Part shown: one piece after another, positions 1 through 64,000 of the stretch
Layout of the letters: the number at the start of each line of letters is the position of its first letter
Position numbering within the stretch: position 1 is the stretch's first letter
Assembly: GCF_014196835.1 (NCBI RefSeq)
Contig: NZ_JACIEK010000011.1
Span: 62,001-126,000, forward strand
DNA: 64,000 nt
Origin: Aureimonas pseudogalii
GTDB taxonomy: Bacteria; Pseudomonadota; Alphaproteobacteria; Rhizobiales; Rhizobiaceae
Direction: 5' to 3'
Position numbers and translations under genes: made by a program
The notes under the pieces: model-generated
What the model was told of the DNA's origin: nothing
Database searches by the model: none
What the model saw: only the letters and a program-made list of their open reading frames with translations

Positions 1-76
1 CGGCGGAAATGATCTCGGACAGGACCTGACGCACGCTGGCGCTGTCGTCGACCAGCAGGACACGGATGGTCTTCAT
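1..76 (-). CDS. cheB: CheB methylesterase/response regulator, N-terminal fragment (cut by window edge)
   Basis: Only the first 25 codons are inside the window. The protein begins MKTIRVLLVDDSASVRQVLS, the start of a receiver domain with the paired acidic residues (DD) that bind magnesium next to the phosphorylation site. The gene is the last one visible in the minus-strand chemotaxis cluster, and its start codon lies four bases after the cheR stop. A cheR-receiver order with this N-terminal sequence is typical of CheB, which removes methyl groups from receptor glutamates and deamidates glutamines. The catalytic methylesterase domain is outside the window, so a stand-alone CheY-type regulator cannot be ruled out. 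This would be the second CheB of the window; the complete one is at 11831-12883. Confidence 0.75.
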   Translation of the reverse strand, partial: MKTIRVLLVDDSASVRQVLSEIISA

Positions 77-80
77 GGGG

Positions 81-980
81 TCAGTCCTCCAGCCGTTCGT
101 AGATGTTCCCGCGGATGAGGCGTAGCGGCAGCTTGCCCGAGCGCGTCGTGTCGGAATGCCCGAGGATGAGGAGACCGCCCGGCCGCAGATGCCGGCAGAG
201 CTTGGCGACGACGTCGTGCTGCACCTGCGGCTCGAAGTAGATGAGGACGTTGCGCAGGAAGATGATGTCCATCTTCGTCTTCACGCGGTACTCGGCATGC
301 ATCAGATTGATCTGGCCGAAGGTGACGCGGCCGCGCAGCTCCGGCGAGACGCGCACCGCGTCGGAGTCGGGATCGCGCGAGCGCAGGAGATAGCGCTCCT
401 GCAGCGCCGCCGGCACCGGCGCCACGTCCTCGGTGCGGTAGATCGCCTCGCGCGCCGCCGTCAGGATCTTCACCGAGATGTCGGTGGCGAGGATCTGCCA
501 GTCCCACTGGCGCGACTGGGAGGCGACAGCGTCGAGCACCATCGCCAGCGTGTAGACCTCCTGGCCCGACGAGCAGGCCGCGCTCCAGGCGCGCAGGGTG
601 CGCCCGTCGCCGTTCTGAACGAGGCGCTTCAGCTCGGCCTCGTTCAGGTGGTCGAAATGGGCGCGCTCGCGAAAGAACGAGGTCTCGTTCGTCACCACCG
701 TGTCGACGAAGGACTGCATTTCCTGCGCGGCGCCCGCGGGGGTTTGCAGCAGGCGCAGGTAGCTCTCGAAGTCGGGGAGCCCGGTGACCTGCAGCCGGCG
801 ACGCAGCCGCGTCTCGAGCATGGTCTTCTTGATGCGCGAGAGCGAGACGCCGCAGCTCGTGTAGACGAGCCGCACGAGGACGTCGAACGTCTGGTCGGAG
901 AGCTCCACCCGCGTCCACTGGGGAATAGCGTCGGAGGGGGCCGAGACCGGCGGCTTGAGGGCTGCGGAGACCTGGGCCAT
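81..980 (-). CDS. cheR: CheR chemotaxis protein methyltransferase (left cluster)
   Basis: This 299-residue protein transfers methyl groups from S-adenosylmethionine to glutamates of chemoreceptors, the adaptation step opposed by CheB. It has an N-terminal helical domain (about residues 20-90) and a Rossmann-type methyltransferase domain. The SAM-binding loop reads WSAACSSGQEVYTLAM (canonical CheR has ACSTGEEPYS), and the family signature FLRNVLIYFE is intact near the C-terminus, followed by the late motif GGLLILGHSD. The start is the ATG at 978-980; reading further upstream in the same frame gives only low-complexity arginine-rich sequence overlapping cheW. It lies five bases after the upstream cheW stop and four bases before cheB, so it is part of the minus-strand operon. 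The SSGQE variant of the SAM loop is slightly unusual but conservative. Confidence 0.92.
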   Translation of the reverse strand: MAQVSAALKPPVSAPSDAIPQWTRVELSDQTFDVLVRLVYTSCGVSLSRIKKTMLETRLRRRLQVTGLPDFESYLRLLQTPAGAAQEMQSFVDTVVTNETSFFRERAHFDHLNEAELKRLVQNGDGRTLRAWSAACSSGQEVYTLAMVLDAVASQSRQWDWQILATDISVKILTAAREAIYRTEDVAPVPAALQERYLLRSRDPDSDAVRVSPELRGRVTFGQINLMHAEYRVKTKMDIIFLRNVLIYFEPQVQHDVVAKLCRHLRPGGLLILGHSDTTRSGKLPLRLIRGNIYERLED

Positions 981-985
981 GAGGC

Positions 986-1498
986 TTACGCCGCGCGCGC
1001 AGGCGCGGCGCCGTCGAGGCGCCCGAACAGCTGCTCGATGCGCAGCAGCGTCAGGAACGCCTCCTTGCGCCGGCCGAGCCCCTGCATGAAGTCGTTGTTC
1101 CAGGTCTCGCCGACATGCGGCGGGGCTTCGAGCGTCTGGTCGGAGAGGTCGGCCACCTCGTGCACGGCGTCGGCGATGACGGCCACCGTGTGGTGGCGGG
1201 CGTCGGCCTCGAACTCGAGCACCACGATGCGGGTGTCGGGGCCGATCTCGCGATGCTCGCTCGCGGCCATCGCCAGCTTGGCCTTGAGATCGACCACCGG
1301 CACGCCGACGCCGCGCACGTCGATCATGCCGAGAAGGCTCGCCGGCGCGTTGGCCATCGGCTGTATGGGCTTGTAGTCGAGGACCTCGCGCACCTGCCGC
1401 ACGTTCACCGCGAAGTCGCCCGAGCCGAGCTGGAAGGTGAGCATCTCGCTGCCCTCGTCCGGATCGGCCTCGGCGGAGGGTTGGAAGTGTTGGCTCAT
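986..1498 (-). CDS. cheW: CheW coupling protein (left cluster, second copy)
   Basis: A 170-residue single-domain CheW that bridges receptors and the CheA kinase in the membrane-bound signalling array. The CheW fold is visible throughout: FQLGSGDFAVNVRQVREVL near residue 25, the surface motif LLGMIDVRGVGVPVVDL around residues 55-75 (canonical N-x-R-G-x-x-x-P-v-x-d-L) and a C-terminal MQGLGRRKEAFLTLLRIEQL helix. The usual asparagine of the LINxRG motif is replaced by aspartate (MIDVRG). It is the second of two adjacent cheW genes, 87 bases downstream of the first, and the two differ strongly in sequence, so this is not a recent tandem duplication. Two CheW proteins in one cluster suggest that this array has a coupling protein and an additional adaptor, or uses two receptor classes. 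Confidence 0.9.
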   Translation of the reverse strand: MSQHFQPSAEADPDEGSEMLTFQLGSGDFAVNVRQVREVLDYKPIQPMANAPASLLGMIDVRGVGVPVVDLKAKLAMAASEHREIGPDTRIVVLEFEADARHHTVAVIADAVHEVADLSDQTLEAPPHVGETWNNDFMQGLGRRKEAFLTLLRIEQLFGRLDGAAPARAA

Positions 1499-1585
1499 GA
1501 TCGGTCCCCGGAACGGCGAAGGGTTGGGAAGGCGTGGGACGAAGGGTGGACGGTCTGGGCGCCAAGAGGGCCCGAAGGCGCGCCG

Positions 1586-2053
1586 TCAGGCGTCGTCGAG
1601 CAGGCGCTCGACGTCGAGGAGCACCACGAAGCGGTCGCCCTGGCGCACCACGCCCTCGAGATAGCGGCTCGGCCAGCGCGAGCCGTATTCGGGCATCGCC
1701 GACACGTCGCTCTCGCGCACGTGGATCACCTCGTAGACCGCGTCGGTCTTGATCGCGACCTGGAAGGTCTCGCCGGCGGCGGTGGAGACCTCCGACACGA
1801 TCACCCGGCTCGTCGGGGTGTCGTCGGCCCGCGCCATGCCGAAGCGGGCGCGAAGATCGACGAGCGGCAGCACGTTGCCGCGCACGTTGATGAGGCCGGG
1901 CGCGAAGGGCGGCGCGTTGGGAATGCGCGTCATCGGCGGCGGATCGAGCACCTCGTGCACGAGCGCCACCTTCAGCCCGAAGAGGTCGTCGCCGAGCGCG
2001 ACCGTGAGGTAGTCCTCGAGGGAGGTGTCGGTGGTTTCGATGGCGAGCGACAT
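1586..2053 (-). CDS. cheW: CheW coupling protein (left cluster, first copy)
   Basis: A 155-residue CheW-fold protein. It starts with YLTVALGDDLFGLKVALVHEVL (about residues 15-36), then carries the coupling motif LINVRGNVLPLVDLRARFG (about residues 63-81), which matches the CheW consensus including the asparagine and arginine, and ends with the helix GDRFVVLLDVERLL. It should dock to the P5 domain of CheA and to receptor tips. The gene follows cheA by 13 bases on the minus strand and is followed by a second, divergent cheW. Its motif is closer to the family consensus than that of its neighbour, so this is probably the main coupling protein of the left cluster. The start is the ATG at 2051-2053, preceded by a weak AAGG. 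Confidence 0.9.
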   Translation of the reverse strand: MSLAIETTDTSLEDYLTVALGDDLFGLKVALVHEVLDPPPMTRIPNAPPFAPGLINVRGNVLPLVDLRARFGMARADDTPTSRVIVSEVSTAAGETFQVAIKTDAVYEVIHVRESDVSAMPEYGSRWPSRYLEGVVRQGDRFVVLLDVERLLDDA

Positions 2054-2066
2054 GGGAATCGGACCT

Positions 2067-4115
2067 TCAGGCTGCGACGCGGGCGTCGAGGCGCGGCTGG
2101 GCCGCGTGCCGGGCGAGCGGATTGACGTCGAGGATGAGCGCGACGGAGCCGTCGCCGAGGATGGTGGAGCCGACGAGGCCGGGCGTGCGGGCGTGCAGCG
2201 GCGACAGCGGCTTGATCACCGTCTGGTGCTGGCCGACCACCTGGTCCACCACGACGCCGAGCTTGCCGGTGTCGCTCTCGGTGACCACCACGATCGTGCC
2301 GCGGTTCGGCGTGCCGAAGACGTCGTCCATCCACAGGAGCGGCACAAGCGTGCCGCGGATGTCGACGAAGTTGCGCCCTGCCGAGGCGCGCGATTCCACC
2401 GCCGAGAGCTCGACGCATTCCTCGACGCTGGTGAGCGGCAGGATGCACTGGGTCTCGCCGACGGCGACCTGCAGCCCGTCGATGATGGCGAGGGTGAGCG
2501 GCAGGCGCAGCGTGAAGCGCGTGCCCTCGCCCGGCCGGGTGTCGATGTCGATCGAGCCGTGCAGCTCGTTGATCGTGCGCTTGACGACGTCCATGCCGAC
2601 GCCGCGGCCCGAGAGGTTGGAGACGGCCGCCGCGGTGGAGAGACCGGGATGGAAGATCAGCTCGTCGATCTCCCGGTCGGTCGGCACGGTGCCCTCGGCA
2701 ACGATGCCGGAGGCGATCGCCTTCTCGAGGATGCGCTCGCGGTTGAGCCCGGCGCCGTCGTCGTCGATGGTGATCACCACCTCGGTGCCGGCCTGGCGGG
2801 CGCCGAGGCGCAGCGAGCCGCGCTTGGACTTGCCGGCGCTCGCGCGGCGCTCGGCCGATTCGATGCCGTGGTCGATCGAGTTGCGGATGATGTGGACGAG
2901 CGGGTCGCCGAGACGGTCGAGCACGGTCTTGTCGAGCTCGGTCTCCTCGCCGGTGAAGGTGAGGTCGATCTCCTTGCCGAGGTCGGAGGAGAGATCGCGC
3001 ACGACGCGCCGGTAGCGACCGAAGAGCTGCTCGATCGGCACCATGCGCATGCCCATCGCGCTATCGCGCAGATCGGCCGACAAGCGCTCGATCTCCTCGG
3101 CCACCGTGGTGAGCACGGGATCGTGGCGGTTGCGGGCGAGCGCCGAGAGGCGGGCCTGCGCGATCACCAGTTCGCCCACCTGGTCGAGCAGCATGTCGAG
3201 GCGCGAGGCGGAGACGCGCACATGGGCTTCGGCGCGCGCGTCCTGGCCCTTGGCCTCGGGCGCCTCGGCCTTCGCGGCGTCGGCCTTCGCGGCGGCGGGC
3301 TTGGGGGCCTCGGCCTTCAGCGCGGCGGCGACGACGGCCGGAGCGGCGGCAACCGGAGCGGGGGCGGCAGCGGCAGCCGGAGCGGGGGCCACTGAGGCGT
3401 CCGCGTCGATCTCCTCGATCACCACGGCGTCGGGGCCGTCGACGAAGATGAACACGTCGTCGATCGCCGAGCGCGGCGCGGCGGTGTCGAGCAGGATCGT
3501 CCAGCCGAGATGGAGGTCGGTGGGAACGAGATCCTCGATCGGGGGAAGCTGCGAGACGTCGGCGGCGACCGTGAGGGGGCCGAGGTCGCGCAGCTCGTCG
3601 AGCAGCGCCAGCGGGTTGGTTCCGAAGGCGAGCGCCGAGCGCTCGAGGCGCAGTGCGATGCGGAAGCGGCGCGCCATCGCCGAGACGGGGGGCGCGGCGG
3701 CGGGCTGGGCGGCGGCGGGCGACGAGCCGGCGGCGGCCGGTGCGCCGTCCACCTCGGCGATCAGCGCCTTGGCGAGCCGGGTGCTCTCGGCGGAATGGTC
3801 GCCGTCGGCCTCGAACAGCAGCTTGCGGATCTGGTCGGCCGACTGGAGAAGCAGCGAGACGAGCGCCGGGGTCACCGGAGCGTGGTCCTGGCGCACCTTC
3901 TCGAAGGCGTTTTCGAGCTCGTGGGCGAAGGCGGCCATCGCGGGCGGGCCGAACATGCCGCCCGACCCCTTCAGGGTGTGCAGCGCGCGGAACGTCGTGT
4001 TGACGAGCTCGCGGTCGTTCGGGCGCTTCTCGAGATCGAGGAGCGCGGCCTCGAGCTGCTCCAGGAGGTCGCGCGCCTCGTTGAGGAAGGTCTCGATGAT
4101 GTCGCCGCCCATCAT
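2067..4115 (-). CDS. cheA: CheA chemotaxis histidine kinase (left cluster)
   Basis: A 682-residue CheA that autophosphorylates on a histidine in response to receptors and passes phosphate to CheY and CheB. The P1 Hpt domain is at the N-terminus with the phospho-acceptor in RALHTLKGSGG (His46). A variable region of about residues 130-300 would hold the CheY-binding part and an Ala/Pro/Lys-rich linker. The P3 dimerisation helices (VGELVIAQARLSAL) follow. The P4 ATPase shows the N box HIIRNSIDHG, the G1 box DDDGAGLN and the G2 box SGRGVGMDVVK, and P5 is a CheW-like domain at the C-terminus. Two methionines start the frame (4113 or 4110); either fits. cheY ends two bases upstream and cheW follows by 13 bases. 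All catalytic boxes are intact. Confidence 0.95.
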   Translation of the reverse strand: MMGGDIIETFLNEARDLLEQLEAALLDLEKRPNDRELVNTTFRALHTLKGSGGMFGPPAMAAFAHELENAFEKVRQDHAPVTPALVSLLLQSADQIRKLLFEADGDHSAESTRLAKALIAEVDGAPAAAGSSPAAAQPAAAPPVSAMARRFRIALRLERSALAFGTNPLALLDELRDLGPLTVAADVSQLPPIEDLVPTDLHLGWTILLDTAAPRSAIDDVFIFVDGPDAVVIEEIDADASVAPAPAAAAAPAPVAAAPAVVAAALKAEAPKPAAAKADAAKAEAPEAKGQDARAEAHVRVSASRLDMLLDQVGELVIAQARLSALARNRHDPVLTTVAEEIERLSADLRDSAMGMRMVPIEQLFGRYRRVVRDLSSDLGKEIDLTFTGEETELDKTVLDRLGDPLVHIIRNSIDHGIESAERRASAGKSKRGSLRLGARQAGTEVVITIDDDGAGLNRERILEKAIASGIVAEGTVPTDREIDELIFHPGLSTAAAVSNLSGRGVGMDVVKRTINELHGSIDIDTRPGEGTRFTLRLPLTLAIIDGLQVAVGETQCILPLTSVEECVELSAVESRASAGRNFVDIRGTLVPLLWMDDVFGTPNRGTIVVVTESDTGKLGVVVDQVVGQHQTVIKPLSPLHARTPGLVGSTILGDGSVALILDVNPLARHAAQPRLDARVAA

Positions 4116-4117
4116 GA

Positions 4118-4486
4118 TCAGGCCCCGATCAGCTTGTTGACGACGGCGACCAGCTTGGCCTGGTCGAACGGCTTGACGATCCAGCCGGTGGCGCCAGCGG
4201 CCTTGCCTTCCATCTTCTTCGTCTCGTCCGACTCGGTGGTCAGCATGACGATCGGGATGCCGGCATGCTGGGGCATCTCGCGCACCTTGCGGATCATGCC
4301 GATGCCGTCGAGATTGGGCATGTTCAGATCGGTGATGATGAGCTGGTACTTGTTCTGGTCCAGCTTGGTGATCGCATCGGCGCCGTCGACGGCGGTGTCG
4401 GGGGCATAGCCTGCGCTCTCGAGCGTGAAGGAGACCATCTGCCTCACGCTGGCGGAGTCATCGACGCAAAGTACGGATTTCGCCAC
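4118..4486 (-). CDS. cheY: CheY single-domain response regulator (left cluster)
   Basis: A 122-residue receiver protein with no output domain. It has the acidic pair in LCVDDSASVR, the phosphorylatable aspartate in IITDLNMPNLDG (Asp53), the conserved Thr in MLTTESDETKK and the Lys-Pro pair in GWIVKPF. It accepts phosphate from CheA; whether it binds the flagellar motor, another target, or acts as a phosphate sink cannot be read from the sequence. The start is taken as GTG at 4484-4486 because an AAGGTG ribosome-binding sequence lies just upstream; another in-frame GTG nine bases further upstream overlaps that site. Its TTESDxxKK and KAAGATGWIVKPF segments closely resemble the cheY at 7853-8218, which holds the same position next to cheA in the right cluster, so these two are probably paralogues. 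Confidence 0.93.
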   Translation of the reverse strand: MAKSVLCVDDSASVRQMVSFTLESAGYAPDTAVDGADAITKLDQNKYQLIITDLNMPNLDGIGMIRKVREMPQHAGIPIVMLTTESDETKKMEGKAAGATGWIVKPFDQAKLVAVVNKLIGA

Positions 4487-4550
4487 GGACTTCACCTTTC
4501 TGGATTCGGGGAAGAAAAGAAGACGGGGGGGAGAGGCGGCAGGCCGGCGG

Positions 4551-4832
4551 TCAGGACACGGCCGGAAGGGGGGCGCCGCAGCGCTCGAACAAAGCGCGGA
4601 CCGCCTCCGAGGCGGTGGCGGTGAGCCGGCGGCCGGAGGCCGCGAGCGAGACGTCGAGCGACAGGAGAAGCTGCACGAAGCCGACGTCGGCGGCGCCGAC
4701 GCCGCCCATGTCGAGATGCAGCACGCCATCGACCGTTTCGCCGGCGGCACGCATGAGATCCTCCCGCAGGACGACCAGTCCCGACAGGTCGTAGGATCCG
4801 TCGAGCACGAGATGGGCAGCAGGTGAGGTCAT
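4551..4832 (-). CDS. STAS-domain protein heading the left chemotaxis cluster
   Basis: A predicted protein of 93 residues made of one STAS domain, the fold of anti-sigma-factor antagonists: a strand LVLDGSYDLSGLVVL, a helix with RRAAGETVDGVLHLD-like spacing, and the segment AADVGFVQLLLSL where SpoIIAA has its D-S-S-G phosphorylation loop. The serine is replaced (ADVG), so it is unlikely to be controlled by serine phosphorylation. It is the first gene of the left cluster and ends 64 bases before cheY. A STAS gene also precedes cheY and cheA in the right cluster, which suggests a role at the CheA-CheY step. The start chosen is ATG 4830-4832 because the STAS strand begins directly after it; an upstream in-frame start at 4868 would add 12 residues. 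No strong ribosome-binding site is visible for either. Confidence 0.78.
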   Translation of the reverse strand: MTSPAAHLVLDGSYDLSGLVVLREDLMRAAGETVDGVLHLDMGGVGAADVGFVQLLLSLDVSLAASGRRLTATASEAVRALFERCGAPLPAVS

Positions 4833-5304
4833 GGATCGGGTTTCCGTCACATCGATTGGATCGCACACTGGCCCAAACAGATTGCGGCGCGGTTAAAGCT
4901 GCGAAGTTTAAACGACGGAACTGGCAAGTCTCTTGCCGCCGCACCGCCGGGGCGACAAGTCGTGCTATAGAAGAACGCCGCGCCGCATCCGGTCCGCCCG
5001 TCGGCGCGACCTTGCGTTGCAACGAGCGACGGACGGTGCCCGCCCCGCGGCAGCCGACCCGCCGGCGTTTTCCGTTCGTTATGCTTACCAGTCTTTCTCG
5101 TGGCAGCCGGCATCAAGTAGAGCTTGCGCCTGGTTCCACCTCGATACCGACGTTCTAACTAAATTTTATAAGTTAGAAGTCTAAATGGCGGAACTGCCGG
5201 AGAGATCGGTCGATCCGCCCCCGTTGCCGGGCGTGCCGCGACGATCCCTCCGAAGCCCACCCGTCCAGCCACGTGGCACCGGCGCCGCGTCCTTCGGAGA
5301 CGTC
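4833..5304. promoter_or_regulatory. Divergent control region between the two chemotaxis clusters
   Basis: This 472-base stretch has no convincing gene. It must carry promoters for both clusters. It contains two AT-rich patches, unusual for this genome: one around 4890-4915 with two TTAA tetramers and one at 5153-5178 with an inverted repeat. A short perfect palindrome GGCAAG-TCT-CTTGCC lies at 4923-4937. A TATAGA hexamer at about 4966 could be a -10 element but has no clear -35 partner. No GTAA/GCCGATAA-type flagellar sigma promoter was recognised with confidence. Confidence 0.55.
5153..5178. promoter_or_regulatory. AT-rich inverted repeat upstream of the receptor gene
   Basis: Two 8-base arms, TTCTAACT (5153-5160) and AGTTAGAA (5171-5178), form a perfect inverted repeat around the 10-base core AAATTTTATA. 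The whole 26-base element is almost purely A and T at its centre in a genome of very high GC. It ends 126 bases before the receptor start codon. The form fits a binding site for a dimeric regulator or an AT-rich promoter. No ribosome-binding or coding feature explains it. Confidence 0.5.
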
Positions 5305-7275
5305 ATGTCCGCGATCCAGAATCTCGCCCTCTCGCGAAAGCTCATGCTGGCCTTCGCCGTCATGGTCTGTGCCACGGCCGGCTTGGGCGGCCTCGTCGTC
5401 CATGAGCTCGGCGCGATCGACACGGTCCGCGAGGCCGGCCGCACGGCCACCGCCCGCCTCGACGCGCTCTCCGTGCTCGGCGAGCGTCTGGCGGCGCGCG
5501 AGACCGCGGCGGCGGCGGTGCTGCGCCCGGCGGCCGATCCCGAAGCGGCGGCGCGCCTCGCCGGTGCCAACGCCGCGGTCGCCCGTGCCCTGGCCGAGCT
5601 TCCGGCGGAGGGCGTCGACGCCACCGAGACGTCGCGCCTCGCCCGTCTCGGCACGCTCGACGCCGACTACCGCGGCGAGACCGATGACATCGCCCGCCGG
5701 CTCGCCGCGCCGCAGACCCGCGCCGAGGCCGAAAAGGCACTCGCCGCCTCCCGCGGACAGGCGGCGATGCTCTCGCTCACCGGGGCGTTGGCCGAGACGG
5801 CGCGCGCCGAGCGGCAAGCCGCCTCCACGGCCATCGACGTCGCCTACGGCCGGCTCCCGTCGATCGTGATCGCCTGCGTCCTCGGCTCGCTGGCCCTCGC
5901 CGGCCTTCTCTGCCTCCTGCTCGTTCGCGGCATCGCGGCCCCCGTGCGCCACGTGGCCGAAGCGCTGACGAAGCTTTCGGCGGGCGACGCCGACGTGACG
6001 CTGAAGATGCTCGGCCGGCGCGACGAGATCGGCAGGATGGCCGCCGCGCTCGACGTCTTCCGCCAGAACCTCCTCGCCAACCGCTCGCTCGAGGCCGAGG
6101 CCGCCAAGGTCCATGCCGCCAGCCTCGCAGAGCACGCCCGCGCCGAGGACGAGCGCGAGAGCATCGCCGCCGACCAAGCGCTGGTGGTGGACGCCCTCGA
6201 GGAAGCGCTGACGCGCATGTCGTCGGGCGACCTCACCGCCCGCATCTCCACCCCCTTCCCCGGCCGCTACGCTCGCCTCGGCGACGAGTTCAACAAGGCC
6301 GCCGCGCATCTCCACGACATGGTCGGGCGCGTCGCCGCCTCGGTCTCCTCGATCGCCAACGGCACGAACGAGATCGGCCACGCCTCGGACGACCTGTCGC
6401 GCCGCACCGAGCAGCAGGCCGCCAGCCTCGACAAGACCGCCTCGGCGCTCGGCGAGATCACCGCCACCGTCAAGCACTCGGCCGAGAACGCCGCCTCGGT
6501 CGCCTCCTCCGTCGCCACCGCCCGCCAGGACACCGAGCGCTCGGGCGAGGTGATGCTCGAGGCGGTGGCGGCGATGACCGCGATCCAGAAGTCCTCGCAG
6601 CAGATCGCCCGCATCATCGGCGTGATCGACGAGATCGCCTTCCAGACCAACCTCCTCGCCCTCAATGCCGGCGTCGAGGCGGCGCGGGCGGGCGATGCCG
6701 GTCGCGGCTTCGCGGTGGTGGCGCTCGAGGTGCGGGCGCTCGCCCAGCGCTCCTCGGAGGCCGCCAAGGAGATCAAGACGCTGATCGGCGCCTCCTCCAC
6801 GCAGGTCGGCAACGGCGTCGACCTCGTCAACCGCTCCGGCGAGGTGCTCACCCGCATCGCCGCTCAGGTCACCCAGATCGACGCCCTGGTGCAGGAGATC
6901 GCCGGCTCGGCGCGCGAGCAGTCGATCGGCATCGCCGACGTCAACGACGCCGTCAACAAGATGGACCGCGTCACCCAGCAGAACGCCGCGATGGTGGAGG
7001 AGACCACCGCCGCGACCCTCTCGCTGCGCACCGAGACCGAGGAACTCGGCCGCCTCGTCGCCAGCTTCCGCGTCGACACGACCGACCTCGCGGTACAGCA
7101 ACTTCGCGGCGTCGCGGCCGTGATGAAGACGCCGGCGGCGAGCGCGCCCCGCGCTGCCGTCCCGTCCCCCGTCCAGGCACACGCCCCGACCTCGCCGATC
7201 GCCGCCCCGCGTGCGAGCGCGGCCGCGGCTCCCGCAACCGCCGCCGCCGAAGAGCTCGGCTGGGAGGAGTTCTGA
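5305..7275 (+). CDS. Methyl-accepting chemotaxis protein with C-terminal CheR/CheB tether (GWEEF)
   Basis: A 656-residue membrane chemoreceptor. Transmembrane segment 1 is at about residues 14-34 and segment 2 at about 185-208, enclosing a periplasmic domain of about 150 residues that is mostly helical and alanine-rich. A HAMP domain follows (about 209-262), then a second HAMP-like segment (about 290-345) and the signalling hairpin, whose tip contains DEIAFQTNLLALNAGVEAA. The protein ends with GWEEF after a long Ala/Pro linker, which fits the x-aromatic-x-x-aromatic pentapeptide that recruits CheR and CheB in enteric receptors (NWETF). The ATG at 5305 is chosen because GGAGA lies six bases upstream; starting at 5185 would add 40 residues without a membrane anchor. 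It heads the right cluster and its stop overlaps the next start (TGATG). The ligand is unknown. Confidence 0.93.
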   Translation: MSAIQNLALSRKLMLAFAVMVCATAGLGGLVVHELGAIDTVREAGRTATARLDALSVLGERLAARETAAAAVLRPAADPEAAARLAGANAAVARALAELPAEGVDATETSRLARLGTLDADYRGETDDIARRLAAPQTRAEAEKALAASRGQAAMLSLTGALAETARAERQAASTAIDVAYGRLPSIVIACVLGSLALAGLLCLLLVRGIAAPVRHVAEALTKLSAGDADVTLKMLGRRDEIGRMAAALDVFRQNLLANRSLEAEAAKVHAASLAEHARAEDERESIAADQALVVDALEEALTRMSSGDLTARISTPFPGRYARLGDEFNKAAAHLHDMVGRVAASVSSIANGTNEIGHASDDLSRRTEQQAASLDKTASALGEITATVKHSAENAASVASSVATARQDTERSGEVMLEAVAAMTAIQKSSQQIARIIGVIDEIAFQTNLLALNAGVEAARAGDAGRGFAVVALEVRALAQRSSEAAKEIKTLIGASSTQVGNGVDLVNRSGEVLTRIAAQVTQIDALVQEIAGSAREQSIGIADVNDAVNKMDRVTQQNAAMVEETTAATLSLRTETEELGRLVASFRVDTTDLAVQQLRGVAAVMKTPAASAPRAAVPSPVQAHAPTSPIAAPRASAAAAPATAAAEELGWEEF

Positions 7276-7853
7276 TGTCCGGTCTGCCGCAAGCCCCCGC
7301 GCAAGACGATCTCGTGGTGTCCCTGCCGCCCGAGATCCTGGCGATGATGGCCTCCTACGAGACGCCCGCCGCCGATGAGGCGGCCGTCGATGAAACCACC
7401 CTCGACGAGGCCTCGAACGGCGAGTCCCCTGCCGCGACCCTGTCCGCCGACCAGCCTTCGAGCTTCGGCTCCGAAGCCGGCGATCTCGATGCTTCCGCCG
7501 ACGCCGACGCCGACGCGGGACCAACGGGCGACGAGGCCGGAGCGCCCCTCCCCGCCTCCATCGTCTCGGGCGAGGCCGGCGAGACGCTGACGCTCGCGCC
7601 CGTTCTCGACATCACCGCCGCCGCGGCGCTCCACGCCGAGCTTCTCGCCCGGCGCGGCGCCCCGCTCGGCCTCGATGCGGCCGAGGTGCGCCGCCTCGGG
7701 GGCCAGTGCCTGCAGCTGCTCGTCTCGGCTCGCAAGACCTGGGAAGCGGACGGGCTGGCGCTGACCCTCACCGCGACGTCGCCGGCCTTCGAGCGCGATC
7801 TCGCGCTTCTGGGCTGCAGCGCCGCCGACCTGACCCAGAGCGAGGCCGCGTGA
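7275..7853 (+). CDS. STAS-domain protein in the CheS position
   Basis: A 192-residue protein with an acidic, low-complexity N-terminal half (about residues 20-100, rich in Asp, Ala, Glu) and a C-terminal STAS domain (about 104-186: LTLAPVLDITAAAALHAEL then LDAAEVRRLGGQCLQLLVSA). The serine phosphorylation loop of SpoIIAA-type proteins is not preserved (RLGG in its place). The start overlaps the receptor stop (TGATG) and its own stop overlaps the next cheY in the same way, so the three are translated together. In Sinorhizobium meliloti the gene in this slot encodes CheS, which as I recall associates with CheA and speeds CheY1 dephosphorylation. A CheS-like role is inferred from position only. 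The long acidic extension is unusual for a STAS protein of this kind. Confidence 0.8.
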   Translation: MSGLPQAPAQDDLVVSLPPEILAMMASYETPAADEAAVDETTLDEASNGESPAATLSADQPSSFGSEAGDLDASADADADAGPTGDEAGAPLPASIVSGEAGETLTLAPVLDITAAAALHAELLARRGAPLGLDAAEVRRLGGQCLQLLVSARKTWEADGLALTLTATSPAFERDLALLGCSAADLTQSEAA

Positions 7854-8218
7854 TGACGAAGACCATCCTGACGATCGACGATTCGCGCACGATGCGCGAG
7901 CTGCTGCGCGCCGCGCTCGACAAGGCCGGCTTCCACGTCATCCAGGCCGAGGACGGCCTGCACGGGCTGGAGGTGCTGCGCGCCTCCGAGCCCGACGTGA
8001 TCATCACCGACATCAACATGCCCCGCATGAACGGGCTGGAGTTCATCGAGGCGGTGCGCGTCGACGAGACGCGCCGCGCCATCCCGATCATCGTGCTCAC
8101 CACCGAGAGCGACGCCGCCAAGAAGGACCGCGCCCGCAAGGCCGGCGCCACCGGCTGGATCGTCAAGCCCTTCGACCCGGTGAAGCTCGTCTCCGCCATC
8201 AACCGCGTCGTCGCCTGA
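7853..8218 (+). CDS. cheY1: CheY1-type single-domain response regulator (right cluster, before cheA)
   Basis: A 121-residue receiver domain: acidic pair in LTIDDSRTMR, phospho-acceptor Asp53 in IITDINMPRMNG, Thr in VLTTESDAAKK and Lys-Pro in GWIVKPFDP. It lies between the STAS gene (1-base overlap) and cheA (14 bases). In rhizobial operons of this order the cheY before cheA is CheY1, which drains phosphate from CheA instead of acting on the motor; that role is assumed from synteny. It is much more similar to the left-cluster cheY at 4118-4486 than to the second cheY of its own operon (12900-13292), as seen in the shared TTESD and KAGATGWIVKPF segments. Confidence 0.93.
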   Translation: MTKTILTIDDSRTMRELLRAALDKAGFHVIQAEDGLHGLEVLRASEPDVIITDINMPRMNGLEFIEAVRVDETRRAIPIIVLTTESDAAKKDRARKAGATGWIVKPFDPVKLVSAINRVVA

Positions 8219-8232
8219 AGGACCTGCCGATC

Positions 8233-10503
8233 ATGAGCGCTTTGGACGAGATCCGCGTCGTCTTCTTCCAGGAATGCGACGAACAGCTCCAGGAGCTGGA
8301 GGACGGCCTCACCGCGATGAGCGAAGGCCAGACCGACGACGACACCGTGAACCGCGTCTTTCGCGCGGTGCATTCGATCAAGGGGGGCGCGGGCGCCTTC
8401 GACCTGACCAAGCTCGTCAAGTTCGCCCACGTCTTCGAGACCGTGCTCGACGAGGTGCGCTCGCACCGGCTCGTCGCCGGCGACGCCGTGATGCCGGTGA
8501 TGCTGCGCTCGGCCGACCATCTGCGCGACATGGTGGCTGCGGGCCGCGACGGCGCGGAAGGCGACCTCGCGCGCTCGAAGGAGCTGATCGACGAGCTGGA
8601 GGCGCTGATCGGCGGCCCGAAGGGCGGCCATGACGACGAGGAGGGCGCCGACGAGGACGGCGGCATGGCGCTCGCCGATTTCGAGTTCACGCCGGTGGCG
8701 GTGGACTGGTCGGCCATGGGCCTCGACACCGGCTTCGACGGGGGCTTCGGTGCAGGAGCCGCGCCGGCGCTCGGCGAGGACGGCCCGGCCGTGCGCATCG
8801 CCTTCAAGCCGCATCGCGACCTCTATGCCAAGGCCAACGAGGCGACGGTGCTGCTGCGCGAGGTCTCCGCGCTCGGCGAGGCGACGATCGCCTGCGACAC
8901 GTCCGAGGTTCCGCTCCTCGACACGATCGACCCGGAGGGCGCCTATCTCTCCTTCGCGATCGACCTCGACGGCGACGAGGTGAGCGAGGCCAAGGTTCGC
9001 GAGATCTTCGAATTCGCCGAATGGGACTGCGACCTCACGGTCACCGCCCGTGCCGGCGCGATGCCCGAGATCGACCTCGCCGCGCTCGGCGACGCCGGCG
9101 GCATCTCGGTGGCCGACCTCCTGGCGCGCCTGCAGAACGAGATCGTGACGGAGGGCGACGCGCCCGCGAGCGACGCGGCGCCCCCCTCCCCTGCCCCAAC
9201 CCCGACCAAGGCGCCTGCCCCCGCCCCGGCCGAGAAGGCCGAGCCCGGCGAAAAGTCGGAGAAGGCCGAGGGCGAGAGCGCGGCCAAGGCCGAGGCGCCG
9301 GCCGCCGTCATCCGCGTCGAGCTGCACCGCGTCGACAAGCTGATCGATCTCGTCGGCGAACTCGTGACGACGCAGACCATGCTCGCCCAGAAGGTCGAGG
9401 AGGCCGGCCTCCCGACGGGCTCCGAGGTCGTCTCCTCGATCGAGGAGCTCGACCGGCTGACCCGCACCCTGCAGGACAGCGTGATGGCGGTGCGCGCCCA
9501 GCCCGTGAAGTCGGTGTTCCAGCGCATGCCGCGCCTCGTGCGCGAGGTGGCGGCCGCCACCGGCAAGAAGGTCGCCTTCGTCTCGAAGGGCGAGAACACC
9601 GAGGTCGACAAGACCGTGGTGGAGCGCCTCTCCGACCCGCTCACCCACATGATCCGCAACGCCATCGACCACGGGCTCGAGAAGCCCGAGGACCGCGTCG
9701 CCAAGGGTAAGCCGGCCGAGGGCACGGTGACCCTCTCGGCCGCACACCGCTCGGGCCGCATCATCATCGAGATCTCCGACGACGGCGCCGGCATCAACCG
9801 GCCGAAGGTCAAGCAGATCGCCATCGACAAGGGCCTCATCGCCGCCGACGCCATCCTCTCCGACGAGGAGACCGACCAGCTGGTGATGCTGCCGGGCTTC
9901 TCCACCGCCACCACCGTCTCGGCGATCTCGGGCCGGGGCGTCGGCATGGACGTCGTGAAGCAGTCGATCGAGGCGCTCGGCGGGCGTCTCGCCATCGCCT
10001 CGCGGCCGGGGCTCGGCTCCTCCTTCACCATGAGCCTGCCCCTGACGCTCGCCGTCCTCGACGGGATGATCGTCAAGGTCGGCGAGGAGACGCTGGTGGT
10101 GCCGCTCTCGGCCATCGTCTTCACCTTCCGCCCGCAGGCCGAGGAGCTGCAGGCGCTCGGGCACGGGCGCACCGTCCACGTGCGCGACGCCATCGTGCCG
10201 CTGATCGACGTCGGCGTGGAGCTCGGCTTCCGCGCCGAGCCGGCCGACCCGCTGACCTCCGTCGCCATTCTCGTCGACGTCGACAACAACCGGCGCATCG
10301 CGCTTCTCGTCGACGAGATCCGCGGCCAGCGGCAGGTGGTCATCAAGAGCCTCGAGAAGAACTACCGACCGGTGGCCGGCATCTCGGCGGCGACGATCTC
10401 GGGCGAGGGGCGCGTCGCGCTCATCGTCGACGTCGACGCCATGGCCGGCGAGCGCACGCTCGACGGCTTCATCTTCGGCATCGAACAGGTCGCGGCGGAG
10501 TAG
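8233..10503 (+). CDS. cheA: CheA chemotaxis histidine kinase (right cluster)
   Basis: A 756-residue CheA. The P1 Hpt domain has its phospho-histidine in RAVHSIKGGAGAF (His47). A region of about residues 130-300, ending in a Pro/Ala/Lys-rich linker, separates it from the P3 dimerisation helices (LIDLVGELVTTQTMLAQ). The ATPase domain shows the N box HMIRNAIDHG, the G1 box SDDGAGIN and the G2 box SGRGVGMDVVK, and a CheW-like P5 domain ends the protein. All catalytic boxes are present. It differs widely from the left-cluster CheA outside these boxes and is 74 residues longer, so the two kinases probably serve separate arrays. An AAGGA sequence 11 bases upstream serves the ATG at 8233, and cheW follows after six bases. 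Confidence 0.96.
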   Translation: MSALDEIRVVFFQECDEQLQELEDGLTAMSEGQTDDDTVNRVFRAVHSIKGGAGAFDLTKLVKFAHVFETVLDEVRSHRLVAGDAVMPVMLRSADHLRDMVAAGRDGAEGDLARSKELIDELEALIGGPKGGHDDEEGADEDGGMALADFEFTPVAVDWSAMGLDTGFDGGFGAGAAPALGEDGPAVRIAFKPHRDLYAKANEATVLLREVSALGEATIACDTSEVPLLDTIDPEGAYLSFAIDLDGDEVSEAKVREIFEFAEWDCDLTVTARAGAMPEIDLAALGDAGGISVADLLARLQNEIVTEGDAPASDAAPPSPAPTPTKAPAPAPAEKAEPGEKSEKAEGESAAKAEAPAAVIRVELHRVDKLIDLVGELVTTQTMLAQKVEEAGLPTGSEVVSSIEELDRLTRTLQDSVMAVRAQPVKSVFQRMPRLVREVAAATGKKVAFVSKGENTEVDKTVVERLSDPLTHMIRNAIDHGLEKPEDRVAKGKPAEGTVTLSAAHRSGRIIIEISDDGAGINRPKVKQIAIDKGLIAADAILSDEETDQLVMLPGFSTATTVSAISGRGVGMDVVKQSIEALGGRLAIASRPGLGSSFTMSLPLTLAVLDGMIVKVGEETLVVPLSAIVFTFRPQAEELQALGHGRTVHVRDAIVPLIDVGVELGFRAEPADPLTSVAILVDVDNNRRIALLVDEIRGQRQVVIKSLEKNYRPVAGISAATISGEGRVALIVDVDAMAGERTLDGFIFGIEQVAAE

Positions 10504-10509
10504 AGACCC

Positions 10510-10974
10510 ATGTCCCAGACGGTTCGCAAGAGCACCACACAGGGCACCGAGATGGTGGCCTTCCGCGTCGGCCCGCAGGAGTTCTGCGTCGACATCAAGG
10601 CGGTCCGCGAGATCCGGGGCTGGACCCCGGCCACCACGCTGCCGCACGCGCCGCACTATATTCTCGGCGTCATCAACCTGCGCGGCACCGTGCTGCCGGT
10701 GGTCAACCTCGCCGCCCGGCTCGGCCTGCCCGTGGATCCCCCGACGCCGCGCCACGTCATCGTGGTGGTGGCGGCCGAGGACCAGGTCTTCGGGCTCCTC
10801 GTCGACGCCGTCTCCGACATCCTCTCCGTCAGCCCCGAGCTGATGCAGGGCGCGCCGGACCTGGCGCAGGACTCGGCCAAGGCCTTCGTCTCGGCGGTGG
10901 TGGCGATCGAGGACCGGATGATCGCCCGCATCATGCCCGAGCGCATGCTGCCCGAGCGGATGCGCCTGTCGTGA
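10510..10974 (+). CDS. cheW: CheW coupling protein (right cluster)
   Basis: A 154-residue CheW. It begins with a short basic tail and VAFRVGPQEFCVDIKAVREI, then the coupling motif YILGVINLRGTVLPVVNL (about residues 51-68), which matches the family consensus, and a C-terminal helix. It links CheA to receptor tips. The gene sits six bases after cheA, and its stop overlaps the cheR start in the sequence GTGA, a sign of translational coupling. As the only CheW in the right cluster it is expected to work with the receptor and CheA of the same operon. Confidence 0.94.
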   Translation: MSQTVRKSTTQGTEMVAFRVGPQEFCVDIKAVREIRGWTPATTLPHAPHYILGVINLRGTVLPVVNLAARLGLPVDPPTPRHVIVVVAAEDQVFGLLVDAVSDILSVSPELMQGAPDLAQDSAKAFVSAVVAIEDRMIARIMPERMLPERMRLS

Positions 10975-11834
10975 CCGCCGCGGCGGCGGCCAGCCGTCCG
11001 GCCGCCGCCGACGATGGCGGGCTGTCGCCGGCCGCGTTCGAGCGCATCGCCGGGATCATCCGGGCGGAGGCCGGCATCCATCTCGACGACGCCAAGGCCT
11101 CGCTCGTCTACGCGCGCCTCGTGAAGCGACTGAAGGCGCTGGGGATGACCTCGTTCGAGCGCTATTGCGACCTCGTGCAGTCGGCGGCGGGCGCGGTGGA
11201 GCGCCCGCTCATGGTCGAGGCGCTGACCACGAACTACACGTTCTTCCTGCGCGAGCCGCACCATTTCGAGCATTTCGCAGAGACCGCCCTGCCCGGGCTC
11301 GCGGCGCGCGCGGCGGCGGGCGGGCGGGTGCGGATCTGGAGCGCCGGCTGCTCGATGGGGCACGAGACCTATTCCATCGCCCTGCGCCTTCTCGAGCGGA
11401 TGCCCGACGCCGGGCGTCACGACATCCGCATCCTCGCCACCGACATCGACCGCAACGTGCTGGCGACGGCGCGCGCCGGGCGCTACGACGCGGCCACCCT
11501 GAAGGTGCTGACGCCGGCCGATCTCGACCGCGGCTTCCGCGCGGCGGGACCGGACCTCTTCGAGGTGCGCCCCGAACTGCGCGAACTCGTCGCCTTCCAC
11601 GAGCTCAACCTCCTGTCGGACTGGCCGATGCGCGGCACGTTCGACGTCGTGTTCTTCCGCAACGTCGCGATCTATTTCGACCAGGGCGTGCGCGAGGCGA
11701 TCTGGCTGCGCATGGCCGAGCGGATGCCGGCGGGCGGCTGGCTCTATGTCGGCCATTCCGAGCGCATCACGGGCGAGCCCGCCGCGCTCTTCTCGCACGC
11801 GGCCAACACCACCTACCGACGGCTCGCCGGATGA
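10971..11834 (+). CDS. cheR: CheR chemotaxis protein methyltransferase (right cluster)
   Basis: A 287-residue SAM-dependent methyltransferase that methylates receptor glutamates. The N-terminal domain (about residues 15-90) contains FERIAGIIRAEAGIHL, and the SAM loop is RIWSAGCSMGHETYSIAL in the place of the canonical ACSTGEEPYS. The signature VFFRNVAIYFD is present and the late motif GGWLYVGHSE follows. The start is GTG at 10971, overlapping the cheW stop; its own stop overlaps the cheB start (ATGA). The GHE in place of GEE in the SAM loop is a mild deviation. The receptor at the head of this operon ends in GWEEF, the sort of peptide to which CheR binds, so local tethering of this enzyme is plausible. 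Confidence 0.94.
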   Translation: MTAAAAASRPAAADDGGLSPAAFERIAGIIRAEAGIHLDDAKASLVYARLVKRLKALGMTSFERYCDLVQSAAGAVERPLMVEALTTNYTFFLREPHHFEHFAETALPGLAARAAAGGRVRIWSAGCSMGHETYSIALRLLERMPDAGRHDIRILATDIDRNVLATARAGRYDAATLKVLTPADLDRGFRAAGPDLFEVRPELRELVAFHELNLLSDWPMRGTFDVVFFRNVAIYFDQGVREAIWLRMAERMPAGGWLYVGHSERITGEPAALFSHAANTTYRRLAG

Positions 11835-12883
11835 GTCCGACGCGCGTTCTCATCATCGACGATTCGCCGACCATGCGACTTCTCATCGGCAGGGCGCTGC
11901 GCGAGGCCGGCGACATCGAGATCGTGGGTGAGGCCGGAGACGCGTTCGAGGCCCGCAAGCAGATCAAGATGCTCGATCCCGACGTGGTGACGCTCGACGT
12001 CGAGATGCCGGGCATGCGGGGGATCGACTTTCTCGAGAAGATCATGCGGCTTCGCCCGATGCCCGTGGTGATGGTCTCCAGCCAGACCGGGCCGGGCACC
12101 TCGGCGGCGATCGAGGCGCTCGCCATCGGCGCCTTCGACTGCTTCGCCAAGCCGCGCCGCGCCAACGACGACGCCTTCAACGCCCTCGCCGGCACGGTGC
12201 GTCTCGCCGCCCAGTCGCGGCACAGGCTGGCGGCCGTCTCGGCCCGGCGCAACGACGCGCTCGCGGCCCCGCCAAAGCGCACCGGCGCCGCCAGCGCTGG
12301 CACGGCGCACGCACCGGGCCGCCGGCGGCCCGCCGCGATCGGCATCGGCGCCTCCACCGGCGGCATCGAGGCGCTGACGGCGCTCTTCGCCGACTGGCCG
12401 CCGGACTGCCCGCCCACCTTCGTCGTGCAGCACCTGCCCGCCGGCTTCACCCGCGGCTTCGCCCAGCGCCTCGCCCGGTCCTCGCCGGTGCGGGTCGTGG
12501 AGGCCGAGGACGGCATGCCGATCGAGACGGGCACCGTGTATCTGGCGCCGGGCGGCATCCGCCACCTGATGGTGGTCGGCGCCTCGCCCGTCTGCTCGCT
12601 GGTGGAGGCCGCGCCCGTCAGCGGTCATCGCCCCTCCGTCGACGTTCTCCTCCATTCGCTCGCCCGCCGTTTCGGAAAATCCACCCTCGGGATCGTTTTG
12701 ACGGGCATGGGAAGCGATGGAGCACACGGTGCTTTGGAGATTCGTAAGAGTGGAGGGTGGACAATAGGCCAGAACGAACAGTCCTCCCTGGTCTATGGGA
12801 TGCCGAAAGCCGCCTTCAACTTGGGCGCGATCGACGAACAACTCGCTCTCGAAAGCATTTCAAACGCCGCCTTTGGCGCCTGA
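11831..12883 (+). CDS. cheB: CheB protein-glutamate methylesterase/glutaminase
   Basis: A 350-residue CheB with a receiver domain (acidic pair in LIIDDSPTMR, phospho-Asp56 in VTLDVEMPGM) joined by a linker of about 40 residues to the methylesterase domain. The catalytic triad is visible: Ser175 in GIGASTGG, His201 in VVQHLP and Asp296 in TGMGSDG, with spacing like that of the Salmonella enzyme. Phosphorylation by CheA relieves inhibition by the receiver and lets the enzyme demethylate receptors. It overlaps cheR by four bases. The N-terminal sequence differs from that of the fragment at 1-76, so the two CheB proteins are distinct. The last 60 or so codons have a lower GC content than the rest but keep the frame and the domain. 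Confidence 0.95.
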   Translation: MSPTRVLIIDDSPTMRLLIGRALREAGDIEIVGEAGDAFEARKQIKMLDPDVVTLDVEMPGMRGIDFLEKIMRLRPMPVVMVSSQTGPGTSAAIEALAIGAFDCFAKPRRANDDAFNALAGTVRLAAQSRHRLAAVSARRNDALAAPPKRTGAASAGTAHAPGRRRPAAIGIGASTGGIEALTALFADWPPDCPPTFVVQHLPAGFTRGFAQRLARSSPVRVVEAEDGMPIETGTVYLAPGGIRHLMVVGASPVCSLVEAAPVSGHRPSVDVLLHSLARRFGKSTLGIVLTGMGSDGAHGALEIRKSGGWTIGQNEQSSLVYGMPKAAFNLGAIDEQLALESISNAAFGA

Positions 12884-12899
12884 ACCTGAAAGAACAGCC

Positions 12900-13292
12900 A
12901 TGTCGCTGACCAAGCAAACGATCAAGATCCTGATCGTCGACGACCAGACCACGAGCCGGCTGCTCATGCGGGACGCGCTCCAGCAGATCGGCTTCGCCAA
13001 CATTCCCTTCGCCAAGGACGGCGAAGAGGCGTTGAAGATGATGATGTCGAGCCCCGCCCACATCGTCATCTCCGACTACAACATGCCCAAGCTCAACGGG
13101 CTGCAGCTGCTGCAGGCGATCCGCACCTTCCCCGCGACGCGCATCACGCCCTTCATCCTGCTCACCGGCTCGGGAGACCGCACGGTGCTGCAGCAGGCGG
13201 TGAAGCTCGGGGTCAACAACTACCTGCCCAAGCCCGTGCAGCCGGCGGCCCTGCAGAAGGCGATCCAGGCGGTCACCGGCAACATTCAATGA
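12900..13292 (+). CDS. cheY2: CheY2-type response regulator, probable motor regulator
   Basis: A 130-residue receiver domain: acidic pair in LIVDDQTTSR, phospho-acceptor Asp59 in VISDYNMPKLNG, Thr in ILLTGSGDR and Lys-Pro in YLPKPVQP. The sequence is distinct from the other two CheY proteins in the window. Its place between cheB and cheD is that of CheY2 in rhizobial operons, where CheY2 acts on the flagellar motor; that function is inferred from position. It starts 17 bases after cheB with a weak AAAGAA upstream, and its stop overlaps the cheD start (ATGA). Confidence 0.93.
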   Translation: MSLTKQTIKILIVDDQTTSRLLMRDALQQIGFANIPFAKDGEEALKMMMSSPAHIVISDYNMPKLNGLQLLQAIRTFPATRITPFILLTGSGDRTVLQQAVKLGVNNYLPKPVQPAALQKAIQAVTGNIQ

Positions 13293-13822
13293 GCACAGTG
13301 CAGGCGGAGACCCGGGTCCATGTCGGAGAGGGCGAGACGCGCATCGAAAGCGACGCGCATCTCGTGCTGACCACCGTTCTGGGCTCGTGCGTGGCCGCCT
13401 GCATCTTCGATCGCACGGCCCGCACCGGGGGCATGAACCACTTCCTGCTTTCGGGCGAGGGCGGCACCGGGGCGGGCGCGGCCGAGCGCTACGGCGCCTT
13501 CCTCATGGAGGTGCTGGTGAACGGGCTGCTGGCGCGCGGCGCCAAGCGCGGACGCCTCGAGGCCAAGCTCTTCGGGGGGTCGCGCATCGGCGCGACGCGC
13601 GGCGACATCGGCGAGGCCAACGCCACCTTCGCCAAGGGCTTCCTGGCGATGGAGAACATCCCGCTCCTCGGCGGCAGCCTCGGCGGCACGAGCGCGCGGC
13701 GCGTCGAGTTCTGGCCGACGAGCGGGCGGGCCCGCCAGATCGCGCTCGCCAACGAGCCGCCGCCCCCGGCGCCGCCGCCGCGCCCGGCGCTCGCCGACCT
13801 CGGCGAGGTCGAGTTCTTCTAG
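13289..13822 (+). CDS. cheD: CheD chemoreceptor glutamine deamidase
   Basis: A 177-residue CheD, which deamidates receptor glutamines and can bind CheY-type partners. The catalytic Cys34 is in LGSCVAAC and the catalytic His51 in GGMNHFLL, with the 17-residue spacing known for the Thermotoga enzyme (Cys27/His44). The conserved KLFGGSRI and the C-terminal strand RRVEFWPTSGRARQI are also present. After the domain comes a proline-rich linker and the end LADLGEVEFF, an acidic-hydrophobic tail that most CheD proteins do not need for the fold. The start overlaps the cheY2 stop. The tail is described further under findings. Confidence 0.95.
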   Translation: MSTVQAETRVHVGEGETRIESDAHLVLTTVLGSCVAACIFDRTARTGGMNHFLLSGEGGTGAGAAERYGAFLMEVLVNGLLARGAKRGRLEAKLFGGSRIGATRGDIGEANATFAKGFLAMENIPLLGGSLGGTSARRVEFWPTSGRARQIALANEPPPPAPPPRPALADLGEVEFF

Positions 13823-13953
13823 AGTTCGCCGCCGGACCGGAGATCTCCTCCCCCCGGCCGCCCGCCCGTCTTTTCGCGGTTCGCGCACGCCGGGCTCCAT
13901 TCCCGGCGCGCGCGAACCCATCTCATTCTCCACCCGCCGCCGGAGACGACCCC

Positions 13954-14307
13954 ATGAGCGATGACGCCCTGCCCGCAACCACCCCCGGCCAGCTTCTGGA
14001 GCGGATCAGCGCCGAGCTCGCCCGTCAGGCCGACGCCGTGCGCTCGCTGCACGCCCTGACGGACGGCGCCGAGACACCGGAGGCGGTGCGGCTCGCGCAG
14101 ACGATCGACACGGCCTCGCAGGTTCTCGACGAGATCGCCGGCCTGCTCGGGGCTCTCGCGCCGCCCCCCGGCGCCGCGCCGGACGCGCCGATGCGCGATC
14201 CCGCGCCGCTTGCCGAAAACGTGCGTCTCTCCGAGCTGCGGCGCACGCTGTTCGATCCCGGCGCCGAGGCGGCCCCGGACACGGACGGCGACCTCGATCT
14301 CTTCTGA
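13954..14307 (+). CDS. Small CheT-like protein with CheZ-type DxxxQ motif
   Basis: A 117-residue protein, the last gene of the right chemotaxis operon, 131 bases after cheD with GGAGA ahead of the ATG. Residues 12-68 look mostly helical and contain TIDTASQVLDEI, in which Asp52 and Gln56 form the D-x-x-x-Q motif of CheZ-type CheY phosphatases (Escherichia coli CheZ has Asp143/Gln147 in a similar setting). After a proline-rich stretch comes a short helix and the C-terminal tail DTDGDLDLF, which recalls the acidic-hydrophobic CheY-binding tail of CheZ. In S. meliloti the gene after cheD encodes CheT, reported with a DxxxQ motif and activity on CheY1-phosphate. Homology is inferred from position, size and motif; overall sequence similarity was not tested. 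Confidence 0.65.
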   Translation: MSDDALPATTPGQLLERISAELARQADAVRSLHALTDGAETPEAVRLAQTIDTASQVLDEIAGLLGALAPPPGAAPDAPMRDPAPLAENVRLSELRRTLFDPGAEAAPDTDGDLDLF

Positions 14308-14416
14308 CGCGGGGACCTACGCGGCATTTTCGATGGAGATCGGGGCGGGAAGGTTCCATGGGGGACCGATCCATCGTCCTTTCGCGGTGTGTCTGATGCC
14401 GATCCGCAACAGGCAA

Positions 14417-14448
14417 TCGATCACGTTATATTTCTTCGATCACGTTAT
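14417..14448. repeat. 13-base direct repeat, possible operator
   Basis: The sequence TCGATCACGTTAT occurs at 14417-14429 and again at 14436-14448, so the copies start 19 bases apart, close to two turns of the helix. Both copies are AT-richer than the surroundings. This arrangement suits a regulator that binds as adjacent subunits on one DNA face. The downstream gene is the exoY-type transferase about 560 bases away. Confidence 0.5.
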
Positions 14449-14643
14449 GCTGCGCTGCGAGAGAACGGCGTATGCGGGTCGTGAGTCGGGAAACCATGCC
14501 TCCCCTTTTAATGATCAGTATTCCCAACTATTTCCGGTCGCGCCACGCCTCCCTTCCACGGCCCTCCCCTTCCGCGCGTCTCCGGGCGGGTCCGGGACGT
14601 CGACAAGGCCGCATTCGTCCGTGCTGCACTGAAATGACGGCGT

Positions 14644-14681
14644 CCGGTGCGGCCGATACGGCGCCGTATCGGCCGCACCGG
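14644..14681. repeat. Perfect 38-base palindrome without loop
   Basis: The left half CCGGTGCGGCCGATACGGC (14644-14662) is followed directly by its exact reverse complement (14663-14681). There is no unpaired centre and no T-run after it, so it is not a normal terminator. It could be a cruciform or a site for a large dimeric or tetrameric regulator. It lies 328 bases before the exoY-type gene. Confidence 0.75.
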
Positions 14682-15009
14682 GAGGAGATCCTTCGGTCCG
14701 CCGCCGTGCGGACAGCAGACCATCGTCCGCCCGCCATCTTACGAAGGATAGTGTTCGACGCGAGCGGTTCATCTTTCGTAAACCTTGAGATCCCGGGCTC
14801 GGTCGTCCCATTCCCGCGAGGCGGCCGCGTCGCCCGCAGCGAAGACGCCGCTCTACTACGGGTCAGCCAATAGATCGGGAATTCGGCGGCACGTGCCTCG
14901 CGTTCGCGCTCTGTAACGTGTGGGGCAAGCCGTCTCGGGTTGCGATTGCGGCCCCTGAACCCTTGCTCTACCGCTCGCACCCAATTGCTCTCCCCGTCGG
15001 TGCGTTCCC

Positions 15010-15681
15010 ATGGTCAAGATCTCGACATTGCTGCGCCAGACCGAAGTGACGGCGGTCGGCGACCTCCCCGTCGGCGGGGGGGCGAAGCGGGCCATCGACG
15101 TGACGATCGCCCTTCTCGCGCTGATCGTTCTCAGCCCGCTGATGCTGATGATCGTGGTCCTGATGAAGCTGACCGATCCCGGTCCGGTGTTCTTCGGCCA
15201 CAAGCGCGTCGGCTTCGAGGGGCGGCATTTCCACTGCTTCAAGTTCCGCTCGATGGCGACCAACTCGGCCGAGCTGCTGCAGCGCCTGCTGCAGAGCGAC
15301 CCGGTGGCCCGTGCCGAGTGGGAGACGAGCCAGAAGCTGCGCAACGATCCGCGCGTCACGCGTCTCGGCCGCATCCTGCGCGAGACCTCGCTCGACGAGC
15401 TGCCGCAGCTCTTCAACGTGCTGAAGGGCGACATGAGCCTCGTCGGCCCGCGCCCGATCGTCGACGAGGAGATCTACCGCTACTCGCACCGCTTCTCGGC
15501 CTACAAGCGCGTGCGCCCCGGCGTCACCGGCATGTGGCAGGTGAACGGGCGCTCCGACGCCACCTACGCCTCGCGGGTGAAGTTCGACACGTTCTACGTG
15601 CGCAACTGGTCGGTGCCGCTCGACCTCGCCATTCTGTTCAAGACCGTGGGCGTGGTGCTGCGCCGCAACGGCAGCTGCTGA
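15010..15681 (+). CDS. ExoY-type undecaprenyl-phosphate sugar-phosphotransferase
   Basis: A 223-residue bacterial sugar transferase that loads the first sugar phosphate (galactose or glucose) onto undecaprenyl phosphate at the inner membrane and so starts exopolysaccharide repeat units. One membrane-embedded hydrophobic helix is at about residues 28-53. The catalytic core shows the family motifs FFGHKRVGFEGRHFHCFKFRSM, TSLDELPQLFNVLKGDMS, VGPRP and GVTGMWQVNGRS. The length matches short ExoY-type enzymes without the extra N-terminal membrane domains of WbaP. No clear ribosome-binding site precedes the ATG. A hairpin at 15720-15746 follows. The neighbouring PAPS and UDP-glucuronate genes suggest an acidic, possibly sulfated, polysaccharide. 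Confidence 0.9.
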   Translation: MVKISTLLRQTEVTAVGDLPVGGGAKRAIDVTIALLALIVLSPLMLMIVVLMKLTDPGPVFFGHKRVGFEGRHFHCFKFRSMATNSAELLQRLLQSDPVARAEWETSQKLRNDPRVTRLGRILRETSLDELPQLFNVLKGDMSLVGPRPIVDEEIYRYSHRFSAYKRVRPGVTGMWQVNGRSDATYASRVKFDTFYVRNWSVPLDLAILFKTVGVVLRRNGSC

Positions 15682-15719
15682 GCCGCCGCCCCAGCCCATC
15701 GCCGAATGTCGAGACCATC

Positions 15720-15749
15720 ACGCCGTCCGGTTTCGCCGGACGGCGTTTC
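15720..15749 (+). terminator. Hairpin terminator after the exoY-type gene
   Basis: ACGCCGTCCGG (15720-15730) pairs with CCGGACGGCGT (15736-15746) around the loop TTTCG, and a short T-rich end follows. It begins 39 bases after the stop codon. Confidence 0.75.
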
Positions 15750-15875
15750 CATGGGGGCGATGGCGGCGCAGCCTGGGCGCGGCGCTGCCATCCCGCCTGC
15801 GGTCTCGCCACCGGGTAGCGACTGGCGTAAGGGCGGAGGCGAGCCCCGTCGCCCTCCCGTTTCCCGCGAGTTGCC

Positions 15876-16706
15876 ATGTCCCCTCTCCTCGACACGCTCC
15901 TCCAGGCGGCCCTTGCGGCCGGCGCGGTGATCCTGCACCACTACGAGGCCGGCACCCCCGCGACCGCCAAGGCCGACGGCTCGCCGGTCACGGAGGCCGA
16001 CCGCGAGGCGGAGGCCGTCATTCTCGCGGCGCTGCGCCGCTTCGATCCCGCCATCCCGGTGGTGGCCGAGGAGGAAGCGGAGGCCGGGCGCCTGCCGACG
16101 GCGGAGTCCACGCGCTTCTTCCTGGTCGATCCGCTCGACGGGACCCGCGAATTCGTCGGGCGCAACGGCGACTTCACGGTCAACATCGCGTTGATCGAGG
16201 ACGGCGTGCCGGTCGCCGGGATCGTCTTCGCGCCGGTCTGCGGGCGCCTCTTCCTCGGCGAGGCCGGCCGGGCCTTCGAAACCGCGGTGGAAGGCGGACA
16301 CGCCGGGCCGCTGCACCCGATCGCCGTGCGCACTGCACCCGCCCGGCCCGTCGCCGTCGCCTCGCGCTCGCACCCGACGCCCGAGACGAGCGCCTGGCTC
16401 GCAAGCCACGCGATCACGCAGACGGTGTCGCGCGGATCCTCGCTGAAGTTCTGTCTCCTCGCAGCAGGCGAGGCCGACGTCTATCCCCGCCTCGGCCGGA
16501 CCATGGAATGGGACACGGCGGCGGGCGACGCGGTGCTGCGCGCGGCCGGCGGGCGCGTGGTGACGCTCGACGGCGCGCCGCTGCGCTACGGCAAGCGCCG
16601 CCAGTTGGACGAGGCCGACTACGCCAATCCGCATTTCCTGGCCTTCGGCGATCCAGCCGGCGAACGCTGGCTCGCCCCGACGCCGGCGAGCGCGGCCGCC
16701 GTCTAG
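15876..16706 (+). CDS. cysQ: CysQ-type 3'(2'),5'-bisphosphate nucleotidase
   Basis: A 276-residue enzyme of the inositol-monophosphatase fold. It would hydrolyse 3'-phosphoadenosine 5'-phosphate (PAP), the by-product left when PAPS donates sulfate. The metal-binding signatures are present: VAEEEAE around residue 64, VDPLDGTREF with Asp85 and Asp88, and the late motif EWDTAAGDAVLRAAGG. The gene stands between an ExoY-type transferase and an APS kinase, so its role is most likely to clear PAP during sulfation or sulfate assimilation. A role as inositol monophosphatase is less likely given the REF after DPLDGT, which is usual for CysQ. The next gene starts 177 bases later. Confidence 0.9.
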   Translation: MSPLLDTLLQAALAAGAVILHHYEAGTPATAKADGSPVTEADREAEAVILAALRRFDPAIPVVAEEEAEAGRLPTAESTRFFLVDPLDGTREFVGRNGDFTVNIALIEDGVPVAGIVFAPVCGRLFLGEAGRAFETAVEGGHAGPLHPIAVRTAPARPVAVASRSHPTPETSAWLASHAITQTVSRGSSLKFCLLAAGEADVYPRLGRTMEWDTAAGDAVLRAAGGRVVTLDGAPLRYGKRRQLDEADYANPHFLAFGDPAGERWLAPTPASAAAV

Positions 16707-16883
16707 CATTCGCCCGATCCGAGCGACCTCGCCGCTCGCGGTGCCTCGCTTCCTCACCGTGCGGCGACGCCCCTGCGCTTCGCCGGGAAACGCTCTAGTC
16801 TCTTCGCACCCGGTCGCCTTCAAGGACGCGCATCCCGTGACACACCCTCGCCCCGCCCCCGTGCCGCAGCCGCCCCGGTTCCG

Positions 16884-18077
16884 ATGAGCGATCCCGCCAC
16901 CGCCGCTCCGTTTCGCCTCGCCATCTCCGCCTCGCGTGGGCCGGAGATCGAGGGGCGGGTTCTCTCCGGCCGCGTCGCCGCCGGAGACCGGCTCGTCGCC
17001 GCCACCTCCGGGCGCACCGCGGGCGTCACGTCGCTGCGCAACGGCGCCGGTGAACCGCTCGACGCCGCGCAGGTCGGCGACCACGTGGTTCTCGGTCTCG
17101 ACGACGCCTGGAGCCTCACACCCGGCGATCTCGTCGCCGGCGCCGATCGGCGGCCGGCGGTGGCCGATCAGGTGGCGGCCGACATCGACTGGCGGGGCGA
17201 GGGACCGCTGATCCCCGGCCGCAACCTCTCCTTCACGGTGGGCGCGCAGACGGCGACGGGCAGCGTCACCGAGATCCGCCACCGCATCGACCCGCGGAGC
17301 GGCCAAGCCCTGGCCGGCAAGATCGTCGGCACCGGGGAGACGGCGCGGGTCAACCTCACCTTCGCCCGCGCCCTCGCCTTCGACCCGTTCACCGAGAACG
17401 AGGCGACCGGCGCGCTGACCATCCGCGCGCTCAGTGGCGACGCGATCCTCGGCACGGGGCGCATCGCCTTCGGGCTGCGGCGCGCCACCAACATCCATTG
17501 GCAGGCGGTGGACATCGACCGGGCGGCGCGGGCCGAGATCAAGGGGCAGGTGCCGGTCTGCCTTTGGTTCACGGGATTGTCGGGCGCCGGCAAGTCGGCG
17601 ATCGCCAACGCGCTCGAGCGTGCGCTGTTTTCCGTGGGGCGCCACACCTATCTGCTCGACGGCGACAACGTGCGCCACGGGCTGAACCGCGACCTCGGCT
17701 TCACCGAGGCCGACCGGGTGGAGAACATCCGCCGCGTGGCGGAGACGGCGCGGCTGATGCTCGACGCCGGGCTGATCGTTCTCGCGTCCTTCATCTCGCC
17801 CTTCCGGGCCGACCGGGCGATGGCGCGCGCGCTGATGGGCGAGGGCGAGTTCGTGGAGATCTTCGTCGACACGCCGCTGGCCGTGGCCGAGGCGCGCGAT
17901 CCCAAGGGGCTCTATCGCCGCGCCCGGGCCGGCGAGATCCGCAATTTCACGGGGCTGGACAGCCCCTACGAGCCGCCGCTTTCGCCCGAGATCCGCCTGG
18001 CGACGGGCGGCTCGACGCCGGAGGCGCTGGCCGAAGAGGTTCTCGCCTATCTCGCGTCTCGCGGGACGCTGCGCTAG
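16884..18077 (+). CDS. cysC: APS kinase (CysC) fused to CysN domains II-III, GTPase domain absent
   Basis: A 397-residue protein. The last 175 residues are an adenylylsulfate kinase, which makes PAPS from APS and ATP: P-loop GLSGAGKS at residues 231-238, then [27 protein letters not shown] and [10 protein letters not shown]. The first 220 residues match the two beta-barrel domains that follow the GTPase domain in the bifunctional NodQ/CysNC proteins ([16 protein letters not shown], then [21 protein letters not shown] and [13 protein letters not shown] at the junction). The GTPase domain of about 210 residues is missing, no remnant lies in the 177 bases upstream, and no cysD is nearby. The protein therefore cannot act as a GTP-driven sulfurylase subunit; the remaining barrels may be structural or bind another partner. 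Its neighbour is cysQ. Confidence 0.88.
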
Positions 18078-18176
18078 GCGCGGGGGCCGGCGCTTCCGGG
18101 ATCGCCGGGTGGATGCGTCTTCGCCGGCAGGCGGCGAGACCGGACGGGCTTGGGCGCCCCCCCGCTCGGGTTGCGC

Positions 18177-18344
18177 CTAGAACAGGACGACGCTGGCCAG
18201 CGCGGCCCAGAGGACCGAGGAAATGCCGAGGCCGAGAAGGATGCCGCGGGCTGGGCGCAGCCGATCGTCGCGCCGACGAACGCCGCGGAACTCGGCGCGG
18301 GGCGCCACCAGACTGATGATGGCAGGAGAAGCGTTGCGGGCCAT
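18177..18344 (-). CDS. Small single-span membrane protein, 55 residues
   Basis: A predicted 55-residue protein with a basic N-terminal half containing RRRDDRLRPARG and one hydrophobic helix at the C-terminus (about residues 34-54, ILLGLGISSVLWAALASVVL). The positive residues before the helix predict a cytoplasmic N-terminus. AAGGAGA lies six bases before the ATG at 18342-18344, a strong reason to think it is real. It is transcribed against its neighbours, between the APS kinase and the epimerase. I do not recognise the family, and no function can be assigned. An upstream in-frame start would add 13 residues but ignores the ribosome-binding site. Confidence 0.65.
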   Translation of the reverse strand: MARNASPAIISLVAPRAEFRGVRRRDDRLRPARGILLGLGISSVLWAALASVVLF

Positions 18345-18726
18345 GGGAAGTCTCCTTGCTGTGTCCGCACCGGGCGAACCCAATGCCTAACGGATCGTGA
18401 CAGTGCAGAACCGTCACCTTCGACGTTCATCTGTAGTCAAGCCGGGTTTCCGAACAGTTCCCCGCAGCCGAGACTTGCATTTCGAAGCCGGATTTGCCGT
18501 GATACTTCGGTCAATGGTGAACGAGAGGTCGTCCGACTTGCTTCAATTTGTATGAACCAAAATCGACAGGCGAGAGAAATCGGTAAGGATACCGGAGCAT
18601 GGCTTGCCTCCGGTCGGCATCTTGCCTATCGGTTGCAGTGCGAAAGACAGAAGGATCACGGGCCTGCCGCCCGCCGTGCGAACGGCCATGTGCGAGGGGT
18701 CCGTGGGCAGGAGCCGAGCCAGCCGG
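18345..18726. other. Intergenic region before the epimerase gene
   Basis: These 382 bases between two divergent genes have a clearly lower GC content than the flanks, especially 18420-18600. They must contain promoters for the small membrane protein and the epimerase. No pair of -35 and -10 hexamers stood out, and no ribosome-binding site is obvious close to the epimerase ATG. No credible gene was seen. Confidence 0.5.
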
Positions 18727-19698
18727 ATGAAGAACGCCATCGTCTTTGGAGGGGCCGGGTTCATCGGAACCCATCTCCTGCGCCGCCTCGCCGCCACCGG
18801 CGAATACGGCCGCCTCGTCAGCGTCGACATGGCGCCCCCGGCCGAGCCCGTCGAGGGCGTCGACTACCACTCGCACGACCTGCGCCGCCCCGTGCCCGAC
18901 AGCGTCGGCACCGACTTCGCGCAAGCCTACAATCTCGCCGCGGTGCACCGCACGCCCGGTCACGAACCGCACGAATATTACGAGACGAATGTCGGCGGCG
19001 CCGTCGAGATCTGCGACTTCGCCCGCCGGAACGGCGTTCCCGTCCTGGTCTTCACCTCTTCGATCGCGATCTACGGGCCGGGCGAGGACCTGAAAAGCGA
19101 GACCACGAACCCGACGCCGACCTCCGACTACGGCCGCTCCAAGCTGCTGGCCGAGAGGGTGCACCGCGAGTGGCAGGCGAGCGGCGAGGGCCGGCGCCTC
19201 GTGGTGGCGCGGCCCGCCGTGATCTTCGGCAAGGGCGAGCGTGGCAACTTCACCCGCCTCGCGGCCACGCTGCGCAAGGGCGTGTTCGTCTATCCCGGCC
19301 GCAAGGACACGATCAAGAGCTGCGGCTATGTGGGCGAGCTCGTGGAAACGATGCGCTTCGCGGTGGCCCGCGAGGAGCCGAGCATCCTCTACAATTTCTG
19401 CTATCCGCACGCCTACACGATCGAGGAGATCTGCCAGGCCTTCGAGCGGGTGGCGCAGCTGCCCGCCCCGCGCGGGCTCATTCCGCAGAGCCTGATGAAC
19501 GGCGCGGCGATGCCCTTCGAAATGCTCGACAAGGTGGGTCTTCGCAACTCCATCAACCGCGAGCGGATCGCCAAGCTGGTGCTCTCGACCCGCGTGGAGC
19601 CGGGTTGGCTGAACGCCGCCGGCTACCGCTTCGACACCGATCTCGACGAGGCGATCCGCCGCTGGAAGGCCGACAACCGCGCCGGCGAACTGGTGTGA
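18727..19698 (+). CDS. NAD-dependent epimerase/dehydratase of the extended SDR family
   Basis: A 323-residue nucleotide-sugar epimerase or dehydratase. It begins MKNAIVFGGAGFIGTHLL, the NAD-binding glycine motif, and carries the active-site pair in SDYGRSKLLAE (Tyr and Lys of Y-x-x-x-K) with TSSIAIYG supplying the serine. The exact substrate cannot be read from the sequence. The start at 18727 is chosen because the Rossmann motif begins there; longer in-frame starts (for example 18688) add sequence without features, and the AGGAG at about 18710 is further away than usual. It is followed by UDP-glucose dehydrogenase, which suggests a role in making a sugar for surface polysaccharide. Confidence 0.85.
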   Translation: MKNAIVFGGAGFIGTHLLRRLAATGEYGRLVSVDMAPPAEPVEGVDYHSHDLRRPVPDSVGTDFAQAYNLAAVHRTPGHEPHEYYETNVGGAVEICDFARRNGVPVLVFTSSIAIYGPGEDLKSETTNPTPTSDYGRSKLLAERVHREWQASGEGRRLVVARPAVIFGKGERGNFTRLAATLRKGVFVYPGRKDTIKSCGYVGELVETMRFAVAREEPSILYNFCYPHAYTIEEICQAFERVAQLPAPRGLIPQSLMNGAAMPFEMLDKVGLRNSINRERIAKLVLSTRVEPGWLNAAGYRFDTDLDEAIRRWKADNRAGELV

Positions 19699-19888
19699 CC
19701 GGTAGCGCCGCCGCCCTGCCGCGGCGTGGGCTCGCGTCGGCCGGCCTCGCGGTTTCGTTCCGTGGATCGTTCCCGACCTCCCGCGAATGCGGCGCCCCAC
19801 GAGGGCTCATCCACCATCGTCACCGGCCCGGCGGCCGGCCAAACCCGCCGGCGACGCCCGTCGCAGGACAGGACTTCAAGGTGATCTC

Positions 19889-21244
19889 ATGCGCATTACG
19901 ATGATCGGCAGCGGCTATGTGGGCCTCGTCTCGGGAACCTGCTTCGCCGATTTCGGCCACGACGTGATCTGCGTCGACAAGGACGAGGCCAAGATCCGGG
20001 CGCTGGAGGAGGGCAAGATCCCGATCTTCGAGCCCGGGCTCGACGCGATCGTGGCGCAGAACCGGCGCTCGGGGCGCCTCACCTTCACCACCGATCTCTC
20101 AAGCGGCCTCACGGAGGCCGACGTCGTCTTCATCGCGGTCGGAACACCCTCGCGCCGCGGCGACGGCCATGCCGATCTCTCCTACGTCTATGCCGCGGCG
20201 CGCGAGATCGCCCTCGGCGTCAAGGGCTTCACGGTGGTGGTCACCAAGTCCACCGTGCCGGTGGGCACGGGCGACGAGATCGAGCGCATCATGCGTGAGA
20301 CCAATCCGGAGGCCGACATCGCGGTGGTCTCCAACCCCGAGTTCCTGCGCGAGGGCGCCGCGATCGAGGACTTCCGCCGGCCCGACCGCATCGTGGTGGG
20401 CCTCTCGGACGAGCGCGCGCGCGAGGTGATGGAGGAGGTCTACCGGCCGCTCTACCTCAACCGCTCGCCGCTGCTCTTCACGACGCGCCGCACGTCGGAG
20501 CTCATCAAGTATGCCGGCAACGCCTTTCTCGCCATGAAGATCACCTTCATCAACGAGATGGCCGATCTCTGCGAGAGCGTCGGCGCCGACGTGCAGGAGG
20601 TGGCGCGCGGCATCGGGCTCGACAATCGCATCGGCTCGAAGTTCCTCCATGCCGGCCCCGGCTATGGCGGCTCGTGCTTTCCGAAGGACACGCTGGCCCT
20701 CGTCAAGACCGCGCAGGACCACGGCTCGCCCGTGCGCCTCATCGAGACCACCGTCGCGATCAACGACACGCGCAAGCGCGCCATGGCCCGCAAGGTGATC
20801 GCGGCCTTCGGCGGCGACGTGCGCGGCAAGACGATCGCCATCCTCGGCCTGACCTTCAAGCCCAACACCGACGACATGCGCGATTCGCCCGCGATCTCGA
20901 TCATCCAGGCGCTGCGCGACGCGGGGGCGCAGGTCTCGGCCTACGACCCCGAGGGGATCGAGAACGCCCGCCCCATGCTGGAGGGCGTCACCTTCGGCAC
21001 CGGCCCCTACGACATCGCGGAAGGGGCCGACGCGCTCGTCATCGTGACCGAGTGGAACGCCTTCCGCGCCCTCGACTTCCGCCGCCTCGCGGGCGTGATG
21101 CGCACGCCGCTGCTCGTGGATCTGCGCAACGTCTACAGCCGCGACGAGGTGGCGCCCTACGGCTTCGGCTATCTCGGCATCGGCCGCCCGCTGGAGGACG
21201 ATCTCGGGGTGCTCGCCTCGCCGGAGACCCGGCGCGCCGGCTGA
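19889..21244 (+). CDS. ugd: UDP-glucose 6-dehydrogenase
   Basis: A 451-residue enzyme that oxidises UDP-glucose to UDP-glucuronate with two NAD+. It has the N-terminal NAD-binding motif MIGSGYVGLVSGTCFADFG, the middle-domain motif KSTVPVGTGD, the catalytic cysteine in GPGYGGSCFPKD (Cys263), and the C-terminal Rossmann-like domain with LGLTFKPNTDDMRDSP. Length and motifs are those of bacterial Ugd. GGTG precedes the ATG at 19889. UDP-glucuronate would feed an acidic exopolysaccharide or lipid A/LPS core. The gene closes the polysaccharide region; the next gene downstream is convergent cobS. Confidence 0.96.
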   Translation: MRITMIGSGYVGLVSGTCFADFGHDVICVDKDEAKIRALEEGKIPIFEPGLDAIVAQNRRSGRLTFTTDLSSGLTEADVVFIAVGTPSRRGDGHADLSYVYAAAREIALGVKGFTVVVTKSTVPVGTGDEIERIMRETNPEADIAVVSNPEFLREGAAIEDFRRPDRIVVGLSDERAREVMEEVYRPLYLNRSPLLFTTRRTSELIKYAGNAFLAMKITFINEMADLCESVGADVQEVARGIGLDNRIGSKFLHAGPGYGGSCFPKDTLALVKTAQDHGSPVRLIETTVAINDTRKRAMARKVIAAFGGDVRGKTIAILGLTFKPNTDDMRDSPAISIIQALRDAGAQVSAYDPEGIENARPMLEGVTFGTGPYDIAEGADALVIVTEWNAFRALDFRRLAGVMRTPLLVDLRNVYSRDEVAPYGFGYLGIGRPLEDDLGVLASPETRRAG

Positions 21245-21302
21245 CGGATCTGGCCGGTCGAGACGACGTTCGATCCGCTGCCGCGCGTGCCGGATCGCGC
21301 CG

Positions 21303-22127
21303 TCAGGGCAGAGCGAGCGCGAACCCCAGAAGCAGCGCGATCTCGGTGAGTTGCTGGGCGGCGCCGAGCGTGTCGCCGGTCTGGCCGCCGAGACGGCGCA
21401 TCAGGATGCCCGCCAGCCGAAACAGCACGAGAAGCGCGAACGCGAGGCCGAGAAACGCCGCGCCCACGCCCCGCACCGCCGCGGCTTCGAGGCTCGCCCC
21501 CTCCCCCGCTGCCAGCACGCCCGCCGCTGCCCCCGTCAGCACGGCGAGCGCCGCGCCGAGAAGCGCCGCGCGGCGCCCAGCGGCCGGTCCCGGTCGCCCC
21601 ACGCGGTCGGCGAGCCCGCCGCGATCGGCCGTCGGCAGCGCCGACCAGAGCCAGGCCATCGCCCCGCGACTGGCGGCCGCCGCGCCCAGCATCGCCAGCG
21701 CTCCCACGGTCGGCTGGCGTACTGCAAGATCGGCAACGAGCGTGATCCGCAGGAGGAGCGAGCCCATCAGCGCCAGCGCGCCATAGGTGCCGATGCGGCT
21801 GTCCTTCATGATGGCGAGCGCGGCCTCGGCGTCGCGGTGGCCGAACAGCCCGTCGGCGGTGTCGCCGAGCCCGTCCTCGTGCAGCGCCCCGGTCAAGGCC
21901 ACCAGCGTGAGCACCGCAAAGGCGGCGGCCGCCAGAGGATCCAGCCCGAGCCGGCAGAGGACGATGAGGAGGCCGGCCGGCAGCAGGGCGGCCACCAGCC
22001 CGGCCACGGGAAACGCCGGGGCATCGCGCCCGAGTGGGTACGGCCCGCCGGCAAAGGCGCGCGCGGCCGGCGGCAGCCGGGTGAGAAAGGCGGTGGCCCG
22101 CAAGACGGAATGGAGGAACGCGATCAT
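21303..22127 (-). CDS. cobS: Adenosylcobinamide-GDP ribazoletransferase (cobalamin synthase)
   Basis: A 274-residue integral membrane enzyme that joins adenosylcobinamide-GDP and alpha-ribazole phosphate, the last assembly step of the cobalamin lower ligand. It shows the CobS signatures FLTRLP near the N-terminus, LTGALHEDGLGDTADGLFGH and IMKDSRIGTYG, and a strongly hydrophobic remainder with several membrane spans ending at GGQTGDTLGAAQQLTE. The ATG at 22125-22127 puts the start directly before FLHSVLRATAFLTRLP; a longer frame adds 31 non-conserved residues. It is divergent from cobT. This CobS is the synthase, not the AAA subunit of cobaltochelatase that shares the name. Confidence 0.93.
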   Translation of the reverse strand: MIAFLHSVLRATAFLTRLPPAARAFAGGPYPLGRDAPAFPVAGLVAALLPAGLLIVLCRLGLDPLAAAAFAVLTLVALTGALHEDGLGDTADGLFGHRDAEAALAIMKDSRIGTYGALALMGSLLLRITLVADLAVRQPTVGALAMLGAAAASRGAMAWLWSALPTADRGGLADRVGRPGPAAGRRAALLGAALAVLTGAAAGVLAAGEGASLEAAAVRGVGAAFLGLAFALLVLFRLAGILMRRLGGQTGDTLGAAQQLTEIALLLGFALALP

Positions 22128-22154
22128 CGCGCGACCATGCCCGAGCCCGCGCGA

Positions 22155-22184
22155 TTCGTCGCCATCGCGAGCGGGAGCGACGAA
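22155..22184. promoter_or_regulatory. Inverted repeat between cobS and cobT
   Basis: TTCGTCGC (22155-22162) and GCGACGAA (22177-22184) form an inverted repeat with a 14-base spacer in the divergent promoter region of cobS and cobT. It may be an operator; in such GC-rich DNA an 8-base match can also arise by chance. Confidence 0.3.
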
Positions 22185-22226
22185 CGAGGGCCCCGCGAAG
22201 CCGGCCCCGTCGCCATGCACCTCGGT

Positions 22227-22255
22227 TTGCGCCGGCCCGGCTTTCTTCCTATGAC
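22227..22255 (+). promoter_or_regulatory. Possible cobT promoter
   Basis: TTGCGC at 22227-22232 and TATGAC at 22250-22255 are 17 bases apart, a plausible housekeeping -35/-10 pair 50 bases before the cobT start. No cobalamin riboswitch was recognised between this promoter and cobT. Confidence 0.4.
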
Positions 22256-22306
22256 GCGGAACACTCCCGCGGCTCGCGTCGCGAAACCCTTCGAGAGACG
22301 TGCCCC

Positions 22307-23323
22307 ATGTCCGCCACCGGCCTGCCCTTCGACGATATTCGCGCGCTCATCGCCTCCATGCCCGGCCCGGATGTGCGTGCGCGCCACGACGCCCGCCACC
22401 GGCAGGAGGAGTTGACGAAGCCCTCGGGCAGCCTCGGCCGGCTGGAGGAAATCGCCGAATGGATGGCGGCCTGGCAGGGGCGCGCGCCCAGCGTCGACCG
22501 GCCGGTGGTGGCGGTGTTCGCCGGCAATCATGGCGTGGCGGCGCGCGGCGTCTCGGCCTATCCCTCGTCGGTGACGCAGGCGATGGTGGAGAATTTCGCT
22601 GCGGGGGGCGCGGCGATCAACCAGCTCTGCGCCACCTTCGACCTCGGCCTCAAGGTCTTCGACCTCGCGCTCGACTATCCCACCGGCGACATCAGCCGCG
22701 AGGCCGCGCTCTCTGAAAAGGACTGCGCGGCGACCATGGCCTTCGGCATGGAGTGCCTCGCCGGCGAGCCCGATCTCCTGTGCATCGGCGAGATGGGCAT
22801 CGGCAACACGGCGGTGGCCGCCGCGATCTTCGCCGCGCTCTTCGGCGGCACGGCGGCCGAGTGGACGGGCGCCGGCACCGGCCACGACGCCGCCGGCATC
22901 CGCGCCAAGGCCGCGGTCGTGCAGGAGGCGCTCGATCTCCACGCGCCGCATCTCGGCGATCCGCTGGAGGTGCTGCGGCGCCTCGGCGGGCGCGAGATCG
23001 CGGCGATGGCGGGCGCGATCCTCGCGGCGCGCCAGCAGCGCGTGCCGGTGATCGTCGACGGGTTCGTGGCGACCGCCGCCGCCGCCGTTCTCTTCGCCAT
23101 GGATCGCTCCGCCCTCGACCATTGCCTGTTCGGCCACGTCTCGGCCGAGACCGGCCACCAGCGTGCCCTTCAGGCGATGGGCAAGGTGCCCGTGCTGGCG
23201 CTCGGCATGCGGCTCGGCGAGGGCACGGGCGCGGCCATGGCCGCGGCGGTGGTGAAGGCGGCGGTCGCCTGCCACACGGGCATGGCGACGTTCACGCAAG
23301 CCGGCGTCGCCGGCCCGGCCTGA
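22307..23323 (+). CDS. cobT: Nicotinate-nucleotide--dimethylbenzimidazole phosphoribosyltransferase
   Basis: A 338-residue enzyme that transfers phosphoribose from nicotinate mononucleotide to dimethylbenzimidazole, making alpha-ribazole phosphate for the cobalamin lower ligand. Family motifs include KPSGSLGRLE, VFAGNHGVAARGVSAYP, FAAGGAAINQL, IGEMGIGNTA and the catalytic-glutamate region near the C-terminus, LGMRLGEGTGAA. The length is as expected. It is divergent from cobS, which uses its product. The next genes, cobD, cobC and cobB, are transcribed toward it from the other strand and end 23 bases after the cobT stop. Confidence 0.95.
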   Translation: MSATGLPFDDIRALIASMPGPDVRARHDARHRQEELTKPSGSLGRLEEIAEWMAAWQGRAPSVDRPVVAVFAGNHGVAARGVSAYPSSVTQAMVENFAAGGAAINQLCATFDLGLKVFDLALDYPTGDISREAALSEKDCAATMAFGMECLAGEPDLLCIGEMGIGNTAVAAAIFAALFGGTAAEWTGAGTGHDAAGIRAKAAVVQEALDLHAPHLGDPLEVLRRLGGREIAAMAGAILAARQQRVPVIVDGFVATAAAAVLFAMDRSALDHCLFGHVSAETGHQRALQAMGKVPVLALGMRLGEGTGAAMAAAVVKAAVACHTGMATFTQAGVAGPA

Positions 23324-23346
23324 GCGTCGTCCGTCTCCACGCGTCG

Positions 23347-24321
23347 TCAGAGCACGGCGACGAGGACCACGGCCAGGACGCTCGCCGCCAGCAGCGTGTC
23401 GCCGACGCATCCGAACAGCGCGAGTGCGTCCGCGATGTCACCCGTGCCGGCCTCACGCCGGCCGGCCGCGTTGAGCATCGGCGCGTCCACCACGAGTTCG
23501 CCGTAGCGCCGGGGCCCGCCGAGCGCGAGGCCGAGCGCGCCGGCCATCGCGCCCTCCGGCCAGCCGGCATTGGGCGAGCGGTGGTGCGGCGCGTCGCGGC
23601 GGGCGGCATGGAGAGCCCCGCGGGCGGCGGTACGGCCTCGCCGCAGGAGGGCGGCGAGCGCGAAGAGCCCGGCCGTCAACCGCGCCGCCGGCCAGTTGGC
23701 GAGATCGTCGAGCCGCGCGGCGCCATAGCCGAACTCGCGATAGCGCGCGTCGAGGTGCCCGATCATCGAGTCGGCGGTGTTCAGCATCTTGTAGGCCATC
23801 AGGCCGGGCAGGCCGAAGAGCACGAGGAAGAGCCAGGGCGCGACGACGCCGTCGGAGGCGTTCTCGGCGAGGCTCTCGATCGCGGCGCGTCCGACCCCGG
23901 CGGCGTCGAGCGACTGTGGGTCCCGCCCGACGATCATCGACACGGCGCGGCGCCCCGCTTCGACGCCGCCCGTCTCCAGGGCGACGGCCACCCGGCGCAC
24001 GTGATCCGCGAGGCTCTTCTGCGCCAGCAGCACCGAGGCGACCACCGCCTCGGCGGCAAGCCCCGCAGGCCCGAGCCCACGTAAACCCACCTCGATTGCG
24101 AACCCCAGCCCGGCGGCAAGCGCCAAGAGCGCGAGGATCGCGGCAATGCCCGAGGCCTTGCGCCACCGGGGCGGCCATTGCGGCCGGTTGAGACCGCGCT
24201 CCGTGGCGGCGATGGCCCAGCCGAAGCCGACCACGGGATGGGGCAGCCGCCGCCAGAGCCAGTCGGGATCGCCGACGAGCCGGTCGATCAGCGTGGCGCC
24301 GAGCAGCACGACCGCGCTCAA
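23347..24321 (-). CDS. cobD: Adenosylcobinamide-phosphate synthase (CobD/CbiB)
   Basis: A 324-residue membrane protein that attaches the aminopropanol phosphate arm to adenosylcobyrate. It shows the CbiB signatures DRLVGDPDWLWRRLPHPVV at the N-terminus, AIESLAENASDGVVAPW, YKMLNTADSMIGH and several hydrophobic spans. The start is taken as TTG at 24319-24321, whose sequence overlaps the cobC stop as TTGA and which has GGGGGAGA a few bases upstream; a GTG at 24369 in the same frame would overlap cobC by 52 bases and has no such site. It is the last gene of the cobB-cobC-cobD operon. Confidence 0.9.
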   Translation of the reverse strand: MSAVVLLGATLIDRLVGDPDWLWRRLPHPVVGFGWAIAATERGLNRPQWPPRWRKASGIAAILALLALAAGLGFAIEVGLRGLGPAGLAAEAVVASVLLAQKSLADHVRRVAVALETGGVEAGRRAVSMIVGRDPQSLDAAGVGRAAIESLAENASDGVVAPWLFLVLFGLPGLMAYKMLNTADSMIGHLDARYREFGYGAARLDDLANWPAARLTAGLFALAALLRRGRTAARGALHAARRDAPHHRSPNAGWPEGAMAGALGLALGGPRRYGELVVDAPMLNAAGRREAGTGDIADALALFGCVGDTLLAASVLAVVLVAVL

Positions 24322-25355
24322 CGGACTCTCTCCCCCTGGGTCCTTCGCGCCTCGGCCATCCCCTCGCACAGCGCCCGCGTCAGCCGCGCGGCCTCGCCCT
24401 CGTTCCGCACCGAACCGAGCCGCAGCCAGTCGGTGCGCAGCGAAAAGGGTCGCGTCAGGATGTGGCGGTGTGCCAGCGCCTCGAACAGCGCGCCGGCCAA
24501 GGGCGCCTCGACCAGCGCGAAGAGCGCGGCGTCCCCCGTCGGCTTCAACCCGCCCGCGCGGATCGCCGTGCGCGTCAGCGCGGCGCGGCTGGCGATGCCC
24601 TCTCGCAATCCCTCGACCAGAGCGTCGTCCGCCATCCAGCGCGCGGCGATCGCCAGCGCCGGGCCCGACACCGCCCAGGGGCCGAGCCGCTCGTCGAGGC
24701 GCGCGGCGAGATCGGGCGTCGTCAGCGCGAAGCCGAGCCGCAAGCCCGCCAGCCCGAAGAACTTGCCGAAGGAGCGCAGCACTGCGAGCCCTGGCCGGCC
24801 GGCGTCGGCCGCCAAGGTTTCACGTGTGTCGGCGTCCATGAAGGCCTCGTCCACGACGAGGTGACCGCCGGCGGCGGCGAGCCGGTCCGCCAGCGTCAAA
24901 AGCTCAGCGCGCAAGAAGCGGCGGCCGTCGGGGTTGTTGGGGTTGGCGAGAACGGCGAGGCGGATGTCCGGCGTGAGGTCGGCAAGGGTCGAAACCGTCC
25001 GCACCTCGTGGCCGGCGGCGCGCAACGCCCTCTCGTGCTCGGCATAGGTCGGCGCCAGAACGGCGGCGGGGCCGGGCGGCAGGAGATGCGGCAGCAGCGA
25101 GATCAGCGCCTGGCTGCCGGGCGCGGCGACGAGGCCGGCCTCGCCGGGGGCGGCGTAGAAGCGCCGGGCGGCCTTGCTCGCCGCGCCTTCGAGCGCGGCT
25201 TCCGGCAGACGCGTCCACGTCTCGGGGTCGAGCGCTGGCAGCGGCGGAGCCACCGGATTGATGCCGGTGGAGAGGTCCAGCCAGTCGGCCCGCACGCCGC
25301 CATAGCGCGCGATCGCGGCATCCAGCGCCCCGCCGTGACGGCGCGCCGCGTTCAT
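24318..25355 (-). CDS. cobC: CobC, threonine-phosphate decarboxylase-like PLP enzyme
   Basis: A 345-residue fold-type I PLP enzyme related to histidinol-phosphate aminotransferase. It would supply the aminopropanol phosphate used by CobD, by decarboxylating threonine phosphate. The sequence shows DLSTGINPVAPPLP near residue 27, ANPNNPDG for cofactor binding, HLVVDEAFMD and the lysine segment RSFGKFFGLAGLRLGF, in which the Lys forms the PLP aldimine. It overlaps cobB by four bases upstream and cobD downstream. In older nomenclature CobC is this protein; it is not the alpha-ribazole phosphatase of enteric bacteria. Confidence 0.93.
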   Translation of the reverse strand: MNAARRHGGALDAAIARYGGVRADWLDLSTGINPVAPPLPALDPETWTRLPEAALEGAASKAARRFYAAPGEAGLVAAPGSQALISLLPHLLPPGPAAVLAPTYAEHERALRAAGHEVRTVSTLADLTPDIRLAVLANPNNPDGRRFLRAELLTLADRLAAAGGHLVVDEAFMDADTRETLAADAGRPGLAVLRSFGKFFGLAGLRLGFALTTPDLAARLDERLGPWAVSGPALAIAARWMADDALVEGLREGIASRAALTRTAIRAGGLKPTGDAALFALVEAPLAGALFEALAHRHILTRPFSLRTDWLRLGSVRNEGEAARLTRALCEGMAEARRTQGERVR

Positions 25356-26707
25356 GCCGCCCCCCGGTCGACGACGTGGAGGAACGAGCCGGCGACACGC
25401 CCGCGTGCGAGGCCCATCGCGCCGAGATCAGCACCGAGCGCGTCGCGCGCTGCGAACAGCCGGTCGGCCTCGCCCTCGCGCAGGACAGTCGCATAGTGGA
25501 ACTCGTGCGCCGTCAGCGGATGGGCCCAGGGCGAGGCTTCGAGCGGGCTGAGGCGGCGATAGCCGAGATGACGGCGGCGCAGGCGAAACGAGGTCGCGAG
25601 CGGCAGGAGGCCGAGCATCGCGTGCGTCTTCCCGTCCGCATCCTCCAGCGTCTCGCCGAGCGCCATGTAGCCGCCGCACTCGCCATAGATCCGCGCGCCG
25701 CGCACGGCCGCCGCATGAACCCCGGCGCGAAAACCCGCCGCGTCGGCGAGACGCCCGGCATGCAGCTCGGGATAGCCGCCGGGCAGGAACACCGCGTCGG
25801 CATCCGGTGCCGGGCCCTCGTCGGCGAGCGGCGAGAAGAAGGAAAGCTCCGCTCCCGCCGCCTGCCAGCCGTCGAGGAGATGGGGATAGGCGAACGCAAA
25901 CGCGACGTCGCGGGCCACCGCGATGCGCTGACCGAGAGGCGTGAGCGGCGTAGCGGCAGGCGAGCCGGTGCCTTGCGTGCCTGAAAGGTCGGCGTCGGCG
26001 CGACCGGGCCCCGCCAGCAGCCGCATCAGCAGCGCCTCGTCGAGCCCCTCGCCGATCCCATCCGCCGCACGCTCGAGAAAGGCCTCCAGCCCCTCGGTTT
26101 CACCAGCTTGCACGAGGCCGAGATGGCGCTCGGGCAATGCGAGATCGGCCCGCGCCGGCAGCGCCACGAGCACGGGTAGGCCGAGCGGCTCCAGCGCAGC
26201 TCGCAGCATCGCCTCATGCCGTGCGCTGCCGACACGGTTGAGGATCAAGCCGCCGAGCACGACATCCGCGCGGTGGTCGCGAAAGCCGCGCACGAGGGCG
26301 GCCACCGAGTGCGACTGGCGCGCGCAGTCGATCACCAGCACCACCGGCAGGCCCAGCAGCACGGCCAGATCGGCCGCCGAACCGGTGCCGTCGGCGGCGC
26401 CGTCGAAGAGGCCCATCATGCCCTCCACCACCAGCGGCCGGTCGCCGCTGCCGGCGAGGCGGCGGAGCAGCGCCGGCCGCATCGCCCACGGGTCGAGATT
26501 GACGCTGGACCGTCCGCTTGCCGCCGCGTGGAAGGCGGGATCGATATAGTCCGGCCCGGCCTTCGCCGGGGCGACCTCGACGCCGCGCCGCGCCAGCCAG
26601 CGCAGCAGCGCCAGCGTCGCCAGCGTCTTGCCGCTGCCGGAATGCGGCGCGGCGAGCAGGAAGCCGGGGCGGGCGTGGGACGGGGGGGGGGCGGGACGAT
26701 CGGACAT
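25352..26707 (-). CDS. cobB: Cobyrinate a,c-diamide synthase
   Basis: A 451-residue ATP-dependent glutamine amidotransferase that amidates the a and c carboxylates of the corrin ring. The N-terminal dethiobiotin-synthetase-like domain has the P-loop in SGSGKTLATLALL, KAGPDYIDPAFH and VVEGMMGLFDG; the C-terminal class I glutaminase domain has FLPGGYPELH and the nucleophile cysteine in YGECGGYMALG. It heads the minus-strand cobB-cobC-cobD operon and is divergent from cbiD with only 45 bases between the two start codons. The same enzyme type acts in both cobalt-insertion routes, so it does not tell them apart. Confidence 0.95.
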   Translation of the reverse strand: MSDRPAPPPSHARPGFLLAAPHSGSGKTLATLALLRWLARRGVEVAPAKAGPDYIDPAFHAAASGRSSVNLDPWAMRPALLRRLAGSGDRPLVVEGMMGLFDGAADGTGSAADLAVLLGLPVVLVIDCARQSHSVAALVRGFRDHRADVVLGGLILNRVGSARHEAMLRAALEPLGLPVLVALPARADLALPERHLGLVQAGETEGLEAFLERAADGIGEGLDEALLMRLLAGPGRADADLSGTQGTGSPAATPLTPLGQRIAVARDVAFAFAYPHLLDGWQAAGAELSFFSPLADEGPAPDADAVFLPGGYPELHAGRLADAAGFRAGVHAAAVRGARIYGECGGYMALGETLEDADGKTHAMLGLLPLATSFRLRRRHLGYRRLSPLEASPWAHPLTAHEFHYATVLREGEADRLFAARDALGADLGAMGLARGRVAGSFLHVVDRGAA

Positions 26708-26741
26708 GAGCCCGGCGCTTTTCGCACGAAGCCGCGCGGCC

Positions 26742-26747
26742 TATAAG
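26742..26747 (+). promoter_or_regulatory. Putative -10 element directly before cbiD
   Basis: TATAAG ends six bases before the cbiD ATG at 26753, so transcription would start at or next to the start codon, and no ribosome-binding sequence is present. This suggests a leaderless message. A -35 element is not clear. A downstream start cannot be used without losing the conserved N-terminal part of CbiD. Confidence 0.35.
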
Positions 26748-26752
26748 CCCCC

Positions 26753-27892
26753 ATGGGCTTCAATCTCGGCAGGCGGCGGCAGGGCGGCGACGGCAAGCGC
26801 GAAGGGGAGACCCTTCGCCGTGGCTGGACCACGGGCGCCTGCGCCACCGCCGCCACGAAGGCCGCGCTCACCGCCCTCCTCACCGGTGAATTTCCCGATC
26901 CCGTCGAGATCACGCTGCCGAAGGGCGAGCGCCCCGCCTTCCCGCTCGCCCGCACGCGGCTGACGCAAAGCGAAGCCTTCGCGGCGATCGTCAAGGATGC
27001 GGGCGACGATCCCGACGTGACGCATCTCGCCGAGATCAGCGTCACCGTGCGCCTCGGAAAAGCCGGCTCGGGTGTCATCTTCCGCGCCGGCGAGGGTGTC
27101 GGCACCGTTACGCTTCCCGGCCTGCCGATCCCAACGGGCGAGCCCGCGATCAACCCGGTGCCGCGCGCGCTGATGTGTGCCGTGGTCGACGACGTTTGTC
27201 GGCTAACAAACTCAGCGTCGGACGTCGAGATTACGGTCGGTGTCGCCGATGGCGTAGCCTTGGCAGAGAAGACCTGGAACGGCCGGCTCGGCATCGTCGG
27301 CGGTCTGTCGATCCTCGGGACCACCGGCATCGTCCATCCCTTCTCCTGTGCCGCCTGGATCCACTCCATTCATCGCGGCATCGACGTGGCGCGTGCGAGC
27401 GGCCTTCGCCGCGTCGTCGGCGCCACCGGCTCCAGCAGCGAGGACGCCGCGCGCCGGCTCTATCCCGACCTGCCGACGGTCGCCTATCTCGACATGGGCG
27501 ACTTTGCCGGAGGGCTCCTCAAGTACCTCCGTGTCCACCCCGTGCCAGCACTGACGATCGCCGGGGGCTTCGCCAAGCTGACGAAGCTCGCGGCGGGCTC
27601 GCTCGACCTCCATTCCGGCCGCAGTCAGGTGGACTTCGCTTTCCTCCTGCGGCTCGTCGCCGAGATCGACGCCGGCGCGGCCGAACGGCTGGCGCCGGCC
27701 ATCCTCGGCGCCAACACGGCGAAGGCGGTGCTCGACCTCTGCACGGCGGGGGGGCTGGACCTGCCGGCCCTCGTGGCCGCGCGCGCTCTTGCCACCGTGC
27801 GCGAGACCCTGCGCGAAGCGCCCGTGGCCGCCGAGATCGTCGTCACCGACCGGTCTGGCGCGGTGATCGCCCATGTGCGGGAGGAGCCGTGA
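26753..27892 (+). CDS. cbiD: CbiD, cobalt-precorrin-5B (C1)-methyltransferase
   Basis: A 379-residue CbiD, which methylates C1 of the corrin ring after loss of the C20 fragment, using SAM. It begins with a short basic tail, then the conserved LRRGWTTGACATAATKAAL and later PAINPVPRALM, GTTGIVHPFS, GATGSSSEDAARR and ADFAGGLLKYLR-like segments. CbiD is typical of the early-cobalt route; in the classical late-cobalt route CobF performs C1 methylation, and no cobF was seen in this window. The stop codon overlaps the cobK start (GTGA), so these two form an operon. There is no ribosome-binding site, and a -10-like TATAAG lies just upstream. Confidence 0.94.
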   Translation: MGFNLGRRRQGGDGKREGETLRRGWTTGACATAATKAALTALLTGEFPDPVEITLPKGERPAFPLARTRLTQSEAFAAIVKDAGDDPDVTHLAEISVTVRLGKAGSGVIFRAGEGVGTVTLPGLPIPTGEPAINPVPRALMCAVVDDVCRLTNSASDVEITVGVADGVALAEKTWNGRLGIVGGLSILGTTGIVHPFSCAAWIHSIHRGIDVARASGLRRVVGATGSSSEDAARRLYPDLPTVAYLDMGDFAGGLLKYLRVHPVPALTIAGGFAKLTKLAAGSLDLHSGRSQVDFAFLLRLVAEIDAGAAERLAPAILGANTAKAVLDLCTAGGLDLPALVAARALATVRETLREAPVAAEIVVTDRSGAVIAHVREEP

Positions 27893-28626
27893 CGGGCGAG
27901 GCGATCCTGCTTCTCGGCGGCACGTCGGAGGCGACGATCCTGGCGCAGCGCATCGCGCGGGAGCGGCCGGGCGACCGGCTGGTGGTCTCGCTTGCCGGAC
28001 GCACGCTCGCGCCGGATCGCGGCGAAGGCGAGACGCGGATCGGCGGCTTCGGCGGCGCGGCGGGGCTCGCGGCGTTTCTCGTGACCGAGCGCATGACCCG
28101 GCTCGTGGACGCAACGCATCCCTTCGCCGCCGGCATCTCGCGCAATGCGGTCGCAGCGGCGACGCGGGTGGACATCCCCCTGCTCACGCTACTGCGGCCG
28201 CCCTGGACCCGGGCACCTGATGAACACTGGATCGAGGTCGCCTGTCTCAAGGCCGCGTGCGACGCGCTGCCGGCGGGCGCTCGGCCCTTCCTGGCACTGG
28301 GGCGCCAGCACATCGCGCCCTTCCGCCACCGGCCGGACCTCGCGCCGGTGCTGCGCATGGTGGACCCGCCCACCGAGCCCCTGCCCTTCGCGGCCAAGCT
28401 GGTGATCGGCCGACCCGGTCAGAGCGTGGAGGCGGAAGCCGCGCTCCTGTGCGAGCACGCCGTCACGCATCTCGTCTCGCGCAATTCCGGCGGCGCCCGC
28501 TCCCACGCCAAGATCGCGGCAGCACGGCTCCTCGGCATCCCCGTGGTGATGATCGCCCGCCCGCCCGAACCTGCGGGCCCCTTGGCGCGCGGCGTGGACG
28601 AGGTGATGGCGTGGCTCGCCGGCTAA
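27889..28626 (+). CDS. cobK: Precorrin-6A reductase (CobK/CbiJ family)
   Basis: A 245-residue NADPH-dependent reductase of the CobK/CbiJ family, which reduces the macrocycle after C1 methylation. It starts with ILLLGGTSEATILAQRI, the dinucleotide-binding motif, and has LVDATHPFAAGISRNA, FLALGRQHIAPF and LVSRNSGGARSHAKIAAA, all expected for the family. The start is GTG at 27889, overlapping the cbiD stop. The product order cbiD then cobK follows the order of the reactions. The sequence does not decide whether the substrate holds cobalt. Confidence 0.93.
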   Translation: MTGEAILLLGGTSEATILAQRIARERPGDRLVVSLAGRTLAPDRGEGETRIGGFGGAAGLAAFLVTERMTRLVDATHPFAAGISRNAVAAATRVDIPLLTLLRPPWTRAPDEHWIEVACLKAACDALPAGARPFLALGRQHIAPFRHRPDLAPVLRMVDPPTEPLPFAAKLVIGRPGQSVEAEAALLCEHAVTHLVSRNSGGARSHAKIAAARLLGIPVVMIARPPEPAGPLARGVDEVMAWLAG

Positions 28627-28648
28627 ACACCATCCGGCCGAGTGCGGA

Positions 28649-29437
28649 TCAGTCCGCCGCCTTCGCCGTCTTGCGTGCGTTCGGCCGCAGAATATGGGGA
28701 TGCGCGGCGTCGTAGAGCTTGGAATCGACGAAGCCCTCCGCCGCAAGCCCCCGGCCGACCAGAACCAGCGCGGTGCGCGTGAGCTTGGCCTCGCGCACGA
28801 GCCGGGCGATCGTGGAGAGCGTGCCGCGGATGAAGCTCTCGTCCGGCCAGCCGACGCGGTAGGCGACCACCACCGGGCAGTCCGGTCCGTAGGCGGGGAT
28901 GGGCGAAAGCTCGCGCTCGATATGGGCGAGGTTGCGGATCGAGAGGTGGATCGCCAGCGTCGCGCCGCTCTGCCCGAGCGTCGCGAGATCCTCGCCCTCG
29001 GGCATGCCGGAGGATTTCATCGAGGTGCGCGTCACCACCACGGTCTGACAGACCTCGGGCACGGTGAGTTCGAGCTTCAGCGCGGCGGCGGCCGCCGCGA
29101 AGGCGGGCACGCCGGGCGTCACGTCGTAGGGAATGCCGAGCGCGTCGAGCCGGCGCATCTGCTCGGCCGTGGCGCCGTAGATCGACGGGTCGCCGGAATG
29201 GACGCGGGCCACGTCGAGGCCGGCTTCGTGGGCGGCCGCCATCTCCGCGATGATCTCGTCGAGATGCATCGGCGCGGTGTCGAGGACGCGCGCGCTTTTC
29301 GGTGCGGTGCGAACGATCTCCTCCGGCACCAGTGAGCCGGCAAAGAGACAGACCGGACAGCGCTCGATGAGACGCAGGCCCCGCAGCGTGATGAGATCGG
29401 CCGCGCCGGGGCCGGCGCCGATGAAATGGACGGTCAT
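28649..29437 (-). CDS. cobM: Precorrin-4 C11-methyltransferase (CobM/CbiF)
   Basis: A 262-residue SAM-dependent methyltransferase of the tetrapyrrole methylase fold, adding the methyl group at C11. It starts VHFIGAGPGAADLITLRGL, the N-terminal glycine-rich loop, and has VARVHSGDPSIYGATAEQM, VTPGVPAFAAAAAAL and LVLVGRGL. The ATG at 29435-29437 overlaps the stop of the cbiG-cobJ fusion (ATGA). It is the last gene of the minus-strand operon cbiX-cobH-cobL-cobI-cbiG/cobJ-cobM and converges with cobK. Confidence 0.95.
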   Translation of the reverse strand: MTVHFIGAGPGAADLITLRGLRLIERCPVCLFAGSLVPEEIVRTAPKSARVLDTAPMHLDEIIAEMAAAHEAGLDVARVHSGDPSIYGATAEQMRRLDALGIPYDVTPGVPAFAAAAAALKLELTVPEVCQTVVVTRTSMKSSGMPEGEDLATLGQSGATLAIHLSIRNLAHIERELSPIPAYGPDCPVVVAYRVGWPDESFIRGTLSTIARLVREAKLTRTALVLVGRGLAAEGFVDSKLYDAAHPHILRPNARKTAKAAD

Positions 29438-31263
29438 GCGGCGTCTTCCGTGGAGGCGGGGGCAATCCCAGTGCCGGGCTTGGCGGCGTAGCCGCGCGGC
29501 GTGTAGGCGAAGCGGCGCCCCTCGCCGGTGGTGACGACGCGCGTGTTGGTGGAGCCGACGACGACGACGGTCAGCATGTCGACCTCGTCGACGTCGAGGC
29601 GTCCCAGTTCCACGATGCGTACCCGCTCGCCCTCGCGGCCGAGATTGGTCGCGAGGATCACCGGCGTCTCCGGCGCGCGATGGCGCAGGAGCACGTCGCG
29701 GGCGAACGCCAGCTGGGTGCGGCGCTTCATCGACACCGGATTGTAGAAGGCGATGACGAAATCGCCCGCGGCGGCCGCCTCGACGCGGCGCACGATGTCG
29801 GGCCACGGCGTCAGAAGGTCGGAGAGCGAGATCGTGCAGAAGTCGTGGCCGAGCGGGGCGCCGGCGCGGGCGGCCGCGCCTTGCAGCGCGGAGATGCCGG
29901 GCGAAACCTCGATCTCGATGCGCCGCGCGCTGTCCGACAGGTCGCCGCGATCGAGAAGCTCGAAGACGAGCGTCGCCATGGCGTAGATGCCGGCATCGCC
30001 CGAACAGACGAGGGCGACGGTGCGCCCCTCGCCGGCGAGTTCCATCGCATGGCGCACCCGGCGCTCCTCCGCGCCGAGGTCGAAATCGTGGCGCGCCTTG
30101 CCCGCCGCGAGGGGACCGAGGAGATCGAGATAGAGCGAATAGCCGACGAGGTCGGTGGCCTCCGTCACCATCGCCGAAACCTCGGGCGAACGCCACGCCG
30201 CGCCGCCCGGCCCGATGCCGACGACGAAGAGGCGCCCGCGCGCACGGCCGATGGTGGCGGGGTCGAGAGGCCGCGGCGCCTCCGCCAGAGCGGCCGTGGC
30301 GCGGGCCGATTTGCGCTTGGGGGTCAGGAGAGCGCCGGCCGGGCCGACGGCGGCGAGCGCCGCGCCCTCCGACACGCCATGGCAGCCGGTCTCGCGGAAG
30401 ACGATCTCGGAGGGGTTGGCGAGGCGCGGCGCCTGGCACTCCAGCGTGGCGGCGTCGAAGAAGCGGGCGGGCACGCCGAAATGGGCGGCAACCGCATGCA
30501 CCGCCGGCTCGTCTGCCTTCAGGTCGATCGAGGCGACGGCGGCGAGGCTCGACGGGCTGACGCCGGCCTCATGCAGCACGCTTTCCGCCAGGGCGATCGC
30601 CTCGGCCGGCTCGGTGCCGCGCTCGGTGCCGACCCCGAGCACCAGCGTCTTCGGGCGGTAGAGGAGTTCGAGCGGCCGGGGCGTGCGCGCCTCGCTCGTG
30701 GCGCTGAGGGTGACGCGGCCGTCGTCGGAGACGGGAATGCGCGAGCCCGCGAGCCAGTCCGCCGCGCCCTCGATCCAGGCGAATTCGCCGGCCACCAGTT
30801 CGGCCATCACCGCCTTGGCGTCGTCGGGATTTTCGAGATGCCAACCTTCGGGCGGCTCGTCGAGCGCCACGCCGAAGCGCAGGTCCCCCGCCGTGGTGAC
30901 GGCGGCGACGCCCCCGGTGAGCGCGGCGCAGCGGCGGGCGAGGTCGTTGGCGCCGTGGTGGCCGCCGAGCAGCGGCACGGCCGCCGAGCCGTCCTCGGCC
31001 AGCACCACCACGGGCGGTTCCGCCTGCTTGTCGGCGAGGAGCGGCGCGAGGATGCGGATGAGCGCGCCCGCCGCCACCATCGCGACGATCGGGCGCCCGG
31101 CGAGGAAGAGCGCGCGGATGTGCTCGGCGGCGCCGTCGAAGAGGATGTCCGCCTCCGGCACGCGGGCGCGGGCGCCATGGATCTCGGCGCCGAGGCCCTC
31201 CGCCAGACGGCGCGCGAGCGGCAGGGCGGCCGGGGAGAGAAGCAGCAGGACGGGTCTGGTCAT
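29434..31263 (-). CDS. cobJ: CbiG-CobJ fusion: cobalamin ring-opening hydrolase and C17-methyltransferase
   Basis: A 609-residue two-part protein. Residues 1-335 are CbiG: an N-terminal domain with ILFDGAAEHIRALFLAGRPIVA and GGHHGANDLARR, and a C-terminal domain with LVLGVGTERGTEPAEA and ASIDLKADEPAVHAVA. CbiG opens the ring lactone and releases the two-carbon fragment in the early-cobalt route. Residues 345-609 are CobJ/CbiH, the C17-methyltransferase that makes the contraction possible, with LFVVGIGPGG, LVGYSLYLDL, VALVCSGDAGIYAM, VSPGISALQGAAARAG and IAFYNPVSMKR. The two halves catalyse successive steps, so the fusion makes biochemical sense. CobE of the late route resembles only the C-terminal half of CbiG; here the full protein is present. 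It overlaps cobI and cobM by four bases each. Confidence 0.93.
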   Translation of the reverse strand: MTRPVLLLLSPAALPLARRLAEGLGAEIHGARARVPEADILFDGAAEHIRALFLAGRPIVAMVAAGALIRILAPLLADKQAEPPVVVLAEDGSAAVPLLGGHHGANDLARRCAALTGGVAAVTTAGDLRFGVALDEPPEGWHLENPDDAKAVMAELVAGEFAWIEGAADWLAGSRIPVSDDGRVTLSATSEARTPRPLELLYRPKTLVLGVGTERGTEPAEAIALAESVLHEAGVSPSSLAAVASIDLKADEPAVHAVAAHFGVPARFFDAATLECQAPRLANPSEIVFRETGCHGVSEGAALAAVGPAGALLTPKRKSARATAALAEAPRPLDPATIGRARGRLFVVGIGPGGAAWRSPEVSAMVTEATDLVGYSLYLDLLGPLAAGKARHDFDLGAEERRVRHAMELAGEGRTVALVCSGDAGIYAMATLVFELLDRGDLSDSARRIEIEVSPGISALQGAAARAGAPLGHDFCTISLSDLLTPWPDIVRRVEAAAAGDFVIAFYNPVSMKRRTQLAFARDVLLRHRAPETPVILATNLGREGERVRIVELGRLDVDEVDMLTVVVVGSTNTRVVTTGEGRRFAYTPRGYAAKPGTGIAPASTEDAA

Positions 31264-31994
31264 CGGCCGGGCTCGGCGGGCGCGAGGGGGCCGAGAATGG
31301 CCGGCTCGGCGCCGCGATAGAGGAGGACGAGGGCGAAGTAGGGCGCGGCGTCGCCGGTCTCGGCGAGCGGCAGGATGCGCTCGCCCGGCAACGAGACGCG
31401 CTCGGCATAGACGGCTTGGCCCGTCAGCCCCATCGAGGCGATCAGCGTCTTTACACGGCCGAAATGGCGCCCGAGCTTGAGGATCGCGACGCTGTCCGCC
31501 GCCTCGATCCGCGCTCGCAGCGCCTCGTCCGGCAGCGTCGCCGGGAGGATTGTCACCGCGTCGTGCCGCGCGCTCAAGGGGCGGCGGATCGCAGCCGCGC
31601 CGGCCATCACCGAGGAGATGCCGGGCACGATCGTCGTCTCGTATCGCGCGGCGAGGCGGGAGAACAAGTAGAGGAACGAGCCGTAGAAGAACGGGTCACC
31701 CTCGCAGAGCACGGCGACGTCGAAGCCGGCTTCGAGTTCGGCCGCGATGGCATGGGCGGCGGTGTCGTAGGCGGCCTGCCCCGGCGCGCGGTCGGTGGAC
31801 ATCTCCAGGGGAATGGCGATCTCGCGCTGGCCGCCGGGCAGATGCGGCGCGGCGATGGTGCGGGCAAAGCTCGTGCCGCCCGCCGCCAACGGGTAGGCGA
31901 TCACCGGAACCGCGCGCAGCAGCCGGTGCGCCTTGAGCGTCAGGAGTTCGGGGTCACCCGGCCCGAGGCCGAGCCCGTAGAGGCGCCCGCTCAC
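31260..31994 (-). CDS. cobI: Precorrin-2 C20-methyltransferase (CobI/CbiL)
   Basis: A 244-residue tetrapyrrole methylase adding the C20 methyl group. It begins SGRLYGLGLGPGDPELLTLKA, the family start, and shows VIAYPLAAGG, VAVLCEGDPFFYGSFLYLF, VPGISSVMAGAAA and ILKLGRHF. The start is taken as GTG at 31992-31994, which overlaps the cobL stop as GTGA, the junction style of this operon; an ATG nine codons upstream would lie inside cobL. Its place in the operon follows cobL and precedes the cbiG-cobJ fusion. CobI and CbiL differ in cobalt dependence, which the sequence does not settle by eye. Confidence 0.93.
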   Translation of the reverse strand: MSGRLYGLGLGPGDPELLTLKAHRLLRAVPVIAYPLAAGGTSFARTIAAPHLPGGQREIAIPLEMSTDRAPGQAAYDTAAHAIAAELEAGFDVAVLCEGDPFFYGSFLYLFSRLAARYETTIVPGISSVMAGAAAIRRPLSARHDAVTILPATLPDEALRARIEAADSVAILKLGRHFGRVKTLIASMGLTGQAVYAERVSLPGERILPLAETGDAAPYFALVLLYRGAEPAILGPLAPAEPGR

Positions 31995-33208
31995 GGCAGC
32001 TGCGCCTTCGTCAGGTGCCAATGGGTCACCGGCATGGCCGGACGCCAGCCGCGATAGGGGCCGACCGGCTCGGCGCGACTGACGCCGACGCGCAGCAATT
32101 CGCCGCCGTGCACCTCGTGCAGCGCCAGAAGGATCGCCTCCGATTCCAGCGTCACGGCATGAGCGACGAGCCGCCCGCCGGGCTTCAACGCGTTGAAGGC
32201 GGCGACGAAGAGGCCGTCGGTCAGCCCGCCGCCAAGGAACACGGCGTCGGGCGCCTCCAGACCCTGAAGCGCCGCGGGTGCGCGGCCGTCACGGATGTCG
32301 ATGCCATGGGTGCCCAGCCGGAAGGCGTTCTCGGCAATCATGGCGCGGCGCTCGGCCACCGGCTCGATCGCGACCGCGCGGGTGCCCGGCGCGGCGCGCA
32401 GCCATTCCACGGAGATCGAGCCCGAGCCGGCCCCGACGTCCCAGAGAAGGAGGCCGGGCGCCGGCTCCAGCGCGGCGATCGCGAGCGCGCGGAGCACGCG
32501 CTTGGTCATCTTGCCGTCGTGGCGGAAGGCCTCGTCCGGCAGGCCTCCGGTGCGGGCGAACTCGCGCGTTTCGGGATCGGCGCGGCATTCGACGGCAACG
32601 AGGTTGAGCGCCGCGATGCCGCCGAGGTCGAACGATCCGGCTTCGGCATCGCGCACGCGCTCGGCAGCGCCGCCGCAATGTTCAAGAACGGTGAGCCGGC
32701 TTTTCCCATAACCCCGGTCGGCGATGAGCCGCGCGATCGCGGCGGGCGAGGCGCCGTCCTCCGACAGGACGAGCCAGCGGGCGCGATCGGCGATCTCGGG
32801 GTTGAGCGCTGCGACGGGCCGGCCGTGGACGGTGAGGCAGCGCAGGTCTTCCAGCGACCAGCCGAGGCGGGCGGCGGCCAGCGCAAAGGCGGAGGGCGCG
32901 GGCAGGACGACGGCTTCGCCGGGCGCCAGGATCGAGCGCAGCCAGCGCGCCGGGCCGAACCAGGAGGGATCGCCGGTGGCGAGCATGGCGGCGGGCCGAC
33001 CGCGGGCAGCGAGAATGTCGGCGGCCGAATCGGCGAAGGGCGAGCGCCATGCGATGCGCTCGGCCGGGTGATCGTCGGGCAGCATGGCGAGATGGCGCGC
33101 GCCGCCGAAGACGATCTTGGCGCGGCCGAGCGCCGCCGCCTGCTCGGGCGTCAGCGTTGCGAGGCCACCGTCGCCGACGCCGACGACGTGGAGCCAGGCG
33201 CCGCTCAT
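31991..33208 (-). CDS. cobL: Precorrin-6Y C5,15-methyltransferase, decarboxylating (CobL, CbiE-CbiT fusion)
   Basis: A 405-residue bifunctional enzyme. The N-terminal CbiE-type domain (residues 1-205) has WLHVVGVGDGGLATLTPEQ, IVFGGARHLAMLP and LPAPSAFALAAARLGW, and methylates C5. The C-terminal CbiT-type domain (about 215-405), with a Rossmann SAM motif LLWDVGAGSGSISVEW, methylates C15 and decarboxylates the acetate side chain at C12. Fused CobL is common in alphaproteobacteria. Both junctions with neighbours overlap by four bases. Confidence 0.95.
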   Translation of the reverse strand: MSGAWLHVVGVGDGGLATLTPEQAAALGRAKIVFGGARHLAMLPDDHPAERIAWRSPFADSAADILAARGRPAAMLATGDPSWFGPARWLRSILAPGEAVVLPAPSAFALAAARLGWSLEDLRCLTVHGRPVAALNPEIADRARWLVLSEDGASPAAIARLIADRGYGKSRLTVLEHCGGAAERVRDAEAGSFDLGGIAALNLVAVECRADPETREFARTGGLPDEAFRHDGKMTKRVLRALAIAALEPAPGLLLWDVGAGSGSISVEWLRAAPGTRAVAIEPVAERRAMIAENAFRLGTHGIDIRDGRAPAALQGLEAPDAVFLGGGLTDGLFVAAFNALKPGGRLVAHAVTLESEAILLALHEVHGGELLRVGVSRAEPVGPYRGWRPAMPVTHWHLTKAQLP

Positions 33209-33882
33209 GCGACGCCGCCGCGAAGGCCGGCGGCGAGTGCGTTGACGGCGGCCGAGGCCAGGGCGCTGCCGCCGCGCCGGCCGCGCAGCGTCACGAAGGG
33301 CACGCCGCGCGGATTGGCCTCGAGTTCGGCCTTGGATTCGGCAGCGCCAACGAATCCGACGGGCAGGCCGAGGATCACGGCCGGGCGCGGCGCGCCCTCG
33401 TCCAGCCGCTCCAGAAGGCGGAAGAGCGCGGTCGGCGCGTTGCCGATCGCCACCACCGCCCCGGCGAGATCGCCGGTCCAGAGATCGACCTGTGCGGCCG
33501 AGCGCGTCGTGCCAGCCGCTTGAGCCTGCTCGCTGACGCCGGCTTCGTTCAGGCGGCAGATCACGGCGTTGTTCGCCGGCAGATGCCGGACGATGATGCC
33601 GTGGCGCACCATCTCGGCATCGACGAGGATCGGCGCGCCGGCCGCGAGCGCTGAGGCCCCGGCCGCGACGGCGCCGGGCGACATCACGAGATCGGCGAGG
33701 ATGTCGACCATGCCGCAGGCGTGGACGAGGCGGATGGCGAGCGCCCGCTCGGGCTCGGCGAGGTCCGCCAGAGCGGCGCCCCCCTCGCGGCGAATCGCTT
33801 CGAAGCTCGCGTCGTAGATGCCTTGCGGATCGCGCAGGTAGGGGAGCGGCTTGGATGTGAGCGGCACGGGGTCAGGCGACAT
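33205..33882 (-). CDS. cobH: Precorrin-8X methylmutase (CobH/CbiC)
   Basis: A 225-residue enzyme that moves a methyl group from C11 to C12, giving hydrogenobyrinate or its cobalt form. The catalytic histidine is in RLVHACGMVDI, and other family segments are PILVDAEMVRHGI, VAIGNAPTALFRLLE and LGLPVGFVGAAESK. The length is typical. It begins 10 bases after the cbiX stop and overlaps cobL by four bases. The operon places the earliest enzyme (CbiX) and the late CobH first. Confidence 0.95.
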   Translation of the reverse strand: MSPDPVPLTSKPLPYLRDPQGIYDASFEAIRREGGAALADLAEPERALAIRLVHACGMVDILADLVMSPGAVAAGASALAAGAPILVDAEMVRHGIIVRHLPANNAVICRLNEAGVSEQAQAAGTTRSAAQVDLWTGDLAGAVVAIGNAPTALFRLLERLDEGAPRPAVILGLPVGFVGAAESKAELEANPRGVPFVTLRGRRGGSALASAAVNALAAGLRGGVA

Positions 33883-33892
33883 GGCGCAGCCC

Positions 33893-35200
33893 TCAGCGCC
33901 GCTTCATCGAGCGGGGCCCCAGCGGGTGGTCGGCATGGGGATAGGGGTGGTGCGTGTGCCCGTGGTCGCCGTGGCCGTGGCCGTGGCCGTGGCCGTGAGC
34001 ATGCGCGTCCCCATGCGAATGGGAATGACCGTGACCTGCCGGCTCATTTCCGTGCGCGTGCGCCGCTTCGTGCGAATGGATGTGGGGATGCGGGTTATCG
34101 TGAGCATGGGGGTGGGCGTGGTCATGGCCGTGCGAATGCGCATGGTCGCCATGGTCATGCGTATTCGCCTCGGAGGCATGTTCGTGACCGTGCCGGGCGG
34201 AATGCCCCTGCCCGCCCGCCACGTGCGAGTGTCCATGAGACGCACCCTCCGCCGCGTGGTCGTGCCCCTCCATCGCCGCAGCCTTGCAGGCACCGATGCA
34301 GGTTCCCTCGCAGAAGCGGCAGTCGGCGGTCGTGCCGATGCCCTCGACATGGTGGTGATGGCTCTCCTGCGGCAGGCCGACCTCCACCTCGAAGCCCAGC
34401 ACCTGCTCGCGGTACTTGCACATCTGGCAGTTCATGTTGTTCGTGCCCTCGATCGTCTCGCGCAGACGATCGACGAAGGTCTCCACCACGAGGTCGTGGG
34501 CGCCGAGATAGCCGGCTTTCAGGAAGCGGATCTCGGGATGGCGCGCGGCCACCGCGTCGGTGGCGTCGAAGATGCGGCGAACCAGGATGCCGGTGAAGAG
34601 GAAATAGGGGAAGACGACGATACGCCGGTAGCCGAGGCGCGAGGCGTGCTCGAGGCCGGGATCGACGAGCGGGAAGGTGACGCCGGAATAGGCGGTCTCG
34701 CCCCAGCCGAAGCCGAGCCCCTCCCAGAGCATGCGCATGACCTTGGCGACGTTGGAATTGGCGTCAGGGTCCGAGGCCCCGCGGCCCACCACCACGAGCA
34801 TCGTGTCGTGCAGCGCCTCGCCGTCGCGCCAGCCATCGTCCCGCAGGCACTCGCGGATGCGCTCGCCGGCGGCGCGGATCATCTTGGGGTCGATGCCGAG
34901 TTCGCGCCCGTAGGTCACGGGTAGGCCGTTGGCGGCCGAATAGGTGTTGAGGACGGAGGGAATGTCGTTCTTGGCGTGGCCGGCGGCAAACAGCATGCCC
35001 GGCAGCGCCATCACCTCGCGCGCGCCCTCCGACCGCAGCTTGTCGAGACCTTCGCGGATGATCGGCTTGGCGAATTCCAGATAGCCGTATTCGACGCGCC
35101 AGTCCGGCAGGCGCCGGGCGATCTTCTCGGAGAGGCCGCGAAACTCGTCCACCGCCCCCTGGTCGCGGCTGCCATGGCCGCACAGCATCAAGGCCTTCAT
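33893..35200 (-). CDS. cbiX: CbiX-type sirohydrochlorin cobaltochelatase with Fe-S motif and long histidine-rich tail
   Basis: A 435-residue long-form CbiX, which inserts cobalt into sirohydrochlorin at the start of the early-cobalt route. Two chelatase half-domains span residues 1-250, with the catalytic pair His10 (CGHGSRD) and His75 (AAGHAKND). A cysteine segment follows: MNCQMC (Cys258, Cys261), matching the M-x-C-x-x-C motif that binds a 4Fe-4S cluster in Bacillus megaterium CbiX, and CRFCEGTCIGAC (Cys294, 297, 301, 305). Residues 311-425 contain about 41 histidines, mostly in HxH and HGH repeats, fit for holding cobalt or nickel. GGAG precedes the ATG at 35198-35200. It heads the minus-strand cob operon. 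No riboswitch was recognised upstream. Confidence 0.93.
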   Translation of the reverse strand: MKALMLCGHGSRDQGAVDEFRGLSEKIARRLPDWRVEYGYLEFAKPIIREGLDKLRSEGAREVMALPGMLFAAGHAKNDIPSVLNTYSAANGLPVTYGRELGIDPKMIRAAGERIRECLRDDGWRDGEALHDTMLVVVGRGASDPDANSNVAKVMRMLWEGLGFGWGETAYSGVTFPLVDPGLEHASRLGYRRIVVFPYFLFTGILVRRIFDATDAVAARHPEIRFLKAGYLGAHDLVVETFVDRLRETIEGTNNMNCQMCKYREQVLGFEVEVGLPQESHHHHVEGIGTTADCRFCEGTCIGACKAAAMEGHDHAAEGASHGHSHVAGGQGHSARHGHEHASEANTHDHGDHAHSHGHDHAHPHAHDNPHPHIHSHEAAHAHGNEPAGHGHSHSHGDAHAHGHGHGHGHGDHGHTHHPYPHADHPLGPRSMKRR

Positions 35201-35428
35201 CGCATCGTCTCCTCGTCTTCGCCGGAGGAGGCGCCGCGGGCGTGGAGCCCGGCAGCGACGCGATCCGACAGTTTTCGCGTGCCACCCCCGGTTTGGGTCG
35301 GCGCATCGCAAAATCCGGTGTCGAGCCCGTGAGGGCACCGTCAGTTGAGCGGCCTCCATGACGGGAATGCGCCGGCAGGTCAAATCACGGGACGCAGTGA
35401 CGCCGTCCGGTGCGCGGGCGCCCGCCGG

Positions 35429-35836
35429 TCACGAGGGCTCGAACGCCGCGAGGATCGGGCACGGCCCCGCCGACCCCGCGCCGCATTCGCGCGTCAGGCG
35501 TGACAGGGCCTCGCGCGCGGCCTTCATCTTCGCGATCTCGGCGTCCAGCGCCGCGATCCGCCCGGCGGCGAGCTCGCGGGCGCGGGCGCGGTCGTCTGTG
35601 GCGTCGAGGGCGAGAAGCTCGGCGATCTCCTCCAGCGTGAACCCCGCCGCCTTGGCGGAGCGGATGAAGCGCAGGCGGCGGACGGCTTCCTCGCCATAGC
35701 GCCTGATGCCGCCGCCGGACCCGCCGCCTTCCGGGCGTGTGGGCGTCTCCAAGAGACCGCGCCGTTGATAGTAGCGCACCGTCTCGACGCCGACCTCGCC
35801 CTCGCGCGCCAGCCCTGCAATCGTCCATTCCCGCAT
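35429..35836 (-). CDS. MerR-family regulator, metal-site variant
   Basis: A 135-residue MerR-type transcription factor. The N-terminal winged helix has WTIAGLAREGEVGVETVRYYQRRGLL, followed by RRYGEEAVRRLRFIRSAKAAGFTLEEIAELL and a long dimerisation helix. The C-terminal metal loop reads ECGAGSAGPCPILAAF, like the Cys117/Cys126-Pro-Leu/Ile end of mercury-sensing MerR. The third mercury ligand, Cys82 of MerR, lies in a segment that here reads LDATDDRARAR with no cysteine. It therefore may sense another thiol-linked signal. It is divergent from a glutaredoxin-MauE gene, with a MerR-type promoter between them. Confidence 0.88.
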   Translation of the reverse strand: MREWTIAGLAREGEVGVETVRYYQRRGLLETPTRPEGGGSGGGIRRYGEEAVRRLRFIRSAKAAGFTLEEIAELLALDATDDRARARELAAGRIAALDAEIAKMKAAREALSRLTRECGAGSAGPCPILAAFEPS

Positions 35837-35839
35837 CGC

Positions 35840-35871
35840 TTGACTCCGTACCAGGGTACGGACCCCATATG
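35840..35871 (+). promoter_or_regulatory. MerR-type promoter and operator for the glutaredoxin-MauE gene
   Basis: The -35 TTGACT (35840-35845) and the -10 CATATG (35866-35871) are 20 bases apart, longer than normal, which is the mark of promoters that MerR proteins activate by untwisting DNA. The spacer holds a perfect dyad, CCGTACC-AG-GGTACGG (35846-35861), very similar to operators of mercury and zinc MerR-type regulators. Confidence 0.88.
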
Positions 35872-35912
35872 GGGAGCAGTTCGCCCATCAACGAGACGAG
35901 AAAGCTGCTTCC

Positions 35913-36686
35913 ATGTCGTCCGCAGCCGAGCCCCGCCACGCCGTGCTCTACCGCATGGTGACCGACACGCATGTCTGCCCCTACGGGCTGAAGGCCCGCG
36001 ATCTCCTCCGGCGGCAGGGCTACGCGGTGGAGGACCGTTGGCTGACGACACGCGAGGCGACCGACGCCTTCAAGGCCGAGCACGACGTGAAGACGACGCC
36101 GCAGACCTTCATCGACGGTCGGCGGATCGGCGGCTACGACGACGTGCGCCGCCACTTCGGAAAGGCGGTCGCCGACCCGAAGGCCACCAGCTACAGGCCG
36201 GTGGCGGCGCTGTTCGCGATCACGGCCCTGATGGCACTGGCCGCGAGCCATGCGGTCGATGGCACCGCCTTGACGCCGCGCGCGGCCGAGTGGTTCGTGG
36301 CCTTCAGCATGGTGGTGCTGGCGCTCCTAAAGCTGCAGAACGTCGAGAGCTTCGCCACCATGTTCCTGAACTACGATCTCCTGGCGAAGCGCTGGGTGCC
36401 CTATTCCTACCTCTACCCCTTCGCCGAGGGGCTGGCGGGCCTCCTGATGATCGCCGGCGTGCTGAACTGGATCTCGGTTCCGGTGGCGCTGTTCGTCGGC
36501 ACGGTGGGCGCGGTGTCGGTGTTCAAGGCCGTCTATCTCGACAGGCGCGAGCTGAAATGTGCCTGCGTCGGCGGCGCGAGCAACGTGCCGCTCGGCTTCG
36601 TGTCGCTGACAGAGAACCTGATGATGGTCGCCATGGCGCTGTGGATGGCGGTCAAGGTCTGGGGGCCGGCGGCCGGCCCCATGTGA
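35913..36686 (+). CDS. Glutaredoxin domain fused to MauE/DoxX-type membrane domain
   Basis: A 257-residue fusion. Residues 10-85 form a glutaredoxin-like domain with active site VCPYG (a single cysteine, where classical glutaredoxin has CPYC) and the cis-proline loop TTPQTFIDGRRIGG. Residues 95-250 form a MauE-like membrane domain with about four spans and a cysteine pair in LKCACVGGASNVPLG. MauE proteins help to form disulfides in the periplasm for methylamine dehydrogenase; this protein probably moves reducing or oxidising equivalents across the membrane. It is controlled by the divergent MerR regulator through the operator at 35840-35871. The substrate is unknown. Confidence 0.85.
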   Translation: MSSAAEPRHAVLYRMVTDTHVCPYGLKARDLLRRQGYAVEDRWLTTREATDAFKAEHDVKTTPQTFIDGRRIGGYDDVRRHFGKAVADPKATSYRPVAALFAITALMALAASHAVDGTALTPRAAEWFVAFSMVVLALLKLQNVESFATMFLNYDLLAKRWVPYSYLYPFAEGLAGLLMIAGVLNWISVPVALFVGTVGAVSVFKAVYLDRRELKCACVGGASNVPLGFVSLTENLMMVAMALWMAVKVWGPAAGPM

Positions 36687-36994
36687 GGCCACGACCTCGC
36701 GAGAAAAGCCGCCTCGGACCGGGGCGCCAAGCCAGTGAACCCGTCCAATTCGTAACATCACGCCCACTTGATCGGGGCTTCGGAAAGTGCCAATTCCCTC
36801 CTCGCTCCGCCGGCCCTCCCGCCGCGCGGGGCATCTCAAAACGGACCTCACCGACCCCATGCCCAGCGACAGTCACCCTCGATTGACGTCGCCGCGCGCG
36901 TGTCTTGCCGGACGCCGCCTCCCGCGCATCGCCTGACGCGCCGTGGGGTCGCCTTCCGCCGGACTCCGCACGCGGCGATCCACGGAGACGACCC
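36687..36994. other. Intergenic region before mgtE
   Basis: These 308 bases contain no credible gene. A TTGACG at about 36885 resembles a -35 element but no matching -10 was found 16-18 bases downstream. I did not recognise a magnesium riboswitch. GGAGA near 36985 is the ribosome-binding site of mgtE. Confidence 0.5.
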
Positions 36995-38362
36995 ATGCAA
37001 GACCTTCTCGATCGCGATCGGCTCGCGAGCCATGACCGCTCGGGCGACCTCGGCGCCCTCCATGTCGCCGACATCGCCGTCCATCTCGACGCGCTCTCGC
37101 CGGCGGAGGCCGCGCTCGCCGTGTCCCGCCTGCCGCTGGAGCGCGCCGCGGCGGTTCTCGACCATCCCTCCTTGGCCGACCCCACGGGGCTCCTGGCCGC
37201 GCTGGAGCCCTCCGCCGCCGCCGCGATCCTCGACGCGATGGCGGCCGACCGTCTGGCCGATCTCTTCCGCGACATGGAGGAGCCGCCGCGCAAGCGCTTG
37301 ACCGCGCTGCTGACGCCGGAGGCGCGCGCCATCGTCGCAGCGCTGCTCGTGCATCCCGTCCACAGCGCGGGCGCACTGATGACCACCGAGTTCGTCAGCG
37401 TTCCCGCCAGCTGGAGCGTGGGCGAAACGCTGCGCCACATCCGCGAGGTCGAGAGCGAGCGCGAGACGATCTACGCGATCTACGTGCTCGATCCCGTCTC
37501 CCATCGGCTTCAGCGCTCGGTGTCGCTGCGCCGCCTGATCTCGGGCGACCCGGAAGCGCCCGTCGGCTCGGTGGCGCGCTTCGAGCGGCCCGTCACGGTG
37601 CTGCCGCAGGTCGATCGCGAGGAGGTGGCCCGCCTCATCTCGAAATACGACCTTCTCGCCATCCCCGTGGTGGACGAGAAGAACCACATGCTCGGCATCG
37701 TCACGGTGGACGACGTCATCGACGCGATGACGGAGGAGACCACGGAGGACGTGCACAAGTTCGGCGGCATGGAGGCGCTGGACGAGCCCTACACGCGCAT
37801 CGGCTTTCTCGACATGCTGCAGAAGCGCGCCGGCTGGCTCGCCGTGCTCTTCCTGTCGGAGATGCTGACGGCAAGCGCCATGCAGCATTTCGAGGACGAG
37901 CTGGAAAAGGCCGTCGTGCTGACGCTCTTCATTCCGCTCATCATGAGCTCGGGCGGCAATTCGGGGTCGCAGGCGACCTCGCTCATCATCCGCGCGCTGG
38001 CGCTCGGCGAATTGCAGCTGAAGGACTGGTGGCGCGTGGCGCTGCGTGAGGCGCCGACGGGCCTCGCGCTCGGCAGCTTCCTCGGCGTCATCGGCATCGC
38101 CCGCATCGCGCTGTGGCAGCAAACGGGGATCTACGACTACGGGCCGCACTGGCCGCTGGTGGCGCTGACCGTCGGCCTAGCGCTCGTGGCGATCGTCACC
38201 TTCGGCTCGCTTGCGGGCTCGATGCTGCCCTTCGCGCTGAAGCGTCTCGGCTTCGACCCGGCGAGCGCCTCGGCGCCGTTCGTGGCGACGCTCGTCGACG
38301 TCTCCGGCCTCGTCATCTACTTCTCGGTGGCGACGCTGGTGCTAAGCGGCACGCTGCTCTGA
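36995..38362 (+). CDS. mgtE: Magnesium transporter MgtE
   Basis: A 455-residue MgtE channel. The cytoplasmic N domain (about residues 10-135) contains the LSPAEAALAVSRLP and MAADRLADLFRDM helical repeats. Two CBS domains (about 140-265) include AGALMTTEFVSV and IPVVDEKNHMLGIVTVDDVID, and sense cytoplasmic magnesium. Five transmembrane helices follow, with the pore-lining signature LFIPLIMSSGGNSGSQATSLIIRALALGE (shown here in its first part only: positions about 320-340). The length is typical. GGAGA precedes the ATG at 36995; an upstream in-frame start would add 30 unlikely residues. A hairpin follows the stop. Confidence 0.95.
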   Translation: MQDLLDRDRLASHDRSGDLGALHVADIAVHLDALSPAEAALAVSRLPLERAAAVLDHPSLADPTGLLAALEPSAAAAILDAMAADRLADLFRDMEEPPRKRLTALLTPEARAIVAALLVHPVHSAGALMTTEFVSVPASWSVGETLRHIREVESERETIYAIYVLDPVSHRLQRSVSLRRLISGDPEAPVGSVARFERPVTVLPQVDREEVARLISKYDLLAIPVVDEKNHMLGIVTVDDVIDAMTEETTEDVHKFGGMEALDEPYTRIGFLDMLQKRAGWLAVLFLSEMLTASAMQHFEDELEKAVVLTLFIPLIMSSGGNSGSQATSLIIRALALGELQLKDWWRVALREAPTGLALGSFLGVIGIARIALWQQTGIYDYGPHWPLVALTVGLALVAIVTFGSLAGSMLPFALKRLGFDPASASAPFVATLVDVSGLVIYFSVATLVLSGTLL

Positions 38363-38366
38363 GCCC

Positions 38367-38398
38367 ATCCGGGAGGCCGAAATCTCGACCTCCCGGAT
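38367..38398. terminator. Shared hairpin between mgtE and the catalase-family gene
   Basis: ATCCGGGAGG (38367-38376) pairs with CCTCCCGGAT (38389-38398), five bases after the mgtE stop and nine bases after the converging catalase-family gene end. There is no T-run, but its place between convergent genes fits a bidirectional terminator. Confidence 0.65.
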
Positions 38399-38406
38399 CG
38401 CCCGTC

Positions 38407-39489
38407 TCAGGCGGGGATGCGATCGACCGTGCCGGTGTTCTCGGCGGCGATGCCGTTCTCGGCGTGGCGGAACTTCGACAGCGCCTCGTAGACCTGCAGC
38501 CGGGCCCGCATCACCGAGCCGAGCGGACGGTGTGCGGCCAGGCCATGGGCGGGACGGAAGGTCATCACGTCGTCGAAATAGCGCCGGCGGGCGTCGCTAT
38601 AGGCGTCCTGCGCGGGCACGCGCAGCGTCGCGACGGTGCGGTAGGGGCTTTCCTCGGTCGGCCAGTCGACCGAGGCGTCCTCGATCGACTGCGTCTCGGC
38701 GTTCGTCCAGAGCTGCACGCGCAGTTCGAACACCGCCTCCTGGGCCCGCAGATAATCCACCGCCGCGTGGCGGAAGCCGTCCTCGTCGTCCTTCGGGTCG
38801 AGCGTCCAGTCCTTCAGCGCGAGCTGCGCCGGAGCCACCGGAAACAGCCCGAACTTGGCGACATGTTCGCCGTAGCGCAGCGGCGCCTGGCTGAAATAGG
38901 GCTCGGCGAGCGGGTGCGAGAAGGGATGGCCGAAGAAGTCGGCCTTTGCGCTTTCGGTGCCGAAGGCGTTCAGCACGGTGTTGACGCCGCGCATCGCGGC
39001 CGAGACCGCGCTCTTGAAGCCCTCGGGCATCGGCGTCGCCGTGCCGATCATCTTGCCGTCGCGCAGGAACCCCTTCGCGGTGCCGGAGGGAAAGGTCGTG
39101 CCGGTGGCGAGCACGAAGTCCTGCGTCTCGGCATCGTGGCCGGGCAGCTTCTCGCCGGCGACGCCGAAGACCTTCAGGGACACGCCGCGATGGGTGGAGA
39201 CGCGGTCGCCGAGCGTCTCGCCCGGTCCCTGCGCGAAGCGCAGGGCGACGTCGAACGTGCCGCCTGCCGCGAACAACCCTTGCGCCAGTTCCGGCGGCAG
39301 CGCCGGCGAGACCGCGAGCGTGCCGAGCGCGCAGGCGCTGCTCTTGGCGTGGCTGGCGCGCACCGCATGGCCGTCGCGCTTCTCCACGGTCTGGCTGGAT
39401 TTCGTCATTCCGTCGATGATCCCGCGGATCGTCGCCTGCTCGTCCGGCTCGGGCGTCTCGATCTCGGGGGCGTAGCGAAGCGGCGTCAT
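38407..39489 (-). CDS. Catalase-family heme protein
   Basis: A 360-residue protein of the short catalase-related family. The distal histidine motif is present in RASHAKSSACALGTL (like R-x-x-HAKG of catalases), followed by FDVALRFAQGPGE, STHRGVSLKVFGV and TQDFVLATG, which parallel the catalase heme pocket. The protein lacks the full-length catalase N-arm and C-terminal flavodoxin-like domain. Such proteins are heme peroxidases, dismutases or lipid-peroxide enzymes; the exact activity is not known. The ATG at 39487-39489 has AAGGAT upstream; the longer frame adds 128 arginine-rich residues without support. It converges with mgtE. Confidence 0.85.
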   Translation of the reverse strand: MTPLRYAPEIETPEPDEQATIRGIIDGMTKSSQTVEKRDGHAVRASHAKSSACALGTLAVSPALPPELAQGLFAAGGTFDVALRFAQGPGETLGDRVSTHRGVSLKVFGVAGEKLPGHDAETQDFVLATGTTFPSGTAKGFLRDGKMIGTATPMPEGFKSAVSAAMRGVNTVLNAFGTESAKADFFGHPFSHPLAEPYFSQAPLRYGEHVAKFGLFPVAPAQLALKDWTLDPKDDEDGFRHAAVDYLRAQEAVFELRVQLWTNAETQSIEDASVDWPTEESPYRTVATLRVPAQDAYSDARRRYFDDVMTFRPAHGLAAHRPLGSVMRARLQVYEALSKFRHAENGIAAENTGTVDRIPA

Positions 39490-39724
39490 GGCGGATCCTT
39501 TCCCAGGAAGGGGCAGCGGGCGACCGATCGTCGGCGCCGCCTTTGGAGAGGAAAAGCGACCGGACCGGCCGTCCGTTCCCGCGCAAGACGATAGCGCGCC
39601 AACGACTTGGGCCCTCGGGCAGATCCCGCCGCGCCGCCGGGAAGCTCTCGCTCGACGCGTGGCGCTTGCGCGGCATGCGCGCCGCGGCCTATGCCCGGTC
39701 GTCCCCGCCGCCGGATTGCAGCCC

Positions 39725-40471
39725 ATGTCGCCCGAAACGATCTTCCTCCTGCTCGTCGGGGCCGCCTTCCTCGCCGGCTTCGTCGACGCGATCGCCGGGG
39801 GCGGCGGCATGATCACCGTGCCCGCCCTCCTCATCGGCGGGCTCGATCCGCTCACCGCGCTCGGCACCAACAAGCTGCAGTCGCTCTTCGGCTCGGGATC
39901 GGCGACGATCTCCTATGCCCGCAAGGGGCACGTCCATCTGCGCTCGCTGCTCCCGGCCGCCGCGCTGTCCTTCGCCGGCGCCGTGGCCGGCGCGCTGCTC
40001 GCGGCCAACCTGCCGCTCGAGTTCCTGCGAACGCTCCTGCCCTTCCTCCTCATCGCCATCGCCGTCTATTTCGCGGTGAAGCCCGGCCTGTCGGACATCG
40101 ACCGCGAGCGCCGCATCTCGCCGCGCAGCTTCGCGCTCTTCCTCGTGCCGCTGGTCGGCGCCTATGACGGGCTGTTCGGACCGGGCACAGGCTCCTTCTT
40201 CATGCTCGCCTTCGTGGGCCTCGCGGGCTACGGCGTGTTGAAGGCCACCGCCCACACCAAGCTTCTGAACTTCGCCTCCAATGTCGGCGGCTTCGCGGTC
40301 TTCGCGGCCGTCGGCTCGATCCACTGGAAGCTCGGCCTCGCCATGGGGGTGGCGCAGTTCCTCGGCGCCCGGCTCGGCGCGGCCTCGGCCATGCGCTTCG
40401 GGGCACGGCTCATCCGCCCGCTTCTCGTCACCGTCTGCATCGCGCTCGCCGTGAAGCTCCTGTGGTCGTGA
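39725..40471 (+). CDS. TSUP-family (TauE/SafE) membrane transporter
   Basis: A 248-residue integral membrane protein with seven or eight hydrophobic spans, an early [21 protein letters not shown] motif and a repeat-type middle segment [19 protein letters not shown]. This family exports sulfite or sulfoacetate, or takes up other small anions or sulfur compounds; the substrate here is not known. Its stop overlaps the cobQ start (GTGA), so it is probably translated together with a cobalamin enzyme. The methionine at 39725 is directly before the first membrane span, whereas longer frames read through sequence opposite the catalase-family gene. Confidence 0.88.
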
Positions 40472-41952
40472 GCCGCACGCCCGCCCTGATGCTGCAGGGC
40501 ACGGGCTCGGACGTGGGAAAAAGCGTCCTCGTCGCCGGGCTCTGCCGGCTCTTCGCCGACCAGGGCTTGCGGGTGCGCCCGTTCAAGCCGCAGAACATGT
40601 CGAACAATGCCGCCGTCGCCGCCATTCCCGGCAGCGACGAGTGGGGCGAGATCGGCCGCGCGCAGTGGCTGCAGGCGCTGGCCTGCCGCGTGCCGCCCAC
40701 CGTCCACATGAACCCGGTGCTCCTCAAGCCGCAGTCCGAGACGGGCTCGCAGATCGTGGTGCAGGGCCGCGTCGCCGGCGCCGCGCGGGGCCGCGACTAC
40801 CAGCGCCTCAAGCCGGCGCTCCTCGCCCGCGTCCTCGAGAGCTTCGAGCATGTCTGCGCCGACGCCGATCTCGTGATCGTGGAGGGCGCGGGCTCGCCCG
40901 CCGAGATCAACCTTCGCGCCGGCGACATCGCCAACATGGGCTTTGCCACCGCGGCGCGCGTGCCCGTGCTGCTCGTCGGCGACATCGACCGCGGCGGCGT
41001 CATCGCCTCGCTCGTCGGCACCCACGCGATCCTGCCCCCCGAGGACCGCGCCCCGATCGCGGGCTTCCTCGTCAACAAGTTCCGCGGCGACGTGTCGCTC
41101 TTCGACGAAGGGCTGGCGGCCGTCACGCGCTTCACCGGCTGGCCCTCCTTCGGCGTCGTGCCCTGGCTTGCCGGAGCCGCGCGGCTGCCGGCCGAGGATT
41201 CCGTGGCGCTGGAGCGCCTGTCGCGTCAGCCCGCTCGGGCGGGAGACGTGGTGGTCGCCGTGCCGCGGCTGGAGCGCATCGCCAATTTCGACGATCTCGA
41301 CCCCCTCCTCCATCATCCCGGCGTCACGGTCGTCTTCGTGGCGCCGGGCGAGCGGCTGCCCGAGCGCGCCGATCTCGTGCTGATCCCCGGCTCGAAATCC
41401 ACGATCGCCGATCTCCTTGCCCTTCGCCGCAACGGTTGGGACCGCGATCTCGCCGCCCACCATGCACGCGGCGGGCGCGTCCTCGGCCTCTGCGGCGGCT
41501 ACCAGATGCTCGGCCGGCGCATCCGCGACCCCGAGGGCGCGGACGGCGAGATCCGGGAAGCCGAAGGGCTGGGGCTCCTCGACGTCGAGACGGTGATGGC
41601 GGGCGAGAAGACCGTGCGCCCCGTCGCCGCCCGCTCGCCCGAGGGCGACCCGATCGAAGCCTACGAGATCCACATGGGCGCGACCGACGGCCCCGACCGC
41701 GCCCGGCCGCTGGCGCTGATCGACGGCCGCCCGGAGGGCGCCACCAGCGCGGACGGGAGCGTCGCCGGCACCTATCTGCACGGGCTCTTCACCGCCGACC
41801 GCTGGCGCGCGCACTTCCTCGCCAATCTCGGCCTCACCGACGCCGGCAGCCGCTACGGCGACGGCGTGGAGGCCGCGCTTGACGAGATCGCGGCGGATCT
41901 CGCCCGCACGCTCGACACGCCCGCGATGCTGCGGCTGGCGCGCACGCGCTGA
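40468..41952 (+). CDS. cobQ: Cobyric acid synthase
   Basis: A 494-residue glutamine amidotransferase that amidates the b, d, e and g side chains of adenosylcobyrinate diamide. The N-terminal domain has the P-loop in [17 protein letters not shown] and the segment [12 protein letters not shown]; the C-terminal glutaminase domain has [12 protein letters not shown], the nucleophile cysteine in [11 protein letters not shown] and the late [12 protein letters not shown] at 40468 is used because it overlaps the TSUP stop as GTGA; a second GTG at 40462 would add two codons. The gene is apart from the main cob operons and follows a transporter. Confidence 0.95.
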
Positions 41953-42056
41953 GCGAATGGTCCCCATCAAGGGATCCTCCGGCTTCGCTTACGAAAGTTT
42001 CATTGGCCGCCTTCTATCGGGCCCCTAGAGTTGTGTTGGTGCACAAGGAGCCCCGT

Positions 42057-42638
42057 ATGGACCGCACCCGACCGCTTGCCGACACGCCGCTCGGCTACGG
42101 CCTCGTCAGCCGCACGCTGCACTGGGGCATGGCGCTGCTCTTCGTCTGGCAGTTCGCGAGCGCGATCCTACGCGTCGTCGCCGAGGACACGGCCGTCGAG
42201 GGTTTCTTCTGGAACACACACTACTCGGTCGGCTTCACGCTCTGGTTGCTCGTGCTCCTGCGCGGCGCCTGGGGCCTCGCCAATCTTCGCCGCCGCCCGG
42301 CCCACGAGGGGCCGCCGCTGCAGGCGCGCGCCGCCACCGCCGGCCATCTCGTGCTCTACGCGCTGATGATCGTGGTGCCGACCCTCGCCATCCTTCGCGC
42401 CGCCGGCAACGGGCGCGGCCTCACCGTCTACGGACTGCAGCTCGTGGCGCCCGGCGGCGAGCCGAACCCGACCCTCACCGCCCCCGCCAATCTCGCGCAC
42501 GGCTTCCTCGGCTGGACGCTGCTCGTCCTCATCGCCGGCCATGTCGCGATGGCGCTCCATCACGGCCTCGTACGCCGCGACGGAACGCTCACCCGCATGA
42601 CGCGCGGCCCCGACGCGCGGTCGCTGCCGGCGGAGTGA
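42057..42638 (+). CDS. Cytochrome b561-family membrane protein
   Basis: A 193-residue protein with four transmembrane helices and paired histidines placed to bind two b-type hemes: SRTLHWGMALLFVWQ, NTHYSVGFTLWLL, ATAGHLVLYALM and LIAGHVAMALHHGL. It probably passes electrons between membrane and periplasmic partners or quinone. AAGGAG lies seven bases before the ATG at 42057. It converges with a short-chain dehydrogenase; the two stops are four bases apart. No operon partner suggests a specific role. Confidence 0.9.
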   Translation: MDRTRPLADTPLGYGLVSRTLHWGMALLFVWQFASAILRVVAEDTAVEGFFWNTHYSVGFTLWLLVLLRGAWGLANLRRRPAHEGPPLQARAATAGHLVLYALMIVVPTLAILRAAGNGRGLTVYGLQLVAPGGEPNPTLTAPANLAHGFLGWTLLVLIAGHVAMALHHGLVRRDGTLTRMTRGPDARSLPAE

Positions 42639-42642
42639 CGCC

Positions 42643-43509
42643 TCAGCCGGCGTCCGCCTCGTCCTCGCCCGCCGCATAGGCCGCGAAATGCTCGGCATAG
42701 TCCTTGTGCCAGCGCGACAGCGGCGGCCGGTTGTCGATGATGTCGCCCGCCGCCCAGCGCATGCGTCGCTCGTCCAGCCGGCGCGGCGTGTCGTTGTCGG
42801 GGCAGAGGATGTAGAAGTCGCCGGCCTCCAGCCGCTCCATCATGAAGTCCACCGTCTCCTCCGCCGTCCAGGCCCCCGCCGGCTTTTCCGTGCGGCTCCC
42901 CTTCGTCAGCCCCGTCCACACGAAGCCGGGAATGAGCAGCGCCGCCTCGACCTGCGCGCCCTGCGTGTTGCGCAGCTCGTGCTGCAGCGCCTCGGTGAAC
43001 ACCTTCACGCCTGCCTTCGAGACGTTGTAGGCGGGGTCGCCCGGCGGCGTCGTGATGCCCTGCTTCGATCCCGTGTTGACGATCAGCCCGGGCTCGCCAT
43101 GCGCCAGCATCGAAGGTCCGAAGACCCGCGTGCCGTTGATGATGCCGCCGAGATTGATCGACAGCACCGCGTCCCAGTTCGTCTGGTCCCCGAAGATCGA
43201 CGAGCCCGGCTGGATGCCGGCATTGTTCATGAGCACATGCACCTTGCCGAACGTCTCGGCGATGTGCGCCGCCGTCTTCTCCAGCCCCGCCCGGTCGCTG
43301 ACGTCGCACGCCGCCGCCAGCACCTGATCCGGCCCGTCCGCCAGGGCCTCCAACTCGGCGAGCGCCGCCGCCAGATCCTCAATCCGCCGATCCACGATCG
43401 CCACCCTCAACCCGGCCCGCACGAAGCGCTTCGCCGCCGCCAGCCCGATGCCGGACGCGCCTCCCATCACGACGGCCGTGTGCAGCGGGGCGATGGCGGG
43501 ATGATGCAT
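42643..43509 (-). CDS. Short-chain dehydrogenase/reductase, classical SDR
   Basis: A 288-residue NAD(P)-dependent oxidoreductase. The cofactor motif GGASGIGLAAAK, the structural NNAGI motif and the active-site YNVSK (Tyr and Lys) are all visible, with the catalytic Ser in IVNTGSKQG. The C-terminal extension of about 50 residues, ending GEDEADAG, is beyond the usual core length of 250. GGAGA lies before the ATG at 43507-43509. The substrate is unknown. It is followed upstream by a GC-rich repeat element and the riboswitch on the other strand. Confidence 0.88.
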   Translation of the reverse strand: MHHPAIAPLHTAVVMGGASGIGLAAAKRFVRAGLRVAIVDRRIEDLAAALAELEALADGPDQVLAAACDVSDRAGLEKTAAHIAETFGKVHVLMNNAGIQPGSSIFGDQTNWDAVLSINLGGIINGTRVFGPSMLAHGEPGLIVNTGSKQGITTPPGDPAYNVSKAGVKVFTEALQHELRNTQGAQVEAALLIPGFVWTGLTKGSRTEKPAGAWTAEETVDFMMERLEAGDFYILCPDNDTPRRLDERRMRWAAGDIIDNRPPLSRWHKDYAEHFAAYAAGEDEADAG

Positions 43510-43587
43510 GACAGGTCTCCTCGGTGAGTTCCCAGCGCACATAGCAACCCCCCGCGCCATTTCGAGCCGAGGGTGGCGGGTGGCATG

Positions 43588-43754
43588 GCGGGGCTGCCGC
43601 CCCGGTCCCCGCCCTGGGGCTGACACCCCCGGACCCCCGCTTGCTTTATCGATGATCGGGGCGGGCCAGCGGCCCACCCCGATCATCGACGAAGTGATGG
43701 GGATCCAAGGGCTTCAGGCCCTTGGCGGGGTCTGGGGCAGAGCCCCCGTCTTCC
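43588..43754 (+). repeat. GC-rich intergenic repeat, copy A
   Basis: About 167 bases made of successive small palindromes, for example GGGGCTGCCGCCCC near the start, CCAAGGGCTTCAGGCCCTTGG near 43707 (given by position) and GGGGCAGAGCCCCC near the end. A second copy in the same orientation lies at 61396-61565 and shares the order GGCGGGGCTGCCGCCCCGGT, GGGGCGGGCCAGCGGCCCAC, CAGGCCCTTGGCGGGG and GCCCCCGTCTT. The element sits just before the promoter of the riboswitch. Confidence 0.85.
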
Positions 43755-43772
43755 CCACCCGCCGCCCGCGGA

Positions 43773-43800
43773 TTGACTCGGCCCCGGGGGTGGCTATCCT
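43773..43800 (+). promoter_or_regulatory. Promoter of the cobalamin riboswitch transcript
   Basis: TTGACT (43773-43778) and TATCCT (43795-43800) are 16 bases apart, a good housekeeping promoter immediately before the riboswitch. It would drive cbtB, cbtA and cobU through cobO. Confidence 0.7.
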
Positions 43801-44016
43801 GCGCGGTGGATGGTCCCGCGTCGCGACTTGCGTGCGCGGGCTAAGAGGGAATGCGAAGGGCCGACTTAAACCAAGGGCCCGGATCGCAGCCGACCCCGCG
43901 ACTGTAGAGCGGCGAGGTTCCTCCACCCGGCGGCGACGCGCCACCGGGAAACGCCACTGGGTTCGCCCGGGAAGGCAGGAGACGACCGACGACCCGCGAG
44001 CCAGGAGACCTGCCAT
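43801..44016 (+). promoter_or_regulatory. Cobalamin (B12) riboswitch
   Basis: The leader shows the conserved cobalamin riboswitch blocks in order: AAGAGGGAATGCG near 43843, the core GCCGACCCCGCGACTGTAGA near 43888, CCACTGGGTTCGCCCGGGAAGGC near 43954 (positions only beyond 20 bases), and the B12 box AGCCAGGAGACCTGCCA at 43999-44015. It ends 47 bases before cbtB, whose ribosome-binding site GGAGG lies in that gap, so coenzyme B12 probably blocks translation or transcription of the cobalt uptake and cobU-W-N-O genes. Confidence 0.95.
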
Positions 44017-44063
44017 CCCTTTGAGAGGCGGCCAGCCCGGCCGCCGCCACGGAGGTTGAGCCC

Positions 44064-44267
44064 ATGAATGCGACGCGCCCCACGGCCGTTTCGCCGGACG
44101 CCCTGTCGTCCCCATCCGACACATCCCTGTCCACGCGCCTTCTCGGTGCGGCCACGGCCTTCGCGCTCGGCGCGTTCTTCGTCTGGGGCGCCGGCTTCGC
44201 CGGGGCCGAGACGCTGCACGACACCGCACACGACGCCCGCCACGCGATGGGCCTGCCCTGCCACTAG
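44064..44267 (+). CDS. cbtB: CbtB, small subunit of cobalt transporter
   Basis: A 67-residue membrane protein with one transmembrane helix (about residues 28-48) and a C-terminal external tail with histidines in ETLHDTAHDARHAMGLPCH, typical of CbtB. With CbtA it forms a predicted cobalt transporter found under B12 riboswitch control in proteobacteria. GGAGG lies eight bases before the ATG at 44064. It is directly downstream of the cobalamin riboswitch, which fits its job in cobalt supply. Confidence 0.9.
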   Translation: MNATRPTAVSPDALSSPSDTSLSTRLLGAATAFALGAFFVWGAGFAGAETLHDTAHDARHAMGLPCH

Positions 44268-44552
44268 GCGCTTGACGCTGCCCGGCGTTGAGCGCTCCGC
44301 CGCTGCGGCGGTGGGCGTCTTCGCCGGGATCGAACGCCCGAGCGTTCGCCGCCTTGGCTGCCTGCTCCGCGCTTCGTGCGCGAGGATGCCCCCCTGGCCG
44401 TTCGGTCGGCGGGTCGTCCCTCGCGTTCGCGTGCGAGTGGAGAGGCGAGCGGCGGCTCGGCAGGATGGACAGGCAGAGCCCTTCCCGGTCGCGGCTTCCC
44501 TTCAGAGGAAGCGCGTCGGAGAGAGCCCGTTTCACACAGGATGGAAACGACG
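44268..44552 (+). other. Long gap between cbtB and cbtA
   Basis: The 285 bases separating cbtB and cbtA have no credible gene. They contain a compact hairpin CCGCCG-CTG-CGGCGG (44297-44311) 30 bases after the cbtB stop. cbtB and cbtA are usually almost adjacent, so the gap is unusual and may hold an RNA processing or attenuation site. Confidence 0.4.
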
Positions 44553-45290
44553 ATGATCGTCAGGACGATTTTGGCCGCGCTGCTGGCCGGCATGCTCGCG
44601 GGGCTAGCGGTGACGTCGGTCCAGCATTGGAAGACGACGCCGCTGATCGTCGCGGCCGAGGTCTACGAGGACGGCGGCACCGTCGATCACGACCACGCGG
44701 CGGGTCTGCCCGCGCTCGTCTCGCCCGCCGCGGCCCATACGGCGGCCCACGGCGCGAACGAGGAAGCGGCGGGCACGACGCTGGTGGCGAGCCGGCTTCT
44801 CGGAACGGCGATGGCCAACATGGTGCTCGGAGCGGGCTTTGCGCTGGTGCTGGCGGCCGCGAGCCTTGGTCTCGGCCAGCCGGTGACGCTGCGCAACGGC
44901 GCGCTCTGGGGCCTCGCGGGGTTCGCGGTGGTCTCGCTCGCCCCGGCGCTCGGCCTGCCGCCGGAACTGCCGGCGATGCCGGCGGGGGATCTCGCCGCAC
45001 GCCAACTCTGGTGGGCGCTGACGGTGGGGGCCACGGCGATCGGCCTCGGCCTCGCGGTCTTCGCCGCGCGGCCGGCCCTCAAGCTCGCGGGCGGCGTATT
45101 GATGATCCTGCCGCTCTTCTCTACCGCGCCGCACCCGGCCGATCTCGCGAGCCCGATCCCGCCGACGCTGGCGGCCGAGTTCGCGGTGGCCTCGCTCGCC
45201 GTCTCCGCCCTCATGTGGGTGGCGATCGGCCTGGCGCTCGGCTTCGCGCTGGAGCGCACGCGCCGCGCCGCCGTGCTCGCGCCGGCGTGA
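44553..45290 (+). CDS. cbtA: CbtA, main subunit of cobalt transporter
   Basis: A 245-residue membrane protein with about five or six hydrophobic helices, beginning [17 protein letters not shown]. The first external loop has histidines in VDHDHAAG and [12 protein letters not shown] that could bind cobalt. This is the CbtA pattern, and the gene follows the riboswitch and cbtB. The ATG at 44553 has GGAAA a few bases upstream; an ATG at 44541 would add four residues. The stop codon overlaps the cobU start (GTGA), tying cobalt uptake to cobalamin synthesis. Confidence 0.9.
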
Positions 45291-45808
45291 CGGGCGGCGG
45301 AACGCATTTCGTCCTCGGCGGCGCGCGCTCGGGCAAGAGCGCGCTCGCCGAAGGGCTGGTCGCGGCGAGCGGCCTTGCGCCGGTCTATCTCGCCACGGGT
45401 CAGGCCTTCGACGAGGAGATGCGCGCGCGGATCGACGAGCACCGCGAGCGCCGCCCGCTCCCGTGGCGCACGGTGGAGGCGCCGCTCGATCTCGTGCACG
45501 CCATCGAGCGGGAGGCGAGCCCTGATACGGCGATCCTCGTCGACTGCCTGACGCTCTGGGTCACCAACCTCATGCTGGCGGACCGCGACGTAGGGGCGGA
45601 GGGCGAACGCCTCGCCGCCCGCATCGCCGCCGGCCTGCCCGGCCTTGTGGTCCTCGTCTCCAACGAGGTCGGGCTCTCCATCGTGCCGGAAAACCGGATG
45701 GCGCGCGATTTCCGCGACCAGGCCGGCCGGCTCCACCAACGTATCGCCGCGGCCTGCGACGAGGTCACCTTCGTCGCCGCCGGCCTGCCCCTCAAGCTCA
45801 AGGGCTGA
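45287..45808 (+). CDS. cobU: Adenosylcobinamide kinase/adenosylcobinamide-phosphate guanylyltransferase (CobU/CobP)
   Basis: A 173-residue bifunctional enzyme that phosphorylates adenosylcobinamide and then attaches GMP. The P-loop is in [15 protein letters not shown], and the family motifs [36 protein letters not shown] and [25 protein letters not shown] (partial, about residues 122-146) are present. GTG at 45287 overlaps the cbtA stop. It is called CobP in the Pseudomonas denitrificans nomenclature. Confidence 0.95.
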
Positions 45809-45814
45809 AAGCTC

Positions 45815-46906
<1,092 letters not shown>

Positions 46907-46908
46907 CC

Positions 46909-49900
46909 ATGCACCTCCTCGCCGCCCAGCGCGGAACGATCGCGGAGGGCGGCGAGGCCGTGGATCTCGCGCAGTCGCCGGGCGAGATCCTCGTGCTCTC
47001 GGCCGCCGACACCGAGCTTGCGGCGATCGCGCTGGCGGCGGGGCGGCTCGGATTCGGAGCGGGCGAGATCCGCCTCGCCAACCTCCTGCGCCTCGGCCAC
47101 CCGATGTCGGTCGACACCTATCTCGCCCGCATGGGCACTGCGGCGAAGCTCGTGGTGATCCGGCTGCTCGGCGGCGAGCGCTACTGGCCCTATGGCTGCG
47201 AGGCGATGCTCGCGGGCGCGCGAACCCACGGCTTCGCGCTGACGATCCTGCCCGGCGACGACCGCCCCGACCCCGGCCTCGACCGCTTCTCCACCCTCCC
47301 TATTGAAGACCGCGACCGGCTCTGGGGGTTTTTGCGCGAGGGCGGGGCGGAGAATGCCGAGGGCTTTCTTCGGGGCTGCCGCGCGATCGTCGCGGGCCGC
47401 GCGGTGCCGGGCGCGGCGCGGCCCATCGCCAAGGCGGGACTGCTTTTCCGAGGTGAGGCGAATGACGAAGGAGCGCCCTCCCCGCGCCCCTCCGTCGCGA
47501 TCGTCTTCTACCGGGCGCTCGTGCAGAGCGGGCAGACCGAGGCGGTGGAGGCGCTGGCGAAGGCGATCGAGCGGGCGGGATGCCGGGCGCGGGCCTTCTT
47601 CGTCTCCAGCCTGAAGGATGCCGACAGCATCGCCCTGCTGCGCGCCGCCTTCGCCGTCGATCCACCGGCCGTGGTGGTCAACCTCACGGGCTTCGCGGTC
47701 TCGGCCCCCGGTGCGCCGCACCGGCCGACGGTGCTCGACGAAGGGGGCGCGGTGGTGCTGCAGGCGGTGCTCGCCGGCGGCAGCGAAGCGGCCTGGGCGG
47801 CGTCCTCGCAGGGACTTTCGGGCCGCGACCTCGCGATGAACGTCGCGCTGCCCGAGGTGGACGGGCGCGTACTCGGCCGCGCGATCGCCTTCAAGTCGGC
47901 CGGCGAGTGGAACGCGCTCTGCGAGATCGACATCGTCTCGCACCGACCGGAGGCGAGCCGCGTGCGCTTCGTCGCCGAGTTGGCCCATGCCTGGGCGCGG
48001 CTGCGCGGCAAGCCGCCGGCGGAGCGCCGCGTCGCGATCCTGCTGGCCAACTATCCCAACCGCGACGGGCGGCTCGGCAACGGCGTCGGGCTCGACACGC
48101 CCGCCGGCACGGTGCGCGTGTTGCAGGCGATGCGGGAGGCCGGCTACGCGGTCGCCGGCTTCCCCGAGACCGGCAACGCGCTGATCGAGCATCTGATGGC
48201 CGGGCCGACCAATGCAGGCACGCGCGCCCGAACGATCCGCGAGACGCTGTCGATGGATGGCTACCGCGCCTTCTTCGAGATCCTGCCGGCGCCCGTGCGC
48301 GAGGCCGTCACGGCGCGCTGGGGGGCCCCGGACGGCGATCCGTTCTTCGATCCCGCCCACGGCTTCGCCCTGCCGCTGGCGCGCTTCGGCCACGTGATGG
48401 TCGGCATCCAGCCGGCGCGCGGCTACAACATCGACCCCAAGGCCACCTACCACGCGCCGGACCTCGTGCCGCCGCACAATTATCTCGCGCTCTACGCGTT
48501 TCTCCGGCGCGAGTTCGCGGCCGACGCGCTGATCCACATGGGCAAGCACGGCAATCTCGAATGGCTGCCGGGCAAGGCGCTGGCGCTCTCGGAAGGCTGC
48601 TTTCCCGAGGCGGTGCTTGGGGCCATGCCCCATCTCTATCCGTTCATCGTCAACGATCCCGGCGAGGGGAGCCAAGCCAAGCGCCGCACGTCGGCCGTCA
48701 TCGTCGATCACCTCACCCCGCCGCTGACGCGCGCCGAGAGCTACGGCCCCTTGCGCGATCTCGAACGGCTGGTGGACGAGTATTACGAGGCGGCCGGCGG
48801 TGACCCGCGCCGCACGGCGCTTCTCAAGGGCCGCATCCTCGAGCTCGTGACCACCGCCGGCTTGGCGCGGGATGCCGGCATCGACCCGACCGATCTCGGC
48901 GACGCCGCGCTGGAGCGGCTCGACGCCTGGCTCTGCGACCTCAAGGAGATGCAGATTCGCGACGGGTTGCATGTCTTCGGCCTCGCGCCCGAGGGTCGGC
49001 TGCTGACCGACCTGACGGTGGCGCTCGCCCGCCTGCCGCGCGGACTGGAGCCCAGCGAGGCCTCGATCCTGCGGGCGCTGGCGGAGGATCTCGGGATGGC
49101 CGACTTCGACCCCCTCGCCTGCGACATGGCGGCGCCGTGGACGGGCCCCCGCCCCCATGTTCTCCACAGCCTCTCCACCGATCTCTGGCGCAGCGCTGGC
49201 GACAGTGTGGAGCGGTTGGAACTCCTGGCGGCCGGCCTCGTCGCCGGCGAGATCCCTTCCGATCCCGCATGGGTTTCCACAGCCACCGTCCTCGCTGACG
49301 TCGAGGCGAAGCTGCGGCCCTCGATCACCGCGTCCGGCCCCGCCGAGATCGCTGGGCTGCTGGCGGGCCTCGACGGGCGCTTCGTGCCCCCCGGCCCCTC
49401 CGGCGCGCCGACCCGCGGGCGGCCCGACGTGCTGCCCACGGGGCGCAACTTCTTCTCGGTCGACACGCGCGCCGTGCCGACGGAGGCCGCGTGGACGCTG
49501 GGGCGCAAGTCGGCCGAGCTTCTCGTCACCCGCCACTTGCAGGACCACGGCGACTGGCCGCGCGCGGTCGGGCTCACCTGCTGGGGCACCGCCAACATGC
49601 GCACCGGCGGCGACGACATCGCGCAAGCCCTGGCGCTGATCGGCGTCAAGCCCGTGTGGGACCGCGCGTCGGGCCGCGTCACCGGCTTCGAGATCCTCAC
49701 CCCCGCCGCGCTCGGGCGTCCGCGCGTCGACGTCACCTTGCGCATTTCCGGCTTCTTCCGCGACGCCTTTCCCGACCAGATCGCCCTGTTCGACCGGGCG
49801 GTGCGGGCGGTCGGTACACTGGAGGAGGACGAAGGCGACAACCCGATCGCCGCGCGCATGGCGCAGGAGCGCGCCGGCCTCGAAGCCGAAGGCGCGGCGG

Positions 49901-50625
49901 CTGCGGACGCAGCGCTTACGGCCGGGCACCGGGTCTTCGGCGCCAAGCCCGGCGCCTACGGCGCGGGGCTGCAGGCGCTGATCGACGAGGGCGGCTGGGA
50001 GAACCGCTCGGATCTGGCGGAAAGCTTCCTCGTCTGGGGCGCCTATGCCTATGGCGCGGACACCGAGGGCAGTTCGGAGCGCGCCGCCTTCGAGCGCCGG
50101 CTCGGGCGGCTCGACGCCGTCGTGCAGAACCAGGACAACCGCGAGCACGATCTTCTCGATTCCGACGACTACTACCAGTTCGAGGGCGGCATGAGCGCGG
50201 CGGTGGAGCTTCTGTCAGGCCACGCCCCCGCCGCCTATCACAACGACCATTCGCGCCCCGAGCGCCCGGTGATCCGCACGCTGCGCGAGGAGATCGCCCG
50301 CGTCGTGCGCGCCCGCGTCGTCAACCCGAAATGGATCGCGGGCGTCCTGCGCCACGGCTACAAGGGCGCCTTCGAGATCGCAGCGACGGTGGACTATCTC
50401 TTCGCCTTCGCCGCGACGACGGATGCGGTCGCCTCGCACCAGTTCGACCTCGTCCACGCCGCCTTCGTGGAGGACGAGACCGTGGCCGGCTTCATGCGCG
50501 CCAACAACCCGGCCGCCTTCGCGGAGATGCAGGCGCGCTTCGCCGAGGCTGCGCGACGCGGGCTCTGGCATCCCCGCTCGAATTCCGCTGCAATGGCGCC
50601 CCCGGGAGAACGGATCGAATCATGA
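46909..50625 (+). CDS. cobN: CobN, large subunit of late (aerobic) cobaltochelatase
   Basis: A 1238-residue protein of the CobN/magnesium-chelatase H family that binds hydrogenobyrinate a,c-diamide and receives cobalt with ATP-driven partner subunits. Family segments include YPNRDGRLGNGVGLDTPAGT (about residue 378), HMGKHGNLEWLPGKALALS (about 544), GRNFFSVDTRAVPT and SDDYYQFEGGMSAAV (about 1085). The length is typical. The ATPase subunits CobS and CobT of that chelatase are not in this window (the cobS and cobT here are different enzymes), and CbiX would insert cobalt earlier in the pathway. cobO overlaps its end by four bases. Confidence 0.95.
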   Translation: MHLLAAQRGTIAEGGEAVDLAQSPGEILVLSAADTELAAIALAAGRLGFGAGEIRLANLLRLGHPMSVDTYLARMGTAAKLVVIRLLGGERYWPYGCEAMLAGARTHGFALTILPGDDRPDPGLDRFSTLPIEDRDRLWGFLREGGAENAEGFLRGCRAIVAGRAVPGAARPIAKAGLLFRGEANDEGAPSPRPSVAIVFYRALVQSGQTEAVEALAKAIERAGCRARAFFVSSLKDADSIALLRAAFAVDPPAVVVNLTGFAVSAPGAPHRPTVLDEGGAVVLQAVLAGGSEAAWAASSQGLSGRDLAMNVALPEVDGRVLGRAIAFKSAGEWNALCEIDIVSHRPEASRVRFVAELAHAWARLRGKPPAERRVAILLANYPNRDGRLGNGVGLDTPAGTVRVLQAMREAGYAVAGFPETGNALIEHLMAGPTNAGTRARTIRETLSMDGYRAFFEILPAPVREAVTARWGAPDGDPFFDPAHGFALPLARFGHVMVGIQPARGYNIDPKATYHAPDLVPPHNYLALYAFLRREFAADALIHMGKHGNLEWLPGKALALSEGCFPEAVLGAMPHLYPFIVNDPGEGSQAKRRTSAVIVDHLTPPLTRAESYGPLRDLERLVDEYYEAAGGDPRRTALLKGRILELVTTAGLARDAGIDPTDLGDAALERLDAWLCDLKEMQIRDGLHVFGLAPEGRLLTDLTVALARLPRGLEPSEASILRALAEDLGMADFDPLACDMAAPWTGPRPHVLHSLSTDLWRSAGDSVERLELLAAGLVAGEIPSDPAWVSTATVLADVEAKLRPSITASGPAEIAGLLAGLDGRFVPPGPSGAPTRGRPDVLPTGRNFFSVDTRAVPTEAAWTLGRKSAELLVTRHLQDHGDWPRAVGLTCWGTANMRTGGDDIAQALALIGVKPVWDRASGRVTGFEILTPAALGRPRVDVTLRISGFFRDAFPDQIALFDRAVRAVGTLEEDEGDNPIAARMAQERAGLEAEGAAAADAALTAGHRVFGAKPGAYGAGLQALIDEGGWENRSDLAESFLVWGAYAYGADTEGSSERAAFERRLGRLDAVVQNQDNREHDLLDSDDYYQFEGGMSAAVELLSGHAPAAYHNDHSRPERPVIRTLREEIARVVRARVVNPKWIAGVLRHGYKGAFEIAATVDYLFAFAATTDAVASHQFDLVHAAFVEDETVAGFMRANNPAAFAEMQARFAEAARRGLWHPRSNSAAMAPPGERIES

Positions 50626-51263
50626 GCGAAAAATCGCCCCTCGTCGCCGCCATGAGCGAAGCCGAGCTCGACGCACGCCACGCCGAGAAGATGAAGAAGA
50701 AGAAGGCGGCGCGCGACAAGATCCTGGCGACGAAGACCGAGACGAAGGGCCTCGTCATCGTCCACACCGGCAAGGGCAAGGGCAAGTCGACGGCTGCCTT
50801 CGGTCTCGTCTTCCGCGCGCTCGGCAACGGCATGAAGGTCGGCATCGTGCAGTTCGTGAAGGGCAAGTGGGAAACCGGCGAGCGCCGGGCGCTCGACCGC
50901 TTCCCCGGCGAGGTGACGATTACCGCAATGGGCGACGGCTTCACCTGGGAGACGCAGGACCGCCAGCGCGACATCGAGGCCGCCCGTGCCGCCTGGGAGC
51001 GCGCCAAGGCGATGATATTGGACGAGGAACACGAGATGGTGGTGCTCGACGAGCTCAACATCGTGCTGCGCTACGACTATCTCGACGTCGCCGAGATCGT
51101 CGGCTTTCTGCGCGACCACAAGCCGGCCATGAAGCACGTCGTCGTCACCGGCCGCAACGCCAAGGAGGAGTTGATCGAGTTCGCCGATCTCGTCACCGAG
51201 ATGGAGATGGTGAAGCACCCGTTCCGCTCCGGCATAAAGGCGCAGCGCGGCATCGAGTTCTAA
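50622..51263 (+). CDS. cobO: Cob(I)yrinic acid a,c-diamide adenosyltransferase, CobO/CobA type
   Basis: A 213-residue enzyme that transfers the 5'-deoxyadenosyl group of ATP to reduced cobalt in corrinoids. The P-loop HTGKGKGKSTAAFG (residues about 45-58), VGIVQFVKGKWETGE, VVLDELNIVLRYDYLD and VVTGRNAKEELIE match the family. A basic N-terminal extension KKKKAARDK precedes the core, as is usual in CobO. The ATG overlaps the cobN stop. It is the last gene of the riboswitch-controlled operon, followed by a hairpin. Confidence 0.96.
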   Translation: MSEKSPLVAAMSEAELDARHAEKMKKKKAARDKILATKTETKGLVIVHTGKGKGKSTAAFGLVFRALGNGMKVGIVQFVKGKWETGERRALDRFPGEVTITAMGDGFTWETQDRQRDIEAARAAWERAKAMILDEEHEMVVLDELNIVLRYDYLDVAEIVGFLRDHKPAMKHVVVTGRNAKEELIEFADLVTEMEMVKHPFRSGIKAQRGIEF

Positions 51264-51265
51264 AG

Positions 51266-51295
51266 GCCGAGGCGGCGGCGAACCACCGCCTCGGC
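51266..51295. terminator. Hairpin between cobO and the acyltransferase gene
   Basis: GCCGAGGCGG (51266-51275) pairs with CCGCCTCGGC (51286-51295), three bases after the cobO stop and 11 bases from the end of the converging gene. No T-run follows; it probably ends transcription in both directions. Confidence 0.65.
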
Positions 51296-51306
51296 GTCGC
51301 TCTGTC

Positions 51307-52554
51307 TCAGGAAACGAGCGAGCGCACCCGGCTCTTGAACTGCCCGAGGCGGGTCTGCTGCAGTTCGAGGTCGGGCACATAGCCGCGGAAGTCGGTGACC
51401 TTCGGGGGGTGCTGCGTCGAGCGCGTCGGCGGTGCCCAGAGGACGGAGAGCCCGTCCGGCGTGATGAGGCGCGCCAGCCGGGGAGGCAGCGCCCGGAAGA
51501 CGCGCTCCTCGAAGCGCACGAGCGCGGGCTTGCCGCGCAGCGCCGGCTTCTCGATGCACCACCACGAGAAGACGGCGATCGCGGCCGCGAAGGGCATGGT
51601 CAGCGCGAAGTTCAGGAGCCAGTTCTGCTCGTCGCCGAGGAGAGCGGCCACCGCCTGCTGGATCGGGAAGCCGTAGAGGAAGAGGCCGTAGGAATAGTCG
51701 CCCGACAGCAGCAGCTTGGCACGCGGCGGGTTCGAAAGACCAAGGAACACCGTGATGTAGGCGAGCGGCAGCGAGACGAGATAGTCGCCGCGCGGCACGA
51801 GCAGCAGCGTCACCGTGGCGAGGAGCGCGGCGGCGAAGAGCGCGGGATGCCAGGGCACGAGCGAGCGGAACTGGAAGAGAAGGATGCCCGCCAGGAAGCT
51901 CGCGACGAGGATCATGCCGGGCACGATCGGCGTCCAGGCGGGCTGCGCGAGCGCCATCCAGGCGAGGATGCCGAGTTGCCCCACGGCAAGCGCCAGAAGC
52001 AGAAGGCCACGCCGGGTGAACAGGCCGAACAGCGCCAGCAGCCCGAGCGCCAGATAGCATTTCAGCTCGTAGGGAATGGTCCAGAGCTGGCCGTTAACGG
52101 TGGCCGGCAGCGGATTGTCGAGGAAGACGCCCGGCAGCGTGAAGTGGATCTCGCCGAGAATGTTGAGGAAGTAGACGTAGAACTCGTGTGCCGTGAAATA
52201 CTCGGACAGCGGCAGCGCCGTGAACAGCGGACCGAGTAGCAGCGCCGACAGCGTCACCTCCACCGCGAGCGCGGGCACGATGCGCATGATGCGCAGCCCC
52301 GCGAAGCTGACGAGCGTCGCCGAGCGCACCAGGCTGCCGGCGACGAGGAAGCCGCTAAGCGCGAAAAACATCGGCAGGATGAGCGCCGCGACGCCCCGCG
52401 CCGGCGTCTCGAAGAAGGCCTGCGCCGCATCGCGTCCGTAGGAGACGTTGATCGTGTGCTGCAGGATCACCGCGGCCGCGAGCCCCAGCCGCATATAGTC
52501 GAAGCCGGCGGGACGATTGTCGGCCAGCTTCAGCTTGCCCTCGAGACTCGGCAT
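51307..52554 (-). CDS. Acyltransferase 3 family membrane protein
   Basis: A 415-residue integral membrane acyltransferase with about ten hydrophobic helices. The N-terminal segment has YMRLGLAAAVILQHTINVSYG, with the histidine expected in this family, and later MFFALSGFLVAGSL. These enzymes add acetyl, succinyl or other acyl groups to exopolysaccharide, LPS or antibiotics. A cytoplasmic tail follows at the C-terminus. The acceptor is unknown; the polysaccharide genes at 15-21 kb are too far away to link by operon. It converges with cobO. Confidence 0.88.
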   Translation of the reverse strand: MPSLEGKLKLADNRPAGFDYMRLGLAAAVILQHTINVSYGRDAAQAFFETPARGVAALILPMFFALSGFLVAGSLVRSATLVSFAGLRIMRIVPALAVEVTLSALLLGPLFTALPLSEYFTAHEFYVYFLNILGEIHFTLPGVFLDNPLPATVNGQLWTIPYELKCYLALGLLALFGLFTRRGLLLLALAVGQLGILAWMALAQPAWTPIVPGMILVASFLAGILLFQFRSLVPWHPALFAAALLATVTLLLVPRGDYLVSLPLAYITVFLGLSNPPRAKLLLSGDYSYGLFLYGFPIQQAVAALLGDEQNWLLNFALTMPFAAAIAVFSWWCIEKPALRGKPALVRFEERVFRALPPRLARLITPDGLSVLWAPPTRSTQHPPKVTDFRGYVPDLELQQTRLGQFKSRVRSLVS

Positions 52555-52700
52555 CGCAGCTCTCTCATTCGTTCGGCGGGGAGGTCCCCCTTCGTCGCGC
52601 CCCGGCCCCTGGCCTCATTGGTGCGACGCGCCCCTCTTCGCAGCGATCTATAGTCTGTAAGGCTGAGCGTTCCAATCGCCCCTCTTCGCCGAGCGCGGTG

Positions 52701-52726
52701 GAAGGGGCCGCCGACGTCGGCCCCTT
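52701..52726. terminator. Hairpin downstream of the NADH dehydrogenase-like gene
   Basis: GAAGGGGCCG (52701-52710) pairs with CGGCCCCTTC (52718-52726 plus the preceding base) around a 7-base loop. It lies 110 bases past the stop of the minus-strand oxidoreductase and upstream of the acyltransferase. It is terminator-like, without a clear T-run. Confidence 0.5.
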
Positions 52727-52837
52727 CGCCCTGGAGCCTTTCCAGTGAAAGCCGGGCCGACTTTCATACGGCGGACGATGCGACAGACGAAAGCCGAGAA
52801 CGGATTCGGCGGGCCCATGTTCACCGCATCGACTCTC

Positions 52838-54157
52838 TCAGCCGCCGTGGAGCTTCAGCGCCGGACCCTTGGCCGGCGAGATCATGTCGGCGGCGATGGC
52901 GACGCTGCCGCGCAGGAGCCCGAGCACCCGCCACTGATGCTGGCGTTGCAGCGCGTGGTAGGCGGCCGTTGCGAACTGCCCGTGGATGAGCAGGTCGTCG
53001 TGCCCGCCGAAGCCGATGCGCCCCACGGTTCCGGCAGCGGCGAGCGAGACGATGCGGCCCTTGTCGTCGTAGCGGAAGGGCTCCACCGGATCGCCCTTCG
53101 CCACGATCGGCAGCGTCTCGGCGAGATAGGAGGCCTGCTGGCTGGCGGCCTGGGCCGTGGGCGGGAGCGGGCGCTCGCTGCCGGGGGCCTTCAGGGAGGC
53201 GGCGTCGCCGAACACGAAGACCCGCTCGTCGGCCTGCGAGCGAAGGGTGGTGTCGACGGGAATGCGGCCCTTCTCGTCGGTGCCGAGGCCGAGATCGGCG
53301 AGCGAGGGGGCGCCGACGAGGCCGGCGGCCCAGACCACGAGATCGGCAGGCCAGCTCTTGCCCCGCGCGTCGCTCACCTCGCCGGGCGCGACCTGCGACA
53401 CCTCGACGGAGGTGATCGTGTCGATCTCGAGCGCGGCGAGCCGCTCCAGGAGTTTCGCGCGCAGATCCGCGTCGACCCCCGGCATGATCTCCGGCGCCCC
53501 CTCCAGCAGCGTGATGCCGAGCAGCCGCGGCTGCCGGCCGTTCTCGCCACCGTCGAAGAAAGCCCGCTCGGAGCGGCGCAGATGCGCGGCGAGCTCCGTG
53601 CCCGTCGCGCCCGAGCCGACGATCACGACCTCCGCTGGGCGCCGCGTCTCGCGCGCCGCGATCATCGCGGCGGCGAAGCGGGCGCGGAACCGGTCGGCGT
53701 CGTCCTTGGTGTCGAGCCGGATCGCGTGTTCGGCGACGCCCGGCGTGCCGGCATCGGGCACGACGCCGCCAAGCGCCACCACGCACCAGTCGTAGGCGAT
53801 CTCGCGCGGGGGCGCGACGACGCGCCCGTCGCGGTCGCGGATGGCATCAAGGCGCACGCGGCGCGCGGCGAGGTCGAGCCCGGTCACCGAGCCCTGCTCG
53901 AAGCGGAAGCTCCGCAGGCTCGCCAGCAGGTAGAAGGAGAGTTCCGCGAGCGAGGAGGAGATTGTGCCGGCGGCGAACTCGTGCAGCCGCGGCTTCCAGA
54001 GATGCGTCGGCTCGCGGTCGACGAGCACGATTTCCAGATCGCCCCGCCCGCCCAGCTGGGCGGCGAGCTCCAGGCCGCCGGAGCCCCCGCCGAGGATCAC
54101 CACACGGGGGCGGTCCCCCGGCTGCGACGGGGTGGCGACGGCATGGGATGTGCTCAT
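52838..54157 (-). CDS. ndh: NADH dehydrogenase type II-like FAD oxidoreductase
   Basis: A 439-residue flavoprotein with two dinucleotide folds. The FAD motif VVILGGGSGGLELAAQLGG is at about residues 19-37, the NADH motif VVIVGSGATGTELAAHL at about 170, and the FAD-binding VFVFGDAAS near 315. The C-terminal part has the amphipathic character expected for membrane attachment, and no proton-pumping partner is needed. It would pass electrons from NADH to quinone. The start is ATG at 54155-54157, behind AAGGAGA; the longer frame adds 20 residues. The upstream neighbour on the same strand is a 47-residue membrane protein. Confidence 0.85.
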   Translation of the reverse strand: MSTSHAVATPSQPGDRPRVVILGGGSGGLELAAQLGGRGDLEIVLVDREPTHLWKPRLHEFAAGTISSSLAELSFYLLASLRSFRFEQGSVTGLDLAARRVRLDAIRDRDGRVVAPPREIAYDWCVVALGGVVPDAGTPGVAEHAIRLDTKDDADRFRARFAAAMIAARETRRPAEVVIVGSGATGTELAAHLRRSERAFFDGGENGRQPRLLGITLLEGAPEIMPGVDADLRAKLLERLAALEIDTITSVEVSQVAPGEVSDARGKSWPADLVVWAAGLVGAPSLADLGLGTDEKGRIPVDTTLRSQADERVFVFGDAASLKAPGSERPLPPTAQAASQQASYLAETLPIVAKGDPVEPFRYDDKGRIVSLAAAGTVGRIGFGGHDDLLIHGQFATAAYHALQRQHQWRVLGLLRGSVAIAADMISPAKGPALKLHGG

Positions 54158-54227
54158 CGTCTCGGATCTCCTTCGAGGTTCGGGGCGGGCGGGAGATGGG
54201 CCCCGCGGGCGCCCCATCCCAAGACGA

Positions 54228-54371
54228 TCAGGAGCCGAAGGTTCCCATCAGGCCGGTGAGCCCGACCACGATGAGGTAGAAGGCGACGATGTAGTTGAGA
54301 AGGCGCGGCATCAGGAGGATGAGGACGCCCGCGACCAGCGCCACGAGGGGCTGCACGGTGATGATTTCCAT
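54228..54371 (-). CDS. DUF3096-type 47-residue membrane protein
   Basis: A 47-residue hydrophobic protein, [20 protein letters not shown] at the start, with [20 protein letters not shown] after it. It looks like two short membrane helices joined by the Pro-Arg turn, the pattern of the DUF3096 family, whose function is unknown. GGAG is nine bases before the ATG. It is transcribed between 3-hydroxybutyrate dehydrogenase and the NADH dehydrogenase-like gene, all on the minus strand, with 40 and 70 bases between them, so a common transcript is possible. Confidence 0.85.
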
Positions 54372-54411
54372 GGGAGACGCTCCGAAGAGAGGGGGACGGG
54401 CCGGGCTTGGG

Positions 54412-55191
54412 TCAGCCCATATACCAGCCGTGGCTCGGCACGATGGACTGGCCGGTGAGGGCGTTGGAGCGGAAGCTCGCGAGAAACAGCGCGACGTCGG
54501 CGACGTCGGCGAGCGTCGTGAACTCGCCGTCGACGGTGCGCCCGAGCATGACGTTGCGCACCACCTCGTCCTCGGAGATGCCGAGATCGCGGGCCTGCTC
54601 GGGGATCTGCTTCTCGACGAGTGGCGTGCGCACGAAGCCGGGGCAGATGATGTTGGCACGCACCCCGTGGCGGCCGCCCTCCTTGGCCATGGTGCGGCAA
54701 AGGCCGAGGATGCCGTGCTTGGCCGCGACATAGGCGCTCTTGAGGGGCGAGGCCTCGTGGCTGTGGACCGAGCCCATGTAGACGAGCGAGCCGGACTTCT
54801 GCGGGTAGAAATGGCGGATGCAGGCCTTGGTGAGGAGGAACGAGCCGCCGAGATGGATGTCCACCACCTTGCGGAACTCGGCATAGGGGAAGTCCTCGAC
54901 GGGGTGGACGATCTGGATGCCGGCATTGGCGACCATCACGTCGAGCCGGCCGAAGGCGGCGACCGTCTCCTCGACGCCGCGCTCCACCGCCGCCTCGTCG
55001 GCGACGTCCATGCAGACAGTCAGCGACCGGCCGCCCGCAGCCTCGATCTCGGCGGCGACGCGGCTGGCGGCGGTCTCGTCGAGATCGGCGACCGCGACGG
55101 CGCAGCCCTCGCCGGCATAGCGCAGCGCAATGGCGCGCCCGATGCCCGAGCCCGCACCCGTGACGACGGCCACCCGGTCCTGAAGCTGCAT
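54412..55191 (-). CDS. bdhA: 3-hydroxybutyrate dehydrogenase
   Basis: A 259-residue short-chain dehydrogenase that interconverts 3-hydroxybutyrate and acetoacetate with NAD+, part of polyhydroxybutyrate use. It has [32 protein letters not shown], the catalytic serine in [20 protein letters not shown] (Ser and Tyr of Y-x-x-x-K: YVAAK), and the C-terminal [11 protein letters not shown], followed by SHGWYMG, a typical end of this enzyme (often GGWTAQ). The specific substrate is inferred from these segments; another hydroxy acid is possible. It is divergent from folD, 189 bases away. Confidence 0.8.
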
Positions 55192-55341
55192 GACGGCGGT
55201 CCCTCTCCTCAAGGCCGCTGCGCGGCCGAACGCGCCCATGATAGGCGGCGCACCGGGAGAGGAAAGGGTCTTGGAAGCCCGGCGTCGCGCCCGCACCCGC
55301 CCGGCGGCCGGTTTTTTCTCGCGAGCGCGAGCGGGGAACCC

Positions 55342-55347
55342 TATAAG
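55342..55347 (+). promoter_or_regulatory. Putative -10 element of folD
   Basis: TATAAG at 55342-55347 lies 33 bases before the folD start and follows CTCGCGAGCGCGAG, a short palindrome. A -35 element is not clear. Confidence 0.3.
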
Positions 55348-55380
55348 GCGCGGCAGCAGACGACAGGCGCGAGGCAAGAC

Positions 55381-56283
55381 ATGACGGCCAGGGTGATCGA
55401 CGGCAAGGCGGCGGCGACCGGCGTGATCGAGCGGGCGAAGACGGCCGGGGCGGCGCTGGCGGCGAAGACGGGCGTGCGGCCAGGCCTCGCCGTGGTGCTC
55501 GTGGGCGAGGACGCGGCGAGCCAGGTCTATGTCGCCAACAAGGGCCGCACGGCGGAGGCCTGCGGCTTCCACTCGGTGACGCATCGCCTGCCCACTGACA
55601 CGACCGAGGCCGACCTTCTCGCGGTCATCGACCAGCTGAACGCCGATCCCGCGATCCACGGCATCCTGCAGCAGCTGCCGCTGCCGCGCGGCCTCGATGC
55701 CAACCGCGTGGTCGGGCGCATCGATCCCGACAAGGACGTGGACGGCCTGACCCTCGTGAATGCCGGGCGCCTCGCCAGCGGCATGGCGGGGGAGGCCTTC
55801 GTGCCCTGCACGCCCGCCGGCTGCATGGTGCTGATCCGACAGGTGCTGGGCGAGAGCCTCGCCGGCAAGTCCGCCGTGGTGGTGGGGCGCTCCAACCTCG
55901 TAGGCAAGCCGATGGCGCAGCTTCTGCTGCTCGCCGACGCCACGGTGACGATCGCCCATTCGCGCACGGGGGATCTGGCCCGCGTCTGCCGCGAGGCCGA
56001 CATTCTCGTCGCCGCCGTCGGCCGGCCGGAAATGCTCGGCGCCGACTGCATCAAGCCCGGCGCCGTGGTGATCGACGTCGGCATCAACCGGATCGCCGCG
56101 CCGGAACGGGGCGAGGGAAAGACGCGCCTCGTCGGCGACGTCGACTTCGCGGCGGCCTCGGAACTGGCGAGCGCGATCACGCCGGTGCCCGGCGGCGTCG
56201 GCCCGATGACCATCGCCATGCTGATGGCCAACACGGTCTCGGCAGCCTATCGCGCCGCAGGCGAAGCGCCGCCGCGCTTCTGA
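55381..56283 (+). CDS. folD: Methylene-tetrahydrofolate dehydrogenase/cyclohydrolase
   Basis: A 300-residue bifunctional enzyme that converts 5,10-methylene-tetrahydrofolate to 10-formyl-tetrahydrofolate through the methenyl form, using NADP+. It has [21 protein letters not shown], with the catalytic Lys and Tyr, the signature [21 protein letters not shown], the cofactor loop [17 protein letters not shown] and the C-terminal [20 protein letters not shown] precedes the ATG. A strong hairpin follows its stop. It is the first gene of the housekeeping block. Confidence 0.96.
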
Positions 56284-56314
56284 CCTTCGGTTCGACGAGA
56301 TCGGCCAGGAACGA

Positions 56315-56338
56315 AAACGGCGGCCGAAGCCGCCGTTT
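56315..56338. terminator. Bidirectional terminator between folD and grpE
   Basis: AAACGGCGGC (56315-56324) pairs with GCCGCCGTTT (56329-56338) around the loop CGAA. The T-run is in the stem on the plus strand and the A-run gives one on the minus strand, suitable for both convergent genes. Confidence 0.85.
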
Positions 56339-56359
56339 CCTCCATTCGGACCGAGCGCC

Positions 56360-57136
56360 TCAGGCGTCCTTCGAGCTTTCGTCGGGCACGCCGGGCTTGG
56401 CGTCCACTGCCGGCTCGACTGCTGCCGGCGCCGCCTTCGGGCCGCCCTTCGAGACGCCGACCATGGCCGGGCGCAGCACGCGCTCGCCAATGGCGTAACC
56501 GTCCTGCACCACCTGCAGCACGGTGTTGTTGGGCACCTCGGTGTTCGGCACTTCGAACATCGCCTGATGGAAGTTCGGATCGAAGCGGCCGCCCTGCGGC
56601 TGCAGCTTCCGCACGCCGTGGCGCTCCATCGTGGAGAGCATCGAGCGGCCTGTGATCTCGACGCCCTCGACCAACGCCTTGAAGCCGGCGTCGCCGCTGT
56701 CGCGCGCGCCCTCGGGCAGCGCCTGGAGCGTGCGGTCGAGATTGTCGGAGACGGCGAGCATGTCGCGCGCGAAGTTCGTCACCGCGAAGGTGCGGGCGTC
56801 CTTGATCTCGCGCTCGGTGCGCCGGCGCAGGTTCTCCATGTCGGCCGCGAGCCTCAGCAGGCGGTCCTTCACGTCGGCATTCTCGGCTTCGAGCTCGGCG
56901 ATCCGCGCGCGGTCGCCCGCGCCGGCATCCGCCCCGGCCCAGCCGAAGGTCTCGGCGTCCTCGGCGGCGAAACGGTCATCGGCGCTCTTGGGCGACACGC
57001 GGTCGCCCGCCGTCATGCCGGCCGAGCCGCCGCCCTTGAAATAGGCCGCACCCTCGCCGGCCGGGCGCGGCTGCGCGGCAGCTTCGGCGGTGTCGGTGGC
57101 GGGAGCCGCGTCGTGCTTGTCGGTTTCGCTCGTCAT
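56360..57136 (-). CDS. grpE: GrpE, nucleotide exchange factor for DnaK
   Basis: A 258-residue GrpE that releases ADP from DnaK. After an N-terminal region of about 85 residues rich in Ala, Asp and Gly comes the long coiled-coil helix [28 protein letters not shown] (about residues 85-115; only positions matter), then [17 protein letters not shown] and the C-terminal beta domain with [11 protein letters not shown] and [21 protein letters not shown]. The ATG at 57134-57136 has AGGAG upstream; an ATG at 57163 would add nine residues without such a site. It follows hrcA on the same strand after about 190 bases. Confidence 0.94.
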
Positions 57137-57329
57137 CGAAGGGCGCTCCTGGCGGTCGGTCATGAGAAGATGGGGCGCGCCGCCCGGGGAACCCTTCGAG
57201 CGCGCGCACCCTCCCGGAAAAGGGGTGTCGTCGGTGCGGGATATCGAATGGGCGGCGCTGGAAATCAAGGCGCGCGGAAGACGAGCCCCGCTCAAGTCGC
57301 GGATCGCGGCCCCGCCGAGGCGAGGCCGG

Positions 57330-58454
57330 TCAGGGCCGGCGCGTGGCGCTGCCGCCGGCAAGCAGCCGCGAGACGAGGCGGGCGGTGTAGTCCACCATCG
57401 GCACGATGCGCCGGTAGTTCAGCCGCGTCGGCCCGATGACGCCGACGGCGCCGACGATCCGCTCGTCGGAATCGGAATAGGGTGCGATCACCATCGAGGA
57501 ACCCGACATCGAGAACAGCTTGTTCTCCGAGCCGATGAAGATGCGCACGCCGTTGCCCGCTTCCGTGAGGTCGATCAGGTCCATGATCGAGCTCTTGGTC
57601 TCCAGATCGTCGAAGAGATGACGCAGGCGTTCCAGATCCTGCGCCGCCGTGACGCTTTCGAGGAGATTGGCGCGCCCGCGAACGATGAGGCGCGAGGGCT
57701 GGCCGGCGCCGGCGCCCGACCAGACCGCGAGACCCGCGTCCACCATGGTGCGCGAGAGCGCGTCGAGCGCGCGGGCGGTGTCCTCCTTCAGCGCCTCGAC
57801 GCGCTCTCGCGCCTCGCGGAGCGTGCGCCCCACCACATGGGCGTTGAGGAAGTTGGAGGCCTCCACCAGCTGCGAGGCGGTGGTGCCGGGCGCGAGTTCG
57901 AGGACGCGGTTCTCCACCTCGCCGTTCTCGCCCACCAGAACCACGAGGGCGCGCTCGGGATCGAGCCGCACGAACTCGATGTGCTTCAGACGGATGTCGC
58001 TCTTGGCGGCGAGCACGATGCCCGCGCCGCGCGACAGGCCGGAGAGGAGCTGCGAGGCCTCGGTGAGCAGCGTCTCGACGGGGCGCCGGTCGCCGAGATC
58101 GCGCACCTTCTCCTCGATCTCGGCGCGTTCGCGCTCGGCGATGTCGCCGACTTCGAGAAAGGCGTCGACGAAGAAGCGCAACCCGATCTCGGTCGGCAGC
58201 CGGCCGGCGCTGACATGGGGGGCGTAGATCAGGCCGAGCGCCTCGAGATCGGCCATGACGTTGCGGATCGAGGCCGGCGAGAGCGCCGAGGTGAGCAGGC
58301 GCGACAGGTTGCGCGAGCCCACCGGCTCGCCGGAATCCAGATAGGTGTCGACGATGAGGCGGAAGACCTCGCGCGAGCGCTCGTCGAGCGCCAGCCCGGT
58401 GTCGAGACGGGCACTGATGAGATCCTTGGCGGGGGGCACGAGGCTGAGCTTCAT
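57330..58454 (-). CDS. hrcA: HrcA heat-inducible transcription repressor
   Basis: A 374-residue repressor that binds CIRCE elements and limits chaperone expression at normal temperature. The N-terminal winged helix has [20 protein letters not shown] and [18 protein letters not shown], followed by a GAF-like domain ([35 protein letters not shown]) and the late [21 protein letters not shown]. The length is typical for alphaproteobacteria. The TATAGT on its strand ends seven bases before the ATG. No CIRCE inverted repeat was seen in front of hrcA or grpE. Confidence 0.95.
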
Positions 58455-58461
58455 GCCCCAG

Positions 58462-58467
58462 ACTATA
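58462..58467 (-). promoter_or_regulatory. Putative -10 element directly before hrcA
   Basis: On the minus strand TATAGT ends seven bases before the hrcA ATG (58454), and no ribosome-binding sequence separates them. Transcription would then begin at the start codon. A good -35 sequence was not found. Confidence 0.35.
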
Positions 58468-58668
58468 GGCGGCGGCGCATCGGCGGCCTAGAGGGAGACC
58501 GCTTTGGTCGCAACCCCTTGACCGGAATTTCCACCTCGCCCGCGCGCTCCGTCCGCAAATCGATTCCGCTTCGCGGCGCGATGCGCTAGAAGGCCGCTTC
58601 GCGCGCCGGACGGCGCCTCCCCCGGCGCCCGTGCGGGCGCCCAGAGCCTTGAACACGTCAGGACCCTC

Positions 58669-59388
<720 letters not shown>

Positions 59389-59406
59389 CGCCGGCCGTTT
59401 CGACAG

Positions 59407-59437
59407 GCCACCGCCGGGACCCGATCCCGGCGGTGGC
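59407..59437 (+). terminator. Strong hairpin after rph
   Basis: GCCACCGCCGGGA (59407-59419) pairs perfectly with TCCCGGCGGTGGC (59425-59437) around a five-base loop, 19 bases after the rph stop. No T-run follows. It could end or attenuate transcription before rdgB, or protect the rph message end. Confidence 0.65.
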
Positions 59438-59506
59438 ACACTCCAGCCAGCCGGCCCACATTGCGAGCGGCAGATGCCCGCGCGAGGGCGACGAGGATCG
59501 CTTGCC

Positions 59507-60175
59507 ATGACCGACGCCACGACGCCTACCCTTCCCCGCCTCGACCCCGCCGGCGGGCCGCTTCTCGTCGCCAGCCACAATGGCGGCAAGATCGCCGAAT
59601 TCCGCGAGCTTCTCGGGCCCCTCGGCTTCACCGTCGTGTCGGCCGCGGAGAAGGCCCTGCCCGAGCCCGACGAGACCGGCACGAGTTTCGAGGAGAACGC
59701 CGCGCTGAAGGCGCTCGCCGCCGCCCGCGCCACGGGCCTGCCGGCGCTCTCCGACGATTCCGGCCTCGTGGTGGATGCGCTCGGCGGCGATCCCGGCATC
59801 TATTCGGCGCGATGGGCTGGGCCGGAGAAGGACTTCTCCATGGCGATGCGCACGATCGAGGAGCTGCTCCAGACGAAGGGCGCCACCGCCCCGGCGGCGC
59901 GCAGCGCCCGCTTCGTCGCCGTGCTCTGTCTCGCGCAAGCTGACGGCACCACGCATCTCTTCCGCGACGAGGTGGAGGGCACCATCGTCTGGCCGCCGCG
60001 CGGCACGCTCGGCTTCGGCTACGACCCCTGCTTCCTGCCCGAGGGCGAGACGCGCACCTTCGGCGAGATGCCGTCCGACGAGAAGCACGGCTGGGTGCCC
60101 GGCCAGGATCACGCGCTCTCGCACCGCGCCCGCGCCTTCCGCCTCTTCGCGCGCGAAGCGCTCGGCATCTCGTGA
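59507..60175 (+). CDS. rdgB: RdgB/Ham1 non-canonical purine NTP pyrophosphatase
   Basis: A 222-residue house-cleaning enzyme that hydrolyses dITP, ITP and XTP to monophosphates and keeps them out of nucleic acids. It has [56 protein letters not shown] (residues about 82-106, motif core DDSGL) and [20 protein letters not shown], the family signatures. GAGGA lies nine bases before the ATG at 59507. Its stop overlaps the hemW start (GTGA). Confidence 0.96.
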
Positions 60176-61371
60176 ACGTCGCCCTCCGCCCGCTCTCCAA
60201 CATCCGGCCGTTCACGCCGCCGGCGGGCGATCCCGGCTTCGGCGTCTACGTCCATTGGCCGTTCTGCGCGGCCAAGTGCCCCTATTGCGACTTCAACAGC
60301 CATGTCCGCCACCAGCCGGTGGATCAGGCGCGCTACGTCGCCGCCTTCCGGCGCGAGCTCGCCACACAGGCCGCCCGCTCGCGCGGCGAGCGCGTCACCT
60401 CGATCTTCCTCGGCGGCGGCACGCCCTCGCTGATGGAGCCCGCCACCGTGGCGGCGATCCTCGACGAGATCGCCGCCTTGTGGACCGTCGCCGAGGGCGC
60501 CGAGATCACGCTGGAGGCCAACCCCTCCTCGGTCGAGGCCGAGCGCTTCCGCGGCTATCGCGCCGCCGGCGTCAACCGCGTCTCGCTCGGCGTGCAGGCG
60601 CTGAACGACGCGGACCTGCGCCGTCTCGGACGCCTTCACGACACCAATCAGGCGCTCGGGGCCATTCGCCTCGCCCGCGAGATCTTCCCGCGCCTTTCCT
60701 TCGACCTCATCTACGCCCGCCCCGGCCAGGACGTCGCCGCCTGGGAACGCGAGATCGGCGAGGCCATCGATCTCGCCGCCGACCACCTGTCGCTCTACCA
60801 ACTCACCATCGAGGAGGGCACGCCCTTCCACGCGCTCCACCGCGCCGGCAAGCTGATCGTGCCCGACGGCGAGCTCTCCGCCGACCTCTACGAGGCGACG
60901 CAAGCCATCACCCGCGCCCACGGCCTGCCCGCCTACGAGATCTCCAACCACGCCGCCCCCGGCGCCGAGTCGCGCCACAACCTCACCTACTGGCGCTACG
61001 GCCTCTATGCCGGCGTCGGCCCCGGCGCCCATGCCCGCCTTCTGGGCGAGGGCGGCGCCCGCCACGCCGTCGCCAACGAGCGGCATCCCGAGACCTGGCT
61101 CCAGATGGTCGAGGACTGGGACGCCGGCTTCACCGAGGACACCCCGCTTGAGCCGCACGAGCAGGCCGACGAGCTCATGCTCATGGGCCTTCGCCTCGTG
61201 GAAGGCATCGACCTCAAGCGCTGGCGGTCCCTCGCCGGCCGCGACCTCGACCCCGAAGTGGAAGCCGACCTCACCGGCCACGGCATGATCGAACGCCTCG
61301 GCCCCGACCGCATCCGCGCCACCCCCGCCGGAATGCTCGTGCTCGACGCCGTGGTCGCGGACCTCGCATGA
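60172..61371 (+). CDS. hemW: HemW heme chaperone (radical SAM, formerly coproporphyrinogen-oxidase-like)
   Basis: A 399-residue radical-SAM protein. The cluster motif is [14 protein letters not shown] with Cys32, Cys36 and Cys39, which is the C-x3-C-x2-C motif; HemW is told from HemN by this FNSH ending. Later segments are [44 protein letters not shown] and YEISNHA. HemW binds heme and passes it to respiratory proteins; it does not oxidise coproporphyrinogen. The start is GTG at 60172, overlapping rdgB. Confidence 0.94.
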
Positions 61372-61395
61372 GCGCGGCGGGCGTGAGCGATGTGA

Positions 61396-61565
61396 GGCGG
61401 GGCTGCCGCCCCGGTCCCCGCTCGGGGCCTGACGCCCCGAAGCCCCCGCTTTTCTTCTATCCATCCTCGGGGCGGGCCAGCGGCCCACCCCGGGATCGGA
61501 AACCAGAGACGGGGTTCCGAGGGCCTCAGGCCCTTGGCGGGGCCGGGGGCAGCGCCCCCGTCTTG
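61396..61565 (+). repeat. GC-rich intergenic repeat, copy B
   Basis: About 170 bases of successive small palindromes, matching the element at 43588-43754 in order and orientation, with differences mainly in the middle (around 61455-61520). It occupies the whole gap between hemW and ynfA and ends five bases before the ynfA ATG, so it forms the 5' end of that message or its immediate upstream DNA. Confidence 0.85.
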
Positions 61566-61570
61566 CCTGC

Positions 61571-61900
61571 ATGACCGCGATCGCGGCGTTCGCGCTGGCC
61601 GCGGTGCTGGAGATCGCGGCGTGCTTCGCGGTGTGGGCGGTGGTGCGATCGGGTGCCGGCGTCTGGTGGCTGGCGCCCGCGATGGCGGGGCTCGCGGGTT
61701 TCGCCTGGCTGCTGACGCAGGTCGAGGCGAGCCATGCCGGTCGCACCTTCGCAGCCTATGGCGCGGTCTACATCGCGGCCTCGCTCGGCTGGCTCTGGGC
61801 GGTGGAGGGCGTGCGGCCCGACCGATACGACGCGATCGGCGCGGCGCTTTGCCTCCTGGGCGCGGCGGTGATCCTCTGGGCTCCACGGAGCGTGGCATGA
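61571..61900 (+). CDS. ynfA: YnfA/UPF0060 family membrane protein
   Basis: A 109-residue protein of four transmembrane helices, beginning [20 protein letters not shown] with the conserved glutamate in the first helix. Other family segments are [20 protein letters not shown] and [18 protein letters not shown]. It belongs to the small-multidrug-resistance-like superfamily; its substrate is not established. No ribosome-binding site precedes the ATG; the GC-rich repeat lies directly upstream. Its stop overlaps the rsmI start (ATGA), so it has become the first gene of a unit with rsmI. Confidence 0.93.
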
Positions 61901-62841
61901 GCGACGAGGGCGAGGATCCGATGGACCACGAGGTCGAGGACGAAGGCGCGCCCGAGCCGAGCGCCGCGTCGTTCACGCTGCGCGGCACGGCGTTTTCGGC
62001 GCACAAGCCCGAGCCCGGGCTCTATCTCGTGGCGACGCCGATCGGCAACCTCGCGGACATCACGGTGCGGGCGCTCGACGTCATCGCTTCCGCCGACCGG
62101 CTGGCCTGCGAGGACACGCGCGTCACCGCGAAGCTCTTGGCGCGCTACGGCATCCGGCGGCGGATGACGCCCTATCACGAGCACAATGCAAAGGAGGCGG
62201 GCGAGGCGCTGCTCGCCGATCTCGACGCCGGCCTTTCGGTGGCGCTTGTGTCGGACGCGGGCACGCCGATGGTCTCCGACCCCGGCTTCCGGCTCGGCGA
62301 GGAGGCGATCGCGCACGGGATCCCCGTGTATCCGATCCCCGGCGCCTCGGCGCCGCTCGCCGCGCTCCTCGCCTCCGGCCTGCCGTCCGACGCCTTCTTC
62401 TTCGCCGGCTTCCCTCCGCCCAAGGAGACGGCACGGCGCCAGCGGTTCCAGGCGCTGGCGCGGGTGCCGGGCACGCTGATCTTCTTCGAGGCGCCGCATC
62501 GCATCGCCGAGAGCCTCGCCGACATGGCCGATGTCTTCGGGCCCCGCCCGGCGGCGGTGTGCCGCGAGCTGACGAAGGCCTACGAGACGATCTATCGCGG
62601 GCCCCTGCCCGATCTCGCGACACGCTTCGCGGCCATGGAGCGGGTACGCGGCGAGATCGTCGTCTGCGTCGGCCCGCCGGCGGAAGCGGCGGACAGCGCA
62701 CCGGCTGACGTCGATGCGATTCTCAGAGGTCTGCTCGCCGAGATGAAGCCGGCAAAGGCCGCGCAGGAGGCGGTGAAGCTGACGGGGCTTTCGCGCCGCG
62801 ATCTCTACCAGCGCGCGCTGCAGTTGAAATCGGGCGCCTGA
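61897..62841 (+). CDS. rsmI: RsmI 16S rRNA C1402 2'-O-methyltransferase
   Basis: A 314-residue SAM-dependent enzyme that methylates the ribose of C1402 in the ribosomal decoding centre. The tetrapyrrole-methylase fold shows [53 protein letters not shown] and [18 protein letters not shown]. An acidic N-terminal extension of about 38 residues, with [14 protein letters not shown], precedes the core and is not found in Escherichia coli RsmI. The start ATG overlaps the ynfA stop. yraN follows after 40 bases. Confidence 0.95.
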
Positions 62842-62881
62842 GCCCGACACTGTCCGGGCGAGCGGGAGCGGAGGGCGACGC

Positions 62882-63286
62882 ATGGCGAGGATGACGGACG
62901 GCGGACCGGACGCAAGGCGCCAAGAGCTGGCGAAGCGCCGCGAAGGCTTTGCGCGGGGTCATCGCGGCGAGACGCTGGCCGCTTGGGCGCTGCGGCTGAA
63001 GGGCTATCGCATCCTCGCGGTGCGCCACCGAACGAAGCTCGGCGAGATCGACCTCGTGGCGCGGCGGGGCGACACGGTGGCGATCGTCGAGGTGAAGGCG
63101 CGCGCGACGGTGGAGCAGGCGATGGACGCCGTGACGCCGGCCGCGCAGCGCCGCATCGAGGCGGCGGCCGATCTCTGGCTCGCCCGCCAGCGTGACTACG
63201 CGCGCCTCTCGCTGCGCTTCGACATCGTCGCCGTCGTGCCGCGCCGCTGGCCGGTGCATGTGAAGGACGCGTGGCGGGCGCGGTGA
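62882..63286 (+). CDS. yraN: YraN/UPF0102 nuclease-like protein
   Basis: A 134-residue protein with the Holliday-junction-resolvase-like fold of UPF0102: [41 protein letters not shown] and the helix [15 protein letters not shown]. The E-I-D and E-V-K residues match nuclease active sites of the restriction-endonuclease superfamily, but no activity is established. It normally follows rsmI, as here. It converges with a lipoprotein gene 22 bases away. Confidence 0.93.
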
Positions 63287-63308
63287 TCTCCGGCGCCCGC
63301 CGCCATCG

Positions 63309-63914
63309 TCAGACGCCGGCGGCGCCGCGCGCGGGAGCCTTCGGGGCGAGCGTCTTCGGCGCCGGCGCTGGGGCGGCGGGGGCGGCAGCCACCGGAGCGG
63401 ACTTCGCGGCGAGCTCGGGCGTCATCACCTCGCGGGTGGTCTTTCCGTAGATCTGCCGCTCGATCGTGCTGGCGAGACCGCGGGCGAGCGCGCGGTCGAC
63501 GCGGGCCCGGTCCTGCGCCGCCGAGATGACGGCGCCGGCGATGCCGTTGATCGCGCCCGCATCCAGCGTGACGGTGTTGAAGCGGGTGATCTCGCGTCCG
63601 TCCTCGCCGCGCAGCACGCCGAGGGCCGAGAGTCGGTTGGCGTCGCCCACGAGGAGGGACGCCAGCGGGTTCTTGTAGTGGACGTCGGTGAGCGTGACGT
63701 CGAGCGTCGCGGGCTTGCCCTCGTGCGCGCCGACGAGCTGCGAGGGCAGCGTCTGGCGGGCGAGCGACAGGAGATCGGTGTCGGCCTTCAGCGTCGGCGC
63801 GGCGCTCACCTCGACGCGGCGGATCGCCAGCGGGCCGGTGGTGTCGACGAGCGGCTTGGCGCAGCCGGAGAGGAGCGCCGCGAGGCCGAGCGTCGCGACA
63901 ATGGTTCTAAGCAC
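63309..63914 (-). CDS. Predicted lipoprotein of unknown function
   Basis: A 201-residue protein that starts with a lipoprotein signal, MLRTIVATLGLAALLSGC, with the lipobox LSGC (Cys18 as the lipid-modified residue). The mature part has a domain of about 150 residues (LAIRRVEVSAAPTLKAD, ATLDVTLTDVHYKNPLASLL) and a Pro/Ala-rich tail of about 35 residues. I do not recognise a named family. Its position next to yraN at the end of the housekeeping block is the only context. It is transcribed against yraN. Confidence 0.75.
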   Translation of the reverse strand: MLRTIVATLGLAALLSGCAKPLVDTTGPLAIRRVEVSAAPTLKADTDLLSLARQTLPSQLVGAHEGKPATLDVTLTDVHYKNPLASLLVGDANRLSALGVLRGEDGREITRFNTVTLDAGAINGIAGAVISAAQDRARVDRALARGLASTIERQIYGKTTREVMTPELAAKSAPVAAAPAAPAPAPKTLAPKAPARGAAGV

Positions 63915-63953
63915 TTATCATTCCTTGCATTTCTGGTCCTGCGAGGTCTTCGC

Positions 63954-64000
63954 CTAGCCGATGGCCTCGCGGATCGACAGCGCTGGCGCGCTCGATCCCC
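63954..64000 (-). CDS. Possible 3' end of a minus-strand gene (cut by window edge)
   Basis: Reading the minus strand from the window edge, one frame ends in a TAG stop at 63954-63956 after a peptide ending SAPALSIREAIG. That looks like a normal protein end, but 15 codons are too few to identify anything, and the other frames cannot be excluded. Confidence 0.25.
   Translation of the reverse strand, partial: GSSAPALSIREAIG

Follow-up and report, generated by a model that had tools for sequence, protein, structure and literature searches.

A likely divergent CheT ortholog at the end of a chemotaxis operon of Aureimonas pseudogalii, with a C-terminal peptide of a type also carried by CheD

The window, a stretch of 64,000 nucleotides from Aureimonas pseudogalii (positions 62,001 to 126,000 of contig NZ_JACIEK010000011.1), contains the main chemotaxis operon, which Pfam matches and inspection of the reading frames resolve into the order mcp-cheS-cheY1-cheA-cheW-cheR-cheB-cheY2-cheD-cheT, all on the forward strand. 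It begins with a chemoreceptor (5185-7275; PF00015) whose C-terminal pentapeptide is GWEEF, followed by a STAS-domain protein in the cheS position (7275-7853; PF13466, E 1.3e-11), by cheY1 (7853-8218), whose frame was read and aligned and which is by position the counterpart of S. meliloti CheY1, and by cheA (8233-10503; Pfam), cheW (10510-10974; PF01584), cheR (10971-11834; PF01739), cheB (11813-12841; PF01339 and PF00072), cheY2 (12795-13292, start probably 12900; PF00072, E 2e-25) and cheD (13289-13822; PF03975, E 6.6e-20), the product of which ends in GEVEFF (codons 13802-13819). Last in the operon and directly after cheD, which is the operon place of CheT, lies the cheT-like gene itself (13954-14307, 117 amino acids), encoding a candidate CheY-phosphate phosphatase. 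The gap of 131 nt between the two genes (13823-13953, forward strand) holds a strong hairpin (13878-13918; fold z-score -4.16) with a long stem and one mismatch, which occurs as a single copy in the window and in the genome and is possibly an attenuator or a processing site; two relatives in the genus (G012 and G016) also have a gap there, of about 200 nt by coordinates. A further chemotaxis cluster on the opposite strand (81-4750) encodes a CheY-like protein, CheA, two CheW proteins and a CheR whose beta-loop is of E. coli length, unlike that of the CheR at 10971-11834. The window thus contains the three CheY-like frames of which the preliminary description had spoken, at 7853-8218 and 12795/12900-13292 on the forward strand and within 4118-4750 on the reverse strand (PF00072).

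CheT is a small rhizobial protein that helps to switch off the swimming signal, and was reportedly described in Sinorhizobium meliloti in 2024. Translation of 13954-14307 yields exactly the protein announced in the preliminary description, 117 residues encoded after cheD, with D52-T-A-S-Q56 as the candidate catalytic motif (codons 14107-14121, converted from the ORF start at 13954) and DTDGDLDLF at its end. Taken alone, D-x-x-x-Q is not significant, appearing in 37% of 20,000 shuffles of the protein, and the longer Q-x-x-D-x-x-x-Q, which includes Q49 (codon 14098-14100), appears in 1.1% of 20,000; it is conservation among homologues that raises the motif above chance. The Asp/Gln pair, on whose presence in homologues the preliminary description had staked its proposal, is indeed there: all 88 distinct sequences compared (89 loci, the window protein included) have Q-x-x-D-x-x-x-Q, a count that took in 34 of the 80 named loci described below, the other 46 lying outside it. 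Across 26 aligned rows, which extend to further families of the class and down to 21% identity, Q49, D52 and Q56 are the sole positions invariant in all 26. A protein search with the ORF as query found matches in 16 of 61 genomes, host included. The resulting relatives are 35-51% identical to the window protein, and D and Q are kept in all 15 rows that remained once L015 had been excluded from all alignments as an apparently spurious match of 65 residues inside a 556-codon frame with a stop; one of the 15 (L010) runs off its contig end, so that its tail is not readable, and was outside two of the alignments. Three near copies were set aside, and D and Q are kept in all three. CheD was found in 18 of 150 genomes of the order by a retrieval anchored on it, and elsewhere in the order, where the preliminary description had suggested looking, 8 more genes directly after cheD carry the same motif. 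At the level of the class, a profile search, with a profile that already contained the motif, gave matches in at least 8 of 385 genomes, the host among them, which is a lower bound because no more than 11 candidates were scored in any genome.

We consider it likely that the ORF is a divergent CheT ortholog, and this reading, together with the mechanism proposed below, is the best explanation of the data as a whole. The preliminary description had presented a CheT-like candidate, and the assignment is borne out by operon position, by the invariant D/Q pair, by the predicted helix in which the pair lies and by a profile match that runs in both directions: two models built free of the host genus placed the window ORF at the top of 692 ORFs (E 3.5e-13 in one, 5.9e-10 in the other), and in the opposite direction a model built from the host genus only ranked the gene of Rhizobium johnstonii 3841 first of 250 ORFs (E 9.7e-11). 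A model from 30 Rhizobiaceae CheT rows alone did not find the window ORF (E 0.77), scoring a chemoreceptor better (E 0.017), and intermediate sequences are therefore needed to reach it. The sequence link to rhizobial CheT runs through the two-way match with R. johnstonii 3841. No Pfam or NCBIfam family matches the ORF at E up to 1, which leaves it without an independent label; a PDB sequence search returned no relative (best E 0.19), and a plasmid collection gave no match for two CheT queries. Rhizobiaceae CheT, reached from the same operon position, has a match in 52 of 151 genomes of the family, and the named loci used here are the best 80 of 308 confirmed, 63 of the 80 being Rhizobium by title.

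A review describes S. meliloti CheT as having a DXXXQ motif, acting on one of two CheYs and binding CheR (PMC12654446). The window protein resembles it, as well as A. fabrum Atu0522 and the R. leguminosarum protein, in its place after cheD, in D-x-x-x-Q and in size, and further in being unrelated in sequence to CheZ and encoded in an operon with cheS and two cheY genes (PMC12654446). It differs from the Rhizobium type in being only about 21-35% identical to the CheT proteins aligned and in ending in GDLDLF rather than GDFDFF, and the CheR of its operon has a shorter beta-loop. The suggestion that this copy extends the family to another lineage stands in so far as it adds another genus, placed in the same GTDB family as Rhizobium; the extension is a modest one, since CheT homologs outside Sinorhizobium, in R. 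leguminosarum and others, are already in print (PMC12654446). The position of the gene also varies. In a second operon layout, seen at seven loci of the genus, cheT lies directly 5' of cheY1-cheA rather than last in the operon, and at four loci of another family it lies directly after cheY with no cheD between.

An AlphaFold2 model computed from a 35-row alignment has a moderate mean pLDDT of 71.9, falling below 50 in the tail, and predicts helices at residues 11-36, 42-68, 84-89 and 92-100, followed by a disordered tail at 102-117. The prediction includes a helical hairpin whose second helix carries D52 and Q56; that the motif should lie within a helix was a further point on which the preliminary description had made its proposal depend, and residues 42-68 form one helix in the model. 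Foldseek and VIA-align with the model gave only generic helical hairpins; CheZ was not among the matches listed, which is no evidence against a likeness. A review describes the fold of S. meliloti CheT as highly similar to that of CheZ (PMC12654446).

Two other accounts of the ORF can be weighed against these data. High G+C content favors long open frames, and 93 ORFs of at least 80 amino acids overlap the first 22 kb, so that a chance frame deserves mention; orthologs with the conserved residues are found at this position in 14 other genomes of the genus, and also across the family, and given this conservation we reject the chance reading, whose probability is negligible. The other is that the protein is a true but shrunken CheZ, with which it shares D-x-x-x-Q in a helix, an acidic-hydrophobic C-terminus and the same general job. 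The ORF, however, is matched neither by PF04344 at E up to 1 nor by the CheZ model, an hhalign profile comparison with CheZ found no relation, and its 117 residues compare with 214 for E. coli CheZ; membership in the CheZ family is thus highly improbable, and we reject it for want of either a PF04344 match or a profile relation. The statement that Alphaproteobacteria lack a standard CheZ is not supported: of the 150 genomes sampled from the host's order, 95 have a PF04344 match, the host not among them (90 over the cut-off; the controls B. subtilis and E. coli were both matched, one over the cut-off, and a few of the 95 may be spurious). No PF04344 match at E 0.001 was found anywhere in the host genome. 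Nine genomes, the host being one of them, have cheT after cheD; a PF04344 match occurs in one of the nine (E 2.7e-4) and in 94 of the 141 others (Fisher p 0.0015, on lineages that are not independent and counting only cheT after cheD), so that cheT and CheZ look like alternatives across genomes of the order.

The last six codons of cheT (14287-14304, forward strand; with the stop, contig 76287-76307) encode GDLDLF, the last part of the ending DTDGDLDLF that the preliminary description had likened to the CheY-binding tail of CheZ. This likeness turns out not to be specific to CheZ, because G-[DE]-hydrophobic-[DE]-[LF]-F also forms the end of CheD; the tail also ends exactly in Phe, as receptor pentapeptides do, and CheY binding is one of two readings. 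The pattern G-[DE]-[ILVMF]-[DE]-[LF]-F-stop occurs exactly twice in the 5 Mb host genome, once where cheD ends and once where cheT ends, with none in the reversed control. Over 21 genomes of the genus its 25 matches are spread over 14 genomes (3 in the reversed control). Of these, 24, in 13 genomes, are ends of cheD or cheT, and the 11.5 kb extracted around the remaining one (G011) contain no che gene. The pattern, blind to the catalytic motif, also exposed a cheT missed by the protein search, in G003, with D-L-L-H-Q inside. A che locus is present in 15 genomes of the genus, and in each of them CheT and CheD terminate in G-x-[VLI]-[DE]-[LFM]-F, with D in CheT and E in CheD at position -3; within genomes the two tails show no strict co-variation. 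In the 80 named loci CheT ends in GDFDFF (77), GDFDLF (2) or GEFDFF (1) and CheD in IEFF (80 of 80); CheT also keeps the tail in two genomes of the class that have no CheD beside cheT. Altogether 82 of the 89 sequences have this tail, with Phe as their last residue. Of the seven that lack the tail as so defined, three show additional residues after the core or an altered end, and four were cut at the match end, their full ends also failing to fit (L068, for example, ends in VSLF). A looser pattern, D-F-[DE]-x-F, was not specific in 12 Rhizobiaceae genomes, partly because TGG passed as a stop. CheD and CheT thus share a peptide type. In the literature searched, on CheT, on CheD with pentapeptide and CheR, and on CheU/CheE, where coverage of subscription papers was limited, we found no description of this shared tail.

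A shared peptide suggests a shared docking partner, the candidates being the pentapeptide pocket of CheR or CheB and a CheY, two that we rate about equally. In its stronger form the first would make docking rather than catalysis the principal function: CheT, as CheD would, places its tail in the CheR (or CheB) pocket and tunes adaptation, any phosphatase activity being minor. CheD is likewise a receptor-modifying enzyme with the same kind of tail, and binding of CheR by S. meliloti CheT has been reported (PMC12654446). The peptide resembles the receptor pentapeptides NWETF, xWxxF and xFxxF in being acidic, with a hydrophobic residue at position 2 and Phe as last residue, and published pentapeptides carry W in the second and F in the fifth position, their other residues being mostly acidic (PMC7390727). 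Receptors of class 34H are described with xF/YxxF/Y, the Geobacter consensus being EFEKF (PMC2577667), and Rhizobiaceae CheT tails (GDFDFF in 77 of 80, D-F-E-A-F in several rows) fit this form, GDFDFF of Rhizobium likewise fitting x-[W/F/Y]-x-x-[F/Y]. The window tail D-L-D-L-F does not, having Phe at 5 and an aliphatic Leu at 2 instead of an aromatic residue; the tail further differs from the receptor pentapeptide in sitting on CheT and CheD and in using Leu, Val or Ile for Trp or Phe within the genus, and its binding is putative. In the nine of the 80 named loci that were compared, the beta-loop of Rhizobium CheR is as long as that of E. coli and contains a basic G-R-R-[KR] stretch, and the CheR of the left-hand cluster (81-4750) has that length as well, but the loop of the operon CheR is three residues shorter than in E. 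coli, those of 14 genus relatives are 2 to 4 shorter, and short loops are described as occurring where receptors lack the pentapeptide (PMC3062574). Among the 12 host chemoreceptors only that of the operon ends in a pentapeptide of receptor type (GWEEF); nine of the other 11 end in [GD]-F-[EQ]-[KR]-[MR]-S-x, which is not a pentapeptide of this kind. The invariant D/Q pair argues that catalysis matters, and we think it rather unlikely that docking takes precedence, the docking half of the proposal being in itself compatible with a CheT ortholog.

The other candidate makes the tail a CheY-docking peptide, the same kind of peptide being used by CheD to sense CheY-phosphate. FliM carries a CheY-binding motif at its N-terminus, Q-x-E-I-D-A-L-L. 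The host FliM is divergent, with no obvious CheY-binding peptide at its N-terminus, which speaks for this reading. So do the CheZ proteins of the order: of eight examined, six end in [SD]-Q-[DS]-D-I-D-[AS]-L-F-x (e.g. SQDDIDALFD), which resembles G-D-I-D-F-F, and the other two have a similar stretch before a long extension. Some CheD proteins, in turn, end in LFD, one residue past Phe, like those CheZ. On the other hand, the CheZ and FliM core is longer than the tail by one residue, the last residue of the tail is Phe in 82 of the 89 sequences, and no link of alphaproteobacterial CheD to CheY was found in the literature searched. We hold this reading to be rather unlikely to a similar degree, and it too is compatible with the CheT ortholog that we favor.

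For the CheT ortholog, the mechanism known for CheZ and S. meliloti CheT, in which Asp makes the contact and Gln positions a water, offers an analogy: Asp52 would contact the receiver domain, Gln56 would position a water for hydrolysis of the aspartyl phosphate, and the decay of CheY-phosphate would be sped up by CheT. S. meliloti CheT is said to prefer CheY1. The likeliest substrate would accordingly be CheY1, and the seven genus relatives with cheT directly before cheY1-cheA fit this choice; CheY1 is described as a phosphate-sink regulator (PMC8429497). The disordered 16 residues at the C-terminus, ending in G-D-L-D-L-F, may serve as a docking peptide for a partner shared with CheD, be it the CheR/CheB pentapeptide pocket, with the CheR binding reported for S. 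meliloti CheT in mind, or a CheY. As a tentative extension, to which we give a little less than an even chance, alphaproteobacterial CheD and CheT would carry a common docking peptide, acidic-hydrophobic-acidic-x-Phe-COOH, acting as a pentapeptide mimic or a CheY tag, through which deamidase and phosphatase compete for, or gather on, one partner and so couple signal termination to adaptation.

The gene is in itself an ordinary but well-supported addition to the CheT family, and the tail shared by CheD and CheT may be the part that is new to specialists. The family is widened to sequences too divergent for Pfam, for NCBIfam or for a Rhizobiaceae-only model, and Q-x-x-D-x-x-x-Q together with the tail provides a signature by which unnamed genes after cheD can be annotated. 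If the shared tail binds CheR, the complex reported between CheT and CheR would have a basis, and the removal of phosphate would be linked to receptor adaptation.
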